From contig JAESPE010000004.1 of NCBI GenBank assembly GCA_016756835.1, positions 1-64,000 of the forward strand: a DNA stretch of 64,000 bases. Reading direction: 5' to 3'. The notes beneath the pieces are model-generated. The model made no database searches and was not told the origin of the DNA. It saw nothing but the letters and a program-made list of their open reading frames with translations. The stretch comes from a gamma proteobacterium endosymbiont of Lamellibrachia anaximandri. Its GTDB lineage: Bacteria > Pseudomonadota > Gammaproteobacteria > Chromatiales > Chromatiaceae. Shown one piece after another: positions 1 through 64,000 of this stretch (positions within the stretch are counted from its first letter, which is position 1; each line of letters starts with the position of its first letter). The translations under genes and the position numbers were made by a program.

Positions 1-1
1 T

Positions 2-76
2 GATAAACGCGTCCATGAGTTTTTTATCCAGAGCCTTCAGCTCGATACATTTACTATGCAATTGGAGTACGAGTGA
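2..76 (+). CDS. C-terminal tail of an unidentified protein (partial)
   Basis: An open frame enters from the left edge and ends with TGA at 74-76, giving 24 residues that end MQLEYE. It faces rho, so the two genes would be convergent. The fragment is too short to identify. It could also be chance open sequence. From 77 to 197 there is only AT-rich sequence with repeated CTTTAACC-like stretches and no gene. Confidence 0.3.
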   Translation, partial: DKRVHEFFIQSLQLDTFTMQLEYE

Positions 77-197
77 TGGTGCAGTTGGAACTGATTATTG
101 CTATTTTGAACTCCGAAACTTGAGTAGTAATAACGACAGCGTTAGGCCTATCCCTTGGCACAACCTCCTTTAACCTTTCACCTTTAACCTTGTCTTT

Positions 198-1457
198 TTA
201 CCTTTTCATCGAACTAAAAAACTCTTCATTCGTCTTGGTGGCCTTGAGCTTGTCGTAGAGAAACTCCATGGCAGCCAGCTCATCCATGGGGTGGAGGATC
301 TTGCGCAGGATCCACATCTTCTGCAACTCGTCAGATTTCATCAGCAGCTCTTCACGACGGGTACCCGAGCGGTTGATATTAATCGACGGGAAGATGCGCT
401 TCTCGGCGATGCGGCGATCCAGGTGAACCTCCATGTTGCCGGTACCCTTGAACTCTTCGTAGATCACATCATCCATGCGCGAACCGGTCTCTACAAGCGC
501 GGTGGCGAGAATGGTCAGGGAACCGCCCTCCTCCACGTTACGCGCAGCGCCGAAGAAACGTTTCGGACGGTGCAGGGCATTGGCGTCCACACCACCGGTC
601 AACACCTTACCGGAAGAGGGAATCACAGTATTGTAGGCGCGGGCCAGACGGGTAATGGAGTCTAGAAGTATCACCACATCCTTCTTGTGTTCAACCAGGC
701 GCTTGGCCTTGGCAATCACCATCTCGGCCACCTGTACGTGGCGGGTGGCCGGTTCGTCGAAGGTGGAGGAGATCACCTCGGCACGGCTTACCGAGCGGGC
801 CATCTCGGTCACCTCTTCAGGACGCTCATCGATGAGCAGTATGATGAGATGGCACTCTGGATGGTTGTGGGCAATGGACTGGGCGATGTTTTGCAGCATC
901 ATCGTCTTGCCCGCCTTGGGCGGGGAGACAATCAGGCCACGCTGCCCCTTACCTATCGGCGCACAAAGTTCGATGGTGCGGGCAGTGATATCCTCGGTAC
1001 TACCGTTACCCTGTTCGAGAGTAAACTTCTGATTGGCGAACAACGGTGTGAAGTTTTCAAACAGAATCTTGTTCTTTGCATTCTCCGGCTTGTCGAAGTT
1101 GATCTCGGCAACCTTGAGCAGAGCAAAGTAGCGTTCACCATCCTTCGGCGGGCGTATCTTACCGGAGATGGTATCACCGGTACGCAGGCTGAAACGCCGA
1201 ATCTGGCTGGGGGAGACGTATATGTCATCGGGTCCGGCCAGATAAGAGCTGTCTGCGGAACGCAGAAATCCAAAACCATCCTGCAGAATCTCCAGCACCC
1301 CGTCACCATAGATATCCTCGCCCTTCTTCGCATGGGCCTTGAGGATGGCAAAGATCAGATCCTGTTTACGGGTGCGAGACATACCCTCGATTTTCATTTC
1401 TCGCGCCAGGCTGGCCAGTTCAGGGACCGGCATCTTTTTGAGTTCAGTAAGATTCAT
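198..1457 (-). CDS. rho: Transcription termination factor Rho
   Basis: Hexameric RNA-dependent ATPase/helicase that ends transcription at Rho-dependent sites. The product has 419 residues, the same length as the E. coli protein. In order it shows the N-terminal Rho domain (about 1-45), a cold-shock-like RNA-binding domain with the GFGFLR motif near residue 61, and the ATPase domain with Walker A SPPKAGKT (178-185), followed by a Walker B strand ([10 protein letters not shown]) and the Q-loop region. The ATG start is the family start. The upstream neighbour on the same strand is trxA, a common arrangement in gammaproteobacteria. A hairpin in the leader (1511-1529) may separate the two transcription units or regulate rho. 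Identity is essentially certain. Confidence 0.98.
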
Positions 1458-1499
1458 AATGGTTTATTGGGGTGTTGTTGATTCAGATAGGATAGGGGG

Positions 1500-1529
1500 A
1501 AAGGAAAATCGCACCCGCCCGGCAGGTGC
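1500..1529 (-). terminator. Hairpin followed by T-rich tract between trxA and rho
   Basis: On the minus strand a 19-nt sequence (1529 to 1511) can fold into an 8-bp GC-rich stem with a 3-nt loop, allowing one G-T pair, and is followed by GATTTTCCTT. It lies after trxA and inside the rho leader, so it may be an intrinsic terminator for trxA or an attenuator for rho. The T tract is interrupted, so the call is moderate. Confidence 0.4.
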
Positions 1530-1633
1530 ATCAAATCGTTTGAAAACTGGAATCAGGCTTGAAAGGGCTGCATTCAGAGACGCGTTTTGATTATTTAACT
1601 TTAGAGTGTAGCAGACGCGCCGGGGACAACCAG

Positions 1634-1960
1634 TTACAGATTACTGTCGATGAAGGCAATCAACTGGGATTTGGAAACTGCGCCCACCTTGGTTGCCTCA
1701 ACCTCACCACCCTTGAACAACATCAGGGTGGGAATACCCCGAATGCCATAACGAGGGGGTGTATTGGGATTGTCATCGATATTCAGCTTGGCCACGATCA
1801 GCCGATCACTGTACTCACCGGCGATATCATCGAGCACCGGCGCGATCATCTTGCAGGGACCACACCATTCGGCCCAATAGTCGATCAGTACCGGCTTGTC
1901 TGCCTGAAGCACGTCTGATTCGAATGAATCATCCGTTACATGAACAATCTGCTCACTCAT
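1634..1960 (-). CDS. trxA: Thioredoxin 1
   Basis: Cytoplasmic thiol-disulfide oxidoreductase that supplies electrons to ribonucleotide reductase, PAPS reductase and other enzymes. The 108-residue product has the canonical active site WCGPCK with Cys33 and Cys36, the buried Asp in DYWAEW and the cis-proline segment GIPTLMLF. No signal peptide is visible. It lies upstream of rho on the same strand, the conserved trxA-rho order. It is divergent from rhlB, with about 200 bp of AT-rich sequence between that probably holds both promoters. Confidence 0.97.
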
Positions 1961-2167
1961 CCTGGGAGTCTCTCCAATAATTTCTGCGGAAAATGCACCG
2001 GCTCATGCAGAATTGCATCGGTGTCTCAAGCTATGAATCCAAACGCCGCTTGGTTCTTGTTTCGGCAGCAAAATAAGTACTGCCCACGGCACAAAGTCCT
2101 ATTTGATCGAAAAATTGTCTCTATTTCAAGTCCCAAGAGCAAATAAATTAATGTATCCTAGCCCGCC

Positions 2168-3520
2168 ATGAGCGAAAAACACCTGACAGACACACGATTT
2201 GACTCTTTCGATCTGGCCCCTGAGATTCAACAGGGCATAGCGGAAGCCGGATTCACCTACTGCACTCCGATCCAGGCAGAGGCCCTGCCCATCGCCCTCG
2301 CCGGACAGGATCTTGCGGGACAGGCCCAGACCGGCACCGGTAAAACCGCCGCCTTTCTGGTTGCGACCCTGCAGCATCTGACCGTCCACCCAGCCGATGA
2401 GTCACGCCGGGCCAATCAGCCCCGGGCATTGATGGTTGCGCCTACCCGGGAACTGGCAGTGCAGATCCACAACGATGCGGTGACCCTGACCAAACACACA
2501 AATTTCACCTCGGCGGTGGTCTTCGGCGGCACCGGTTATGAAGAGCAACGCAGGCAACTGCAAGAGGGGGTCGACATTCTCATCGGCACTCCCGGCCGGC
2601 TCATCGACTATCTCAAGCAGGGTGTTTACGATCTAAGGGCAATCCAGGTCATCGTGCTTGACGAGGCGGACCGCATGTTCGACCTCGGCTTCATCAAGGA
2701 CATCCGCTTCATGCTGCGGCGCTGCCCCAAGCCGGAAAAACGTCTGGGAATGCTCTTCTCCGCCACCCTCTCCTACCGGGTAAAGGAACTGGCTTACGAG
2801 CACATGAACAACCCGCAGAACGTGGAGGTGGAACCGGAACAGGTGACCGCCGAGAACGTGCGCGAGGTCTGTTACATGACCGCAAACGAGGAGAAGATCC
2901 CGTTGCTGATCGGTTTGCTGCGCAGCCTGGAGAATTCCCGCACCATTGTCTTCATCAATACCAAACGCACTGCGGACAAGATCTGGGGCTTCCTTCAGGG
3001 CAACGGCATCGAGACCGCCGTGCTCTCCGGCGATGTACCGCAGAAGAAACGTCTCAGCCTGTTGAAAAAGTTTCAGAACGGTGAGGTCTCGGTCCTGGTG
3101 GCCACCGATGTGGCCGCCAGGGGACTGCACATCAGCGACGTCTCCCACGTGGTCAACTTCGACCTGCCTGAGGATGCAGAGGACTATGTCCACCGTATCG
3201 GCCGTACTGCCCGGGCCGGCGCCAGTGGCGACGCCATCAGCTTCGCCTGCGAGACTCACGCCTTCTCCCTGCCTGACATAGAAACTTATGTAGGTCACCG
3301 CATCCCCTTGGAGTCGGTCGATCAGGCTCTGCTGGCGGAGATCGATCCCAAGAGCCGCATCTATCCTGAAAAGGGCAGCCGTAATCAACGCCATCAGAAA
3401 GATGGCCGCAAGAGCCACGGGAAGGGCCACCATCACAGGGGCCACAAAAGACCGGACGGCTCAGGAAAACCGCACCGCCGACGCCGCTCCAAGCCACCTG
3501 AGGGCGGCGGGACGCAGTAA
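2168..3520 (+). CDS. rhlB: DEAD-box ATP-dependent RNA helicase RhlB
   Basis: ATP-dependent RNA helicase that unwinds structured mRNA and in E. coli works within the RNA degradosome. The 450-residue product has the Q-motif region (F-x-CTPIQ), Walker A AQTGTGKT (53-60), the DEAD box at 165-168, SAT in SATLSYRV, and the C-terminal motif VI HRIGRTARAG. The tail after about residue 390 is rich in Arg, Lys, His and Gly, as in RhlB or RhlE RNA-binding tails. It is divergent from trxA, matching gammaproteobacterial trxA/rhlB synteny, which favours RhlB over RhlE. The next gene begins 5 bp after the stop, so it heads a likely three-gene operon. Confidence 0.93.
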   Translation: MSEKHLTDTRFDSFDLAPEIQQGIAEAGFTYCTPIQAEALPIALAGQDLAGQAQTGTGKTAAFLVATLQHLTVHPADESRRANQPRALMVAPTRELAVQIHNDAVTLTKHTNFTSAVVFGGTGYEEQRRQLQEGVDILIGTPGRLIDYLKQGVYDLRAIQVIVLDEADRMFDLGFIKDIRFMLRRCPKPEKRLGMLFSATLSYRVKELAYEHMNNPQNVEVEPEQVTAENVREVCYMTANEEKIPLLIGLLRSLENSRTIVFINTKRTADKIWGFLQGNGIETAVLSGDVPQKKRLSLLKKFQNGEVSVLVATDVAARGLHISDVSHVVNFDLPEDAEDYVHRIGRTARAGASGDAISFACETHAFSLPDIETYVGHRIPLESVDQALLAEIDPKSRIYPEKGSRNQRHQKDGRKSHGKGHHHRGHKRPDGSGKPHRRRRSKPPEGGGTQ

Positions 3521-3525
3521 CTGGA

Positions 3526-3888
3526 ATGGATGACAAATGCGGCCGCTGCGCAAACACCAAGTGCTGCACCTACATCACAGAGGCCTTGGGAGTCGCCCCC
3601 CGCGCGAAGTCCGACTTTGAACATCTATTGTGGCAGGTCTCCCACCAGGGTGTGGAGATCTACAAGGATGAGGATGGCTGGTTCCTGATCTTTCAGGGGC
3701 GCTGCGAACATATCCAGCCCGGCGGCGGCTGCAGCATCTACGACGAACGGCCGCAGATCTGCCGTGATTACGACAACGACTGGTGTGAATTGGATGCCTC
3801 CGCCGAAGAGGGGTTCGAACTCTACTTCCGCAACTATGCTGAACTGCTGAGCTACTGTAAAAAACGATTCAAGACCTGGGGCAGATAG
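3526..3888 (+). CDS. YkgJ-type cysteine-cluster protein
   Basis: A 120-residue protein with the cysteine pattern of the YkgJ/UPF0153 family: CGRCANTKCC near the N terminus, a central C-x-H (GRCEHI), CSIYDERPQICRDY and a C-terminal cysteine. These cysteines are thought to bind zinc or an Fe-S centre; the biochemical role is unknown. It begins 5 bp after rhlB and its stop is immediately followed by the ATG of the methyltransferase gene, so the three are probably cotranscribed. Confidence 0.85.
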   Translation: MDDKCGRCANTKCCTYITEALGVAPRAKSDFEHLLWQVSHQGVEIYKDEDGWFLIFQGRCEHIQPGGGCSIYDERPQICRDYDNDWCELDASAEEGFELYFRNYAELLSYCKKRFKTWGR

Positions 3889-4488
3889 ATGAAGCCCTAC
3901 GCAGAATCCTGCGATCAGAACCGGGACCCCATCCTTGCCGTTATCGAACCCCTCTTCACCAACAGCTTAAACGTACTGGAGATCGGCAGCGGCACCGGCC
4001 AGCACGCCGTCTTCTTTGCCCGTAAAATGCCCCACCTGACCTGGCACACCAGCGACCAGGCACCTCATCACGAGGGCATCCAACTCTGGCTCGACGAAGC
4101 AGGTCTGCCCAACACCCGTCACCCTCTGCTGCTCAATGTGGACCAGCCCGCCTGGCCCTCACTGCAGGTCGACGCCGTCTTCTCCGCCAACACAGCCCAC
4201 ATCATGCACTGGCACGAAGTCGAAGCACTCTTCTCCGGGGTTGCAGAACTGCTACCGGAAAATGGCCTGTTTGCACTCTACGGCCCCTTCAACTACAACG
4301 GCAGCTATTCCAGCAAAAGCAATGCCAGCTTCGACGACTGGCTCAAGGCGCGTGACCCCGAGAGCGGCATCCGGGATTTCGAGGCCCTCGAAACCCTCGC
4401 ACACAAAGGGGGGATGGTATTGCTCAATGATTATGAAATGCCGGCCAATAACCGGATACTCTGCTGGATAAAAATCGAAACCGGTTAA
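3889..4488 (+). CDS. DUF938 SAM-dependent methyltransferase
   Basis: A 199-residue class I methyltransferase fold of the DUF938 family. SAM-binding motif I is LEIGSGTGQHAVFFA (about residues 31-45) and the family motif FSANTAHIMHW lies in the centre. The substrate is unknown; related eukaryotic METTL26-like proteins are also uncharacterised. The ATG directly follows the preceding stop codon. The last 4 bp overlap the end of the convergent yrfG gene. Confidence 0.88.
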   Translation: MKPYAESCDQNRDPILAVIEPLFTNSLNVLEIGSGTGQHAVFFARKMPHLTWHTSDQAPHHEGIQLWLDEAGLPNTRHPLLLNVDQPAWPSLQVDAVFSANTAHIMHWHEVEALFSGVAELLPENGLFALYGPFNYNGSYSSKSNASFDDWLKARDPESGIRDFEALETLAHKGGMVLLNDYEMPANNRILCWIKIETG

Positions 4489-5150
4489 CGGCAGTATAAC
4501 CCCCGTATCACTTCCGAAAAGTCATGGATCGCCGGAAAATGGCCCGCCTCCCGCAAAGGCCCCTTTGAGTCTGCCGCCACCACCGCCAGCAACCACTTGA
4601 TGCCGTAGTTTTCCGCCGACTGAAGCACCGGGAAGCTATCGTCCACGAACAGGGTCCGCGCCCGGTCGAAGGGCTCCACCTTCTGCAGCTTGCCCCAGAA
4701 CGCAGGATCCTCTTTCGGTAGCCCCAGGTCGTGGGCACAGATGATCCGGTCGAAAAATCCCGCCAGATGGGTACGATCCATCTTCAATGCCAGCGCCTTC
4801 TGATGGGCATTGGTCACCAGCACCCTGCGCTTGCCGGCGCACATCAGCTGATCCAGGAAGTCGATCACATGGGGGTGGACGGCGATCAGATGGTCCACCT
4901 CAGCCTTCAGCAACGCGATGTCCAGCCCCAGTTCCCGGCTCCAGTGATCGACGCAGTACCACTCCAGCGTACCCTCCATGTCCTTATAACGTCCCAGCAA
5001 CTCCGCCTTCGACGCGTCCAGAGAGAGTCCCCGCGCTTCGGCATAGCGTTGCGGCACATACTCCAGCCAGAAGTGGTTGTCGAAATGCAGATCCAGCAGG
5101 GTGCCGTCCATGTCGAGCAAAACGGTATCGATTTGGTTCCAGTCGATCAT
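4485..5150 (-). CDS. yrfG: GMP/IMP nucleotidase (HAD family), YrfG
   Basis: Haloacid-dehalogenase phosphatase that dephosphorylates purine mononucleotides. The 221-residue product has motif I DMDGTLL with the nucleophile Asp13 and acid Asp15, motif II VTNAH, the Lys of motif III in GLPKEDPAFW, and motif IV FVDDS. Length and motifs match YrfG/HAD-IA. It is divergent from nudE, and E. coli also keeps yrfG near nudE, which supports the assignment over a generic HAD phosphatase. The 3' end overlaps the convergent methyltransferase gene by 4 bp. Confidence 0.85.
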   Translation of the reverse strand: MIDWNQIDTVLLDMDGTLLDLHFDNHFWLEYVPQRYAEARGLSLDASKAELLGRYKDMEGTLEWYCVDHWSRELGLDIALLKAEVDHLIAVHPHVIDFLDQLMCAGKRRVLVTNAHQKALALKMDRTHLAGFFDRIICAHDLGLPKEDPAFWGKLQKVEPFDRARTLFVDDSFPVLQSAENYGIKWLLAVVAADSKGPLREAGHFPAIHDFSEVIRGLYCR

Positions 5151-5280
5151 CGGTGGGTTGTGTCCTCAATGAATAAAATGCGGCCAGACGAGTTTTTCTG
5201 GGAGTGCCGTGCTGACATCGACTCGCCCCACGCTCAGTGATTCCGGTAAGATGGCAGCCCAAACAGACTGTCGAAGCAAT

Positions 5281-5823
5281 ATGCCGCAAAAACCCAAAAT
5301 TCTGAAGCAGAAAATTGCAGCCCAATCCCAAATCTTCCGGGTCGAGGCACTTGAGCTGGAGTTTTCCAACGGCGAGTTACGCAACTATGAGCGGCTGCTC
5401 GGCGGTAGCCGCGGCTCGGTGATGATCGTACCCATGCTGGATGACGAAACCGTACTGCTGATTCGTGAATATGCCGCCGGCAGCCACGACTACCAACTCG
5501 GCCTGCCCAAGGGCCGTATCGAGGAGGGGGAGGATCCGCTGCAGGCCGCCGACCGTGAAATCCGAGAGGAGGTCGGCTACGGCGCCAATCGACTGGAACT
5601 GCTGCGTACGGTAAGCATCGCCCCGGCCTATATCCAGCACTTTACCCACATCATCCTGGCCCGGGATCTCTTCCCCGACAAACAGGAGGGTGACGAACCT
5701 GAACCCATCGAAGTCGTTCCCTGGAAACTTTCGGCCTGGGATGAACTGCTGGCACAACCCGACTTCACCGAGTCACGCTCCATTACCGCCATCAGCCTGA
5801 CACGCAAACAGTTGGGATATTAA
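5281..5823 (+). CDS. nudE: ADP compounds hydrolase NudE (Nudix)
   Basis: Nudix hydrolase that cleaves ADP-ribose, NADH and Ap3A. The Nudix box is readable as GRIEEGEDPLQAADREIREEVG (G-x5-E-x7-REUXEE-x-G). The N-terminal segment LEFSNGELRNYERL and the GDEPEP segment near the C terminus are typical of NudE. The ATG at 5281 gives 180 residues, close to E. coli NudE (186). An in-frame ATG at 5251 with GGTAAG upstream is an alternative. The stop TAA is directly followed by the ATG of cysQ, so the two are almost certainly translated from one mRNA. Confidence 0.93.
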   Translation: MPQKPKILKQKIAAQSQIFRVEALELEFSNGELRNYERLLGGSRGSVMIVPMLDDETVLLIREYAAGSHDYQLGLPKGRIEEGEDPLQAADREIREEVGYGANRLELLRTVSIAPAYIQHFTHIILARDLFPDKQEGDEPEPIEVVPWKLSAWDELLAQPDFTESRSITAISLTRKQLGY

Positions 5824-6621
5824 ATGGCTCCCCCCCTGCCAGTTCCGGTCCAGACGCTGCTCGACCTTGCCAAACACGCGGGCGATGCCATTCTGGCTAT
5901 CTACAATTCCGGGTTCAGCGTCACTGAAAAGACCGATCACACGCCACTCACCGAAGCTGATCTCGCCGCACACAGGGTCATCGTCACTGCCCTCAAAGAA
6001 CTGACACCGGAGATCCCGGTGCTCTCGGAGGAGTCACAGGCGATCCCTTACGAGACCCGGCAAAAATGGTCGCGCTACTGGCTGGTCGACCCCCTTGACG
6101 GCACCAAAGAGTTCATCAAGCACAATGAGGAATTCAGCGTCAACATCGCACTCATCGTAGAGCAGCGGCCGGTTGCCGGAGTGATCTATGCACCGATGCT
6201 CGACATCGCCTACTACAGCACTGGCGACGGCAAGGCCTGGCGTATCCGGCAACAGCTACCCCCTGAAAACATTCATGTGACCCGGCAACGCCGACACCCG
6301 CCAATCATCGCCGGCAGCCGCTCTCACGCAGGCCCACAGTTACAGGCATTTCTGCAACGGATCGGGGGCCACAAACTGATCCCGATGGGCAGTTCCCTGA
6401 AATCCTGCCTGGTTGCCGAAGGCAGGGCCGATCTCTATGCCCGTCTCGGCCCCACCTCCGAGTGGGATACCGCCGCTGCCCAGGCAATTGTCGAGGCGGC
6501 TGGCGGACGCATCACCGATACCCACATGAGACCGCTTTTGTACAACACCAAACCTTCGCTATTGAATCCCCATTTTTTTGTCTTCGGCGATCTTTCGGAA
6601 GACTGGTCAGCCTATCTGTAG
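5824..6621 (+). CDS. cysQ: 3'(2'),5'-bisphosphate nucleotidase CysQ
   Basis: Mg-dependent, lithium-sensitive phosphatase that converts PAP to AMP, removing the by-product of PAPS reduction in sulfate assimilation. The 265-residue inositol-monophosphatase-fold protein shows the metal-binding motifs: LSEES (about residue 67), WLVDPLDGTKEFI (about 87-99) and a C-terminal EWDTAAAQAIVEAAGG. The length matches CysQ. It is translationally adjacent to nudE, a known pairing of nucleotide-cleaning enzymes. The 150 bp after the stop hold no gene. Confidence 0.95.
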   Translation: MAPPLPVPVQTLLDLAKHAGDAILAIYNSGFSVTEKTDHTPLTEADLAAHRVIVTALKELTPEIPVLSEESQAIPYETRQKWSRYWLVDPLDGTKEFIKHNEEFSVNIALIVEQRPVAGVIYAPMLDIAYYSTGDGKAWRIRQQLPPENIHVTRQRRHPPIIAGSRSHAGPQLQAFLQRIGGHKLIPMGSSLKSCLVAEGRADLYARLGPTSEWDTAAAQAIVEAAGGRITDTHMRPLLYNTKPSLLNPHFFVFGDLSEDWSAYL

Positions 6622-6771
6622 TGTGGTTAACCGCCATACGGGTTAGAGCAGCGCTGTACTTTTCCGCCGATACCATATAATTCAGTCAAAGATAGCGACC
6701 TATCAAATAACAACTACCCGTTGCAGACTCCGGGCTCCATCGTCGTCATAACCCGCGAAGGGCCAACATTT

Positions 6772-7809
6772 ATGAGAACCTTCATCCAGCGCTTGCTGAG
6801 CAGCATCGTCATCCCGTTGCTCTGCCTGCAATCCACGCTCCTCTGGGCGGGCACACAGGAGGACGATGCCTTCGAATTCGATGACCTTCCTCTTGAGGAG
6901 CCGATGGATCACCCTGACTGGTTCAAACACAGCTTTCTCGATCTGCAGGAGGATCTGCAGGAGGCCATCGAGCAGGACAAACAGGGCATCATCGTCTATT
7001 TCGGGCAACGGCGTTGCGCCTACTGCAAGATGCTGATGCAGGTTAACTTTGGCCTCTCTGACATCACCGCCTATACCCGCAGCCACTTCGACATCATCCC
7101 CATCGATATCTGGGGCATCGACGAGCTCACTGACCTCAAAGGTGAGACACTCTCTGAACGGGAATATGCGATCAGGGAGAACACCAACTTCACCCCCTCC
7201 CTCATCTTCTATGGCCGGGAGGGCCATGAAGCATTGCGTCTTCGAGGTTACTACCCCCCCTACAAATTCCGTGCCGCCCTGGAGTATGTTGCGGATGGCC
7301 ACTACCGCAAGGAGTCTTTCCCCGACTATCTTGCAAGGGGTGACGAAGGGCAGGTTTTCGAGCCTGGGGATCTGAACGAAGAGGATTACTTCATCCCGCC
7401 GCCCCACAACCTTGATCGCAGCCGATTCAAAGGCGAACGTCCACTGGTCGTCTTTTTCGAGCAGGGAGAGTGTCATGCCTGTGATGTTCTGCACGGTCAA
7501 CCTCTGCGGGATCCCGCCATCAACAAACTGTTCCGTAAATTCGACAACGTTCAGCTGGACATCTATTCTGAATCACCAGTCATCACCCCGGGTGGACAGC
7601 AGACAACCGCAAAAGCCTGGGCGCAAGACCTGGGGCTTTTCTACACCCCTTCACTGATCTTCTTCGATGAAGAGGGGAAAGAGGTCATGCGGGTCGATTC
7701 CGTGGTTCGCTTCTATCGCCTGCGCAATGTCATCAACTACATCACCAGTCGGGGTTATCTCAGCCAACCCAGTTACCAGGACTGGCGTATTAATAACCTG
7801 AGTAATTAG
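6772..7809 (+). CDS. Secreted protein with two thioredoxin-like domains
   Basis: Starting at ATG 6772 gives 345 residues with a clear signal peptide (about 1-27). Two thioredoxin-fold domains follow. The first has a CAYC motif at residues 82-85 (VYFGQRRCAYCKM) and TPSLIFY around the cis-proline; the second has CHAC at 234-237 and TPSLIFF. Tandem repeats of this SoxW/DsbE-like type are periplasmic thiol oxidoreductases. The substrate is unknown, and c-type cytochrome or sulfur-oxidation maturation are possibilities only. A longer start at 6721 exists but would bury the signal peptide. The stop codon TAG overlaps the left end of a palindromic element (7807-7951). Confidence 0.8.
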   Translation: MRTFIQRLLSSIVIPLLCLQSTLLWAGTQEDDAFEFDDLPLEEPMDHPDWFKHSFLDLQEDLQEAIEQDKQGIIVYFGQRRCAYCKMLMQVNFGLSDITAYTRSHFDIIPIDIWGIDELTDLKGETLSEREYAIRENTNFTPSLIFYGREGHEALRLRGYYPPYKFRAALEYVADGHYRKESFPDYLARGDEGQVFEPGDLNEEDYFIPPPHNLDRSRFKGERPLVVFFEQGECHACDVLHGQPLRDPAINKLFRKFDNVQLDIYSESPVITPGGQQTTAKAWAQDLGLFYTPSLIFFDEEGKEVMRVDSVVRFYRLRNVINYITSRGYLSQPSYQDWRINNLSN

Positions 7810-7951
7810 TGCCCGTCCGGAAACCAGTGAATAATTGTAGCCTGGATGAAGCGTAGCGGAATCCAGGAAGATAAACGGCTGATTCATACTCTGTTCCCGG
7901 ATTACGCAAGCTCCATCCGGGCTACGGCAACTTGTTTCCGGACGGACACTA
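7807..7951. repeat. MITE-like palindromic element with TA ends
   Basis: A 145 bp element with outer inverted repeats: TAGTGCCCGTCCGGAAAC at 7807-7824 and its near-perfect complement at 7934-7951 (one mismatch). Inside is a second inverted pair of about 30 bp beginning GTAGCCTGGATGAAGCG and ending ATCCGGGCTAC. The outer repeats are bounded by TA on both sides, as expected for IS630/Tc1-type insertion. No transposase is encoded. The left end supplies part of the stop codon of the preceding gene. Confidence 0.7.
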
Positions 7952-7987
7952 TTTAGACACCGGTGCCTGTAAGGGCCACCCTGGGTT

Positions 7988-8434
7988 TTACGTGCGACAA
8001 AACTGCTTCAGATAATCCTCGTAGTCAGCCTGCTGACGATGCAACTTGTCGCTTTGACTCGCCTTATAACCGGCACGCAGGCGCTTTTCGACCTTTTCCA
8101 GCTTCTTCCGCTTTGCCCAGCAACTTTTCTCTTCACTGCGCTTCTTGCGGGGCTTCGTGGCTTTTACGCGGCGTTTGGACGCCTTTTTCTGTTTTGTTCT
8201 TTGCAGTCTGAGGCCCGGTTTGGCGGGACTCAGACCTGCACTCCGATTCACGATCCTGGTCTTTTGCTGCTCACCCGAAACACAAGGGACCTGCTGAAAC
8301 GTCACATCCCCCTCCGGCAGTTGACATCGATAGACCGTCACACCACCGCTGGATGCTGCACCAAGCTGTCCCACTGAGCCGGCAAGAGTGAGCCCCAAGA
8401 GGACGCCAAAAACTGTTTTTCTGAATAAGTTCAC
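7988..8434 (-). CDS. DUF4124-like secreted basic protein
   Basis: A 148-residue protein with a signal peptide (about 1-27) followed by a short DUF4124-like segment, YRCQLPEGDVTFQQVPC, and then a Lys/Arg-rich tail (roughly residues 75-148) that is probably helical and contains CWAKRKKLEKVEKRL. DUF4124 proteins are small periplasmic or envelope proteins of unknown function, common in gammaproteobacteria. Its 3' end faces the palindromic element at 7807-7951. About 120 bp separate its start from the divergent diguanylate cyclase gene. Confidence 0.75.
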   Translation of the reverse strand: MNLFRKTVFGVLLGLTLAGSVGQLGAASSGGVTVYRCQLPEGDVTFQQVPCVSGEQQKTRIVNRSAGLSPAKPGLRLQRTKQKKASKRRVKATKPRKKRSEEKSCWAKRKKLEKVEKRLRAGYKASQSDKLHRQQADYEDYLKQFCRT

Positions 8435-8556
8435 TATCCAACCTCCTTGTCAGATCCACTTACTCAATCATAAAGGGAACAATATTCCCATTCAAGTTTT
8501 TCCGGGAACTGCCGATAGACACTTAATCACCTGGGGAGAAAAACAGATACGTCACC

Positions 8557-9684
8557 ATGAGGAGCCTGGAACAGGAAAACCGGATGTTGCGCCAGCGACT
8601 GCTGGAACTGGGACGCGAGGCCCTGCACAACGAAAACACCTTCAAACGTTTTCACCAAAGAGAGCTGGAACTGCTCTCGGCCAACTCCCTGCCGGAACTG
8701 CTGAACAGCATGACCGATGGCCTGCAGGACTCCTTTCAGGTAAAAGCGATCCAGCTGATTATCGAAGATCAAGAGCACGATATCCGCCGCCTGCTCTATA
8801 ATACCGGCATCCCGGAAGATGCCTTTCCTCTGGTGCGCTTTGTCGACCAGATCGACTCGGTCAACAGAGAGTATGCCACGCTGCAACGCCCCCGGTTAGG
8901 CCCCTTCCTCAGCCCCGACCATGATTCGCTCTTCTCTTCGAGAAGCGAGTTGCGCAGTATCGCGATATTACCGATATTCTGTCGCAACCGGCTGATCGGC
9001 AGCCTTAACCTCGGCAGTACCGACAGTAAAAGGTTCACGCGCCACCATGGCAGTGATTTTCTGCACCGGCTGGCAGCCATCGGCGGTGTCTGCCTGGAAA
9101 ATGCAGTAAACCGGGAGCGGTTGATCATCAGCGGCCTCACCGATGCACTGACCGGGATGCACAACCGCCGCTATCTCGACCGGCGACTCAAAGAGGAACT
9201 GGCCAGGGCAAACCGCTACCGCCAGCCCATGAGCTGCCTTTTTATCGATGCGGATCACTTCAAACAGGTCAACGACACCCACGGCCACCAGGCGGGCGAC
9301 ACCGTATTGCGGGAGTTGGCCAGCCGCATTCGTTCCCAACTGCGCGCCAGCGACGTGGCCACCCGCTACGGCGGAGAAGAGTTCACCCTGCTGTTGCCGC
9401 AAACCTCCCTCGACGAGGCCAAACTGCTGGCTGAACGCATTCGCCTGGAGATCTCAAACCATCCCATCACCCTTGATAGCGGTGAACAGATACCGCTTAC
9501 CGTCTCCATCGGCATCAGTGAGGCCCTGCCAACGCTGGGCAAGGCTTCGCTGAAACAGGTCGGAGAACATCTGCTTGCCACTGCAGATGAAGCCGTTTAT
9601 CGCGCCAAAAACAACGGCAGAAACCGGGTGGAACACTGCCGCGAAGATGTCCGCCAACAACTGCCGGTAGATGAGGTCAGTTAG
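8557..9684 (+). CDS. Diguanylate cyclase with N-terminal DUF484/GAF-like domain
   Basis: Makes c-di-GMP from two GTP. The 375-residue soluble protein begins with a coiled coil (about 1-40) and a DUF484/GAF-like sensory domain (about 40-185), then a GGDEF domain. The active-site motif is GGEEF (272-276), the metal and nucleotide motif FIDADHFKQVND is present, and the inhibitory I-site RASD sits at 263-266, five residues upstream, so product inhibition is expected. No membrane segment is visible, so it is probably cytosolic. It stands alone, with AT-rich sequence on both sides. Confidence 0.9.
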   Translation: MRSLEQENRMLRQRLLELGREALHNENTFKRFHQRELELLSANSLPELLNSMTDGLQDSFQVKAIQLIIEDQEHDIRRLLYNTGIPEDAFPLVRFVDQIDSVNREYATLQRPRLGPFLSPDHDSLFSSRSELRSIAILPIFCRNRLIGSLNLGSTDSKRFTRHHGSDFLHRLAAIGGVCLENAVNRERLIISGLTDALTGMHNRRYLDRRLKEELARANRYRQPMSCLFIDADHFKQVNDTHGHQAGDTVLRELASRIRSQLRASDVATRYGGEEFTLLLPQTSLDEAKLLAERIRLEISNHPITLDSGEQIPLTVSIGISEALPTLGKASLKQVGEHLLATADEAVYRAKNNGRNRVEHCREDVRQQLPVDEVS

Positions 9685-9858
9685 GGATAATCAGATTAAT
9701 TTGGATTTTGTCATCTCGACCCAAGTAAGAGATCCAAACCACCAAGGCACAAGGATACAGACCTCTTGTTACACTAAGAGCGCGGTCCGCTTCCCTCTTC
9801 GCAATCAGGGTCTAAACTTACTTAATAAGAGGTACCCACCACTGAGTAAACGCAACCT

Positions 9859-10578
9859 GTGAACGTGCCCCAACAAAACCTTGTCGAGCGTTTTTTTTAC
9901 GAAATCAAAAACCGACCGCTGTTGGCCACCCTGATGGTGCTCGGCTCGCTGCTAATCGGTTTGAGCCAATTCACCACCGCCACGCAAATTCTGCTCAACC
10001 AGGCCAAAAACCTTCTGTTCACTCCCGAATACCGGCTGGTGGCGACCGTGCTGGACGCCAACCTGCTACTGCGCTGGAACTCACTGACTCAAAGCTGGCA
10101 GCATCCAAGGAGAGACGTCTGGTTCGAGACGGAGATGAGGCTTCCGCTCTCCCTCAGAAACACGGGCGACCGGGAGGCAGGCATCGAGGGGCTGAAGCTG
10201 TTGTCCCAGGGCGAGGGTCAGTCCATCACTTGGGAGGCGGTCTGGATTGCACAGGATTTCGAGTGGGAACGCTGGGCCACGATCGAACCCCAGATCCAGA
10301 AACAGCGGGATCGGCTGACACCGATCATACTCGAACCTGGCCAACCGGCACTGATAGAAGATATCGACTTTGTGCCGCTGGACTTCGCCGATGAACTTGC
10401 CGCCGGTCGCTATACCGCCCAATTGCAGGCGCGTGTGACCGGGACCGAAGGCTGGATCGAGCTGCTGCGTTTCTCCTTCACCATCCCGGAGGATTTTTTG
10501 CTGGCTTCCGGCCGCGTCTCGCGCTATCAGTACTGGCAGCGTTTTGCTGTACAGGAGACAGCAGCATCGACCCAATAG
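9859..10578 (+). CDS. Membrane-anchored protein of unknown function
   Basis: A 239-residue protein read from a GTG start at 9859. It has one membrane segment near the N terminus (about residues 20-40, LLATLMVLGSLLIGL) and a soluble domain rich in predicted beta strands that alternates hydrophobic and charged residues (LPLSLRNTGDREAGIEGLKLL). I do not recognise a family. No strong ribosome binding site precedes the GTG, so the start is uncertain. The 174 bp upstream hold only AT-rich non-coding sequence. It could be a periplasmic-facing domain tethered to the inner membrane. Confidence 0.6.
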   Translation: MNVPQQNLVERFFYEIKNRPLLATLMVLGSLLIGLSQFTTATQILLNQAKNLLFTPEYRLVATVLDANLLLRWNSLTQSWQHPRRDVWFETEMRLPLSLRNTGDREAGIEGLKLLSQGEGQSITWEAVWIAQDFEWERWATIEPQIQKQRDRLTPIILEPGQPALIEDIDFVPLDFADELAAGRYTAQLQARVTGTEGWIELLRFSFTIPEDFLLASGRVSRYQYWQRFAVQETAASTQ

Positions 10579-10773
10579 GGCGAACTCCAGCAATCCCTGA
10601 GGGTGGAACATCAAGCGTGACGGGGCACGTCTTGCATTGCGATGATTTTCCTTCTTCTAATTGATATGTGATCAAATACTGAACTGTTGTATTTTACCTC
10701 TATTCATCGGTAACCTGATTTGTCACGCCGTTGAATGGCATCCACCCTGATATTCGAGCCTGGAAATCGAGAT

Positions 10774-11580
10774 ATGAAAAAAAGAATTATTGGAGCAGCT
10801 TCTCTGGTCTTGCTTCTGGCATCGTCGAACCTCTTCGCTGATGTGCTGAAAAATGACCGCTTCAATCTGCGCTTGGGTGGTTTTTTTGTTACCAATACCG
10901 AAGCGACTATCAGTTTTGTCAGTCCTGCTTTGGCAGGAATCTCGATCAATACCACGCGGGACCTGTCGATGAACGATACGACGAATGTCTTCCGTCTGGA
11001 CGGGTACTACCGTTTCACAGAGCAATCCTCCATCGACTTCTCCTACTACCGCGTAAACCGAGACGGCAGCACAGTACTCGATACGGAGATCCATTGGGGG
11101 GGAAATATATACCCGATCAATGCCAATCTCGATAGCAGCCTGAACACAGACACGTATAAAATCGCCTATGTCTGGTCATTTCATCATGATGAGAAGGTCG
11201 AGCTCGGCCTTTCCGCGGGCCTGCATATCACCTCGTTCAATGTGAAATTAAAGGGCACACTCAACGACATAACCATCCACAATGACTCAAACTCTGCCAC
11301 CGCACCCTTGCCTGTGGTTGGCTTCAAGCTCAACTACAATATCACCCCCAAGCTGATATGGATGAATAAGCTAGAGCTGTTTTACATCAAAATCGATAGT
11401 TTCAAAGGCAACTTCTCCGATTTCATGACTGCGCTTGAGTACCGGGCATTCGACAATATCGGCTTTGGCGTGGGTCTCAACTCCATCAATTCTGACTTGG
11501 AGCTCGAAGAGGGGGATGGGCTCCTTAGCCTGGACACCACCAACCTTGGTGCACTTGCCTACGCTTCGATCTATTTTTAA
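10774..11580 (+). CDS. Outer-membrane beta-barrel protein, family unknown
   Basis: From ATG 10774 the 268-residue product has a signal peptide (about 1-22, ending SSNLFAD). The rest has amphipathic strands with aromatic girdles (GYYRF, IDFSYYRV, KIAYVWSF, FKLNYNI) and the terminal Phe that marks outer-membrane barrels (ASIYF). Predicted to be a small barrel of about eight to ten strands. An in-frame ATG at 10735 lies before the signal peptide and is unlikely. It is followed after 91 bp by the ligand-gated channel gene on the same strand, so a shared transcript is possible but unproven. Confidence 0.65.
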   Translation: MKKRIIGAASLVLLLASSNLFADVLKNDRFNLRLGGFFVTNTEATISFVSPALAGISINTTRDLSMNDTTNVFRLDGYYRFTEQSSIDFSYYRVNRDGSTVLDTEIHWGGNIYPINANLDSSLNTDTYKIAYVWSFHHDEKVELGLSAGLHITSFNVKLKGTLNDITIHNDSNSATAPLPVVGFKLNYNITPKLIWMNKLELFYIKIDSFKGNFSDFMTALEYRAFDNIGFGVGLNSINSDLELEEGDGLLSLDTTNLGALAYASIYF

Positions 11581-11671
11581 TCATGGCAGCGCTGAAACTA
11601 CCAACCCGAAAGCGTGATCTGTACATTTGGAGTTCGATCCCAATGATACGCATTGACACGTTACAAGCCTG

Positions 11672-12664
11672 GTGAAGATACTCATATTTTGTCTCTTATC
11701 TGCAATCAGCTGGAGCAACTTCGCGGCTGAGCCCAGTGACGTTTTTATCGGCCTGAAGATCGACCAGATCACCAATATCGATCAAAAAGAGGAGAACTTC
11801 AGCGTCGTCGGCAACCTGCGTGTCGATTGGCATCAACCCCTCCTGGCCTTCGAACGCGAGCCAGGCATGCCAAGACATCGAACCTATACCCTGGCCACCT
11901 TTCTCAAGCTGCTGGAGGAGAAGCAGATCCGCTGGCCAGCCTCCATCTACCACAATCAACAGGGGCGCATGGATTTCCAGAATCGGCTCATCTCCCTGGC
12001 GGAAGATGGCACCGTTTTGTACCTGGCCCGGTTTACCTCAACCTTTCAGGCCCCGATGTTCGATTTCCGGATGTTTCCGTTCGATAAGCAACTCTTTTTT
12101 ATCCATGTGGATTCGATCTTTCCGGAGCGTCTGTTTAAATTCAAACAGATGGAAGGGTTCAGTGGGATAGGGGATCAGCTGGGTGAAGAGGAGTGGGTCA
12201 TTACCGATGTAAACACTCGCCTGACAACGCACAATGAATTTAACAAAGGAGAGGCCTCCCGTTTTGTGCTGGAATTCCACGCCGAGCGCCATCTCAATTA
12301 TTATCTGATGCGAATTTTGATTCCGGCACTACTGATCATTACCGTCTCCTGGTTCACCTTCTTTCTGCAGGACTACACCAAACGTATCGACCTGGCCGGC
12401 GGCAACCTGCTGCTCTTTATCGCTTTCAATTTTACCATCTCCGGTGATCTGCCCCGGCTTGGCTACATCACCCTGATGGACGCCTTTCTGGCAGGCACCT
12501 TTATCATTACCGTCTTGGTGGTATTGGGTAATGTCTGGCTGCGACGTCTTGAAAATCATGGCAGGCATGAGCTTGCACGAAAACTGGATATCTACGCAAT
12601 CACCAGCTATCCACTGGCCTACCTGTTGGGCGCCCTCATCTTGTGGATACACTTTTTCTGGTAA
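11672..12664 (+). CDS. Prokaryotic pentameric ligand-gated ion channel (Cys-loop receptor homologue)
   Basis: Homologue of the GLIC/ELIC channels, the bacterial relatives of nicotinic and GABA-A receptors. The 330-residue product (GTG start) has a signal peptide (1-19), an extracellular beta-sandwich domain carrying the family motif FRMFPFDKQ (residues 132-140, the loop equivalent to the eukaryotic Cys-loop but without the disulfide), and four membrane helices: M1 about 209-231, M2 about 240-257 (pore-lining, IAFNFTISGDLPR), M3 about 263-289, M4 about 306-328. The M2-M3 linker DLPRLGYIT closely resembles GLIC's NLPKTPYMT. The M3-M4 loop is short, as in all bacterial members. Ligand and ion selectivity cannot be read from sequence. 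Confidence 0.92.
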   Translation: MKILIFCLLSAISWSNFAAEPSDVFIGLKIDQITNIDQKEENFSVVGNLRVDWHQPLLAFEREPGMPRHRTYTLATFLKLLEEKQIRWPASIYHNQQGRMDFQNRLISLAEDGTVLYLARFTSTFQAPMFDFRMFPFDKQLFFIHVDSIFPERLFKFKQMEGFSGIGDQLGEEEWVITDVNTRLTTHNEFNKGEASRFVLEFHAERHLNYYLMRILIPALLIITVSWFTFFLQDYTKRIDLAGGNLLLFIAFNFTISGDLPRLGYITLMDAFLAGTFIITVLVVLGNVWLRRLENHGRHELARKLDIYAITSYPLAYLLGALILWIHFFW

Positions 12665-12751
12665 TTAGCGCTTTCCTGCAGGCGTTGATTGGATTGATCC
12701 ATCTGTACAGTGACGAAACCGCTTGCTGCACCGGGCATTCATCAGCAGCCT

Positions 12752-15700
12752 TCACTCAAACTCCAACAGCGGAGAGATTACTGGGGGTTTCTCATCTCCC
12801 TCTGTCTCATCCTTCTGCTTCTGACCCAGAATCTGTTCCAACGGACTGAATACCTTTTTGATGGTTCGCCCAAAACGATCCAGCTGGTTTGTCAGGTCGG
12901 CCTCAACCTCTTCAGTCAAACCACCCACTCCCTCCTTCGCTTTGGCCGCAACCTCTGTTTGCTGGATGGCCGCCAGACAGGGATTCTCTTCACTCACACC
13001 GACATCGCCGAAGGCAAGCAGCAGATAGGCAGGGTTGGCGACACCCGCAGCCACACCGGCAATGGTTTTCAATGTTCCCAGTTTTGTTGGTTTGATGGAC
13101 GGGGCATGCAGCCTGCCCTCCAGTTTCACCGGATTGGTCAGTGAAATCAGGGTCAGTTCCTTTGGTCGTGGATTGAGGATCATGTGGAGAGTCTCGTCAC
13201 GCAGATCAATCTCCCCAGCACCCGCAATGGTCAATTTCTTGGTATCGATCAACATGCTACGGGTGTATCCAACCCCCTTGTTGAAATCGAGCCGGTCAAC
13301 CAGACAGTTGAGATCAACCACCGGTTCATCTTTGAGGCCCATTTGAGGTAACAGGGTTCCCACAAAGTCTTTAAGTTTGAAGGGCAGATCCTGATTTTTG
13401 ATACGCCCCTCACCGCCCACCAGCACCAAGTGGCCATCCAACCCTGCCGCCACCTCACGCAGGCTCCATCCCGACCCGGAAATATCCATCGCGAAATCGG
13501 CACTGCCATCCACATCCTGTGTAACATCCAGCCTTTCCAACAGAACGCCATAGTCGAACCCGCTGACTTTTAGTTGCAGAGCCAATTGCGGCGGTGTTGT
13601 AGCTGCATTGGCGCTTGCAGTGGCATTTAAGCTACCTCCGCTATCCAGTTTTAAAACGATGGAGTTTAGGTGCAGTTCGCCTGCACTGAGCCCCACAGAT
13701 GCATGCATGCTGCCCACAGGGGTGCTGCCATGTACCAGTTTTGGAAATTTCAGATGCAGATTCATATCGAAGTGTATCAACACAGAGAGCGACATCGAAT
13801 GCTCTGAAAACAGCCATTCACTTTCCGACAAATCTTCCTGAGGTTGTGCCTCTCCCGCAAAAAGGGGCTGTAGATCTGCAAGATCAATGGCCTTGGCGCG
13901 CAACTCTCCCCGTATATCAGGCCTGTCGCCCTGCAATCCGATCTGCAGATCCCCGACTATCCTGCTCTTGCCTGCTTCTACCCGGAGTTTGGAAAACGCC
14001 ACCCGCTCCTCCGAGGCCATCGCTGCACCCTCCAACCGATAGGCGGGGGTTTCCGGCAGCGTCACTCCCGTCAGCTTCGACAGTGTTTGCAGCGAAGGGC
14101 AGTGGATCGAAAAAGACAGAGGCCCTTTGAGCTTGCCGGAGGCCCCATCCAAATGCAGTGACAGCGCTCCTTCCGTTTTCCCCAAGGTGATTTTAGTTGT
14201 AACCGGCAGAGAAGATTTCCCCTGCACCAGCGCAGTCAATTCAGGGCCTGTCGCCTGTAAATTGAAGGATTCACTCCGCAGCCCACCTTCGGCATTCAAT
14301 GTCACATTTTTTCCATTCAGAGAAGCGAATTGCACACGACTGATAGCAAGATCCAGGGGAGATGAACCGTCTGCCTTTCCAAAAATGATCTGTCCCGCCG
14401 ATGTTTCAACCCGAAGCTCCCCCTGTGCCAGCAACTCCCCCAGGGTTTGCCCGTTCCCGGCAAAGCGCAGCTGGATCTGTTGCAGATCTCCGCTCAGGTT
14501 CTCAGTCACACCCAAATGGGAGGCGATTTTTTCAAGTGCGACAGGGCCACTGGTCAGATCTGCGGTCAGCCTCTCGCCATTTGTCATCTGCAGACCACCC
14601 CGGAGAGGCACACCGTCCAGGCGCAACTGCAATCCCCCTATCCCGACTGTTTTGCCATCAATCTTCAGACGCCCTTTGAGCTTTTTAACCGGCAGAGGCA
14701 GCCCAGCGACCTGCTTGGCCGAGAGCGTCATATCCAGCGCCAACGACTCAGGCCAAGACACCTCCAGCGGCATGTCGAGCAGGCTTTTCTGAGGCACCTT
14801 TTTCGCCCCGCTTTGCACTTTTTGTGGTTTCTGCTTTGGGCTGATAAATGGCGCAAGATCGAGCCGTCTTGCCTGTAGACCGCCCTGAATGCGGGTGGCC
14901 ACCTGATCCAGATGCAGGGTCAACGCCCCGTAGATATCACTGCCACCGAACTTGGCGTTAATCCCTGTAAACGCCACCTGTGTCCCCTCAGCAGACATCT
15001 GTCCATCGATTTGGAAGGCACCAGTTTTGCGCAGTTTTCCCTTCAGCAACGGCAGATGTGACAACTCTTTGCCTTCAAGCCTGATAGTCAGATTGGTGGC
15101 CGTTTCTTCGCCCGGTATTATCGCCCCTGTCACCGTCAATCGATCACTGTCCGTCTGCGCCCCGGCCTCCAGTGGCCAGTTTGCCGCTTCAGCAAAAGTC
15201 CGTTGGCCCTCCCCCAGAGAGAACTGCAGTCTGGTTTCACGCTGTTCGAGCAGACCATTCAAGTCAACCTCGACCCGGCCACCTGTAACCTTCACGCTAC
15301 CATCTGCAACTGTGAACTCATCGAAACCATAGAGATTTCGAAGCCAACCGTTCAGGTCGAAAAACTGCACCCCAGACCCGGTCAAACGACTCGCACCCTG
15401 CAGGTCGGCAGAGGCGCCTTCCGGCAGGTAAGCACCAATCAAGCGCGACAGTTCATCACTAGAGTGGGCAGTCACTTTCCATGTCACCTGCTCACCTTTC
15501 AGCTCGGCATGAAGTTCGTTCTGTTCAGTATTCAAATCGAGACGGGCATTTGAGATACCTGCCGCAGTGATCAAACCGCTGAAACGCCCCAACAGATCTA
15601 CCGAGTGATAATCAAACCCGGCGGTCACCTGCAAGTCCCCTGTTGCTGAGAGACTGGCTTCGGCACGCTTTACCCGCAATATCTTCTGCGTGGCTCCACC

Positions 15701-16198
15701 ACCCTGATATACCAGCCGCAACTCCTCCAACTGCAATTCATCTATCACCGGCAGCCGCATTTCACTGGGAACAACAGAGGTTTCCGCGGCCTTTCCACCG
15801 GCAAATCTCCAGTTGCCACCCTGTTTCTCCGTGGACTCCAGCATCAGGTCGCCGCCCTGAAGCAGCAGTCGCTTGACCACCAGCTCACCATTCAACAGGG
15901 GCAGCAGTGACAGTTGCAGTTCCAGCTTCTTCAGTTTCAGCAGGTTAGCCCTGGATGCCCAGGCAGGATTGGCAACGGATATGTTTTCAGCCACCAGAGT
16001 GGGATGAAGGGATAGACCCAGTGCAAGTTCACCATTCAGGCTGACCTCACGCCCAAGGGTTTCACTGAGTCTGGCAGTAAGGAAGTCACGATTGACATTC
16101 AGCCAGTAAGAGGCCGTCAGCATCAAACCCATAACCAACAACAAAAGGATGGCCGCCACACCGGCAGACCAAAGCCAGACTCGTTTCATCTCAACCAT
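12752..16198 (-). CDS. AsmA-family protein, very large
   Basis: A 1148-residue envelope protein with one N-terminal membrane helix (about residues 8-32) and then the AsmA signature (FLTARLSETLGREVSLNGELAL), followed by long beta-rich repeats in the periplasm. The C-terminal AsmA-like region (about 880-1070) contains DLNCLVDRLDFNKGVG and IDLRDETLHM. AsmA proteins are relatives of the TamB/YhdP bridge proteins implicated in lipid transport or outer-membrane homeostasis. An in-frame ATG nine bases downstream is an alternative start. It is divergent from a beta-barrel gene. It is longer than the second AsmA-family protein in this window (33131-35266) but has the same plan. Confidence 0.9.
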   Translation of the reverse strand: MVEMKRVWLWSAGVAAILLLLVMGLMLTASYWLNVNRDFLTARLSETLGREVSLNGELALGLSLHPTLVAENISVANPAWASRANLLKLKKLELQLSLLPLLNGELVVKRLLLQGGDLMLESTEKQGGNWRFAGGKAAETSVVPSEMRLPVIDELQLEELRLVYQGGGATQKILRVKRAEASLSATGDLQVTAGFDYHSVDLLGRFSGLITAAGISNARLDLNTEQNELHAELKGEQVTWKVTAHSSDELSRLIGAYLPEGASADLQGASRLTGSGVQFFDLNGWLRNLYGFDEFTVADGSVKVTGGRVEVDLNGLLEQRETRLQFSLGEGQRTFAEAANWPLEAGAQTDSDRLTVTGAIIPGEETATNLTIRLEGKELSHLPLLKGKLRKTGAFQIDGQMSAEGTQVAFTGINAKFGGSDIYGALTLHLDQVATRIQGGLQARRLDLAPFISPKQKPQKVQSGAKKVPQKSLLDMPLEVSWPESLALDMTLSAKQVAGLPLPVKKLKGRLKIDGKTVGIGGLQLRLDGVPLRGGLQMTNGERLTADLTSGPVALEKIASHLGVTENLSGDLQQIQLRFAGNGQTLGELLAQGELRVETSAGQIIFGKADGSSPLDLAISRVQFASLNGKNVTLNAEGGLRSESFNLQATGPELTALVQGKSSLPVTTKITLGKTEGALSLHLDGASGKLKGPLSFSIHCPSLQTLSKLTGVTLPETPAYRLEGAAMASEERVAFSKLRVEAGKSRIVGDLQIGLQGDRPDIRGELRAKAIDLADLQPLFAGEAQPQEDLSESEWLFSEHSMSLSVLIHFDMNLHLKFPKLVHGSTPVGSMHASVGLSAGELHLNSIVLKLDSGGSLNATASANAATTPPQLALQLKVSGFDYGVLLERLDVTQDVDGSADFAMDISGSGWSLREVAAGLDGHLVLVGGEGRIKNQDLPFKLKDFVGTLLPQMGLKDEPVVDLNCLVDRLDFNKGVGYTRSMLIDTKKLTIAGAGEIDLRDETLHMILNPRPKELTLISLTNPVKLEGRLHAPSIKPTKLGTLKTIAGVAAGVANPAYLLLAFGDVGVSEENPCLAAIQQTEVAAKAKEGVGGLTEEVEADLTNQLDRFGRTIKKVFSPLEQILGQKQKDETEGDEKPPVISPLLEFE

Positions 16199-16292
16199 GT
16201 TTAAGACCGACGCACTGCGCGGAAATATTTACATTGTGTGTGATATCTCATACGCCAATAATAGCCTTTAAACCTTGCCGGATAAGGAATAG

Positions 16293-17123
16293 ATGGCTCT
16301 CACGAGATTTTGGTTCATTTTGTTGCTCTTGTTCTGCACTTCATCGCAGGCAGCAGTACAGACATTGCAACAGGAAGAGCTGCCAAACTACGCCTTTGCC
16401 CCCTTCATTGGCTCGGGAATCTACGCCACCCGGGACCGCACGGTCACGGTATTCAACTTCCCTCTCTCTTACGACTTGCGCACCATTGAGGAAGATGGCT
16501 GGGGGCTGGAGGTCACCACACCTGTCACTATCGGTCTATTCAACTTTGATTTCAGAGACCTTGAGATCCCTAACCTGGAGGAGCAACTGGGGACCCTGAG
16601 TTTCGTGCCCGGCCTCCACTTCCATCTGCCGGTTTCAAAACAGTGGATTCTTACCCCGCTTGTCGACTTGGGCGTTGGCAAGGCCAGCAGTGGCAGCGAC
16701 TTCGCCTGGATCTACTCCTTCGGCCTCGAAAGCCGCTACAATTTCGACTGGCGCAGCTACGATCTTCTGTTTGGCAACCGCTTCCGCTATGCGGGTTATC
16801 AGCTGCATGAAAGCGATATCCGGGATGACTACTACTCCTTTGAAACCGGCTTAGATGTTTTACTTCCTACCCACCTAAATCACTTTGGATGGAAGGCCAG
16901 GTTCAATGCCTATGCCATGAACCAGCTCTATTTCGGCGACCTGGATTTCATCAATCCCCTTGGACAATCCCACGAGGTGGATGTGTTATGGGAGATCGGT
17001 TTCACGGTTGACCTGTCAACGAACACGGATACCGGCATATTCGAACTGCCACGCATTGGGCTGGGTTATCGTTTTGGCGATGGCCTGGGATTGATCCGAC
17101 TGGTATTTGGCAGGATGTTCTGA
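16293..17123 (+). CDS. Outer-membrane beta-barrel protein, family unknown
   Basis: A 276-residue protein with a signal peptide (about 1-20, ending SSQAA) and alternating strands with aromatic residues (FNFPLSYDLRT, YSFGLESRYNFDW, NRFRYAGY). It ends in Phe (LVFGRMF), the usual C-terminal signal for BAM-assembled barrels. I do not recognise the family or any ligand. It is divergent from the large AsmA-family gene, with 94 bp between starts that must contain both promoters. This proximity may reflect a common envelope role, which is inference. Confidence 0.7.
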   Translation: MALTRFWFILLLLFCTSSQAAVQTLQQEELPNYAFAPFIGSGIYATRDRTVTVFNFPLSYDLRTIEEDGWGLEVTTPVTIGLFNFDFRDLEIPNLEEQLGTLSFVPGLHFHLPVSKQWILTPLVDLGVGKASSGSDFAWIYSFGLESRYNFDWRSYDLLFGNRFRYAGYQLHESDIRDDYYSFETGLDVLLPTHLNHFGWKARFNAYAMNQLYFGDLDFINPLGQSHEVDVLWEIGFTVDLSTNTDTGIFELPRIGLGYRFGDGLGLIRLVFGRMF

Positions 17124-17204
17124 ATCTATATGAAGATAGATTCAATGGAAGAACCGCTGAGACAAGAGACCCGCAGGCATGCTCAAGCAAACGGGACATT
17201 ACAT

Positions 17205-17268
17205 CGTAGGCGCGGCGCCGCGATGACCCCGTAGCTGGGTAAAATCGCGGCTGGGCGCAGCTCCTACG
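17205..17268. repeat. REP-like intergenic palindrome (GTAGGAGC/GCCGCGAT type)
   Basis: Imperfect inverted repeat: CGTAGGCGCGGCGCCGCGAT on the left and ATCGCGGCTGGGCGCAGCTCCTACG on the right. Related copies occur at 43785-43846 and 56021-56087. All lie between genes, and none encodes protein. Confidence 0.65.
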
Positions 17269-17295
17269 TGCTACATGGAGTAAAGCCCAGATGGA

Positions 17296-17550
17296 TCAAT
17301 CCGCCTCTTCGACAATATTCTCGTGGCTGCCGTCACAATAGGGTGGATTGGCCGTCTGCTTACACATACAGAGCCAGGCTTCCCCAGATTTCTCCGCTCT
17401 GAATCCCAGTGGTGATATCTCGGTCCCCTGATGCGAGCCATCACAATACGGCTGATTTTTTGACCGCCCACAGGCACACCACCAGTACTCTTTACCCGCC
17501 TGCAACTCCACAGAAACCGGCTCTCTTGCTGCAACTTTTCCTTTTTCCAT
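17296..17550 (-). CDS. CDGSH iron-sulfur domain protein (tandem)
   Basis: An 84-residue protein with two CDGSH [2Fe-2S] motifs: [16 protein letters not shown] and [16 protein letters not shown]. Each has the three-Cys, one-His ligand set (C-x-C-x-S/T-x3-P-x-CDGSH). Such small bacterial mitoNEET-like proteins are redox or cluster-transfer proteins. The ATG at 17550 is chosen because AGGAG lies eight bases upstream on the minus strand; an in-frame GTG at 17580 would add ten residues. The gene stands alone beside a palindromic repeat. Confidence 0.92.
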
Positions 17551-17905
17551 ACACCTCACTCCTGAAAATTGATTCGTCACCTATGGCGTCATTGTAGCAA
17601 TGCTCAAAACAGCGCGCGCGTGCCTCGTATGGGGATTAGGCTCACCGTCAATATTTCCTTTGATAAATACACGGTAATTTAGTAGGTTGATTCACAAGGT
17701 AACAGGCTTTTGATCATAATGGTCAATTCAATAATAACGTTAAAAAAATCAATCAGTTACTAGCTATAACCATCGTAAATACCTTAACATCGCTTAGTGG
17801 TAAAACATCATGGGAAGGCGTTCTGATCTCGAAAGTCGGGTTTTTGATGTAAAAATGCGGCATGGTTCCAACATAGTATATTAGTTTATGCTATATTACT
17901 AAACC
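17551..17905. other. AT-rich intergenic region with candidate operator
   Basis: No gene is seen in these 355 bp. The sequence becomes strongly AT-rich from about 17640. Just before the next start codon, an imperfect palindrome at 17874-17901 pairs TAGTATAT with ATATTACTA and could be an operator or an extended promoter. Confidence 0.4.
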
Positions 17906-18832
17906 ATGAACATGCATAACCTAAAACTGAGGACACCGAACCAGATCCTGCAGCACAGAAAAGACCTGCAGCAGGTCTATTGTGGCCAGAAGCCTTTCCT
18001 CGCACCAGGTAAATCGCAACAGATCCTGGAGGACTATCTCGACTATTTCGAGTCTGAACTCCTGAACCAGACCCCTGAATCCAATATCAGCCAGATCCAG
18101 GAGATGTTGCTGGAACTCTCTTGCATCATCCGCTCCCGCAACACTCAACTGATTCCTGGGGAGTACAGTAATTTTCTGCAGCGGCTGATCCGCATCTATG
18201 GAGCGGGTTTTTCACAGAACCCCGGCAATGCATTCCTCATTACCGCAGCTGACTACGCCGATGTCATAGAGGCAATCAGTAACGAGTGTCCCAACTACGA
18301 CTACAGTGAAGCACTCGGCCAACTGCTACGTTACATGAGCCAGTTGTATAAAGTCAGGAAGAGCAGCTGGAAAACCGTTTACGAGCATATTCAGTCAATG
18401 CCCGACTCCATTACTGCCGTGCAGATGGTGAAGACAGAGTATTTTACAGAGATCCAGCAGTGGGCAGAAGAGGGTGTCGGCAACCTGTTCCAGATCCGCA
18501 AGGATATCTATCAACGCATCGAAGAACTGGAGCAGCAAGCCAGCGCCATAGAGAAGCAGATAGACGCCGAAGGATCAATGCTGGTCACTGAAACCCCTGC
18601 CCCGAAGGTTTTCGGGCAGGCCCAGATAATCAATCTGGCAGAGAAAAGGGCGCAAAAGCAAATCGAAGCACTCCACGTGGACCTTGCTGCAAATACACGG
18701 GATATCCTCAGCCAGGGAGAGCTGGTCGCACTGATAGAATCCAACATCCAGGAATTTGATGATAAGCTGCTGGAAGCCCGCCGCGCCTATTCCATCCGTC
18801 TGGTACATGCCGCCGAGTTAAACCTCTCTTAA
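17906..18832 (+). CDS. Helical, coiled-coil protein of unknown function
   Basis: A 308-residue protein without signal peptide or membrane segment. The composition is helical, rich in Gln, Glu and Leu. Heptad-like stretches occur around residues 195-235 (RIEELEQQASAIEKQIDAEG) and 250-295 (QKQIEALHVDLAANTRDIL). No family motif is recognised. There is no clear ribosome binding site in front of the ATG, and an alternative ATG lies two codons later. The promoter region is markedly AT-rich, unlike neighbouring genes, which may indicate an acquired gene. It could be a structural or partner protein. Confidence 0.65.
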   Translation: MNMHNLKLRTPNQILQHRKDLQQVYCGQKPFLAPGKSQQILEDYLDYFESELLNQTPESNISQIQEMLLELSCIIRSRNTQLIPGEYSNFLQRLIRIYGAGFSQNPGNAFLITAADYADVIEAISNECPNYDYSEALGQLLRYMSQLYKVRKSSWKTVYEHIQSMPDSITAVQMVKTEYFTEIQQWAEEGVGNLFQIRKDIYQRIEELEQQASAIEKQIDAEGSMLVTETPAPKVFGQAQIINLAEKRAQKQIEALHVDLAANTRDILSQGELVALIESNIQEFDDKLLEARRAYSIRLVHAAELNLS

Positions 18833-18896
18833 CCGAGACAGGCCCAAACCCAAAGGCTTGCTAATACCCGCTTGCAGACGAAAAAAGGGGCGAACC

Positions 18897-21128
18897 CTAC
18901 AGCTCTCCAGAGGGCAACTGTCCTGCACGTGCGATTATGGACGCCTCAATCTGATCAGCGATGGCCTCTTTTCGCTGCCGGTTTTCCTCCGACCGCGTCT
19001 CCACCCAAAGACCGAAACGACCCTGCTCCAGCCTGGAGATGTACACCTTCAGCGCACGCTGCCGGCGTTCACTCAGACTCGTCTCAGTCCTGCGGGCATC
19101 CGGTGTGTTAACGACCAGATAAATACGCAGACGTTCGCTTGGGTAGTCCGGGTGCTGGTACCAGTCGATATCATAACTCATGCGCCCGTATCCGGCATGG
19201 ACCTGAGTCGTGGGCCATGAAGTGGTGAATTCCTCCGCCGCAGCCAACAGTTGGGAGTCTATGTCTTGCCTGGATTGCTGCCTGCGCTCCGGCATTTGTG
19301 ACCTCCTCGCCAAGCGTTCTGCCGCCCGCGCCTGTTGCTTGTTATACGACTGCCAGGCTGTCTGCCCACCGATGGTTGCGGGCAGCAGCAGTGCAACGGC
19401 AACACAAGCCCATCCGAGGCGTCCAAGCCACCGGTTGAGTAGGTCGAAAACCGTGACTTCCAACTGCTCCCCGTCACCGCCGCCTGCCGTTGACACGCCT
19501 TGCCTCTCGTCACGTGACCCGGTCAAACGATCCCGCAGCTCCACCAGGTCGCCCCAGAGATCGCCGACGCCAGCCAGTACGGCACGAGCAGCAAAAATGA
19601 CAACGCCCATACCAAGCAGGGTCAGACTGGCAAGCAGCATGCGGTTATCCACTTCCAGATCCACCTGCTGGCCCAGTGCCAATAACCAAAACAGGTTCAA
19701 CTGATCTCCCAAGGCTTGCAGAGCCTCCCAGACCGCCTGGTAGTTTTCCAGCACGGAATAGAGCAACAGACAAAGGCTGATCAACGCCAGCCAGCCGGTA
19801 TGCCTTTTACTTAGTGGTGCCAACCACTGCCAAAGCCGTTTCGCCAGCAGACTAACGCCTGTGATGGTTACAAAAAGTGCACACAGCCAAAAGAGATCGA
19901 GTGGCGCCTCAAGCGGCCACAACTGGAGCAGGACGATCAACACCAATAATAGGTAAAAGGCCCAGGCGTTCGACCACCAGGGGGCAGTGCGATGTTCGAG
20001 TAGCGCTCGGATCTGTATCCCCAGACTGCCAAAGCCGAACACATACAGAGGAGTGCTCAGCGAGATATAGGGTCTGAATTGTGACAGTTCGAAACCAGCC
20101 CGCATGCCGCCTTCCAAGCCCCACATAACCACAACGCCAGCCAGCAGTGCCACCAGTCCGGGGTAACCCAGATACCGACCGGCAATAAGCGCCGCCAGTG
20201 GTATGGCCTCCGCCACGCCAAACCAGCGCCAGTAGACAGGCAACTTCCAGAACCTGTGGTAATCGGGATCGACCACGGCATTCACCAGCCAGAGATTCAA
20301 CTCGCGCCCCAAACCCAGAAGCAGCAGCCCCAACAGCACAGCTACAAGGCCTGGATACAGGGTCTGTGGCATCGCAGCATGCTGTGGCGGACGAAGCGTG
20401 CGTCCCAACAGCAGGTAGCCGGTGGCAGCCAGGAACTCTGCAGGCGTGTCCAGGATGAAGTCCAGCTTTAGATACTTCAGCTCAGTCAATCCCAACAAGG
20501 GCAGATCGGCCCGGATGGCACCCAGCCATACTGCAGCGTCGCGCGGTAGCTGAAACCCATCCAGTAGTACGCCAAACAGGGTAACCCCGATCAGCGATCC
20601 CAGAGCCACACCCAAGGAAACGCGGGAGAGACCCAGCGAGAACACAAACAGATAGAGTAATACCCGGAAGTGCAACACCGCCTGCAGCTTGATGTCGCCA
20701 CTGTAGCGCTCACCCCATAACCCCAGGCTCAGAGCCAGCAAACCCAGGATCAGAGCCAGCAAACCCAGGATCAGGGGCAACGCCCAAGCCGGGAGGGTAC
20801 GGCTGGCCAAGCGCTGCAGCGGTTCTGGTCTGCCCGCTAACCAAGCGAGAAACAGGGCTGCGAGATAGATGTCCGGGTATGCCGGCAGACTGATAGCGTC
20901 GTAGGAGATGTATAACGGCAACCCAAGACCGCCGAGCACCACCACCGCCAACCCCATCTTGCCGTACCGCTGGCCCAGCCACAGCGCCAAAGGCAGGATC
21001 AACCAGGGTGCCGACAATTTCACCATGTCCGCCAACTGAACATGGAAGGATAGCAGCAGGATTAATGGCAACCAGGCCCAAGCCCACAACCCGTCCCTCG
21101 CCCGGTCCGTTCCATGTTCGCTTGGCAT
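18897..21128 (-). CDS. Polytopic inner-membrane protein of unknown function
   Basis: A 743-residue protein with an N-terminal block of many hydrophobic helices (about 13 predicted between residues 15 and 540), then a short linker, another helix near residue 575-595 (LGWACVAVALLLPATIGG) and a soluble C-terminal domain of about 145 residues containing DIDWYQHPDYPSERLRIYLV. No transporter or enzyme motif is recognised. A 21-bp tandem duplication (20730-20771) repeats the seven residues LALILGL inside one helix. It is divergent from the SYLF gene. Confidence 0.7.
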   Translation of the reverse strand: MPSEHGTDRARDGLWAWAWLPLILLLSFHVQLADMVKLSAPWLILPLALWLGQRYGKMGLAVVVLGGLGLPLYISYDAISLPAYPDIYLAALFLAWLAGRPEPLQRLASRTLPAWALPLILGLLALILGLLALSLGLWGERYSGDIKLQAVLHFRVLLYLFVFSLGLSRVSLGVALGSLIGVTLFGVLLDGFQLPRDAAVWLGAIRADLPLLGLTELKYLKLDFILDTPAEFLAATGYLLLGRTLRPPQHAAMPQTLYPGLVAVLLGLLLLGLGRELNLWLVNAVVDPDYHRFWKLPVYWRWFGVAEAIPLAALIAGRYLGYPGLVALLAGVVVMWGLEGGMRAGFELSQFRPYISLSTPLYVFGFGSLGIQIRALLEHRTAPWWSNAWAFYLLLVLIVLLQLWPLEAPLDLFWLCALFVTITGVSLLAKRLWQWLAPLSKRHTGWLALISLCLLLYSVLENYQAVWEALQALGDQLNLFWLLALGQQVDLEVDNRMLLASLTLLGMGVVIFAARAVLAGVGDLWGDLVELRDRLTGSRDERQGVSTAGGGDGEQLEVTVFDLLNRWLGRLGWACVAVALLLPATIGGQTAWQSYNKQQARAAERLARRSQMPERRQQSRQDIDSQLLAAAEEFTTSWPTTQVHAGYGRMSYDIDWYQHPDYPSERLRIYLVVNTPDARRTETSLSERRQRALKVYISRLEQGRFGLWVETRSEENRQRKEAIADQIEASIIARAGQLPSGEL
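20730..20771. repeat. 21-bp tandem duplication inside a membrane-protein gene
   Basis: The unit CAGAGCCAGCAAACCCAGGAT occurs twice in perfect head-to-tail order. It is in frame and adds seven hydrophobic residues to a membrane helix of the 743-residue protein, so the copy number may vary between strains without breaking the gene. Confidence 0.9.
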
Positions 21129-21280
21129 GCTGCATCCCTCCCCCGATTGTCAGTGCAAAACCGCACCTGCCTCCCTAAGGTTAGCGCTTAAATAAACTTA
21201 GGGAACTGCCTTTGACCGAAACGGGTCGAAATTTCAAGAGCCTGCTAAAATACCTTCTTGAGACGAAAAGGAGAAATCGT

Positions 21281-21823
21281 ATGAAAAAATTGGTTCTTAC
21301 CCTATTGGTACTACTTTTCTCGGCCCCCTTGTTTGCCGATGAAATCCAGTCAACGATCGGGAAGTTCAAAAAAGCCCCGGATACCCACGCTTTCTTCAAG
21401 AACGCTTACGGTTATGCTGTTTTTCCCACCATCGGTAAGGGGGGAATCGGTATTGGAGCCGCTCATGGAAAGGGAAAGGTATTTCGAAAAGGAACCTATA
21501 CCGGCAATTCCAGTATGACTCAGATCAGCATCGGCTTTCAGCTGGGTGGGCAGGCATTCAGCCAGATCATTTTTCTACAGGACAAACGGGCCTACGATGA
21601 ATTTACGGGCGGTAGTTTTGAGTTCAGCGCCCAAGCCTCCGCAGTCGCACTTACCGCAGGAGCCAATGCACAAACCAGTACTGCTGGTAATGCTGCAGGA
21701 GCAGGCGAGACCAAACAGAAAGCAAGCTATGTGGGTGGCATGGCCACGTTTACCATGGCCAAAGGCGGCCTGATGTATGAAGCCGCTATTGGCGGGCAGA
21801 AATTTAATTTCAAACCCAAATAG
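21281..21823 (+). CDS. SYLF/Ysc84-domain lipid-binding protein
   Basis: A 180-residue exported protein: signal peptide (about 1-19, LLFSAPLFAD) and a SYLF (DUF500/Ysc84) domain with the typical YGYAVFPTIGKGGIGIG segment, then QLGGQAFSQIIFL and EFSAQASAVALTAGA. In eukaryotes this domain binds phosphoinositides. In bacteria its role is unknown, and some members are lipoproteins or envelope-stress genes. ATG 21281 is preceded by AAGGAGA at 21268-21274. The in-frame ATG at 21212 is unlikely because it places the signal peptide internally. Confidence 0.85.
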   Translation: MKKLVLTLLVLLFSAPLFADEIQSTIGKFKKAPDTHAFFKNAYGYAVFPTIGKGGIGIGAAHGKGKVFRKGTYTGNSSMTQISIGFQLGGQAFSQIIFLQDKRAYDEFTGGSFEFSAQASAVALTAGANAQTSTAGNAAGAGETKQKASYVGGMATFTMAKGGLMYEAAIGGQKFNFKPK

Positions 21824-21930
21824 GTGGCACATCGGGCAGCAGAATCCCACAGCACTGAACTGCTCCCGAATACAGGCCCTGACCTGCCACCACGCAAACA
21901 GGTGGCTATCTGCTGTACGCGCAAGGGGGA

Positions 21931-22068
21931 TCATTCATTGACTGGGTTAATAAAACTGTACCTATTTCGCCCGTTCTCCTTAGCGCGGTACATAGCAGCA
22001 GCGGATTGGAGATGCGAAAGAAGGGCAGACTGCCCAAGGCGATCAACACAATAGAAACCAGTATCAAC
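21931..22068 (-). pseudogene. Decayed C-terminal end of a GGDEF protein
   Basis: Reading the minus strand, a frame ending at 21931 encodes AMYRAKENGRNRYSF followed by INPVNE and a stop. This is the characteristic C-terminal end of GGDEF domains (A-x-AMYxAKxxGRNR-x-x-F). The preceding residues (VDTGFYCVDRLGQSALLSH) loosely match the VSIG strand and following helix, but no GG[DE]EF, start codon or longer domain is present. It is best explained as the remnant of a deleted diguanylate cyclase or GGDEF-EAL gene. The rest of 21824-22190 holds no gene. Confidence 0.6.
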
Positions 22069-22190
22069 CAGACGGCGCAACTCGTTGCTTTCAGGAAAAA
22101 ACCGGTATTCAGCGGAATGATTTTTTCGAAAGTACATGATGAGGGTAAAGAACCACCTTGCGGCACAGTCTTTCCATGTCGAAACCCGCT

Positions 22191-23117
22191 TTACTCCCGT
22201 TTGAGAAAATACTCAACAATCAAACCGACAGGCAATTCAGCCTCGGCGATAAGCACTTCGCAGTGCCCTGTACGTTCCATCAGATAATCAAGAAAAACCA
22301 ATCCGGGCAGTATTTTTTCGGCCTTCGGCAGAGACGATTTCAAATTATTGTACTGGGCCGGTGAAAGTCCCCGAAGCTCAGACATTCTATCTTTCAGGGC
22401 ATTTCTGGTAAGTGTTCTATTATAGTACCCAGCCCCATTCTCTCCGATAACAAAAGAGGTAATGGTGTTCGCGGCCAGTGCGATAATTCGATCCGTGTTT
22501 TCCGGTAATTCCTTGAAATTACCGTCAAGAAACCTACTGAAATTTTCTTGTGTTTCGTCCAGCGTGGAAGCACGTTCCACAAAACTCTCATAGGCGAGTT
22601 CGTAACCAACAGGAATTGAGCGTGATTGGACTTTATCGTTGTTCCACCAGGCGATCTGAATGCTCTTACTCCCGGAATCACTAACGAGCTTATTGGGCGC
22701 ACCGCCAGTGGCGGCAAGATAACCCACCTCACCTTCTCTTTCGCCTTCAGCGACTTCAATGGCTATGCCGATTTCACCAGCCAGATCGATAACCTGCTGG
22801 TGGTTTCTGGCGTTCCTTATGGCGCTGGTGGCAATGGCAAGAACTGTCGTCGCGCCTCTGTCCCTGCAATAGCTCACAAATTGAGAGAGTGTATCCTCTA
22901 TCTGCCTGAATTTACTCCGGCCGATCATCCCGTGGTTTTCCGTAACCTCTTTTCCAATCTCCAGCTGTTCTTTCCTGATCAGTTCTGTCGTGACTCTACC
23001 GTTAACTTTCTGCCCAAAGACAAACTTGAAGTTCTTGCTTCCCATGTCAATTGCACCAACCATACTTGGTCCTTCTTTGGCACAGGATAGTTGAGTAATG
23101 GTGTTTTCACTGATCAT
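22191..23117 (-). CDS. Divergent Ppx/GppA-like phosphatase
   Basis: A 308-residue member of the exopolyphosphatase/GppA actin-like ATPase-fold family. Recognisable motifs are AIDMGSKNFKFVFG (phosphate 1 loop), AIATSAIRNARN, and GEREGEVGYLA where the catalytic glutamate is expected. The second phosphate loop, usually D-x-GGGS-x-E, reads SDSGSKSIQI, so the conserved Gly and Glu are partly lost. Only the Ppx N-terminal core is present, without the HD-like C-terminal domain of GppA. The start could also be the internal ATG at 23063, which lies directly before the phosphate 1 motif. Substrate uncertain. Confidence 0.75.
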   Translation of the reverse strand: MISENTITQLSCAKEGPSMVGAIDMGSKNFKFVFGQKVNGRVTTELIRKEQLEIGKEVTENHGMIGRSKFRQIEDTLSQFVSYCRDRGATTVLAIATSAIRNARNHQQVIDLAGEIGIAIEVAEGEREGEVGYLAATGGAPNKLVSDSGSKSIQIAWWNNDKVQSRSIPVGYELAYESFVERASTLDETQENFSRFLDGNFKELPENTDRIIALAANTITSFVIGENGAGYYNRTLTRNALKDRMSELRGLSPAQYNNLKSSLPKAEKILPGLVFLDYLMERTGHCEVLIAEAELPVGLIVEYFLKRE

Positions 23118-23147
23118 GGGTGATTGGAGCTGATAAGGAGGTTATAG

Positions 23148-23207
23148 ATGCGTTTAGGTTATCCAAGACTCAGGCTTTATGGGCACCAAAATCAGGAGTC
23201 AGAGTAA
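23148..23207 (+). other. Short ORF with a strong Shine-Dalgarno
   Basis: AAGGAGG at 23135-23141 stands six bases before ATG 23148 and a 19-residue frame (MRLGYPRLRLYGHQNQESE). It is divergent from the Ppx-like gene by about 30 bp. It may be a leader peptide, a small protein or the surviving 5' end of a lost gene. No gene follows in 23208-23432. Confidence 0.35.
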
Positions 23208-23432
23208 AAGCCAATGCAATCTAATCTGCATCTGGTTGGGCCGTTCTCTCCAGTTTAGACCAAACCAGATGTTCTCGTTTTTATCGGAACCGTCCTACTC
23301 CGAGCCCTTGACCGACGAACCTTGCGCTACCAAGACCAAGCGTCAGTTGTCGACAGTTTGTTGACGTTCATGCAATCAGTGACACATGACAGGTCACCTG
23401 TCCAGCCAATGGTAACAAAATAGTGCTACAGG

Positions 23433-26400
23433 CTATTGTCTGGCGTTTATCCATTTTGCCAGTGTAATGAACATCAAATCAGGATTGACCGGCTTGGAAA
23501 TATGGTCATTCATGCCAACCGCCAAGACCTTCTCCCTGTCCCCTTTCATCGCATTGGCCGTCAACGCAATAATAGGCAAATCCTTGAATTTCTTCTGCTC
23601 TCTTATTTGGCGGGTCGCTTCATAGCCATCCATGACCGGCATCTGGCAATCCATTAGAACACCATCGAAGTCCTCCTTGGCCAGGAACTCCAGCGCTTCC
23701 TGTCCATCGAACGCCATTTCAACTCTCATCCCACTCATGGTGAGGATATCCAGCACGATTTCCCGGTTTATTTCGTTGTCCTCAACCAACAGAATCTTGG
23801 CACCACGCATACTTACAATAGCCTGATCGACATCCATCTCAGTTTGATTGCCCAATGCCCTGTTTTGCGAAGACTCACTCTGTTGAGTCTTCAGGCGAAC
23901 TGTGAATCTGAAGGTGCTACCGGCGTCTTGTTCACTTTCCACCGCTATTTCACCATTCATCAATTGGACGATCTTCTTGGAAATGATTAAGCCGAGGCCA
24001 GTCCCCCCATACTTACGGGTTGTCGAGCTATCAGCCTGACCAAAGGGCTGAAACAGTCCTTCCAGCTGTTCCTGGGACATGCCGATACCAGTGTCCTTTA
24101 TGGCAAACTGTAATACGACTTCATGGCCACTCTCTTCTTTCAAGGCAACATTCAACGAAACACTATCACCCGCATCGCCGAACTTCACTGCATTACTCCC
24201 CAGGTTGATAAGAACCTGGCTTAGACGTAATGGGTCACCATTCAGTGCCATAGGAACATCCCGCCCAATTCGGACCAAAAGCCGAATACTCTTTTCCTCG
24301 GCCTTGAACCGTAGCAGGTTAACAAAATTGTCGATGACATCCTTGAGATTAAAATCGACTTCTTCAAAATTTAGTTTACCCGCCTCGATCTTGGAAAAAT
24401 CAAGGATGTCGTTTAGGATCCCAAGCAGGTTTTCAGCTGAGCGGTGAGCCTTGCCTATATAATTTTTTTGCTTGTCGTCCAGCTCAGTTTGCAATGCAAG
24501 ATGTGTCATGCCGATGATGCCATTCATCGGTGTGCGGATTTCGTGGCTCATGTTGGCCAGGAAGTCACTTTTCGAGCAATTAGCTGACTCAGCGACCTCT
24601 TTTGCTTCAGCCAGCGTCTGCTCAGCCGCCTTGCGTTCAGTGATGTCCTGAACAGTGCCTTCAGACCGAATGATCTCGCCTGAGTTGCTACAGTGATATC
24701 CGCACCTCTCCTGGACCCACCGAACATCATCATCGAAAGACTTCCGGACAATCCTGTATTCAAAGATGTGAAGGACACCATTTTTCTTAGAGTTCTCGTG
24801 CTGTTCCACTACATAATCGCGATCATCAGGATGAACAAGCCCCAGGTACAGCTCATACTCCAAATCGAATGCCTCAGGATCAACACCAAAAATACGGAAA
24901 ACCTCTTCCGACCAATACAGTTTTCCGGTAATTAAATCATGGCTCCAGTTTCCAGTATGGGATATCCGCTGTGCCTCAGCCAATTTCTGCGCATAGTTAT
25001 CGGCATCCCTCTCTGCGAATTCAGCTGCCACAACGCGATCTTGCAGTTCCCGACTTAGTCGCCTGTAATTGGTAACGTCCTGGCTTGTACCGCGATAGCC
25101 TGAAAAAACACCATCCGTAAAATATGGCTTTGCCGTCACATTGAATTGAAGGGCCTGACCGAGGAAGTTCTCTATCTTGCACGGAACCTTTTTGATGGGT
25201 CGTCGAGTTTCAATCTTTTCAAGAAGGGTATCGATGCCAGGTTGATCAGGGTCAGGTAACATCAACTCATGAAACTGTTTGCCGATATAGTCATTTGGAT
25301 TAATACCGGTTATATCTTTCATCCGCAATGAGATGTCAGTGAAACGCAATTGTGAATCCGTTTCCCATAACCAATCGGATGCAGTTTCCCTGAAATCAGC
25401 AAGTTTATTTTTTGTTATATTCCAACCTTTCCGGGCAAGCCTGCTACCGGCAACTCCCCATGAGGCAAGCGCCGATACAAGAATCAACAAAACGATAATG
25501 ACAATGTTTTCGATATGACTCTTGAAAATTGCACTGTAGACTGATGCCAGGTTTATTTGAGAAACGATTGTTAAATAATTATCACCGACAGTCACATTCC
25601 TGAAGGTAAACAGGTACTGATCACTCTCTATTTGTCCATTTGAAGCCGAGGCAACGTACTTAAACACCTTGGAAAAATCTGTAGGGAACGCAGCTTCTTT
25701 ACCGAACATAAAACCCCATTCCGCCTCTTCTGTAGGGCCGATTAAATAGTGGCCGTTTTGGTCAAGAAGCAGTGGAAACCCAGATGATGTGGCTGGTATC
25801 ATTTCGCGGATTGTCTTCAGCAAATAGTGACCGCGATAATTCATCACCAATACGCCGATTTTACTGCCGGAAGGGGAAAAAACAGGTGCAGACACTCTCA
25901 AAGTCGGTTTATAAGGTTGCTCTATTGCGCCTTTTTCCATATTGAGGTCAAATTGTGAAATGAAGTGCTGACCCTGTCCCTTCGCCACTGCCTTCTTGAA
26001 GTAGTAACGGCCAGATTTATCCTGGAGTTGCGCTTTGGAAACACTGATGGGTGCGCCGTCATTGTAATTGACGCGAACAACCTCCCTGCCATCGATATCC
26101 AGTATACGGATCTGATCGAAAACCTTTTTTTCCAGCGCGAAAACCAGGAGTTTATTTGACAGACTTATCCTGGCTTCAGGAACCTTCATTTCCAAGGCGT
26201 CTTCTAGATCCTTGTCCTTGGATAGAATGCGAAGATCGCTGATCACATCCCCAAGTTCTTCTCTGAAAAACTCCGCCGCCAGTCTGACATTGCTTTTTGC
26301 GGAAGTATTCAGTTCAACAATAGATACTTGTGCCTGGCTAAAGAAAATACCAAGTGCCAGCAACAAAATCACAACCACAGCAGGGAAAAATAGCTTCAGG

Positions 26401-26453
26401 GCTATTTTTAGCTGTTCTTTTGTTGAGTCCTTTGGCATTTCTCTCACCCCCAC
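23433..26453 (-). CDS. Hybrid sensor histidine kinase (Cache-PAS-PAS-HisKA-HATPase-REC)
   Basis: A 1006-residue membrane kinase. Domains in order: membrane helix (about 17-38), periplasmic double-Cache domain (about 45-305), second helix (about 315-335), PAS (about 355-460), PAS with PAC (about 490-610), HisKA with phosphoacceptor His637 in SHEIRTP, HATPase with N-box Asn750/Asn754, DTGIGM and GTGLGL, and a C-terminal receiver with Asp935 (LMDCQMP) and Lys987. All catalytic residues are present. There is no HPt domain, so the phosphate must pass to a partner elsewhere. It begins 15 bp after the hemerythrin-pseudoreceiver gene on the same strand, so the two form an operon. Confidence 0.95.
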
Positions 26454-26468
26454 TACTTAAATTTTCTA

Positions 26469-27341
26469 CTATTGATTGATGGCTTTAACAGCTGCTTCGA
26501 AAAAGGTTTGAATACCAATTGGCTCCTCTATGCAATGAGTCGCTCCAGCAACCAGTCCCGACTCCATTGCCCCACGCTCCTCTCGCGCTGAAATCAGCAA
26601 CACAGGGATACCTGCAAATGAACTACCCTTGATTTCACGCAATTTTCCTATAAATGGTATTGCTTCCTGGTCATCTTGTTTCCAACCATAAACAATGAGG
26701 TTAGGTAGGTGGCTTTCGAGTGACTGCATTGCATCATCTGCATGAGAATATTGCTGAATTCCCCTGACATCTGCAATTTCAAGGATGCAAGCGATGATGT
26801 TCCTGAAATTTCGGCTCTTACTGACGACCAGGATTGCGGCATCATTCCAGTTGACGGACTTTGGAATCAAATCATCGGCGCCCAGCATTTTGAGCTGTTT
26901 TGAATCCGTTCGTAGAGATTCAGTTATGTCAAGAACCTCCGGGTTATTTTCCGCATATGGACTAAATCCCATGTCTTGTTTCAGGATGTGATTAATGAGC
27001 CAGTTTTTCAGGAAGTCCAGAAATTCATCTTTAACGGTATCTTCTTTTTTCTCGGAAAAACGGCGCGCGATATCAACAACCTGTTCGATGAGTTTTTCAT
27101 GTCGCCGCTTGTGATCCTCGAATAAAGGGTATCTGCATGCCTTCATTACCCGTTCTTCGCGGGAAAAATGATAAAGGGTGTAATCGATCAACGTGTTAAG
27201 GGCACTACCAAGGGCCTTTCTATCCTCCACTACGCCGACATGCTGATGAAGTTGATTGATCAGTTTGACAATGATTTTATGATCCTGATCGATCGAAGGA
27301 TTGCCGACGCTCATAGACTCCGACCACTCGATAAAATCCAC
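26469..27341 (-). CDS. Bacteriohemerythrin fused to a degenerate receiver domain
   Basis: A 290-residue cytosolic protein. Residues 1-130 form a hemerythrin domain with all seven di-iron ligands: His21, His58, Glu62, His77, His81, His118 and Asp123. Residues about 165-290 have the alternating strand/helix pattern of a response-regulator receiver (AAILVVSKSRN, IPVLLISAREERGAM), but the phosphorylatable Asp is replaced by Gly219 (VYGWKQDD) and the conserved Lys-Pro is Glu-Pro (IEEPI). It is therefore a pseudoreceiver that cannot be phosphorylated in the usual way. Hemerythrins bind O2 or NO. It sits 15 bp upstream of the hybrid kinase. Confidence 0.9.
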   Translation of the reverse strand: MDFIEWSESMSVGNPSIDQDHKIIVKLINQLHQHVGVVEDRKALGSALNTLIDYTLYHFSREERVMKACRYPLFEDHKRRHEKLIEQVVDIARRFSEKKEDTVKDEFLDFLKNWLINHILKQDMGFSPYAENNPEVLDITESLRTDSKQLKMLGADDLIPKSVNWNDAAILVVSKSRNFRNIIACILEIADVRGIQQYSHADDAMQSLESHLPNLIVYGWKQDDQEAIPFIGKLREIKGSSFAGIPVLLISAREERGAMESGLVAGATHCIEEPIGIQTFFEAAVKAINQ

Positions 27342-28247
27342 AGCTTTACCCCCCCCATATTATTCATGACTTATATAGCATTCTGCTCTTCCGATAAGGT
27401 GCAGGCAAGAACAAATAAGCGCCTGCAGTTATTGGAAGAGATCTGGGGAGCACTGTTTTGCGGCTCTGACTATCCGCTGCTGATACCCTGCCTACTATCG
27501 AAGTAATCCTACACCTCGTCATATCCCTCAGACTTCAGAAATATACCTTGCTTTGCCGCCATCACGCCTTCGACAATCACACATTGAGCTGTAGACTACA
27601 ACTGTCTAAAACGTCCTGTGATCCAAGTAAACGTCAGGAGAGATCCTCCATTTAGCAGGATCCACTTTCACCTTGGACGCATATACCAGCTCATCAGTCA
27701 GACTCTTGGTCCGGGTCGATTTCGGCTCAGTCTCCGTGTCCAACTGAACCTTTTCAGCAGACTGTTTTTCAATCTCATAAGCGGCATCATACTTTTCTGT
27801 ATCGATGTAAAGCTCACGGATTCCAGCATTTCGGTGCTCTACCTAATTGCGTCCCGGACTCATCGCTTGAGCCATTGCTGATTGACTAAGAATCTCCCCC
27901 TACAGAGATTCTCATTGCAGAGGTAGCTAAACATCATGCCTTCTGACAAGCCATGCTGGCAGAGGGACTGGAATTGGGCAGGAAAATAATTCATATCTAA
28001 ACTGCAAGCACCCTTTAAGGTACCGATCAAATTGATTCTAAAATAGCATTTTGGGGTAATTCAATCCCGTTACAACGAGCTTTGAGAATAATATTTCTTT
28101 TACTTGTTGGTAGTGACCAGCCACTTACTGTCTGTTGAACCATACTGCTCATGTCCGTTCAAGGATGGCTGCTGTTCAGTCTGTAAGACTGGCGATCAGA
28201 TACTGTCCTAATAAAGAAGTTAGGACAAAAGCCTACCTCATGAAGGA
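27342..28247. other. AT-rich gene-poor stretch with decayed frames
   Basis: No intact gene is seen in these 906 bp. Two open frames without convincing starts are visible: one on the plus strand ending at 27506 and one on the minus strand at 27606-27842. Their residue composition looks coding, but both are fragments. The promoter of the hemerythrin gene should lie near 27342-27450. Confidence 0.5.
27606..27842 (-). pseudogene. Possible gene fragment without start codon
   Basis: A 78-codon minus-strand frame, closed by TAG at 27606-27608 and preceded by an in-frame TAG at 27843. It reads like coding sequence (ELYIDTEKYDAAYEIEKQ, KVKVDPAKWRISPDVYLDH) but has no ATG and no ribosome site. Family not recognised. 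Confidence 0.25.
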
Positions 28248-30836
28248 TTATTGGACAGCCCAGTCTGGCACGAAGATCGGTACCGGTATCTCCGGAAGTC
28301 CGTGCGCCCGCAATACCTCACGGGCATCTTCGGCGTCGATGAGCGCTAAAGCCCGGGCAGCCTGGAGTGAAAGGCGCTCGGAGAGGTTTGGCTGGCCGCC
28401 CCATAGCTCCGCGTACGGAAGGGATTCCGGGTCCGGCGAGTCTTCCCCCAGGGCCTTGGCGAGCAGCGGAATCGCCTGCTTGGCGCGCAACCGGCCGAAC
28501 GCCTGATAAGTATAGGCGCGCACAACATCCATATTGGCCATCGCCACGCTAAACGGAAGGAGTGTCTTGCTAAACTCCATGATGGGCTCTACGGCACGAG
28601 GACTGCCAATGCGGCCGAGAATGTAAAGCAAGGCGGCCAGAGAATTGTCATTGTAATGAGACCGTTGACCCAAGGCGTCAATGCATGAAGGAACTCCAGC
28701 TTCGCCAAGTCGGATGAGCGCCTGTTCGGCAGAATCCGCAATCTGCGCAAAGATCTTGCGCCGCATGCTCGGTGGGCGCTGTGTCTTGTCGCCGTTGTCC
28801 CAGCCGCCCAACTGTGAGATCAAGGGTGGTGCGGCGGATGCATCGCCGATTTCGGCAAGTGCGTCGCAAGCAGCGGCGATGATACCGGTGTTGTTGATTT
28901 CCAAAGCGCCGATGATCGGCTCGACCGCATCGACAGCACTGATCGCGCCCAAAGAGCGGATAGCCATCTCGGTTTCTACCGAATCGGGCGGCAATTCCCA
29001 TGCAGATAGCCGCGCCCCGAAGACCGCGACAAGCTTTTCGGTCAGCCTGAAGCGCACCGCATCACCAACCAGGATGCCACTTGCCACAGCTTCGGCAGCC
29101 AGGTACGGATTGGTCTGCACGAGGTCATCCACCAGTTCGTCGGCATTGGGCAGTAGGCCCGCCTTCGCTATGATGACCTCATCCCACGGACCACGCGACA
29201 GGCCGACAACCCCATCGAAGGTGGCCGCTTCGACATGGGCGAGCAGGACATCGACTGGGCAGGCCTCCGCCGCAAAGTACTCCTGCATGAGCTGATGATA
29301 GAAGCGCGTACCCTGTTCGGTGTGCTCCAGCAAGCTCGCACGGCACGCCACCTCCACGAGCTCAGAATCGGCGTGGGCCGTAACGACTTCTTCCGGCAAC
29401 TCAGTGGATAGACCCTTTGTCAGTACCTCGCTCGCGAGTGCCGAGAGCCGGGCAACTATGTCAGCGTAGGGCACCCAGCCAGCCGTCTGGCGTCGATGCT
29501 CGCGCTCCCACAGCACCGCGACGAGCTTGCGGAACAACACGCCGGGATTCGCAGGCAATGCACCTGTGGCCGACTCCCGGGACACGGCCATCAGCGCCAC
29601 CAACAGGTAGGGGTTGCGCGCGAGGGTCACTAAACGCCGGGAGCCACCCGCAAAACCGCCTGCTGGAGCGAACTGCACTTCCTGCAGGCCGATGCGTTCG
29701 AGGAATTCTTCGGCGTCATTCTCCAGATAGACGGTCGCGAAGCGACGCACACGCGCTTCGTCCATGGGTTGCACTTCGACGCACGGTAACTCAAGGTCTA
29801 GTTCAGCGCCGTAATCGCCGCTACGGCAAGTCACGACAACGCGGCAATCTGGCTCACGCGCGAGAAAGCCCTTGAGCGCAGCTGCCTTTGTTGAACCGAA
29901 GGCACCTATCTCGTTCAGACCATCAAGCAGCAGCAGGAGGCTGTCGAGTGCATCCAGAGGATCGCTGTCGAAAGGCCAGTGAGCCCGCAGGAAATCCTCA
30001 AAAGTGCTTTCATTGGCCCAGGCTGGCAGTCGCAGCAACAGGGGAAGCGGCGCAGAACGTTTGCTCAAGCGCTCGCGAGCCGCCTCCATCGCAACGCGAC
30101 GAAGCGTGGTGGTCTTGCCAGCACCGGGCGCACCCAGCAGTATGAAGCGGCTGAAGTGATCTAGCGCCTCGGCGATGCTCTCAACATGTGCCGGCTGGCC
30201 GACACCAATAGAACCTGAAACATCAGGCGCATCGCCGAGCAGCGCGAACTCACCCTCTAGCCCCCACGCAGCCATCACCCGTGGCGGGGGACGCACAGCC
30301 GAATGACTTGTTGTGTCCTCTGCTTCGCCGGCAAGGGCCACGAAATCGTGCACGCCCTTGATGGATTCCATCTCTGCGATCAAGTGGAGGAGGTAGCTCG
30401 ACACCGGGTCAAGGCGCGGGTCCAGTCCCTCCGTAGCCTCGATGTCGCGGATTAGTTTCGCAAGGGCGGCGCTGTAACAGTTCGAGTCGTTCGCACGGGT
30501 GAAGTCCACCCTCTGCGCGAGCTGAAGATCGAGCGGCGGTTGAGGCACAGGACGAAGCAGGATCGGATAGATACGCTTCTTTCTGTCGGCAGCGCGCGCC
30601 AGTTCCTTCAGGCAATAGTCCGACTCGACGTAGGCTGGGGACACGACGGCCAGCATGCCGGCCGAGGCGTCGAGCGACTTCTCGATAGCGCGTCGCCAGT
30701 CCTCACCCGTAACCAGCGCGGCATCCAGACGATCCATCCACAATTGCACCCCTGCCGCCCGCAGGTCTGCGGCAAGACGAAGCGCAAAAGCATCCTCCAG
30801 ATGGCTGTAGCTGAGAAATAGATGGGCGTTTGGCAT
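28248..30836 (-). CDS. TIR-NACHT-HEAT repeat protein, candidate anti-phage NLR-like effector
   Basis: An 862-residue cytosolic protein with three modules. The TIR domain (about 1-135) has FLSYSHLEDA, SPAYVESDYC and a predicted catalytic Glu78 in CLKEL, as in NAD-cleaving TIRs. The NACHT NTPase (about 225-510) has Walker A GAPGAGKT (235-242), Walker B LLLLLDGLNEI with Asp305, a sensor strand VVVTCRSGDY, and the distal FYHQLMQEYFAA motif typical of NACHT proteins. Residues about 600-840 are PBS-lyase/HEAT-like repeats (AVEPIIGAL, AIPLLAKAL), probably the sensor. TIR-NTPase proteins of this STAND type act in abortive anti-phage immunity. It stands alone and looks GC-richer than its AT-rich flanks, close to tRNA-Phe. 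Confidence 0.9.
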   Translation of the reverse strand: MPNAHLFLSYSHLEDAFALRLAADLRAAGVQLWMDRLDAALVTGEDWRRAIEKSLDASAGMLAVVSPAYVESDYCLKELARAADRKKRIYPILLRPVPQPPLDLQLAQRVDFTRANDSNCYSAALAKLIRDIEATEGLDPRLDPVSSYLLHLIAEMESIKGVHDFVALAGEAEDTTSHSAVRPPPRVMAAWGLEGEFALLGDAPDVSGSIGVGQPAHVESIAEALDHFSRFILLGAPGAGKTTTLRRVAMEAARERLSKRSAPLPLLLRLPAWANESTFEDFLRAHWPFDSDPLDALDSLLLLLDGLNEIGAFGSTKAAALKGFLAREPDCRVVVTCRSGDYGAELDLELPCVEVQPMDEARVRRFATVYLENDAEEFLERIGLQEVQFAPAGGFAGGSRRLVTLARNPYLLVALMAVSRESATGALPANPGVLFRKLVAVLWEREHRRQTAGWVPYADIVARLSALASEVLTKGLSTELPEEVVTAHADSELVEVACRASLLEHTEQGTRFYHQLMQEYFAAEACPVDVLLAHVEAATFDGVVGLSRGPWDEVIIAKAGLLPNADELVDDLVQTNPYLAAEAVASGILVGDAVRFRLTEKLVAVFGARLSAWELPPDSVETEMAIRSLGAISAVDAVEPIIGALEINNTGIIAAACDALAEIGDASAAPPLISQLGGWDNGDKTQRPPSMRRKIFAQIADSAEQALIRLGEAGVPSCIDALGQRSHYNDNSLAALLYILGRIGSPRAVEPIMEFSKTLLPFSVAMANMDVVRAYTYQAFGRLRAKQAIPLLAKALGEDSPDPESLPYAELWGGQPNLSERLSLQAARALALIDAEDAREVLRAHGLPEIPVPIFVPDWAVQ

Positions 30837-31504
30837 CGTCTCTGTATCTCACGCAACGGGGAATTGCGGGGGCAGCACACTAACTTTATTTCACTCCACC
30901 GCGCATTTAGTACACTGCCCCGATTACATGGGCTTAGGATGGCACATAGGCGATCAGTCACACTATTGACGCAAAAACTGCCAGCCCAGATTCAGCAGCA
31001 CAAAACCGCCCACTCAGGTCACCAGACCGGTGACTGTGATGAATGCGCCTACGGATTTAGTCGACGTTATGATCGCTCTATTTCTTCCACCGACTACCAC
31101 CATACTAATCGATAATTCTCCGTTATTGGGATCAAAGGCCTATTTAGTAATGTTAGCACTCACCTAGACATAGGGTAGTCAGATTTGAGATTTCTGGGAT
31201 AGTGCACGAACTTCATTTCACTACAAAACGCTGAGGACGGCGCGCAATCTACAAAAACAAAATCCGGGGTTATAAGGAAGCGTTACATCGAGGATTGGAA
31301 GTATCTCGCACTCCGTGAGTTTGCCGGACCCCTAATCGCCAGCTACATGGACTTCAAGCTGCTGGCTCACTTGGATTCACACACTACTGTGCGGCATTAC
31401 CCCCGCAAGGTGAAGGTAATAAACCTTTATTTTGAGTTTTTTGGGGAAGCGAGCGCGTCTTTTGGAAACGCGAGAGGCGAAGAAATCTGCAACCTATTGA
31501 AATA
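30837..31504. other. Gene-poor stretch between TIR-NACHT gene and tRNA-Phe
   Basis: No intact gene is seen. A plus-strand frame without a usable start runs from about 31207 through the tRNA (it includes YIEDWKYLALREFAGPL and a Met at 31347). It may be a decayed gene, but I do not recognise it. No direct repeat of the tRNA 3' end was found by eye. Confidence 0.45.
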
Positions 31505-31580
31505 TGGTGGCCAGGGACAGAATCGAACTGCCGACACGGGGATTTTCAGTCCCCTGCTCTACCGACTGAGCTACCTGGCC
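31505..31580 (-). tRNA. tRNA-Phe (GAA)
   Basis: A 76-nt cloverleaf on the minus strand. The acceptor 5' GGCCAGG pairs with 3' CCTGGCC, the D-loop contains AGCTCAGTCGGTAGAGC, the anticodon loop is CTGAAAA with anticodon GAA, the T-loop is GTTCGATTC, and CCA is encoded. It lies downstream of yggX, the usual gammaproteobacterial position. An accessory region begins on its 3' side. Confidence 0.97.
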
Positions 31581-31678
31581 ATAAATCAGAGCGCGTATTA
31601 TAGCGATCTTGGGGCAGTTAGTCAAGCGGATACTGGATATTTCTCACCTTCCCCAAACAGTGCCAGCCCACTGCAGTT

Positions 31679-31951
31679 TCATGAACCGGGTAGAGTGAAC
31701 TCAGGCGGGTTTGCAACGCCTTCACCAAAAAAGTATTTTTCCATCTGATCTTCAAGAAACTTCCTCGCCTTCGGATCCACAGGGCTGAGGCGGTTTTCAT
31801 TGATCAGCATGGTCTGAAACTTGAGCCACTCTGCCCATGCCTCTTTGGAGACGTTGTCGAAAATCCTCTGGCCCAGATCACCGGGATAGGGTGCGCGATC
31901 CAGCCCTTCGGCTTCACGATTCAGTTTGACGCAGTTTACGGTACGGCTCAT
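31679..31951 (-). CDS. yggX: Fe(2+)-trafficking protein YggX
   Basis: A 90-residue protein with the YggX signature: N-terminal [18 protein letters not shown] with the conserved Cys, [26 protein letters not shown] and a C-terminal MEKYFFG. YggX protects Fe-S enzymes from oxidative damage and supports iron traffic to MutY-type proteins. A strong ribosome site (AGGAGG) precedes the ATG. It follows mutY by 54 bp, the conserved mutY-yggX pair. Confidence 0.97.
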
Positions 31952-32005
31952 GGAGGCCCTCCTAGGGGGATGCTATTGGGAGAAATACCGCAGCCAGCTG
32001 GCCGG

Positions 32006-33079
32006 TTATCCGACACTGCCAACAGTTGAATACTTCTCCAGCTCATTGATGATTCGTGAAACCGGCGCAGCCAGTCCCAGTCCAGAGGAATCCGGAGTTT
32101 TATACCAGATAAGATCACCTGTATCCAAGACTGCATTACTGGGGTTATTGGCGCTCATACGCAATGGCGTTATTTCGAGATGGAAGTGGGTGAAGGTGTG
32201 TCGCCTCAAAGGCATCTCCCGCAGTACACTTGCCTTGATCGCGAAATGCTCCCGACACCAGACCGATGGCTCCCGGGATGCAGGGCACTCCGGAAAACTC
32301 CAAAGTCCGCCCCAGATCCCCACCGGCGGTCTCCGCTCCAACAACACTGCCCCCTCGCCATTTTGCACGACCAGCATCTGAGCCTGCTTCACCGGCAATG
32401 TTCTCTTTGGACGGGGAGAGGGAAACGCCCGCTGATGCCCGCTCGCATTGGCCAAACATAACCGGTTCAAGGGACAGACCGCACAGTCCGGCTGACCTCG
32501 CCTGCAAACAGTAGCACCCAGATCCATCATCGCCTGATTATAGGCCGCGACCCGCTTTTCCGGCGTGTAGGTCTCCGACAGATGCCAGAGCTCCCTTGCA
32601 ACCACCGACTTGCCCGGCCAACCTTCAACTTCAAAACAGCGAGCCAACACCCTTTTTACATTGCCATCGAGGATCGGATGGGATTGCCCCAACGCCAGTG
32701 AGAGGATTGCGCCGGCGGTGGAACGCCCAATCCCCGGCAGGGACTCAACCTGATCGATATCCTCGGGGAATTGGCCGGTATAACTATCCCGGATGACTGC
32801 TGCCGCCTTATGCAGGTTACGGGCGCGGGCGTAGTACCCCAAACCCGACCAGTGGTGCAGTACCGCATCCTGGGAGGCGTTTGACAGCCGTACAACATCG
32901 GGAAAACTGGCTATGAAACGCTCAAAGTAGGGAATAACCGTGGACACCTGGGTCTGCTGCAACATGATCTCAGAGACCCAGATCCGGTAGGGATCCACAT
33001 CCCGCTGCCAGGGGAGATCCTTGCGGCCAAAATGGTCGAACCACTCAAGAACGGCTTGGGAGAATTCACGGGCATGCAT
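32006..33079 (-). CDS. mutY: A/G-specific adenine glycosylase MutY
   Basis: Removes adenine mispaired with 8-oxoguanine. From ATG 33079 the product has 357 residues: HhH glycosylase domain with [20 protein letters not shown] and [12 protein letters not shown], a [4Fe-4S] cluster with spacing C-x6-C-x2-C-x5-C ([17 protein letters not shown]), and a C-terminal Nudix-like domain (about 230-355) that recognises 8-oxoG. An upstream in-frame ATG at 33124 would add 15 residues that do not fit the family. It sits between an AsmA-family gene and yggX in a likely operon. Confidence 0.96.
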
Positions 33080-33130
33080 GGAGAGAACCGCAGCCCGGAT
33101 GGCACATGACGCCATCCGGGCCAAATGGGA

Positions 33131-35266
33131 TCAGAAGAGGCCTTTCAGGCCACCCGGCAACTTATCTTGCAGACCGCCGGGCAGTTTCTCCTTCAGCTTC
33201 TCATCCAGTTTCTCTTTGAGCTTAGCCTTCTGACTCTCCGCCAGCACCTTGCCAAGATCGATATTCCACTGCGGATCGGCCCAGGAGCCTTGGAGATGCA
33301 CCGGAATCGGCACGCCTTTGAGATCTTCCAACCCTTCACCACCCTGACCCTTGCCGGTGCCGACTATCACCGGCTTGACCGTATAGTCGAGTGACTCCGC
33401 CACGATGTTCACTTTGCCGGAGCCTTCCACCCGGAGAAAGGGGGATTTGGCCAGCAGATCACGATTATCCAGCACACCATTGCGCACGACGGCACTGGCG
33501 CTCAACTCAGCGAAATCGGTCTGCTCCGGTTCATTACTCACGGCTGCTGTCTTACCCGAAAGTTTCGCTTTGGCATCCCGAATCATCTTTGCCAGATTGA
33601 TCCCTTTGACGGCGCCGTCACGAAAATCGAAATCCAGCTTGCCGTTGAGGGTCTTCTTGAGTTGGCTGACCAACTGACCCGCACTCGTCAGATTGACATT
33701 GAAGCCCCCCTTTCCCGCCAACCGATCCTGCCCTGACACATCCACCACCAAAGGACCTGCCTGAATACCGCTGGCACTCTGATTGATTTTGAGCTTCGGC
33801 GTCTTGCTGCGCACATCAAGATCCACCGTCCCTTTGAGGGCGCCATCGTAGAAGCGCCCCACTTTCTGGTCGATATTCAGTTTGCCGTCTTTGCTCTTCA
33901 CCTTGACCTGAATTGCCTCGGCACGAATGTTGTTAGCCTTTATGCTACCCACCCGCAGGGTGCCGTCGAGATCGAGTTTACGCAGCATATCCACCGGAAA
34001 CAGGGGCTCCTCTTTGGTTTGCTTGCCACTGGAGGGCTGACTGCCACCTGCCTCATCCGCAGGCTTTTCCGACTTCGGTGGCAGATAACGGTCCAGGTCT
34101 ATCTTGTCGATATCGAGGGTAAAGGCATAAGCCGGATTGGCAGGGTCGATCAGTTCGAATTCACCTTTTATCTGAGTCTCATCCAGCGCTATCTGCAGAT
34201 CCTTCAGCGCCACCCGTTTCTGATCCGCCACAAAAGCAAACCCCATACCCAGCCGGTTCAACACCTTTGGATCGGCAGTCTCAGGCACCGGCAGTCCAAA
34301 CTTCTCCATCCACTGTCGCAGACTGAACTCGGCCAGCTTGATCTCACCATTAAATGCAGGCGAACTCTGGATCCCATGACCTTTAACAGCGCCACTCATC
34401 TTGAGCTCCCCTGACTCCAACACAAGATTCTTGACCTCCAGGGTTTCGGCCTTCTGGTCGACATAGAGATCAGCACGCAGTTCGGCCTCCACGCCATCCT
34501 TGGGCAGACCCTCCCCGGTAACCTTAAGCAACAACTTCAGGGTTTCTACCGCAATGCTCCCGGCTTTCGGGTCCGCGTTGAGATTGCCGGACAGGTCGAC
34601 CTTGCTCCGCAAGGCTGGCTGAGCGCTATCGAGCCCCAACCCCAAGGAGAATTCAACCGGCTGTCCTGGATTCATAGCCCCGGTTTTGACTTCCAGATCC
34701 TTGATTTCAAAACGATCACCGGTCGACTTGTCATCCCAGACGATATGCGCGCCACTGATTTCGATCCCACCGATGGAAACTTCACCCATTCCCTTGCCGG
34801 CAGATTTTTTCTCCGCCACAGGCGCTTCAGCCGCGCTATCAACCATCTCTTTCTGACCGGCTTGCGCAAGATCATCCCAGTTGGTGACGCCACTCTTGGA
34901 TTTCGCCAGATTCAGCTCCAACCCCTCCACCTGCACCTTATCCACTTCAAGCGCCTGCTGCAGTATCAGGGGAACCAGGTTCACCCGCACCTGTACATGA
35001 TCGAGGGCGGCAAAAGGTTGGTCTCCAAAACCGGAAGCATTACTGAGACTCAGCCCGTTGAGTTCAAGACCGAGCCAGGGAAAGACCGAGAGGCCGATAT
35101 TGCCGTCGATGGTCAGATCGCGCCCAGTGGCTTTTTGCACTTCGGCGATGATCTCCTGTTTGTGGTCGTTGGGATCCACAACCATCGGCACAATGATCAC
35201 TGCGGCAACTATGAGTACTATCAGTAATACCAGCAGCCCAAACAGCACTTTCAGGACCTTGCCCAT
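33131..35266 (-). CDS. AsmA-family envelope protein
   Basis: A 711-residue protein with an N-terminal membrane anchor (about 5-27, LFGLLVLLIVLIVAAV) and the AsmA N-terminal domain (NDHKQEIIAEVQKATGRDLTI), followed by beta-rich periplasmic sequence and the C-terminal AsmA domain containing LDFDFRDGAVKGINLAKMI (about 575-595). The end has a short low-complexity tail of Lys/Leu/Gly repeats (KLKEKLDEKLKEKLPGGL). Its place directly upstream of mutY is conserved in many gammaproteobacteria. AsmA proteins are thought to act in lipid transport or outer-membrane protein assembly. Confidence 0.92.
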   Translation of the reverse strand: MGKVLKVLFGLLVLLIVLIVAAVIIVPMVVDPNDHKQEIIAEVQKATGRDLTIDGNIGLSVFPWLGLELNGLSLSNASGFGDQPFAALDHVQVRVNLVPLILQQALEVDKVQVEGLELNLAKSKSGVTNWDDLAQAGQKEMVDSAAEAPVAEKKSAGKGMGEVSIGGIEISGAHIVWDDKSTGDRFEIKDLEVKTGAMNPGQPVEFSLGLGLDSAQPALRSKVDLSGNLNADPKAGSIAVETLKLLLKVTGEGLPKDGVEAELRADLYVDQKAETLEVKNLVLESGELKMSGAVKGHGIQSSPAFNGEIKLAEFSLRQWMEKFGLPVPETADPKVLNRLGMGFAFVADQKRVALKDLQIALDETQIKGEFELIDPANPAYAFTLDIDKIDLDRYLPPKSEKPADEAGGSQPSSGKQTKEEPLFPVDMLRKLDLDGTLRVGSIKANNIRAEAIQVKVKSKDGKLNIDQKVGRFYDGALKGTVDLDVRSKTPKLKINQSASGIQAGPLVVDVSGQDRLAGKGGFNVNLTSAGQLVSQLKKTLNGKLDFDFRDGAVKGINLAKMIRDAKAKLSGKTAAVSNEPEQTDFAELSASAVVRNGVLDNRDLLAKSPFLRVEGSGKVNIVAESLDYTVKPVIVGTGKGQGGEGLEDLKGVPIPVHLQGSWADPQWNIDLGKVLAESQKAKLKEKLDEKLKEKLPGGLQDKLPGGLKGLF

Positions 35267-35287
35267 CCGTCATCTCCTTATTTTTAA

Positions 35288-35605
35288 CTATCTTCTACGA
35301 GGTGTAGCACAATTCCAACACAGATCGAACTCCGCATCGACTTTTTCACCGCATTTTGGGCAGACCCAAGCAGTTTCTCCAACAGCCTGGATCCGGTTAT
35401 TTGTAAAATTTTGTAACAGAATCTTCGCATGCGGCAGATCTTCTTCATTCACCACCCAGAGCGCCGGAAATATATTGGCCACCAACTCTCCAGCGGCACC
35501 GGACAGGTAGTCTCCCAGCAGCACCGTTTCGACCCCTTGCTCCAGGAGGAAATCCTTGAGCATCTGGGCTTCGATGCGGTCAGCCGCCTCATAGAATTTT
35601 AACAT
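35288..35605 (-). CDS. DUF2007 domain protein with zinc ribbon
   Basis: A 105-residue protein. The N-terminal DUF2007 domain (MLKFYEAADRIEAQMLKDFL, then ALWVVNEEDLPHA) is related to P-II-like signal-transducing folds. Residues about 80-100 form a zinc ribbon, CPKCGEKVDAEFDLCWNC. Function unknown; such genes often flank housekeeping genes. It lies 21 bp upstream of the AsmA-family gene on the same strand. Confidence 0.8.
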   Translation of the reverse strand: MLKFYEAADRIEAQMLKDFLLEQGVETVLLGDYLSGAAGELVANIFPALWVVNEEDLPHAKILLQNFTNNRIQAVGETAWVCPKCGEKVDAEFDLCWNCATPRRR

Positions 35606-35661
35606 GACAGGCTCTCATTGATCAGCTGTAGGGCATCAATAAAGGAAGGAACTGCCGGCGC

Positions 35662-36999
35662 TCAAAAATATCGCAGATAAACGTAGAAACTGCTCACCAG
35701 TATCGACATCAGCATCAATGGAAAAGCCATCAACATGAAAGGCAGGAAGCGTATCGGCTGCCCGGCACGTTCGGCGAATCCCGCCACGATAAGGTTGGCG
35801 CTTGCCCCGACCAGACTACCGTTACCGCCCAGGCAGGAGCCCAAGGCAAGAGACCACCACAGAGGCGCCAACTCCTCGGGACCGCCAAAAGTTACCGCCA
35901 TGTTTTCGATCAGCGGGATCATTGTGGCGACGAAAGGGATGTTGTCCACCACAGCTGATGCCACTGCTGAGACCCAGAGGATGGCGATGGCAGTGGTGGG
36001 CTTGTCCCCGCCCGTGAGATCCAGCACCTGATGCGCCAGCATCTCCAGCAGGCCTGTGGTCTCCACACCATAAACTACGATAAACAGGCCGATAAAGAAG
36101 AATATGGTGATCCACTCCACCTCGCAAAAAGCTTTGTGTACCCGCTTGGACTGCTCACTGGGAGACATCGGCAGGTTGATCAAAATCAGCAGCACTGCAG
36201 CACCGAACATGGCAATGGTAGCCGGCTGCTGACCGATATCGTGGGCCAGGATGAATCCGGCCATCACCAGAGCCAGTACGAGCATCGACTGCTTGAGCAG
36301 GCGTGGATCGGTGATGGCATCCGCCTCCCGGTAGTTCATGACCTGCTGGCGGCTCTGCGGGTCAGCGACGAGTTTGCGCCCCCAGATGAGGTAGATGGGA
36401 ATCAGGGTCAGGGGCAGAACAATCAGTGACAGGGGAGCGAGATTGAACAGGAAATCATTAAAGCTTAATCCTACGGCAGAGCCGATCATGATGTTGGGGG
36501 GATCGCCGATCAGGGTTGCAGTGCCGCCGATATTGGAGGCGAATATCTCGGCAAACAGATAGGGATAGGCACTGACCTTGAGCGCATCGGTGATAAGCAG
36601 GGTAACGGGGGCAATCAATAGTACGGTAGTAACATTGTCCAGCAGTGCGGAGAGTATCGCGGTAACCAGGACCAGGGTGACCAGGATGCCCCAGGGATCG
36701 GCATTGACCCGCTTGGCGGACCAGATGGCCAGATACTGAAACACCCCTGAATCCTTGGTGATGCCGACAATGATCATCATGCCGGTCAACAACCCCAGGG
36801 TGTTGAAATCCACACCCTGAAAAGCGGCTTCCTGAGTCAGTACACCGCCAAGGATCATCAGGCAGGCCATAGTCAGTGAAACGACGGCGCGATTCAGGCG
36901 CTCGGTAAGTATCATCGCATAGGTGAATACGAATAACGCACCGGCAAACCAGAGCGGGTCGAGCCCAAAGATCACATCCGGTTGATGGATATTATGCAT
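35662..36999 (-). CDS. NhaD/ArsB-type ion transporter (IT superfamily)
   Basis: A 445-residue inner-membrane permease with about 11-12 helices. It shows the paired motifs of the SLC13/ArsB/NhaD superfamily: LLDNVTTVLLIAPVTLL, SNIGGTATLIGDPPNIMIG and, in the second half, AVVDNIPFVATMIPLI with SCLGGNGSLVGASANLI. It probably exchanges sodium and protons or moves anions; the substrate cannot be decided. Its start lies 6 bp after a CBS-domain gene, and the same CBS/transporter pair occurs again at 62043-63803. Confidence 0.88.
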   Translation of the reverse strand: MHNIHQPDVIFGLDPLWFAGALFVFTYAMILTERLNRAVVSLTMACLMILGGVLTQEAAFQGVDFNTLGLLTGMMIIVGITKDSGVFQYLAIWSAKRVNADPWGILVTLVLVTAILSALLDNVTTVLLIAPVTLLITDALKVSAYPYLFAEIFASNIGGTATLIGDPPNIMIGSAVGLSFNDFLFNLAPLSLIVLPLTLIPIYLIWGRKLVADPQSRQQVMNYREADAITDPRLLKQSMLVLALVMAGFILAHDIGQQPATIAMFGAAVLLILINLPMSPSEQSKRVHKAFCEVEWITIFFFIGLFIVVYGVETTGLLEMLAHQVLDLTGGDKPTTAIAILWVSAVASAVVDNIPFVATMIPLIENMAVTFGGPEELAPLWWSLALGSCLGGNGSLVGASANLIVAGFAERAGQPIRFLPFMLMAFPLMLMSILVSSFYVYLRYF

Positions 37000-37005
37000 T
37001 TGCGA

Positions 37006-37464
37006 TCACCCTTCTGCAGAGAGGATCTTTTCGCCGACATCCCAGTAGGAAATCATACCAAGCAGTTTATTGTTTTCAGGATCCACCACCGGGATGCTGG
37101 TTCGGTTGCGGTAGAGGACCAACAGGGTCTCCACCAAGGAGGTATCGGGTGTGACAATCTCGACATCCTGTTTCATACAGATGGAGATCGGCTCATGCTC
37201 CATACCATTAAGGCGTTGGTGAAGATCACCCAAGGTCTCATAAACAAAAGAGAGACTGGTGAGTCCTTTTTCCATGACCGCGGCCTTGGGCAGAACCAGC
37301 TTCAGCAGGCAGTTGACCCCGAACACACCCAGAAAGCTCCCGTCCTCTGCCACCACCGGCACCTGGCGATAGCGGTGTTGCATGATCTCCTGGACAGCCG
37401 TGCTGATAGTGTCGGTCGGTTTCAGCACAGTGGGACTTGGATCCATTAACGAAATTGCGGTCAT
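37006..37464 (-). CDS. CBS-domain protein paired with a transporter
   Basis: A 152-residue soluble protein with two CBS motifs: AVQEIMQHRYRQVPVVAEDG...LGVFG (about 23-50) and VETLLVLYRNRTSIPVVDPENN...LGMIS (about 110-140). A tandem CBS pair usually binds adenine nucleotides or ions and regulates a partner. The transporter gene begins only 6 bp downstream, which suggests it controls that permease. Confidence 0.88.
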   Translation of the reverse strand: MTAISLMDPSPTVLKPTDTISTAVQEIMQHRYRQVPVVAEDGSFLGVFGVNCLLKLVLPKAAVMEKGLTSLSFVYETLGDLHQRLNGMEHEPISICMKQDVEIVTPDTSLVETLLVLYRNRTSIPVVDPENNKLLGMISYWDVGEKILSAEG

Positions 37465-37671
37465 GGGAAGAACTTCCTATGAAACATATGGCAGGAACAA
37501 GTGTGTTGTTTTTATCAGTACCATCATAGCTTCCAAATGAAATTATGCATGGAAAGATCAAGCGACCACGGAAACATCGACACCCACTCCCCGATAAACC
37601 CAGACAGACGAATTCACTTGAAGGACATCAGTTTGCGGACGCTGCCTGGGAACCCAAACAGAAGCATGAAA

Positions 37672-37745
37672 TGGAGCGGGTAGCGAGAGTCGAACTCGCC
37701 TCACTAGCTTGGGAAGCTAGGGTAATACCGATATACGATACCCGC
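37672..37745 (-). tRNA. tRNA-Gly (CCC)
   Basis: A 74-nt cloverleaf on the minus strand: acceptor GCGGGTA pairs with TACCCGC, anticodon loop TTCCCAA with anticodon CCC flanked by CTAGC/GCTAG, T-loop GTTCGACTC and encoded CCA. It lies 48 bp downstream of the acyl-CoA synthetase stop and could be processed from its transcript. Confidence 0.95.
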
Positions 37746-37793
37746 ACAGCAGAGACGATTCTAGCAAGCCAAAGACGCTGTGTCAGCGACTGA

Positions 37794-39626
37794 TCACCCT
37801 GATGCAGGTCCACTCTCGTAGAGAACTTCCATTTCTTCTGTGCAGTGTTCCAATACCTTCGGACGCTTGACCTTCAGGGTCGGCGTCAACATGCCATTTT
37901 CCACGGTCCAGGGTTCCAGCAACAACGCCACCCGGCGAATCTTGGCATAACCGGGAAAACCACTGAGGGCAGCCTTGATACGACTCAATACCTCATGCTG
38001 GAGACGACTCTCTTTCAGGCTCTCGGGATCGGCGGCGTCCAGGCCATACTCATCCGCCAGACCGGGCCAGAGATCTGCATTCAACACCACCAGCGCACTC
38101 ATGTAGGATTTGCCCTCTCCCACCACCATCACCTGTTCAATCAGCGGATCCAGGGCAATCGCCAGCTCCATGTCAGCGGGAGGAATCTTCTCGCCGTTGG
38201 AGAGCACCAGAATATCCTTGAGCCGGCCCGTGATATAGATATGCCGATCCTCATCAAAGCGCACTTGATCACCTGTATGCAGCCAACCATCCGCATCGAT
38301 CATCTCTGCTGTCGCGGCATGGTTGTTCCAGTAGCCGAGCATCATGCCCGGCGTTTTGACCAGCAGTTCATCGTTTTCGCCGATCCTTGTTTGGATCCCC
38401 CGTAACGGAACGCCTACACTCCCCAACCTAATGTCATTCAGCGGACTGACGCTGATCACCGGACTGGTCTCCGTGAGACCGTAACCCTGCACCATCGGCA
38501 GTCCAAGACCAAGGAAGATACGGGCAATCTCCGGGGATAATGCCGCCCCTCCACTGACTGCGCCGCGCAGGCGGCCGCCCAATTTCTGCAGAACCTTCTC
38601 CGCCACCAACCGCCGTAACAGCGGCATCAGTAACAGAGAAGGCGACCAGCGCCGACGCCCCATACGCCGCTCAAAATCCTTGAAGCCAATAGTGACCGTC
38701 AGGTTGAACAGCAGGCGGGCGATAGCCGGTTTTTTCTTCATCTGATCATGCAACTTGGCATAGACCCGTTCGAAGATGCGCGGCACCGCAATGATGATCG
38801 TTGGCTTGATGTTCTGCAGATCCTCCGCAAGCTGTGTAACGGAGCGGGCGTAGGCGACTGAGGCTCCAGCCATCATCGGCAGATAGTAACCGGCGGTCCG
38901 CTCCAGGGTATGGGAGAGCGGCAGAAAGGAGAGAAAACTGTCTTCCCGATAACAGTCCACCACAGTCAGCGAGGCGTGGGCGATGGATAGCATGTTCATG
39001 TGGCTCAGCATCACACCTTTGGGACGCCCAGTGGTGCCGGATGTGTAGACGATTGAGGCAAGACTGTCCGAGTCGGCATTCCGTTGGGTCAGCGGCTCGC
39101 CCTTCGCCGGCAGCCAGCTATCCGCCGTCAGGACCACATCTCCCTCTTCGCCCATCTGCACCGGTTCTTTGTTCGCCTCCAGCACCACCACCCGCTGCAA
39201 CTGCTGCAGATCCGCCAACGCCGGGGCCATACGGTTCCAGCGGCCGGCGTCCTGCACCAGCAACAGCTTTACCGCTGCGTCCTCCATGATGTAGGCAATC
39301 GCTTCGGCACGATCATCGGTATAGAGCGGTACCAGCACAAGTCCCAGAGACATGCTGGCCTGATCGAGCATCACCCACTCCGGGCAGTTGCGCAGCAGCA
39401 CTGCCACCCGATCACCGGATTCGAGTTCCTCTCCGGCAAGCGCCTGACGCCAGCGCGCCACCTGCTCGCCCATCTCGGCCCAGGTCAGGTCGTACCAACA
39501 CTTCTCTTTCCTGTCGTAACTGCGATACGCGAGGGCATCCGGCGTGCGCCGCACCCGCTGAAAAAACATCCCGTCAAGCGTACGCGCACGCTCAACGGGG
39601 ATTAGATCTTCACTCCATTGTTCCAA
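37794..39626 (-). CDS. Long-chain acyl-CoA synthetase / AMP-forming ligase
   Basis: Activates carboxylic acids, most likely fatty acids, via an acyl-AMP. The ANL-superfamily motifs are IVYTSGTTGRPKGVML (P-loop), GYGLTETSP, and DGWLHTGDQVRF followed by ITGRLKDILVLSNGEKIPP. The presence of the long insert between the P-loop and GYGLTE fits bacterial FadD-like/long-chain ligases. The start is uncertain: TTG at 39626 has GGGGAG upstream and gives 610 residues; another TTG at 39725 gives 643. It is divergent from thiS and precedes tRNA-Gly. Confidence 0.9.
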   Translation of the reverse strand: MEQWSEDLIPVERARTLDGMFFQRVRRTPDALAYRSYDRKEKCWYDLTWAEMGEQVARWRQALAGEELESGDRVAVLLRNCPEWVMLDQASMSLGLVLVPLYTDDRAEAIAYIMEDAAVKLLLVQDAGRWNRMAPALADLQQLQRVVVLEANKEPVQMGEEGDVVLTADSWLPAKGEPLTQRNADSDSLASIVYTSGTTGRPKGVMLSHMNMLSIAHASLTVVDCYREDSFLSFLPLSHTLERTAGYYLPMMAGASVAYARSVTQLAEDLQNIKPTIIIAVPRIFERVYAKLHDQMKKKPAIARLLFNLTVTIGFKDFERRMGRRRWSPSLLLMPLLRRLVAEKVLQKLGGRLRGAVSGGAALSPEIARIFLGLGLPMVQGYGLTETSPVISVSPLNDIRLGSVGVPLRGIQTRIGENDELLVKTPGMMLGYWNNHAATAEMIDADGWLHTGDQVRFDEDRHIYITGRLKDILVLSNGEKIPPADMELAIALDPLIEQVMVVGEGKSYMSALVVLNADLWPGLADEYGLDAADPESLKESRLQHEVLSRIKAALSGFPGYAKIRRVALLLEPWTVENGMLTPTLKVKRPKVLEHCTEEMEVLYESGPASG

Positions 39627-39755
39627 AAGAGCCGCTCCCCAAACCTTGAGACCAATACTTCCGTTGCGTCTCCATTTATTATGCGCCGCCGGATTGGTGT
39701 AAACTCGCCGCTTGGCTACATCCAACTAATTGATTGTCAGCGCAGAGACCTGAAG

Positions 39756-39956
39756 ATGCAGATTTATATAAACGGCGCAGAAAAGCAAATCCCCGATGAC
39801 ACGGACATGGTAGGATTGATCGAACAACTTGAGCTCACAGAGCAGCGGATTGCCGTCGAGGTCAATGAGGAACTGATTCCCCGAAGCACCTTCAGCGGCC
39901 ATCACCTGCACGCCGGTGACAAGATTGAGATCATCCACGCCGTCGGCGGCGGATAG
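39756..39956 (+). CDS. thiS: Sulfur carrier protein ThiS
   Basis: A 66-residue ubiquitin-like protein ending in the Gly-Gly tail (IIHAVGGG) that is adenylated and thiocarboxylated to donate sulfur to the thiazole of thiamine. The start ATG 39756 gives the family length. thiG follows 54 bp later. No TPP riboswitch could be recognised in the leader, and the adjoining acyl-CoA synthetase gene starts divergently nearby. Confidence 0.95.
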   Translation: MQIYINGAEKQIPDDTDMVGLIEQLELTEQRIAVEVNEELIPRSTFSGHHLHAGDKIEIIHAVGGG

Positions 39957-40010
39957 AGCAGATCAACCGATATCACCCACGTCCAGCCATTCAAACTTCC
40001 GATAAAGAAC

Positions 40011-40808
40011 ATGTCTAACGAAAATACCAAAACCGACTCTTTTACCGTCGCCGGCCGCGAATTCACCTCCCGCCTACTGGTGGGTACCGGCAAATACAAA
40101 GACATGACCGAGACCCGCGCCGCCATTGATGCCAGCGGCGCCGAGATCGTCACCATCGCAGTGCGCCGCACCAACATGGGACAGAACAGGGACGAGCCGA
40201 ACATCCTGGAGGTACTTCCGCCCAGTGAATTCACCTATCTGCCCAATACCGCCGGTTGCTTCGATGCCAAAACCGCCGTGCGCACCTGCCGCCTGGCCAG
40301 GGAACTGCTCGATGGTCACAACCTGGTGAAGTTGGAGGTTCTGGGTGATGAGAAGACGCTTTTCCCCGACGTCATTGCGACCCTGGGTGCCGCCGAAGAG
40401 CTGATCAAGGATGGCTTCGACGTCATGGTCTACACCAACGACGACCCTATCGTCGCCAAACAGCTGGAAGAAATAGGCTGCGTTGCGGTGATGCCGCTGG
40501 CCGCCCCTATCGGCTCCGGACTTGGCGTTCGCAACCGTCTGAACATCCGCACCATCGTGGAGAACGCCAATGTGCCGATCCTGGTGGACGCCGGCGTGGG
40601 CACCGCCTCCGACGCTGCGGTTGCCATGGAACTGGGTTGCGACGGTGTGCTGATGAATACCGCTATCGCCGCTGCCCAAAATCCGGTGCTGATGGCCTCC
40701 GCCATGAAGAAAGGCATCCAGGCCGGGCGCGAAGCCTACCTCGCCGGACGCATGCCCGCCAAGCGATTCGCCTCCGCCTCTTCGCCGATGGACGGGCTCT
40801 TTTTCTGA
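40011..40808 (+). CDS. thiG: Thiazole synthase ThiG
   Basis: Condenses ThiS thiocarboxylate, deoxyxylulose 5-phosphate and dehydroglycine to thiazole phosphate. The 265-residue TIM barrel shows [21 protein letters not shown], the Schiff-base lysine in [25 protein letters not shown] and [14 protein letters not shown]. It follows thiS, and the methyltransferase trmB begins 12 bp after its stop. Other thiamine genes are not in this window. Confidence 0.97.
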
Positions 40809-40820
40809 TCTGCCACAGGG

Positions 40821-41519
40821 ATGAAGGAAGAGGCATCGACAACCCATCGCCCGATCCGCAGCTTCGTGCTGCGCCAGGGCCGCACCACCCCTGCCCAGAG
40901 ACGAGCCTTCGAGGAACTCTGGCCCCGTTACGGACTGGAGCTTCCCGCCACAGGTCAGATCGACCCAGCCACCATTTTTGGCAACACCCACCCCCTGTTT
41001 CTGGAGATCGGCTGCGGCAACGGCGACACGCTGGCCGCATTGGCGGCTCGCCATCCGGAGCGGAACTACCTCGGCATCGAGGTGCACGGCCCCGGCGTCG
41101 GCAGCCTGATGCTGAAGCTGGAAGAGTCCGACAGTGACAATGCCCGGGTGCTGAAGTGCGACGCCATGGAGCTGTTGCGCCACCATCTGCCGGCCGGCTG
41201 CCTGGATGGGCTCTACCTGTTCTTTCCCGATCCCTGGCCCAAGAAGAAACACCATAAGCGCCGCATCGTACAACCGGAGTTCACACAACTGGTGCACCGG
41301 GCGCTCAGGCCCGGCGGCTTTCTGCATATGGCCACCGACTGGGAGCACTATGCCGAACAGATGCTGCAGGTACTCAGCGAAGCGGAGGAATTTAAGAACA
41401 GCGCAGGCCGGGGAAACTTCTCCCCGCGCCCCCCGGATCGCCCTCTGACCCACTTCGAACAACGGGGCCAACGCTTGGGTCACGGCGTCTGGGATCTGAT
41501 CTTCCGGCGTTGCGACTGA
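40821..41519 (+). CDS. trmB: tRNA (guanine-N7-)-methyltransferase TrmB
   Basis: Methylates G46 of tRNA. The 232-residue protein has the SAM motif LEIGCGNGDTL, the TrmB motif YLFFPDPWPKKKHHKRRI and the C-terminal TKFE-like segment (PLTHFEQRGQ). It lies 12 bp after thiG and 10 bp before the ABC ATPase gene. The pairing of thiG with trmB is common in gammaproteobacteria. Confidence 0.96.
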   Translation: MKEEASTTHRPIRSFVLRQGRTTPAQRRAFEELWPRYGLELPATGQIDPATIFGNTHPLFLEIGCGNGDTLAALAARHPERNYLGIEVHGPGVGSLMLKLEESDSDNARVLKCDAMELLRHHLPAGCLDGLYLFFPDPWPKKKHHKRRIVQPEFTQLVHRALRPGGFLHMATDWEHYAEQMLQVLSEAEEFKNSAGRGNFSPRPPDRPLTHFEQRGQRLGHGVWDLIFRRCD

Positions 41520-41529
41520 GCAATTCCTC

Positions 41530-42135
41530 ATGGGCAGCCTGACCCTCAAAGCCTTCCAGACACCTCTGCTCGCTGCCTTCAATCTCGAACTGGCGGCCGG
41601 GGAGTGCATCACGCTTACCGGCCCTTCGGGTTGTGGCAAGTCGCTTCTGCTGCGCGCCATCGCAGATCTCGATGCGCAACATCAAGGGGAAGCCTTCGTC
41701 GACCAGACACCTCGCCACTCTCTCACCGGGTCGGAATGGCGCAGACGGGTCGGCCTGCTACCTGCCGAGAGCGCCTGGTGGGCTGAACGGATCAGCGACC
41801 ATCTGCCGCGGCAGGATCCCTCCCTGCTGCAATCTCTCGGCCTTCCTCCCGAGAGCGAAAGCTGGAGTGTCTCCCGTCTCTCCAGTGGTGAAAAACAGCG
41901 TTTCGGCCTGACCCGGCTACTGCTCAACCACCCCAAGGTGCTGCTGCTGGATGAACCCACAGCCAATCTGGACCAGACCAACAGGGAGCGGGTGGAAGCA
42001 CTCATCGAGTCGTGGCGAAAAACCCAAAATAGCGCGGTGATCTGGGTCACCCACGACCCGGCGCAGCAACAGCGGGTTGCCCAGCGGCATCTGCAGATTG
42101 TTCAGGGCAACCTGCAGGAGACGACATGGAACTGA
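41530..42135 (+). CDS. fetA: ABC transporter ATPase, FetA/YbbL-like
   Basis: A 201-residue ABC ATPase with Walker A GPSGCGKS, Q-loop, signature VSRLSSGEKQRF and Walker B VLLLDEPTANLD. Together with the FetB/YbbM permease, it forms a predicted iron exporter described in E. coli as protecting from oxidative stress. The permease gene overlaps its end by 10 bp, so they are translationally coupled. Confidence 0.82.
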   Translation: MGSLTLKAFQTPLLAAFNLELAAGECITLTGPSGCGKSLLLRAIADLDAQHQGEAFVDQTPRHSLTGSEWRRRVGLLPAESAWWAERISDHLPRQDPSLLQSLGLPPESESWSVSRLSSGEKQRFGLTRLLLNHPKVLLLDEPTANLDQTNRERVEALIESWRKTQNSAVIWVTHDPAQQQRVAQRHLQIVQGNLQETTWN

Positions 42136-42923
42136 TCCGGCTCAGCGCCCTCGACCTTGGCCTGGCAGCCGGCCTGGTGCTGCTGTTGGCGATACTCAGC
42201 TTCCGCCTCTCTCTCGGGGTGGAACGAAAACTACTGATCGCCGCCCTGCGCAGCATCGTGCAACTGGCACTGCTGGGGCTGGTATTGAAGAGCCTCTTCG
42301 CCCAGTCCCACCCTCTGTTTATTGCAGCTCTGGCACTCTTCATGCTCTTTATGGCGGGTTACGAGGTCATGGCCCGGCAGGCACGGCGCTTCAGCGGGGC
42401 CTGGGGCATGGGGGTGGGAACCCTCTCCATGTTCATCTCGTCCTTCAGCGTGACTATTCTGGCGCTCAACGTGATCATCCAGGTGGAACCCTGGTATTCG
42501 GTACAGTACCTGATACCGCTGCTGGGGATGCTCTTGGGCAATACCATGTCCGGCATCGCCATCAGTCTCGATAACCTTACCCACAACGCCTGGCAACAGC
42601 GCCATCAGATAGAGGCTCGATTGATGTTGGGCCACGACTGGCACAACGCCATCGAAGAGATTCGCCGCAACGCCCTGCGCAGCGGCCTGATTCCCATCAT
42701 TAATGCCATGGCCGCCGCCGGAGTGGTCAGCCTGCCAGGCATGATGACCGGTCAGATACTCGCCGGCAGCCCCCCATTCGAAGCGGCCAAGTACCAGATC
42801 CTGATCCTGCTGTTGATCTCTGCAGGCACTGGCTTCGGCGCCACGGCGGCAGTCTGGCTCGGCTCCCGGCGGTTATTTGACGAGCGGCAGCGGCTGCGGC
42901 TGGATCGACTAAAATCGTCATAA
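42126..42923 (+). CDS. fetB: FetB/YbbM-type membrane permease
   Basis: A 265-residue integral membrane protein of the UPF0014 (YbbM/FetB) family with about seven helices. The family motifs are RLSLGVERKLLIAALRSIVQL, QYLIPLLGMLLGNTMSG and LPGMMTGQILAGSPP. It overlaps the ATPase gene and probably forms the transmembrane half of an iron exporter. Substrate assigned by family only. Confidence 0.88.
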   Translation: MELIRLSALDLGLAAGLVLLLAILSFRLSLGVERKLLIAALRSIVQLALLGLVLKSLFAQSHPLFIAALALFMLFMAGYEVMARQARRFSGAWGMGVGTLSMFISSFSVTILALNVIIQVEPWYSVQYLIPLLGMLLGNTMSGIAISLDNLTHNAWQQRHQIEARLMLGHDWHNAIEEIRRNALRSGLIPIINAMAAAGVVSLPGMMTGQILAGSPPFEAAKYQILILLLISAGTGFGATAAVWLGSRRLFDERQRLRLDRLKSS

Positions 42924-42987
42924 GTAGCAAGTATTGGAGTTCGTGGTGATGATCGGCATGGGTGTGGTTTCTCTGCATGTGGCGAAC

Positions 42988-43053
42988 GTAGGGTGCGCTG
43001 TGCGCGCCAGAATGAACAGTTACAGCAATCATGGTGCGCAGGTTGCACCCTAC
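42988..43053. repeat. GTAGGGTGCGC palindrome
   Basis: Inverted repeat GTAGGGTGCGC...GCGCAGGTTGCACCCTAC of 66 bp between fetB and the next gene. It belongs to the same general class as the other GTAGG palindromes in this window but has a different core. Confidence 0.75.
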
Positions 43054-43091
43054 CAAACTAAGAACTCTCTGTCGGAGGCTCCCTAAACAGC

Positions 43092-43745
43092 ATGCACGAT
43101 TACGGAAACCTGCTCATACTCGCGACGCTCTGGTTGCTCTATTTCCTGAGCCACTCACTGCTTGCATCTCTCACAGCCAAGCACTGGGTTGCAAAACGTT
43201 ATCCCGCTTTCATGCCCTGGTATCGCATCAGTTTCAACGTGCTCGCGGTGCTGTTACTGCTGCCGCCGCTGGGATTGATGTGGCATTGGCACAGCTTACC
43301 TCTGTGGGAGTTCAATGCTGCCCTGACCTGGTTCACCTACGGCCTGACACTGCTGGCGATCCTCGGTTTTCTATGGTCGACGCGATATTACGATAGCGGA
43401 GAGTTTATCGGCCTGCGCCAGCTGCGGCTGCGCATCCGGGAGGTTCACGACCAGGAGAATTTCCACATCTCCCCCCTGCACCGCTACGTCAGACACCCTT
43501 GGTACAGCCTGGCACTGGTATTGATCTGGAGTCGGGAAATGGACGCTGCGATGCTGGTCTCAGCGATTATGATGACGCTCTACTTCATCTACGGCTCGCG
43601 TATAGAGGAGCGCAAACTGGTGGTCTATCATGGGGAGGTCTATCAGCGATACCAGTCACTGGTGCCCGGCTTGCTGCCCAGACCCTGGCGTTACCTGAGC
43701 CGGGAGGCGGCAGAAGCACTGGTAGCTGGCGCCAGACGGCAATAA
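43092..43745 (+). CDS. Membrane methyltransferase of the ICMT/PEMT-like family
   Basis: A 217-residue inner-membrane protein with about five helices and the C-terminal motif RYVRHPWYSLALVLIW followed by EERKLVVYHGEVYQRY. This is the SAM-binding signature of isoprenylcysteine carboxyl methyltransferase and phosphatidylethanolamine methyltransferase-like enzymes. Such bacterial proteins may methylate lipids or other small molecules; NnrU-like relatives are also possible. The substrate is unknown. It is flanked by palindromic repeats on both sides. Confidence 0.8.
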   Translation: MHDYGNLLILATLWLLYFLSHSLLASLTAKHWVAKRYPAFMPWYRISFNVLAVLLLLPPLGLMWHWHSLPLWEFNAALTWFTYGLTLLAILGFLWSTRYYDSGEFIGLRQLRLRIREVHDQENFHISPLHRYVRHPWYSLALVLIWSREMDAAMLVSAIMMTLYFIYGSRIEERKLVVYHGEVYQRYQSLVPGLLPRPWRYLSREAAEALVAGARRQ

Positions 43746-43784
43746 ACCACGCCAGTTGCAAGCAAGCAGTACATTAAATTGTAA

Positions 43785-43846
43785 GCACGGCACCTCGCCG
43801 CGATAGCCCCGTATATGGGCTAATCGCGGCGAGGCGCCGCTCCTGC
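43785..43846. repeat. REP-like palindrome (GCCGCGAT type)
   Basis: Inverted arms GGCACCTCGCCGCGATAGCCC and its complement GGGCTAATCGCGGCGAGGCGCC flank a short loop. Same family as 17205-17268 and 56021-56087. Confidence 0.75.
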
Positions 43847-43859
43847 GAACGCTTCCAAT

Positions 43860-43885
43860 GCCCGATCCGCTACGCTTGATCGGGC
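43860..43885. repeat. GATCGGGC hairpin repeat
   Basis: GCCCGATC...GATCGGGC with an intervening CGCTACGCTT. The core matches the repeats at 53208-53294 and 61940-62026. Confidence 0.65.
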
Positions 43886-43895
43886 CTACGCCTCA

Positions 43896-44729
43896 TCAGC
43901 GGCTTGGGTCCCAGAAGTTGCCTTGGGGTCCGTATCCAGCTCCCGGCCCCATCATACGACCCGGACCAAACCCACGCCCAGGCATCGCAGGCATTTGAGG
44001 GGGCTGCATCATGCCGCGACCCGGTCCCATCTGTCGCATATGGCGGCGATGCATTGCATGACAAGCGGCACGCTCTTCCGGTGTCATACCGTCGATCACG
44101 GCCTGCTGCCTGGCCCACTCATCATCCTGGTTCAATTCAGGTCTTGCAGGACGATCTTTCCACGGAGGCTTCACCGGCAGATCAAGCCCCACTTCAGCCG
44201 CGCGTTCCCGCATATCCTGATAGCGCTCAAGACGATAGGCATCCCGCTCTTCAGGATCCATGTTGCGGAGCGCCTTCATCCTCTCCATACGCTCTTCCAT
44301 AGAGGGACGCAGATCCGCCACTTCAGGTTTACCCATCCATGAGGGATGGTCCGGGAGCAGCACGCCGGACTCAAGAGCCCGTTTCTGCAGCGCCTCATAG
44401 CGTTTTTCACGCGCTTTCATACGCTCTTCCATGGATTGCATCGACCGGTGATGCTCCATCATCCTACTGTCGGAGGGGGCTGCTGCCACAGGTACAGGAG
44501 CCTCGGCAGGGGCTGCGGCACTCTCCTCCAGCACAGGCTCAGCTGCCACAACCGGGGCAGCTTCTGCAGACACTGCCTCGGCAGCAATTGTTGGCTCTGT
44601 GACAAGCTCTTGCTCGATAGCTGTTGCATCGGCAGCGGCATCCGGGGCGACGGTGGCATCGGCAAAAACCGTTGCACTTATGGGCAAAAGCGTCGCTATT
44701 GCGACAGTAATGAGTGTCTTTCTAAACAT
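43896..44729 (-). CDS. Secreted Ala-, Met- and Gly-rich protein of unknown function
   Basis: From ATG 44729 the 277-residue product has a signal peptide (about 1-23, ending SATVFA). An Ala/Glu/Pro-rich low-complexity region (about 24-85) follows, then a helical domain with repeated motifs of the type SMEERM-(E/K)-RMKA (SMQSMEERMKAREKRYEALQ and SMEERMERMKALRNMDPEER). The C terminus (about 215-277) is Met/Gly/Pro-rich. The Met content and His clusters could bind metals such as copper, but this is inference. An upstream start at 44804 places the signal peptide internally. Confidence 0.75.
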   Translation of the reverse strand: MFRKTLITVAIATLLPISATVFADATVAPDAAADATAIEQELVTEPTIAAEAVSAEAAPVVAAEPVLEESAAAPAEAPVPVAAAPSDSRMMEHHRSMQSMEERMKAREKRYEALQKRALESGVLLPDHPSWMGKPEVADLRPSMEERMERMKALRNMDPEERDAYRLERYQDMRERAAEVGLDLPVKPPWKDRPARPELNQDDEWARQQAVIDGMTPEERAACHAMHRRHMRQMGPGRGMMQPPQMPAMPGRGFGPGRMMGPGAGYGPQGNFWDPSR

Positions 44730-44879
44730 GAAGCTTCTCCTTCGGATGATTTTGTTATTGGGATAATCTGTGCTACCTGGAATCAATGGGGCTATCTTGA
44801 ACAACGCGGGTGTAGGTGCATTGGCTACACTACAGCAAGTGTAGCAGTCTCAGAAGAGGGTGTTTGCACACCTCCAGGG

Positions 44880-45485
44880 CTATTGCACGGCTGACTGCTT
44901 CGACTTTAATTTAACAACCTTCTGCTGCAGCTGCTCAAGCAGGCCTTCCATCCCCTTCTGCTTGATCAGGTTACGAAAGCTGGTTCTGTAGTTACTGATA
45001 AGACTGACACCATCCACGACCACATCATAGACGAACCAGTCATCCTGTTTCTGTCGCAGTTTGTAACTGACCGGTATCTCAGCACTACTGGTAATGACAA
45101 ATGTCTGTACCTGTGCCCGTTTGCCCTTCACCCGCTCCCTGCCCAAACGTGCGGTCTGGCCTGAATAGCTGTCCAGCGCGGAGAAATAGGTATTTTCCAG
45201 CAACTCCCGGAACAATTCGATAAAACGCGTCCGTTGATTTGTGGATGCCTTTCTCCAGTTGGCCGCCAGAATAACCTGTGACATTGCCTGAAAATCGAAG
45301 GTTTCATCCACGATGGTGCTGACGCGGTCCCGGCGTTCTGCGGATGTCAGCCGCTTGTCGTTCAGAACCCCCACCACATCATTCATCGTATGCTGCACCA
45401 TTTCGGAAGGTCCGATACTGGCGCTGGCAATTGCGGGTAGAGCCCCGCTCATCAGCACTAAAAGCAGTGCGAGACGAATTAACAT
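44880..45485 (-). CDS. mlaC: MlaC/Ttg2D-type phospholipid-binding protein
   Basis: A 201-residue periplasmic protein with a signal peptide (about 1-22) and the MlaC domain: TFDFQAMSQVILAANWRKAS and the SYKLRQKQDDWFVYDVVVDGVSLISNYR motif. MlaC carries phospholipids between the outer-membrane MlaA complex and the inner-membrane MlaFEDB transporter. The other mla genes are not in this window, so it is either an orphan or a detached copy. The sensor gene upstream on the same strand ends 73 bp before it. Confidence 0.92.
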   Translation of the reverse strand: MLIRLALLLVLMSGALPAIASASIGPSEMVQHTMNDVVGVLNDKRLTSAERRDRVSTIVDETFDFQAMSQVILAANWRKASTNQRTRFIELFRELLENTYFSALDSYSGQTARLGRERVKGKRAQVQTFVITSSAEIPVSYKLRQKQDDWFVYDVVVDGVSLISNYRTSFRNLIKQKGMEGLLEQLQQKVVKLKSKQSAVQ

Positions 45486-45558
45486 CTGTATAACTCCTTA
45501 TCCATCCCTGAAGTTCGCGCCCTCAACAACACCCATTCCCCCAAGCAAGCTCCCAGCT

Positions 45559-47019
45559 TCAGAGACCTTTGTATGCAAACCCCTGTAAAGGCTTCTCTTC
45601 ATTCGTAACCGCCGAACCTGTAGATGCTAACATGCCCTGACCGTCCCGCCCCTCTCTGACCCGGGCAACACCAAGCAAACGGGCACCGCTGCCACCTGCA
45701 TTTCGAACGAGCCGAGCGCTGTCAACCAACCACACGACCTCTCCACCCGGTTTAACAATCCTGTATTCGATGCGAAAATCGGCTCCACCCTGCAGCACCG
45801 TCTTGAAGGCTGCCACTACTGCTTCCCGATCATCAACATGGATTCGACCCAGGTAGGCATCAAATGTTCCATCGAAACTTCCCGGCCGAAAGCCGAATAC
45901 CCGCTGCATATTGTCGTCCCATCTCAGCAGCTCTCTCCTTACATCCCACTCCCAGCCGCCAAACAGAACCGACAGCCCCAACAGGCTGAGGTGATTTTGG
46001 GCCATCCCGCTGTCACGCTCCACCTGCGCCAATTGCAGCCTTAGTCGTTCGCGATCCTCCTTCAGCTCACCCTCAACCCGCCGCCGCCGATGGAGAGAGC
46101 GCTTCAACCCAGCGGTTCTGCGCGTCACCTTGCGATCCACCAGGTGTCTGAAACCCCAGATCCAAACACCGACCCAAAGCAGCGCCAGCAGGATCAACAA
46201 CATGACCACCACTGAACCATTCTGTAACAGCGGCGGCTGATCGAGCACCTGCCAACGCTTGCGGATCGTCAACTGCTCTTCGGGGGAGATGCTGTCCAGT
46301 CCTTTCTGCAGGATATTGACAAGCATTTGATTGTCCTTGACAACCGCGAATGAAAAGTCTCTTGAACGCCCTGCCTGTGCCACCTCCATAACGCCAGGGG
46401 CAACCCCCTGTGCCAACTGGTGCCTGGCAGTGGCAGTATCACCAAGATAAGCATCCGCATCACCCATGGCAACACTCAACAAACCCTTGGCAACACCAGA
46501 CACCTTCACCAAAGTGGTGCCTGGAAACTCCCGCATCAGCCAATCCTGCCAGACGCTCAGTTCCACCACTGCCACCCGCTTTCCAGGCAGTTCCTGCAGC
46601 GTCAGTTGAGGCATGCGCCCTGACGAATATATAGCACCGGGCAGATTGATATAGGGACGGGTGAACAGCAGGAACTCAGCACGTTCCGAGGTCCAGTCGT
46701 CCACGGCCGACAGGTCCAAATCCCCGACCATCATCGCTGCATCAAGGATCGACCTGTCCCCGAAAGGGACAAGTTTCAGCTCCAGACCCATCTTCAGGCT
46801 CACAAAGCGCAGATAGTCGGCAGCGATACCCGATGGCTGACCGTTTTCTTTGTATGAACTGATGGGCGCCATCCCATCGATCAACCCCACCCGAACCTGC
46901 ACCTGCTGATCCAGCCATGCCTTTTCCTGTACGCTGAGCGGCACACTCCCCCCCACCGCACTTAACGACAGCAGCAACATAGCCAACAGCGCAATAAATT
47001 TAAATGGAGAGAAAACCAT
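45559..47019 (-). CDS. Periplasmic-binding/PAS sensor protein without output domain
   Basis: From ATG 47019 the 486-residue product has a signal peptide (about 1-24), a solute-binding protein family 3 domain (about 25-255, VRVGLIDGMAPISSY and DLSAVDDWTSERAEFLLFTRPY), a membrane helix (about 265-285), a basic coiled coil and a PAS_3-type domain (about 350-460, WEWDVRRELLRWDDNMQRVF). It ends about 25 residues after the PAS. No kinase, GGDEF, EAL or other output is present, although the layout otherwise resembles BvgS-like or SBP-PAS-GGDEF sensors. A GTG at 47049 is a poorer start. It precedes mlaC. Confidence 0.85.
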   Translation of the reverse strand: MVFSPFKFIALLAMLLLSLSAVGGSVPLSVQEKAWLDQQVQVRVGLIDGMAPISSYKENGQPSGIAADYLRFVSLKMGLELKLVPFGDRSILDAAMMVGDLDLSAVDDWTSERAEFLLFTRPYINLPGAIYSSGRMPQLTLQELPGKRVAVVELSVWQDWLMREFPGTTLVKVSGVAKGLLSVAMGDADAYLGDTATARHQLAQGVAPGVMEVAQAGRSRDFSFAVVKDNQMLVNILQKGLDSISPEEQLTIRKRWQVLDQPPLLQNGSVVVMLLILLALLWVGVWIWGFRHLVDRKVTRRTAGLKRSLHRRRRVEGELKEDRERLRLQLAQVERDSGMAQNHLSLLGLSVLFGGWEWDVRRELLRWDDNMQRVFGFRPGSFDGTFDAYLGRIHVDDREAVVAAFKTVLQGGADFRIEYRIVKPGGEVVWLVDSARLVRNAGGSGARLLGVARVREGRDGQGMLASTGSAVTNEEKPLQGFAYKGL

Positions 47020-47202
47020 CCTGCAACTCTCTTTCGTCACACCAAACACCTAGACAGATCGACATTCCACAAATTTTAATGATTTTCTCAGTAAACAGGG
47101 CATATTGAAACAAACTGGTGAATCTATCGCCTCAATTTGTAGTCGCCGCACCCAATTTCCGGTATCTTCGGCTATTTTCCACAGCACTATTGCAGGTTTG
47201 TT

Positions 47203-47709
47203 ATGAGTACAGCGTTTGTCGCCGTTTTGATGGGTTCAGATTCCGACCTGCCGGTCATGCAGGCAACTCTGGAGGTCTTAGGCTCTCTCGGGATCCCATA
47301 CGAGGTGAAGATCACCTCGGCCCATCGTACGCCCGAGGTCACCCACGACTACGTGAAAGATGCAGACGATCGAGGTTGCAATGCCTTCATTGCTGCCGCT
47401 GGACTGGCGGCCCATCTGGCCGGGGCCGTGGCAGCCGCCACCTTGAAACCGGTGATTGGCGTACCCCTTGATGCCGGGCCATTGAAGGGTATGGATTCAC
47501 TGCTCTCCACCGTGCAGATGCCAGGCGGCATCCCGGTCGCAACCGTTGCAGTGGGCAAGGCTGGTGCCAAGAACGCAGCCTATCTCGCGGCCCAGATCCT
47601 CGCACTTGGTGATGAGGCGCTGGCGGTACGCATCCGTGAAGAGCGACAGGCCAATGCCCAAGGCGTCATCGACAAGGACGCCAAGCTCCAGGCCGATCTT
47701 GCCGGCTAA
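47203..47709 (+). CDS. purE: N5-carboxyaminoimidazole ribonucleotide mutase PurE
   Basis: Converts N5-CAIR to CAIR in purine synthesis. The 168-residue class I PurE has the N-terminal LMGSDSDLP motif, the SAHRTPE motif and [12 protein letters not shown] near the active site. purK is not adjacent. The tsaC start most likely overlaps its last codons, indicating coupling. Confidence 0.97.
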
Positions 47710-48271
47710 GGCTGTCATCCACCCCTGGCACCTCCGGCTGGCCGTCCGGACGGTGCTTGGGGGCGGTCTCATCGCCTATCCCACCGAGTCGGTCTATGGA
47801 CTGGGTTGCGACCCACTCAATCCACTGGCGGTGTTCCGCTTATTGGCGCTGAAAAAACGCTCCGCCGACAAGGGCCTGATCCTCATCTCGGACAGCTTCG
47901 AAAGACTGCGGCCCTACCTGGCTCAGATTCCGCAAACAAGACTCAAACCGGCACTCGACAGCTGGCCCGGCCCCGTCACCTGGCTGCTGCCCGCCGCCGC
48001 AGATCTGCCCGTCTGGATACGTGGAAAACATTCGACTGTGGCGGTCAGGGTCACCGACCATCCAATTGCCGCAGCACTCAGCCGCGCCTGTGGCAGGCCA
48101 CTCATATCCACCAGCGCCAACCTCAGTTCACACCCTCCAGCCCGTAACGCACTACAGGTGCACAGCCGCTGCGGTAGCGCCATCGACCTGATTCTGCATG
48201 GCGAGACCGGCGGCCTGAAACGCCCAACCCCCATTCGTGATCTGTTTTCCGGCCGAATCAGCAGGAGGTAG
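47699..48271 (+). CDS. tsaC: Threonylcarbamoyl-AMP synthase TsaC
   Basis: Makes threonylcarbamoyl-AMP for the t6A37 modification of tRNA. YrdC-fold motifs are IAYPTESVYGLGCDP, KKRSADKGLILI and STSANLSS. The start is unclear because no ATG precedes the conserved N terminus in a suitable place. TTG 47699, overlapping the purE stop by 11 bp, gives 190 residues, the E. coli length. Earlier ATG codons lie far inside purE. Confidence 0.9.
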   Translation: MPAKAVIHPWHLRLAVRTVLGGGLIAYPTESVYGLGCDPLNPLAVFRLLALKKRSADKGLILISDSFERLRPYLAQIPQTRLKPALDSWPGPVTWLLPAAADLPVWIRGKHSTVAVRVTDHPIAAALSRACGRPLISTSANLSSHPPARNALQVHSRCGSAIDLILHGETGGLKRPTPIRDLFSGRISRR

Positions 48272-48399
48272 AACAGAAGGAACTCAATTCCTGCCCGCAC
48301 ACCAAACCGGTCAAGAAACTGCGCCATCGGCCGTTATGGGAATTTGAATCAACAAATTACGCTAAGCTGTCAGTATCGAAAAGGATCGCGACAAGCACC

Positions 48400-48879
48400 A
48401 TGGAAAAACGGCAGGACCCTACTGCAGGTATCCCGGACAGGGCCTCTCCCTGGCGCCTCCCACTGGCGCCGGCGTTGTTGTTCGCCTTCAGTCTGCTTTT
48501 TTTTCCATTCAACCAGGCTTTCGCGCTGCAACTAATCACCCATCCGAATAGTGATATTGCAGAGATCAGTCGCAGCTCTGCACGCGCCGTATTCAGCATG
48601 CGCCGCCAGGTTTGGCCCGATGGCGCTGCCGTTCGGGTCTTTGTCTTTCCCGACAAACACAAACTACACAAAGCATTCGCAAAACAGCTGCTGGGGGTAT
48701 TTCCCCATCAGCTTCGCCGCGCATGGGACAGAAAAGTCTTTTCAGGGACCGGACAGGCCCCCGAAACCGTCCAGTCAGAGACGGAAATGATAGAGATGAT
48801 AAAAAAGACTCCCGGCGCAATCGGTTATATTTCCGAGGACAACAGAGATGAATCGGTACAGATTCTGCAAGTGGAGTAG
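48400..48879 (+). CDS. Small PstS-like periplasmic binding protein
   Basis: A 159-residue protein with an N-terminal membrane/signal segment (about 22-42, ALLFAFSLLFFPFNQAFA) and a short PBP-like domain. Its segments SDIAEISRSSARAVFSM and IKKTPGAIGYIS are typical of the phosphate-binding PstS-like superfamily, but only a truncated version of the fold is present. Similar small genes occur upstream of porin and GGDEF genes. The porin gene overlaps its end by 32 bp. Confidence 0.75.
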   Translation: MEKRQDPTAGIPDRASPWRLPLAPALLFAFSLLFFPFNQAFALQLITHPNSDIAEISRSSARAVFSMRRQVWPDGAAVRVFVFPDKHKLHKAFAKQLLGVFPHQLRRAWDRKVFSGTGQAPETVQSETEMIEMIKKTPGAIGYISEDNRDESVQILQVE

Positions 48880-50047
48880 GCGACTCGTCCTGCTCGGCTG
48901 GCTGCTGCCGCCACTGGCGACGGCATCCTCACTGTTTGGTGATGAAAACCTGCAGATCCACGGTTTTCTGAGCCAGGGTTACACACACACATCCGCCAAC
49001 AGCTGGTTCGGTGACAGCAGCAACGGCAGCTGGGACTTTCGCGAACTCGGCCTCAACGCCTCCTACCGGATAACCCCGAAACTGCAGATCTCCGGCCAGC
49101 TTCTCTCACTCACAGCCGGCGAGATGCAGGACGGCTCACCGAGTCTTGACTACGGTCTGCTCGACTACAATTTCGCAAATTACGATAACGGAAACCTTGG
49201 TCTGCGACTCGGCCGCGTCAAGACCCCCATCGGCCTATATAACGAGACCCGGGATGTCGCCTTCACCCGTCCCACTAACTTTCTGCCCCAGTCGATCTAT
49301 TTTGACAAAGTAAGAAATCTGGAACTCTCCAATGACGGCTTTGAGATTTACGGCGACCTGCTGACAGATTGGGGGGATCTGCTGTTCCAGGGCGGCATGG
49401 GCAAGCCAGTGACGGATGAAAATGTGGAATACGCCTATCTTGGGAATGATTGGCAGGGCGAACTGAATTCCGACCTCTTCTTTTTTGGCCGGGTCATGTA
49501 TGAACTGGATGGCGGCCGCATCCGGCTTTCGGCCACCATTGCCGACGGCGACCTCGACTTCGAACCCGGTCCCACAGACCCCTTCAGCAACGGTACCGTC
49601 GGCATACAATTGCGGGTGCTCTCGTTCCAATACAATGCAGAAGCTTGGCGCTTCACCACGGAATATATGCAGGAGGATGTGATCAACCGGGACTTGGGAG
49701 CCTTCCGGCCTGACGGGGACAGCATGGCCGAGGGTTACTATCTACAGCTGGCCCATGACCTCTTCAGCGATTGGGAGATCATCGCCCGCTACGACGTCAG
49801 CTATCTTAACCGGGACGACCGGGACGGAACCAAACAGGAGGCCGGACCCTTCGGCATACCTGCCCACAACATGTTTGCCAAGGACTGGACCCTGGGGTTG
49901 CGCTGGGACATCACACCCGCCTTTATGGTTCGCGGTGAATATCACTGGGTTGACGGTACTGCCTGGCTCTCATCAAGGGAAAACAACTTTTTCCAAACAG
50001 AACGCTATTGGCAGATGTTCAGCCTGCTTGCCTCCTATCGATTCTGA
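48848..50047 (+). CDS. Outer-membrane porin-like beta-barrel
   Basis: A 399-residue protein with a signal peptide (about 1-26) and many beta strands: IHGFLSQGYTHTSAN, DYGLLDYNFANYD, LGLRLGRVKTPIGLY. It ends in Phe (LASYRF), as expected for a trimeric porin or related barrel. The RVKTPIGLYNETRDV strand is common to porin-like proteins associated with PstS-like and GGDEF genes. It overlaps the preceding gene by 32 bp and lies 18 bp before the GGDEF-EAL gene, so the three form an operon. Confidence 0.85.
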   Translation: MNRYRFCKWSRRLVLLGWLLPPLATASSLFGDENLQIHGFLSQGYTHTSANSWFGDSSNGSWDFRELGLNASYRITPKLQISGQLLSLTAGEMQDGSPSLDYGLLDYNFANYDNGNLGLRLGRVKTPIGLYNETRDVAFTRPTNFLPQSIYFDKVRNLELSNDGFEIYGDLLTDWGDLLFQGGMGKPVTDENVEYAYLGNDWQGELNSDLFFFGRVMYELDGGRIRLSATIADGDLDFEPGPTDPFSNGTVGIQLRVLSFQYNAEAWRFTTEYMQEDVINRDLGAFRPDGDSMAEGYYLQLAHDLFSDWEIIARYDVSYLNRDDRDGTKQEAGPFGIPAHNMFAKDWTLGLRWDITPAFMVRGEYHWVDGTAWLSSRENNFFQTERYWQMFSLLASYRF

Positions 50048-50065
50048 TTCAGCTGATACGGGCGC

Positions 50066-52909
50066 ATGACAACCAGGCAGCAACGTAAACCTCGTTTTAT
50101 CAGTCTTAAGTGGAAGCTGTTGGTTCTGCTTAGTCTCTTATTAGTCCTCATCAACGTCTCTTTAACGGCTATCGCTTATCTGAAACAGAAGGAACAACTC
50201 GAATTACAACGCACAGAGGTCCGGGAACAACGCGCCAGGGAAGTTAATGGATTGGTGCAGGGAACCTATTCAAGGCTTCTCGGCATAGCCAGTCTGATAC
50301 CCGAGCTTGACATCGATACAGAAGATTCTCTGGAGCTTGCGCTGCAGATCAGCGCTATTGTCACGGAACATGGCGACCTGCTACAGATTGAGTGGGGGGT
50401 GGATACCATCCACTATTTTTCAAAGGCGGGTGCACCACTGTTCACCTGGGGGCACAACATCGGCCCTATACTGAACCATACCCTGGTCGATCACGTCATC
50501 GAGAACGAAGAACCTGCCAGCGCACTCGCCTGCCGACGTGAATGCCGACAGTATGTCTCCGTCCCTGTGTTGCAGGGCCACAGCATGGCCGGCGTATTGG
50601 TCGTCGGCGAACTGGTCGCAGATACGGTGGTCAGGCTGCAACGGATCACTGGTGCGGGTATCGCTGTCCTGGTCAAGGACCATCCAAGCAATGCAACTTC
50701 CAAAGGCTTCCTCTCTCCCTGGGAGATGCGGGTAACAGCACTCTCCGGCGCTCACACCAGCCTGCAACGCATGAACAAGGCAGCAGAGCAACTGCAGTTT
50801 GCCGACCTCTCCCAGAGCGAACAGCTGCAGCTGGAAAACAAGACACTGGAAATCACAGCCTTTCCGCTGACCAATGATGAAACCGCCGCGCCGGCACACC
50901 TACTGATCATCGAAGACATCTCCGGGCATATCCAGGCTATGGAGAGTGCCTTTCGCAACAGCATCACTGCCGGAGTCGCCGGGATTCTGCTCACCGAGCT
51001 GCTATTGCTGATGCTGTTATGGGGTCCAATGGCACGGCTGCAACGGGTGTCAACCACCCTGCCGCTGCTGGCAAAGCAGGCCTACGGCCAAGCCCGTTCG
51101 TCACTGAAGTCAACTACAAATGAATCATTCTCTCACGATGAAATAGACCAGCTCGGAGAGACAACGGAAACACTCATCTTCCAACTGGAGGCCCTGCAGT
51201 CGGAGGTCAACAGCCGCACCCACCACTTACTGCAGCGCACCAGTGAACTGGCCCAACAGCGCGATTTCGTGCAGGGCCTGATGGATACTGCCCAGATCAT
51301 TATCATCACCCAGCGCACAGACGGCCGGATAAACACTCTTAACCATTTTGCGGGTCAGTTGACCGCCTATGATCTGAAAACTCATCCGTCACTATACTTC
51401 GACCAGCTGCTTCACCCCAAGAACCTTGATCCGGAGACCATCGTAAAGCTCTTTCAGCTGCGTAACGCCAGCCTGGACCACTACCATCACGACTGCGAAA
51501 TAGTTACCGCAGCGGGCGAAATCCGCACAATCTCCTGGTTCCATGCACGGCTTGATATCGCTAGAGAGGACGATCCAGCAGTACTCTCCGCCGGCATCGA
51601 TATTACCGAACGTCAACAGGCTGAGGAGAACCTGGCCTGGCTTGCCGATCATGACCCCATGACAGAACTGTTCAACCGGCGTCGTTTTCATATCGAGTTC
51701 GAAGCGATGCTGCAGGCGGCAAAGCGCTACGGCCACACCTCCGCACTGCTCTATTTCGACCTCGACCAGTTCAAGGATATCAACGATACCAGCGGCCATC
51801 AGGCAGGGGATGCCCTGCTCAGAGTGGTGGCTGAACGGCTACATGCGGTGACCCGGGAATCCGATCTGCTGGCCCGGCTCGGCGGCGATGAGTTCGCGCT
51901 GGCCCTGCGGGAAACGAGTAAGGAAGAGGCCATCGGCGTGGCGCACAAGATCCAGGAGGAACTCAGCAGAGTCGAGATGCCGGTCCGCGGCAACAAGCAT
52001 AAGATCTCCGCCAGCATTGGCATCGTACTCTACCCACTCCACGGCATTACTGTGCACGATCTGATGGCCAATGCAGACCTTGCGATGTATCAGGCCAAAG
52101 ATGCCGGACGTGACTGCTGGCATCTCTTCTCTGTTGACGAAAACATCCGCGAGCGGATTGAAACCAAGATCCAAATCAAAGAGCAGATCGAACAGGCGCT
52201 GTTGCAAGAGAGCTTTGTTCTCCACTTTCAACCGATTCAGCAGATCAGCGATGGCCGTATCTCACACTACGAGGTACTGGTCCGTATGCAGGAGGAAGAT
52301 GGCTCCCTGATCCCGCCGGGGCTGTTCATTCCGATTGCGGAAACCACTGGACTGATCCACAAGCTCGACCGGTTGATTCTCAAGAAAGCTCTCAAGCGGC
52401 TCGAGCAGCTGCAGCAGTCACAACGCAACATCACCTTCTCCGTCAACCTCTCGGGCATGGTGGTGGACGATCCCCGGCTGCTGCCCTATCTGAAGAAACA
52501 ACTGGCGACACACCAAGTCGATCCCGGCAGTCTGGTATTTGAAGTCACTGAAACCGCCGCAGTCTCCAGCATCACAGCGGCAAAACAGTTGATGGAGCAG
52601 ATCAAGGCGCTCGGCTGCCGTTTTGCACTGGATGACTTCGGCGTCGGTTTCTCATCCTTCTTCTACCTAAAGCAGCTGCCGGTGGATTATGTGAAGATCG
52701 ACGGCTCCTTTATCCAGCAACTCGCCTCCAATCAGGAGGACCAAATCTTCGTCAAGGCACTCTCCGAGGTTGCCAAAGGATTCGGCAAGCAGACTATCGC
52801 AGAGTTTGTCGAGGATGAAGCCACCCTGCAGCTGCTGGCGGAGCTGGGAGTCGACTACGCACAAGGTTTCCACATCGGCAAACCTCTGCCGGAACTCCTT
52901 CCTGAATAG
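50066..52909 (+). CDS. Membrane GGDEF-EAL c-di-GMP protein with periplasmic sensor and PAS
   Basis: A 947-residue protein with a membrane helix (about 17-38), a periplasmic sensor region (about 40-298), a second helix (about 300-322), a HAMP-like/coiled-coil segment (about 322-400), PAS (about 400-520), GGDEF (about 535-690) and EAL (about 705-945). The cyclase motif GGDEF (606-610) is intact, with an I-site RESD at 597-600. In the EAL domain the motif reads EVL (736-738), and DDFG (856-859), EVTET and KIDG are present, so phosphodiesterase activity is likely. It ends an operon with a small binding protein and a porin. Confidence 0.95.
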   Translation: MTTRQQRKPRFISLKWKLLVLLSLLLVLINVSLTAIAYLKQKEQLELQRTEVREQRAREVNGLVQGTYSRLLGIASLIPELDIDTEDSLELALQISAIVTEHGDLLQIEWGVDTIHYFSKAGAPLFTWGHNIGPILNHTLVDHVIENEEPASALACRRECRQYVSVPVLQGHSMAGVLVVGELVADTVVRLQRITGAGIAVLVKDHPSNATSKGFLSPWEMRVTALSGAHTSLQRMNKAAEQLQFADLSQSEQLQLENKTLEITAFPLTNDETAAPAHLLIIEDISGHIQAMESAFRNSITAGVAGILLTELLLLMLLWGPMARLQRVSTTLPLLAKQAYGQARSSLKSTTNESFSHDEIDQLGETTETLIFQLEALQSEVNSRTHHLLQRTSELAQQRDFVQGLMDTAQIIIITQRTDGRINTLNHFAGQLTAYDLKTHPSLYFDQLLHPKNLDPETIVKLFQLRNASLDHYHHDCEIVTAAGEIRTISWFHARLDIAREDDPAVLSAGIDITERQQAEENLAWLADHDPMTELFNRRRFHIEFEAMLQAAKRYGHTSALLYFDLDQFKDINDTSGHQAGDALLRVVAERLHAVTRESDLLARLGGDEFALALRETSKEEAIGVAHKIQEELSRVEMPVRGNKHKISASIGIVLYPLHGITVHDLMANADLAMYQAKDAGRDCWHLFSVDENIRERIETKIQIKEQIEQALLQESFVLHFQPIQQISDGRISHYEVLVRMQEEDGSLIPPGLFIPIAETTGLIHKLDRLILKKALKRLEQLQQSQRNITFSVNLSGMVVDDPRLLPYLKKQLATHQVDPGSLVFEVTETAAVSSITAAKQLMEQIKALGCRFALDDFGVGFSSFFYLKQLPVDYVKIDGSFIQQLASNQEDQIFVKALSEVAKGFGKQTIAEFVEDEATLQLLAELGVDYAQGFHIGKPLPELLPE

Positions 52910-52932
52910 ACCCAGCCCAGGTTCCCGCACAT

Positions 52933-52961
52933 AAAAAAAACCCACCCGGGGAAGGGGTGGG
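52933..52961 (-). terminator. Rho-independent terminator (minus strand)
   Basis: CCCACCC...GGGTGGG hairpin (52941-52961) with an A8 run just to its left, so on the minus strand it is a GC stem followed by eight Ts. It could terminate leftward transcription from 53299-53673, about 340 bp away, or limit antisense read-through into the GGDEF-EAL gene. Confidence 0.7.
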
Positions 52962-53207
52962 CCTAAACAGCGCATTTTTCAGCGCCGGAGGAGGATCGAA
53001 TTCATTTGTCGTCCGTTACTTAATGTATCGACGCCCCTGCGGAATTCTTTAGAAATTTTTTATCGATCATCCATTTGCCGTCCGCACCACACATCTATCT
53101 GTTTTCATTGTATTTTTTCTGGGACAACCGCTCCATCCCGGCAGCAGACCATCAAATATCATTCGTTTAATTCTTATTTTTTTGGCGAATCGTACCTCCA
53201 AAACCCC

Positions 53208-53294
53208 GTAGGCCTGATCAAGCGCAGCGGATCAGGCAAAATGCGCAACGAACAAACACTTTACGCCGGATCTGCTGCGCTTGATCCAACCTAC
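53208..53294. repeat. GTAGGCCTGATCAAGCG palindromic repeat
   Basis: Inverted sequence beginning GTAGGCCTGATCAAGCGCAG and ending CTGCGCTTGATCCAACCTAC, spanning 87 bp just before the 3' end of the thioredoxin-like gene. It shares the core with 61940-62026 and 43860-43885. Apart from this and the terminator, 52910-53298 holds no gene. Confidence 0.75.
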
Positions 53295-53298
53295 ATTC

Positions 53299-53673
53299 TT
53301 ACACAACCCGACTGGCCAGATAGTCGGGCAGATGCTCTTCTATCCACTCCCGTAACCAGTGGCTGGCGCGGGAACCATGAAAACGTCCCAACTCTTCACC
53401 GTGATGGAACAGGATCACCGTCGGGAATCCGCGTAGGCGGTAGTGGCCTGCCAGACGCATATTGTCATCCACTTCCACCTTGGCCAGCTGCACTGCCCCA
53501 TCCAGCTCTTCGATCACCCTCTCCAGCGCCGGCGCAAGGGATAGACAGGGCGAACACCACTCCGCCCAGAAATCCACCACGACAGGCAGTTCTGCAGAGG
53601 CCTGGATCACCGTCTTTTCGAAGGTCGCCTCTTCCACGATAAAAATATGGGGGGATTTGTTCTGCTGTTCCAT
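53299..53673 (-). CDS. Thioredoxin-like protein (WCSPC)
   Basis: A 124-residue thioredoxin-fold protein with the active site EWCSPCLSL (Cys40, Cys43), the variant CSPC in place of CGPC, and the cis-proline segment FPTVILF. No signal peptide is visible, so it is probably cytosolic. It is divergent from hemB. The role is unclear; it is a second cytosolic thioredoxin besides TrxA. Confidence 0.9.
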   Translation of the reverse strand: MEQQNKSPHIFIVEEATFEKTVIQASAELPVVVDFWAEWCSPCLSLAPALERVIEELDGAVQLAKVEVDDNMRLAGHYRLRGFPTVILFHHGEELGRFHGSRASHWLREWIEEHLPDYLASRVV

Positions 53674-53752
53674 GACCGGTACTGCCTCACTGCGTATGGA
53701 AGAATCTTTCTTAACGGTGTTTTTCCGTCTTAAAAAATGGTCGCCGGGTTAA

Positions 53753-54841
<1,089 letters not shown>

Positions 54842-54847
54842 TCACCC

Positions 54848-55663
54848 ATGACCGACAGCTACGCCGTCATCGGCAACCCCATCGAACACAGCAAATCCCC
54901 GCTGATCCACGCCGCTTTTGCGGAACAAACCGGGGAGTCCATCGAATACACCCGCCTGCTCGGCAACCTCGACGACTTCGAGGGCGACGTGACACGTTTT
55001 CTCAGGGATGGTGGACAAGGGCTCAATATTACCGTGCCGTTCAAAGAGGCGGCATGGCGTCTGGCGGATGAACTCAGCAAGCGAGCCCACACCGCAGGCG
55101 CGGTCAATACCCTGATCCGGCTCGAAAGCGGCAAATTGAGGGGCGACAATACCGATGGCATCGGCCTGGTGCGCGACCTCACCATCAACCACGGCTTTCG
55201 CTTCAAAGGAAAGCGGGTGCTGATACTCGGCGCCGGTGGCGCGGTCCGCGGCGTGGTGCGCCCCCTGCTCGAAGAACAGCCCAAACGGCTCATCATTGCC
55301 AATCGCACCGCTGCCAAGGCCTACTCTTTGGCCACCGGCCTTAGCAGCTTCGGCCCAGTGGCGGGCTGCGGACTGGATGAACTTGAGGGCATGCAGTTCG
55401 ATCTGATCATCAACGGCACTGCCGCAGGTCTTGGTGGAGAGGTGCCGAAGATCCCCGAAGGCGTACTCACAAAAGGCGGCTGGTGTTATGACATGATGTA
55501 CGGGGATGGACCCACAGCATTTCAAAAATGGGCGCGGGAGCGTCATGCCGCCCGGGCGCTGGATGGTCTGGGCATGCTGGTGGAGCAGGCGGCCGAATCC
55601 TTCCGGCTGTGGCGTGAGATCCTGCCTGATACCGTTCCGGTTATTCGGATGTTGCGCGGTTAA
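54848..55663 (+). CDS. aroE: Shikimate dehydrogenase
   Basis: NADPH-dependent reduction of 3-dehydroshikimate in the aromatic amino-acid pathway. The 271-residue protein has the substrate motifs IGNPIEHSKSP and LNITVPFKEAAW, the nucleotide-binding GAGGAVRGVV and the C-terminal GLGMLVEQAA. It lies 6 bp after hemB. Its last 23 bp overlap the 3' end of the convergent RRM gene. Confidence 0.97.
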   Translation: MTDSYAVIGNPIEHSKSPLIHAAFAEQTGESIEYTRLLGNLDDFEGDVTRFLRDGGQGLNITVPFKEAAWRLADELSKRAHTAGAVNTLIRLESGKLRGDNTDGIGLVRDLTINHGFRFKGKRVLILGAGGAVRGVVRPLLEEQPKRLIIANRTAAKAYSLATGLSSFGPVAGCGLDELEGMQFDLIINGTAAGLGGEVPKIPEGVLTKGGWCYDMMYGDGPTAFQKWARERHAARALDGLGMLVEQAAESFRLWREILPDTVPVIRMLRG

Positions 55664-55955
55664 AGCGGCGTTCCCGACGATCCCAATCCCAAGCCGGGGC
55701 ATTACAATCGGCGCGTTTGATAAACTCGCGGGCGGTAATGCGACAGCCATCGAAGATTTTACCGTTCAGCGAATCGATCAAGGCCCAACCCTCATTGTCC
55801 GATGAGGTGAAGACGATGAAGTAGTGATAATCCTTGTCGAAGCAGTCGCGTCCCATGCGGCGCTCAAAGCGAGTATGCACAGACTTGCCGCCCAGCAGAT
55901 CCTGTATCTCCAGCAACTTGGCTTCCGCCGGCAGATTCCCGATAAACACGTCCAT
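55641..55955 (-). CDS. RRM-type RNA-binding protein
   Basis: A 104-residue protein with an RNA recognition motif: RNP2 MDVFIGNLP at the N terminus and an RNP1-like DYHYFIVF about residue 43-50, then DGCRITAREFIKRAD. Small bacterial RRM proteins bind RNA, sometimes as cold-response factors; targets are unknown. Its 3' end overlaps aroE by 23 bp. The C terminus (WDWDRRERRFNRATSE) is basic. Confidence 0.8.
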   Translation of the reverse strand: MDVFIGNLPAEAKLLEIQDLLGGKSVHTRFERRMGRDCFDKDYHYFIVFTSSDNEGWALIDSLNGKIFDGCRITAREFIKRADCNAPAWDWDRRERRFNRATSE

Positions 55956-56020
55956 TTGTCATCCCTCGATCAATCGACTCTATTAACCCTCCCGCCACAA
56001 GTGGGTGGGATATTGTGAAT

Positions 56021-56087
56021 TGTAGGAGCTGCGCCCCGCTGCGGAAACTCCGTTGATAGGCAAATCGCGGCGAAGGCGCCGCTCCTA
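56021..56087. repeat. REP-like palindrome that provides a stop codon
   Basis: Arms TGTAGGAGCTGCGCCCCGCTGCG and CGCGGCGAAGGCGCCGCTCCTA around a short loop. Same family as 17205-17268 and 43785-43846. The right arm overlaps the TAG stop of the carbonic anhydrase gene (56085-56087). Confidence 0.75.
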
Positions 56088-56624
56088 CCACTTCTTTCCC
56101 GTATGTCTCTTCATCAGCCGCACATAGTGTGCTGCAGAGTAATCGAGATACTCCAGCTCCTGATCACTGAGCGGACGCACCCGCCGGGCCGGGGTGCCCA
56201 CCCAGAGATAGCCCCCCTCGAGGTGTTTTCCGGAGGGTACCAGTGAGCCGGCGCCCAGCATGGCGCGCGATTCCAACACGGCACCATCAAGAATAGTGCA
56301 CCCCATGCCGATAAAACAACTATCGGCAATATTACAGCCGTGCAGCACCGCCTTGTGCCCCACCGTGACCCGGTCACCCAGGATCAATGGCGAGCCACCC
56401 GGCTGGTACTTGCTGTCGTGAGAGACATGCAGCACACAACCGTCCTGCACATTGCTCTCATTGCCGATGCGAATCGCATGCACATCGCCGCGAATAACGG
56501 TCATGGGCCAGACTGAAGAGTGAGAACCGATGCTCACATTGCCGATCACGACGGCGGTTTCATCGATCCAGGCATCAGTGGCAACCTGTGGCATGCTAGA
56601 TTCAAAGGGTCGGATATTGGACAT
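56085..56624 (-). CDS. Gamma-class carbonic anhydrase-like protein (YrdA family)
   Basis: A 179-residue left-handed beta-helix protein (hexapeptide repeats such as VIGNVSIGSHSSVW, IGNESNVQDGCVL, ILGDRVTVGHKAVLHGC). The metal-binding histidines are expected in VSHDSKY, GHKAVLHGC. It is homologous to YrdA/PaaY and the CA-like gamma anhydrases; activity must be tested. The start ATG 56624 is only 15 bp from the divergent lemA start. The stop lies in a palindromic repeat. Confidence 0.92.
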   Translation of the reverse strand: MSNIRPFESSMPQVATDAWIDETAVVIGNVSIGSHSSVWPMTVIRGDVHAIRIGNESNVQDGCVLHVSHDSKYQPGGSPLILGDRVTVGHKAVLHGCNIADSCFIGMGCTILDGAVLESRAMLGAGSLVPSGKHLEGGYLWVGTPARRVRPLSDQELEYLDYSAAHYVRLMKRHTGKKW

Positions 56625-56639
56625 AAGTGGAGTTGAATA

Positions 56640-57212
56640 ATGGAAATTGTACTGTTTGTGCTTGCCGGCATGGCGATCGCCACGCTCATCTACGGAATAA
56701 TGATCTACAACAACCTGGTGCGACTCAAGCATAGCGTAACCCAGGCCTGGTCGAATATCGATGTGCTGTTGAAGCAACGCCACGATGAACTGCCCAAACT
56801 GGTGGAGACCTGCAAGCAGTACATGAAGTTTGAACAGGAGACCCTGGAGCGGGTGATGCTGGCCCGCTCTGCCGTTGCCAGCGCCCGTCAGCAAGGAGAC
56901 GTTGGGGCCGTCGGCAACGCCGAGGGCGCGCTGCGCCTCGGTCTCGGCAATCTCTTCGCCGTGGCGGAGAACTACCCCGATCTGAAGGCCAACGACAACT
57001 TTCTGCATGTCCAGTCCCGCATCACCGGCCTGGAGAACAGCATCGCCGACCGGCGGGAGTTCTACAATGAGAGCGCCAACAACAACAATGTACGCATCGA
57101 GCAGTTTCCCGATATCCTGCTGGCCAGTCGTCTCAATTTCAAGGCGGCGGAACTGCTTGAGTTTGACGAGGAGGAGACCAGGGACGTAAATGTCGGCACC
57201 CTGTTCGGCTGA
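56640..57212 (+). CDS. lemA: LemA family protein
   Basis: A 190-residue LemA protein: short N-terminal membrane helix (about 3-22) and a helical cytoplasmic or periplasmic domain with the family motif NNLVRLKHSVTQAWSNID and ERVMLARSAVASA. Function unknown; some LemA proteins interact with GIDE-domain or other membrane proteins. The GIDE-type gene follows 5 bp later, a recurring pair. Confidence 0.95.
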   Translation: MEIVLFVLAGMAIATLIYGIMIYNNLVRLKHSVTQAWSNIDVLLKQRHDELPKLVETCKQYMKFEQETLERVMLARSAVASARQQGDVGAVGNAEGALRLGLGNLFAVAENYPDLKANDNFLHVQSRITGLENSIADRREFYNESANNNNVRIEQFPDILLASRLNFKAAELLEFDEEETRDVNVGTLFG

Positions 57213-57217
57213 ACGGA

Positions 57218-58168
57218 ATGTCCGCCGATCTGCTTGCCATGTCGACCCTGGAGTTCTCGGTCTGGGCCGGCACACTCTCCCTGCTGAGCCTCGCTGCACT
57301 CTTCTTCTCGTTCCGGAACCTGATACGCGCCAGGGTCATCGAGGACACCCCCACCTCTCGCATCCGTTCAGCCCATCAGGGTTATGTGGAGCTAAACGGA
57401 AGAGCGGCGGCAATGAAAGGGGAGCCCATCATCACCCCGCTCACCCACAGCCCATGCTGCTGGTTCCGTTTCAAGATCGAACGCAAGGGAGAGAAGGGGT
57501 GGCGCACCGTTCGCCAGGGCGGCAGCGAGGGACTGTTTCTGCTCAAAGATGACAGCGGCGAGTGTATCGTCGACCCCGATGGCGCCGATGTCACCCCCAG
57601 CGAAAAGAGTGTCTGGTACGGCAGCAACAGCCTGCCTCAAACCGGGCCTGCGACGGGAGGACTTGATTACAACAGTTCAACTACCCTCTTCGGACTTCAA
57701 CTTAACATCCGCAGCTACCGCATGGGCAGCCACTATCGCTATACCGAGGAGACCATCTACCCTGGCGATCCGCTCTATGCCATCGGTCTGTTCAAATCCA
57801 TAGGCGAAGCGAACTGGCTGGCCATGCGACAGGATATGGTGCGTGAACGCCTGCGTCAGTGGAAACAGGACCGCGCCGGATTGCTCGCACGTTTCGACCG
57901 GGACGGCAATGGCGAGATCGATATGGATGAGTGGGAATCGGCCCGCCGCAAGGCAGAACGCGAGGTCGCCAGTGAACAGGTACAAGAGGATCAACAATCC
58001 CTGCACACCCTGAGCCAGCCCGACTCCAAGCGCCCCTTCCTAATCTCCTCCAGCGCAGAATTCACCCTCGTCAAACACTACCGCCGTTTTGCCTTCGGTT
58101 TCATCACGGGCTTTTTTCTCCTTGGCGGTATCAGCACCTGGATGCTGGCCACGCGGTTTGCCGCATGA
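57218..58168 (+). CDS. GIDE-domain membrane protein with an EF-hand
   Basis: A 316-residue protein with an N-terminal membrane helix (about 12-33), a GIDE domain (about 50-200; HSPCCWFRFKIERKGEKGW, AIGLFKS) as in eukaryotic MUL1/GIDE and bacterial LemA partners, a canonical EF-hand loop DRDGNGEIDMDEW (residues 227-239, with Asp/Asp/Asn/Glu/Asp/Glu at positions 1, 3, 5, 7, 9, 12), and a C-terminal helix (about 290-312). No RING finger is present, so it is not a ubiquitin ligase. The combination suggests calcium-responsive regulation of a LemA complex (inference). Confidence 0.85.
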   Translation: MSADLLAMSTLEFSVWAGTLSLLSLAALFFSFRNLIRARVIEDTPTSRIRSAHQGYVELNGRAAAMKGEPIITPLTHSPCCWFRFKIERKGEKGWRTVRQGGSEGLFLLKDDSGECIVDPDGADVTPSEKSVWYGSNSLPQTGPATGGLDYNSSTTLFGLQLNIRSYRMGSHYRYTEETIYPGDPLYAIGLFKSIGEANWLAMRQDMVRERLRQWKQDRAGLLARFDRDGNGEIDMDEWESARRKAEREVASEQVQEDQQSLHTLSQPDSKRPFLISSSAEFTLVKHYRRFAFGFITGFFLLGGISTWMLATRFAA

Positions 58169-58302
58169 TCCACCCCGGCATGGTAGTATCCCCATCCAAG
58201 ACTGTTTTGACCTGATCTTTACATCACCTTTCCAGGATCAATGGCCCCGAACCAAGCGCCAGACCTGCGGTCAAATCCGTGACAATGAACTCCAGGAAAA
58301 CC

Positions 58303-58857
58303 ATGCGTTACCGATACCTCCCACTACTGCTACTCGCTCTTCCCCTGTTGTTGAATGCAAAGGATCGTCCATTTATCGATCAACCCACCGACAGGCCCAA
58401 CCTGCAGGCCGAAGAGTATGTCTGGGAGGAGGGTAAGGTCACTCTGCCGAAAGATCTGAACGAGGATCAACTGACTGAATTCCAGGTCACTGACAGCAGC
58501 GGCCGTTTCCGTTTTTTTATCGACCACAGTACCCTGCAGCCCGGAGAGGACAATGCCATCCGCGTGCTGCTCGCCATCCGCTCGAACCGTGGCGCTCTCA
58601 ACACCTCTTACGAGGGATTCCGCTGCGGCGCCCGCGAATACAAGGTCTACGCATACGGCAGCCACAAGGGCCTGAAGGCGCTGAAAAAACCGGCCTGGAA
58701 AAAAATTGTCGTCAGCGGATCAGATAACTACCGGCACACGCTCTACAATCGTTATCTCTGCGACCTGAACAAGGGCGTTCCCTTTGAGCCAAACAATATC
58801 ATCCACTATATGAAACAGCCCACACGGGTGGAACAGACGCCATTTTTCAACGATTAG
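58303..58857 (+). CDS. CNP1-like periplasmic protein
   Basis: From ATG 58303 (AGGA upstream) the 184-residue product has a signal peptide (about 1-19, LLLLALPLLLNAK) and a CNP1-like domain with LPKDLNEDQLTEFQV, FFIDHSTLQPGEDNAIRV and FRCGAREYKVYAYG. This family, named after a cryptic neisserial protein, has no known function. GTG 58279 or ATG 58285 would be alternative starts. The next gene on the strand is prlC, 127 bp later. Confidence 0.85.
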   Translation: MRYRYLPLLLLALPLLLNAKDRPFIDQPTDRPNLQAEEYVWEEGKVTLPKDLNEDQLTEFQVTDSSGRFRFFIDHSTLQPGEDNAIRVLLAIRSNRGALNTSYEGFRCGAREYKVYAYGSHKGLKALKKPAWKKIVVSGSDNYRHTLYNRYLCDLNKGVPFEPNNIIHYMKQPTRVEQTPFFND

Positions 58858-58984
58858 ACGCTTTTGCCTGATTCACTGCATTTGATCATGCCTGCAGCCC
58901 CCCGATTTATCAGGGGTTGGTTTTCACCGGGTCACCCCCATCTCCCCGCTATCAATCGTTTTCTCAATTTCGGAGTTATCACAG

Positions 58985-61018
58985 ATGAACAACCCCCTGC
59001 TGGAGATGGACGGCCTGCCGGCCTTTTCCCGGATCAAACCTGATCATGTGGAACCCGCCCTGGATCATCTGTTGTCCCACAACCGCGAAAAGATCGAGGC
59101 ACTGCTCAAGGGAGAGCAGATATTCACATGGGACAATCTGGTGGAACCGATGGAGCGGCTCGACGATCGGCTCAGCCGCGCCTGGTCTCCGGTCAGCCAC
59201 ATGAATTCAGTGGTCAACAACGAAGCTCTGCGGAGCGCCTACAACACCTGCCTGCCCAAACTGAGTGAATACGGCACCGAGATGGGGCAGAATGCCGAGC
59301 TCTTCGCCGCCTTTAAGGCTGTCGCCGAGCAATCGAACGACCTGAACCCCGTTCAGCGTAAGCTACTGGATGACGCCCTGCTGGATTTCCATCTCTCCGG
59401 CGTCGACCTCTCTGCCGATAAAAAAGCCCGTTTCAAGGAGATCAGCCAGTCGCTGTCGACCCTCACCACCAAATTCGAAGAGAACCTGCTCGACGCCACC
59501 AATGAGTGGAACAAGCAGATCATCGATGAGACTGCACTTGCCGGAATGCCTGAGTCCGCCCTGGCGCTGGCACGGCAGACCGCAGAACAGCGTGACCAGC
59601 AGGGTTGGCTGCTGACCCTGGAGTTCCCCTCCTATCTGCCGGTGATGACCTACGCCGACAACCGGGAACTGCGCCGCGAGGTCTACGAGGCCTTCTCCAC
59701 CCGCGCCTCAGATCAGGGTCCCCATGCAGGCAGGTGGGACAATAGCGAGGTAATGGAGCAGATCCTCGCACTGCGCCATGAACAGGCACAACTACTCGGC
59801 TTCGACAACTTTGCGGAACGCTCCCTGGCACGCAAGATGGCCCGCTCCACCGACGAGGTGACGCAGTTTCTTACCGACCTGGCCCAGCGCGCCCACGCTC
59901 AGGCGGTAGAGGAGCTGAAAGCACTCCGCGCCTTTGCCGCAGAGCAACACGGCATGACGGAACTCGAAGCCTGGGACATCGGTTACTACAGCGAAAAACT
60001 ACGCCAACACCGTCACAACATCTCCCAGGAAGAGCTAAAACCCTACTTCCCCGAGACGCGGGTGATACCGGGTATGTTCGCCGTTGTGGAGCGCCTCTAC
60101 GGCATCAGAATTCAAGAGATCCAGGGTGTCGATGGCTGGCATCCGGACGTCCGTTTCTTCGAGATTCGCGATTCCGACGGAGCGGAACGGGGGCAGTTCT
60201 ACCTTGACCTCTACGCTCGTCAGCACAAGCGGGGCGGCGCCTGGATGGACGAATGCACAACCCGCTTTTTCACCGATACCGTCGACCAGCTGCCGGTCGC
60301 CTATCTCACCTGCAACTTTTCACCACCGGTTGGTGACAAACCTGCGCTCTTCACCCACGATGAAGTAGAGACCCTGTTCCACGAATTCGGCCACGGCCTG
60401 CACCATCTGCTCACCCGCATCGACTACCCAGCGGTGGCAGGCATCAACGGTGTAGCCTGGGATGCTGTGGAACTGCCGAGCCAGTTCATGGAAAACTTCT
60501 GCTGGGAGAAGGCAGCCCTTGATCTTATCTCCGGCCACTATGAGAGCGGCGAGCCGATTCCAGAAGTCCTGTTTGAGCGCATGACCGGCGCCAAGAACTT
60601 TCAGTCCGCCATGACGATGGTGCGCCAGTTGGAATTTTCCCTCTTCGACTTCCGTATCCACCGGGAGTACGACCCGAAAAGGGGTGGGCACATCTACGAG
60701 ATCCTCAACGAGGTACGCAAACAGGTCTCGGTGCTGACCCCGCCGGAGTGGAACCGCTTTGCCCACGGCTTCTCCCACATCTTCGCCGGTGGTTATGCAG
60801 CAGGTTACTACAGCTATAAATGGGCGGAGGTGCTGTCGGCAGACGCCTTCTCCCTCTTCGAGGAACAGGGTGTTTTCAATCAGGAAACCGGCAAAGCCTT
60901 TCTGACGGGCATCCTTGAGCAGGGCGGTTCCAAAGACGCTATGGAGCTGTTTGTCGGTTTTCGTGGACGCGAGCCAATGATCGATGCTCTGCTGCGGCAT
61001 AACGGCATCACCGGTTAG
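58985..61018 (+). CDS. prlC: Oligopeptidase A
   Basis: Cytosolic M3-family zinc metallopeptidase that degrades signal peptides and short peptides. The 677-residue protein has the zinc motif HEFGH (466-470) with the following Glu in the EN-FCWE region, and the M3 segment HEFGHGLHHLL. No signal peptide. It follows the CNP1-like gene and precedes a perfect GTAGGTCGGGTTA palindrome. Confidence 0.96.
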   Translation: MNNPLLEMDGLPAFSRIKPDHVEPALDHLLSHNREKIEALLKGEQIFTWDNLVEPMERLDDRLSRAWSPVSHMNSVVNNEALRSAYNTCLPKLSEYGTEMGQNAELFAAFKAVAEQSNDLNPVQRKLLDDALLDFHLSGVDLSADKKARFKEISQSLSTLTTKFEENLLDATNEWNKQIIDETALAGMPESALALARQTAEQRDQQGWLLTLEFPSYLPVMTYADNRELRREVYEAFSTRASDQGPHAGRWDNSEVMEQILALRHEQAQLLGFDNFAERSLARKMARSTDEVTQFLTDLAQRAHAQAVEELKALRAFAAEQHGMTELEAWDIGYYSEKLRQHRHNISQEELKPYFPETRVIPGMFAVVERLYGIRIQEIQGVDGWHPDVRFFEIRDSDGAERGQFYLDLYARQHKRGGAWMDECTTRFFTDTVDQLPVAYLTCNFSPPVGDKPALFTHDEVETLFHEFGHGLHHLLTRIDYPAVAGINGVAWDAVELPSQFMENFCWEKAALDLISGHYESGEPIPEVLFERMTGAKNFQSAMTMVRQLEFSLFDFRIHREYDPKRGGHIYEILNEVRKQVSVLTPPEWNRFAHGFSHIFAGGYAAGYYSYKWAEVLSADAFSLFEEQGVFNQETGKAFLTGILEQGGSKDAMELFVGFRGREPMIDALLRHNGITG

Positions 61019-61022
61019 CCAG

Positions 61023-61057
61023 GTAGGTCGGGTTACGCTATCGCTAACCCGACCTAC
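61023..61057. repeat. Perfect 13-bp inverted repeat
   Basis: GTAGGTCGGGTTA...TAACCCGACCTAC around a 9-base loop, just after prlC. It lacks a T-run, so it is more likely a dispersed GTAGG-type palindrome than a terminator. Confidence 0.7.
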
Positions 61058-61072
61058 ACTTAGATTGCCGCC

Positions 61073-61579
61073 TCAAATCTGCAGTGCTTCCACCGTCCAG
61101 CCGACAGCGCCAACCTCTGCCTCTGGATGAAATCTGCGGATCTCACGACCTATCTCCGTAACCCGCCAGCGGGGCACATCGACCATCAGTAGGATCTCCC
61201 CGTGCTTCAATGCATTCCGGCACTCCTCCATATGGGCGTGCGGCACATGCCGAACGAAGTAGCTACCGGCCAGATAGGTGGCGCCCATAATCAGACCATT
61301 CAACAGCGCCCAACCCACCAAACCGGCAAACAGACTACCAACCAACAGTATCAGAGCCAGAAAAAAGGTCAGAAGGTTCAGGTTCCATAAGACACGTTCC
61401 AGGCGGGCCCCAAAATCCGTGCGTTGGCGTACGGACGCCTCAGGAAGCCCGGAGATATCAATGCCCTCCCTGGCGACGGTATGCATGTGGCGCCTGTCGA
61501 CGCCCAGCCTTTGCAGATCAGGCAGCGCCTGTTCAACATGGCGCCGCTGCGGAAACATCAGATAGATTCGTCTCAACAT
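61073..61579 (-). CDS. Membrane protein with two hydrophobic helices, family unknown
   Basis: A 168-residue protein. The N terminus (MFPQRRHVEQALPDLQRLGVDRRHMH) and the pair of helices at about 72-90 and 95-115 (LTFFLALILLVGSLFAGLV) resemble DUF1269-type proteins with a glycine-rich hairpin. The C terminus contains HGEILLMVDVPRWRVTEI. Function unknown. It lies 9 bp after the 69-residue gene on the same strand. Confidence 0.7.
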   Translation of the reverse strand: MLRRIYLMFPQRRHVEQALPDLQRLGVDRRHMHTVAREGIDISGLPEASVRQRTDFGARLERVLWNLNLLTFFLALILLVGSLFAGLVGWALLNGLIMGATYLAGSYFVRHVPHAHMEECRNALKHGEILLMVDVPRWRVTEIGREIRRFHPEAEVGAVGWTVEALQI

Positions 61580-61588
61580 GGCACCACC

Positions 61589-61798
61589 TCAACCTTCTGC
61601 AACGTAGTCGTCAGTATCGTTTCCCTGCACTATCTTGTGATCCTCAGTCTCCATCTCCATATAGAGACGCTTGTTCTCCTCACTTTCGAAGTAGATCTCA
61701 AGACCGTCCTTGCCATCCCCATCATAGAGGCAGGGGTGGTGTTCAGGATCAGAGACTTCGTGCAACGTGATGGGATCTGTTGTCGTACGAATATGCAT
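61589..61798 (-). CDS. Small conserved protein, function unknown
   Basis: A 69-residue acidic protein with segments TTDPITLHEVSDPEHHPC and IYFESEENKRLYMEME that look conserved. GAGGG lies upstream of the ATG. No signal peptide or membrane helix. It is the upstream gene of a two-gene unit with the membrane protein at 61073-61579. Confidence 0.65.
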   Translation of the reverse strand: MHIRTTTDPITLHEVSDPEHHPCLYDGDGKDGLEIYFESEENKRLYMEMETEDHKIVQGNDTDDYVAEG

Positions 61799-61939
61799 GG
61801 TTATTCCCTCAGATGTTGACTATGGTACTGGTTTTATAGAAATACCAAGCGATTTAGTCAAGTATAATGACTCGCCAAATACTAACGCAGAAAGCATGGC
61901 TTTTCAGACAACAGGAATAATATTGCTACTGCACAAGGC

Positions 61940-62026
61940 GTAGGCCCGATCAAGCGCAGCGGATCGGGCAAGCAGTGATTGAAGCACAGGACCGCTGCCG
62001 GTTCCGCTGCGCTTGAAACGGCCTAC
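61940..62026. repeat. GTAGGCCCGATCAAGCG palindromic repeat
   Basis: Left arm GTAGGCCCGATCAAGCGCAG and right arm CCGCTGCGCTTGAAACGGCCTAC. The same core as 53208-53294. It fills part of the 244-bp space between the small gene and the transporter. Confidence 0.75.
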
Positions 62027-62042
62027 TTCGGCCACCAAATGG

Positions 62043-63347
62043 TCATCTAAAGATGTCGAAGAAGAGGGTATAGAACAGGCTGGCCAGAATCAGGCTGAAA
62101 AAGGTGGTCGGTATGCCGGTGCGCATCCACACGGCAGGCGTGATACGGGCACCGGGAATATTGGAGTGTTCAGATTCCGCCACCGCGATAATGTTCGCCG
62201 TGGCACCGATGTGGGTGCCGTTGCCGCCCAAACCCACGCCCAACGCCAGCGCCCACCAGAGGGGCGCGATATTAACCCCGCTGGACTCCAGCCCCAGAAT
62301 GATGGGAATCATGGTGACGGTGAAAGGGATGTTATCCACCACCGCGCTGAGAACGGCGGCAATCCACATCAGCATCAAACCTGCCAGTAATAGATGGCCC
62401 GGTTCCCGCGCCATCTCTGCCAGTGAGTTGCCGAACAGGTCAAGCAGTCCCGAGGCTTCCACTCCACCGACAATCATGAAAAGCCCGGCAAAAAAGAACA
62501 GCACCGACCAGTTGACGCCGTTGAACAGCACATCCATGTCGGGTTTCATCAGCGCCAAGGCCAACGCCAAGCCAATAAAAGCGGCGTAAGCGGGAAAAAA
62601 GTGGAAGTGGTGGTGAACAAAAAACAGCCCCACGACCAGCGCCAGAGACACAAGAATTTTTTGTAATCCAGCCAAGTCCTTGATGGCGTGGGTGTCGACC
62701 AACTCCCGAACCTCTCCAGCACCACGGCGCAACTGGTTGCGGAAAAGAAAGAGCAGTAAGAGCACAGTTCCGCTCCAGACTACCACCACCGGCGGCCCCA
62801 TATGGAAGAGAAAATCATTGAAGCTGATATCGCCAGCACTGCCGATCATCAGATTGGGCGGGTCACCCACCAGGGTTGCCGCCCCGCCGATATTGGAGAG
62901 CATCGCCTCTGCCATCAGATAGGGCATGGGATTGAGTCTGAGCAGACGGCAGATCAACACGGTCAGGGGCGCGAATACGATGACGGTGGTGACATTGTCC
63001 AGGATCATGCTGATCAGGCTTACCGCAAGACTGAGATAGATCAGCAGCAGACGCGCATCGCCTTTCGCCCAGCGGGTGATATGGACGGCCATATATTCGA
63101 AGGCGCCGGTGGGACGCAGCAGTGAGACCAGCATCATCATTGCCGCCAACAGCAGAATGGTATTGGCGTCCACCGCCGCTATAGCCTCCTCCTGAGTGTA
63201 GAAATCCATGCCCATGCCGACACCGATCATCACCACCGCACCCAGAATTGCCGCACTGGTACGGTGAAGTTTTTCCGAGAAGATCAGCGCGTAGGCCAGC
63301 AGCAGAATCAGCGCGGAGGCCAGCATGGAATCGCTGAAATCGGCCAT
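62043..63347 (-). CDS. NhaD/ArsB-type sodium:proton antiporter-like protein
   Basis: A 434-residue inner-membrane transporter of the IT superfamily with SNIGGAATLVGDPPNLMIG, ILDNVTTVIVFAPLTVL, AVVDNIPFTVTMIPII and LGVGLGGNGTHIGATANI. Motif by motif it resembles the 445-residue transporter at 35662-36999. The CBS-domain gene ends 3 bp before its start. The substrate cannot be decided from sequence. Confidence 0.9.
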   Translation of the reverse strand: MADFSDSMLASALILLLAYALIFSEKLHRTSAAILGAVVMIGVGMGMDFYTQEEAIAAVDANTILLLAAMMMLVSLLRPTGAFEYMAVHITRWAKGDARLLLIYLSLAVSLISMILDNVTTVIVFAPLTVLICRLLRLNPMPYLMAEAMLSNIGGAATLVGDPPNLMIGSAGDISFNDFLFHMGPPVVVVWSGTVLLLLFLFRNQLRRGAGEVRELVDTHAIKDLAGLQKILVSLALVVGLFFVHHHFHFFPAYAAFIGLALALALMKPDMDVLFNGVNWSVLFFFAGLFMIVGGVEASGLLDLFGNSLAEMAREPGHLLLAGLMLMWIAAVLSAVVDNIPFTVTMIPIILGLESSGVNIAPLWWALALGVGLGGNGTHIGATANIIAVAESEHSNIPGARITPAVWMRTGIPTTFFSLILASLFYTLFFDIFR

Positions 63348-63350
63348 GTT

Positions 63351-63803
63351 TCAGCAGCAGCCCAGATTCAGTACCAGGCGGGCAATCCCCACCCGGGTAA
63401 TAACACCCTTGTACTCATCCCCGTCGGTCAGAAACAGATAGCCGGTATTGAACTGCTCCATAATAGCCAGCGCCTTCATTACCTGCGCGCCGGGATTGAG
63501 CTGGATCGCATCATCCAGCACATACCCTTCGACAGGTTGCGGCAGAATCATTTCCGCTTTCTCCTCGGCCATATCCATATAGTCGAGATCGTCACCCAGC
63601 AGGTGCGCGCCCTGAATATAGTCCCGGGGCACACAAGTGAGGCGAAACGCATGCCGCAGGGAAAAACGGCCGACGATCTTCCCTTCTCCATCCACGAAGG
63701 GGATGCCCGGCACATTCTGTTTTACACACTCCGCCAGGGCGTCGCCGAAGCTCATGCCGGCCTGGGCCACTTCCGTCGGAATCAGGATCTCTTCCAGGTT
63801 CAT
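63351..63803 (-). CDS. CBS-domain protein paired with a transporter
   Basis: A 150-residue soluble protein with two CBS-like motifs: ALAECVKQNVPGIPFVDGEGKIVG (about 23-46) and VMKALAIMEQFNTGYLFLTDGDEYKGVIT (about 107-135). It is 3 bp upstream of the antiporter gene and overlaps the stop of the partial gene on the right by 4 bases (ATGA). It is a second member of the CBS/transporter arrangement seen at 37006-37464, but the two CBS proteins are only distantly similar. Confidence 0.85.
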   Translation of the reverse strand: MNLEEILIPTEVAQAGMSFGDALAECVKQNVPGIPFVDGEGKIVGRFSLRHAFRLTCVPRDYIQGAHLLGDDLDYMDMAEEKAEMILPQPVEGYVLDDAIQLNPGAQVMKALAIMEQFNTGYLFLTDGDEYKGVITRVGIARLVLNLGCC

Positions 63804-64000
63804 GGGTCAGCTTGCTCCGGACGCTCGTCCATCAGGGGTTTCATGGCATGCAGCATATTGGCGAACAGATGTTTGTTCTGCCGCTCTTCTCTTGCCAACA
63901 ACTGTTTCATGTAGGCGCGCTGGGTGGGCGCCGTAAAGCAGGCGGGGCAACTGTCGGGTATCACCGGTAGCCCGGCCTCCAGGGCAAAGGCCCCGGTCTG
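63800..64000 (-). CDS. C-terminal end of a TtcA-like tRNA-thiolation protein (partial)
   Basis: A frame enters from the right edge and ends with TGA at 63800-63802, overlapping the CBS gene start (ATGA). The 66 visible residues include LPVIPDSCPACFTAPTQ with a CxxC pair, and LLAREERQNKHLFANMLHAMKPLM, which resemble the C-terminal end of TtcA-type ATP-pyrophosphatases (2-thiocytidine synthesis). The assignment rests on this short segment, so it is tentative. Confidence 0.5.
   Translation of the reverse strand, partial: QTGAFALEAGLPVIPDSCPACFTAPTQRAYMKQLLAREERQNKHLFANMLHAMKPLMDERPEQADP

Follow-up and report, generated by a model that had tools for sequence, protein, structure and literature searches.

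The window, by which we mean the whole 64,000-nucleotide stretch of symbiont DNA analysed here, carries on its forward strand an intact open reading frame (GTG start to TAA stop, 330 aa) for a subunit of a pentameric ligand-gated ion channel (pLGIC), which sits 91 bp downstream of a same-strand gene for an outer-membrane beta-barrel protein and is followed on the opposite strand by an AsmA-family gene (Table 1). Because the copies in Escarpia symbionts begin with ATG at the same codon, this GTG is likely the start codon. Promoter and terminator scans around the channel gene gave no excess over shuffled sequence, and the sole same-strand promoter-like site in the promoter scan overlaps the channel's start codon.

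Table 1. Features of the channel gene and its surroundings in the window, with the identity of related channels.
Feature	Position	Strand	Details or basis
pLGIC subunit gene	11672..12664	+	330 aa; ortholog or close paralog of sTeLIC
Signal-peptide-like hydrophobic N-terminus (aa 1-19)	11672..11728	+	Hydropathy; pLDDT <50 for aa 1-18
Predicted periplasmic ligand-binding-type beta-sandwich domain (aa 22-207)	11735..12292	+	Pfam, AlphaFold2 model, alignment
Pro-loop FPFDKQ	aa 135-140		In beta-sandwich domain
Vestibular residues W88/R99/L106/Y117			In beta-sandwich domain; alignment to sTeLIC
Putative calcium-site acids E41 and E172-E174			In beta-sandwich domain; alignment to DeCLIC
M1 helix (aa 208-229)	12293..12358	+	AlphaFold2
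M2 pore helix (aa 235-259)	12374..12448	+	AlphaFold2; T-2' K-1' R0' D2' G6' L9' A13' F16' G20'
M3 helix (aa 268-295)	12473..12556	+	AlphaFold2
M4 helix (aa 299-329)	12566..12658	+	AlphaFold2
Outer-membrane beta-barrel protein gene	10735..11580	+	Weak PF13505 / AcfA-like, below curated cut-offs
Insert (outer-membrane protein gene and channel), ~2.1 kb	10584..12740	.	Absent from two sister species
AsmA-family gene, right-hand flank of insert	12752..16198	-	Context, outside channel
Identity of channel in symbionts			L. anaximandri 98%, L. barhami 92%, Escarpia spicata 82%, E. laminata 82%

Evaluating the translation against Pfam, we found both pLGIC domains above their curated cut-offs (PF02931, Neur_chan_LBD, E = 6.8e-11; PF02932, Neur_chan_memb, E = 6.3e-7), and phmmer comparison with the sequences of solved structures returned sTeLIC (E = 2e-189), DeCLIC (5e-82), ELIC (1e-26) and GLIC (~1e-22), such that the sTeLIC match and the two domains together exclude a chance likeness. 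A sequence-only reading of this DNA had already named a bacterial pLGIC here from a signal peptide, an FPFDKQ motif and four membrane helices, and all three were recovered: the N-terminus is hydrophobic, the motif is present within a segment whose F130, F132, P136, D138 and Q140 are invariant in the 41 aligned sequences, and hydropathy revealed four stretches (aa 207-235, 239-257, 263-294 and 305-330). The AlphaFold2 model (single chain, alignment of 41 sequences; mean pLDDT 84.3, pTM 0.73) folds as a beta-sandwich followed by four helices, so that both the M2 helix and the pLGIC subunit fold on which that reading had staked its assignment are there. Foldseek ranked sTeLIC first (E 1e-51, TM 0.84), then DeCLIC, then glycine and GABA-A receptors, with closed and active sTeLIC structures scoring alike. 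The label "GLIC/ELIC-like" needs narrowing, as the sTeLIC/DeCLIC branch is far closer by phmmer.

The same gene order (239-aa gene, outer-membrane protein gene, channel, AsmA-family gene) was found in the window and in two Lamellibrachia symbionts, and in the Lamellibrachia symbionts the outer-membrane protein gene belongs to the same insert as the channel. This insert is missing from genome G005 and from the E. spicata symbiont (G003), where ~70-80 bp separate the two flanking genes. The E. laminata symbiont (G002) has the outer-membrane gene and a cut channel from which window positions 11835 to 12740 are gone, leaving a remnant (L115:10964-12133) that joins the first 55-60 codons of the channel to the AsmA 3' flank. 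No transposon-marking repeats were found at the insert ends. We considered the channel and the outer-membrane protein as an obligatory functional unit and rejected this, given that a channel occurs without that protein in the E. spicata symbiont, and that in the E. laminata symbiont the protein's gene stands next to a dead channel copy.

Several further features of the window and its relatives were recorded alongside. A distant relative of the outer-membrane protein (34%) with one TGA in the matched frame occurs at G000:C214:9539-10360 and at G004:C1:165046-165867. The AsmA-family gene looks mosaic (68-88% identity to the L. barhami symbiont in 13-16 kb), and the left flank is mostly 92-96% identical to the same symbiont. 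Elsewhere on the minus strand lie an 862-aa protein (28248-30836) that carries TIR, NACHT and HEAT repeats and may serve in defence, a stretch of low GC (0.45-0.48; 22191-27341) that includes a hybrid histidine kinase and a hemerythrin-response regulator protein, and a 743-aa ORF with no Pfam match (18897-21128).

The window genome groups with the symbionts of cold-seep vestimentiferans (Lamellibrachia, Escarpia), and intact relatives of its channel are present in four congeneric genomes at 82-98% identity. In both Escarpia symbionts the intact channel occupies a second locus, adjoining META-domain and OprB-porin genes. Between the two gene versions dS is 1.0-1.13, whereas the outer-membrane gene beside the channel has a between-species dS of only 0.04-0.21 and all six genomes agree at 92-95% in the left flank; this argues that the versions did not simply diverge as orthologs along with the species, and points to either an old duplication with differential loss or the arrival of one version from outside. 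All pairs of intact copies gave dN/dS of 0.10-0.24, the between-version values being rougher with dS near 1, and the channel gene is thus under purifying selection. Compared with the L. anaximandri symbiont genome, identity reaches 97-100% over most of 10.5-13.75 kb (dipping to 91-94% in places) against mostly 83-96% in the flanks, which suggests, without proving, a recent exchange by recombination.

What is new here is this patchy gain-and-loss history of an sTeLIC-type channel among related symbionts. A broader reading, which we hold tentatively and rate at somewhat under even odds, is that the sTeLIC-type channel may be a mobile accessory trait in vestimentiferan symbionts, with two old versions at two chromosomal sites, swapped, lost and passed among symbiont species by recombination. 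If that were so, the channel would serve a condition that varies with host or site, and natural pairs with and without it could show what it does.

Beyond these symbionts, the sequence-only reading's description of such genes as scattered and rare agrees with what we counted, as a PF02931 gene was found in 12 of the 369 genomes sampled from the class and a relative of the window channel (E 1e-20 or better) in 19 of 194 genomes of the family. At least 290 residues precede the matched core, as in DeCLIC, in 33 of 54 inspected relatives, and these long-N-terminus relatives include records from Chloroflexota, Cyanobacteriota and methanogens; no such extensions occur in the tubeworm branch or its sisters. 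Extra N-terminal segments of ~300-430 residues are widespread in the sTeLIC/DeCLIC branch (L015, L017, L018, L022, L048, L070, L088 and others). Plasmid carriage was set aside, the one match being on a Legionella plasmid at 26% identity only, and no phage match to the channel was found.

An alignment to known channels, the check that the sequence-only reading had proposed, revealed that the window channel shares 273 of 315 residues (86.7%) with sTeLIC and that most of the 42 differing residues lie in the periplasmic domain (e.g., S91 for F, I92 for T, A119 for E, K139 for N). With M2 numbered from the LP at 22'-23', the sole difference from sTeLIC between -4' and 24' is at 20' (Gly here, Ser in sTeLIC). 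Position 2' is acidic throughout the 41 aligned sequences (D in 35, E in 6), in which -1' is K or R, 0' is R in 40, 9' is L in all and 16' is F or W; the sTeLIC/DeCLIC branch thus has its acidic pore ring at 2', unlike ELIC and GLIC with theirs at -1'/-2'. W75, L93 and Y104, which belong to the vestibular pocket of sTeLIC (PMC11988449), align with W88, L106 and Y117, and R86, the position mutated in PDB 6fvq, is unchanged as R99. The calcium-site acids of DeCLIC, E347 and E479-E481 (PMC9897478), align by phmmer with E41 and E172-E174, of which the latter three are invariant (41/41) and the former is kept in 40 of 41 sequences.

Observed for the window channel are thus its sequence, predicted fold, residue conservation and purifying selection, and with pore and pocket essentially unchanged from sTeLIC, we consider the same mode of action the best explanation (probability roughly 0.8). 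By transfer from sTeLIC (87% identity), five identical subunits would form a homopentamer whose pore crosses the inner membrane and whose beta-sandwich domains project into the periplasm. Alkaline periplasmic pH would open this pore at the 9' leucine ring (L247) and let cations pass, divalent cations would hold it shut via the interface acids E41 and E172-E174, and opening would be favoured by small aromatic compounds in the vestibular pocket (W88, L106, Y117), which lies behind the orthosteric site. Here the pentamer, the pH and calcium responses and the passage of cations are carried over from sTeLIC and DeCLIC. Since most of the 42 differences fall in the periplasmic domain, the part that senses pH and ligands, the pH set-point or the potentiators could differ from those of sTeLIC.

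Other modes of action fit the same fold, and they were weighed against these residues. An ELIC-like channel, which shares the fold and a phmmer match (E 1e-26), would open to primary amines via an orthosteric aromatic box, which we take to comprise F133, Y175 and F188 of ELIC; by the phmmer alignment this box is not kept (F133 to I149, Y175 to a gap, F188 to A195), 36 of the 41 aligned sequences have I, L or V at position 149, and loop C is shorter than in ELIC, all of which argues against amine gating of that type and makes it extremely improbable. A stimulus other than pH, either mainly calcium depletion or a host or symbiont metabolite with pH only modulating, is unlikely though less so: few residues of the subfamily are as conserved as the calcium-site acids, calcium depletion activates DeCLIC (PMC9897478), which is 43% identical in the structure alignment, and the sensor domain is where most differences from sTeLIC lie, but the 87% identity to sTeLIC and the unchanged vestibular residues favour sTeLIC-like action. 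The gene might also be a decaying, non-functional relic retained by chance in a symbiont genome, as the ~55-60 codons kept at the same site by the E. laminata symbiont and the one congener without any channel copy would allow; yet with the frame intact, all motifs present and dN/dS of 0.10-0.24 between species, we regard this as highly improbable, and the window gene is real, intact and very probably functional.

The sequence-only reading had called ligand and physiological role unknown, and for the ligand this was too pessimistic, given the alkaline-pH stimulus (PMC7336382) and vestibular site (PMC11988449) of sTeLIC; for the role it stands. The biological role of prokaryotic pLGICs is a long-standing open question, and our literature text search for ligand-gated ion channels together with Endoriftia found no linking paper. 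Because this kind of channel is already structurally known, interest lies in the natural variant and in its turnover among symbionts: as a close variant of a solved channel, its 42 natural differences test which periplasmic residues set alkaline gating, and sister species cleanly without the channel, or with a remnant, give a comparative handle on its role in tubeworm symbionts.

Among known channels sTeLIC is the closest, and Hu et al. (2018) reportedly found it to be cation-selective, inhibited by divalent cations and potentiated by Phe/Trp. It comes from the endosymbiont of Tevnia jerichonana and has been solved by crystallography and cryo-EM (PDB 6fl9, 6fli, 6fvq, 6fvr, 6fvs, 9ewa, 9ewl, 9ex4, 9ex6), including a barium complex (6fvs); it is opened by alkaline pH (PMC7336382) and has a vestibular potentiation site (PMC11988449). 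The window channel resembles it in having no extra N-terminal domain, in its near-identical pore, in its vestibular residues and in its predicted fold, and differs at the 42 mostly periplasmic positions and at 20'. The two genes also probably come from different symbiont genera, as the window symbiont probably belongs not to Ca. Endoriftia but to the provisional genus QGON01: the genomes carrying its relatives are labelled as congeneric with the window, and L. anaximandri symbionts have been placed in QGON01, distinct from Ca. Endoriftia (PMC12045306). DeCLIC (Desulfofustis; PDB 6v4a, 6v4s, 7q3g, 7q3h), which responds to calcium depletion (PMC9897478), falls in the same branch with the acid at 2', the calcium-site acids and a core ~43% identical by structure alignment, but its extra N-terminal domain (~300 aa) is absent from the 330-aa window ORF, which opens with the signal-peptide-like segment. 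ELIC (Dickeya/Erwinia) and GLIC (Gloeobacter) share fold and pro-loop and are far less similar than sTeLIC, and where ELIC has E at -1' the window channel has K, its acid lying at 2', and the aromatic box is not kept. In the tree, six tubeworm-symbiont sequences including sTeLIC form a clade (support 100/99) within which sTeLIC is equally close to both gene copies of the window genus (87 and 88%; fork support 87/29). Judged by its sequence, the window channel is the counterpart of sTeLIC within the sTeLIC/DeCLIC branch, a channel type already known.
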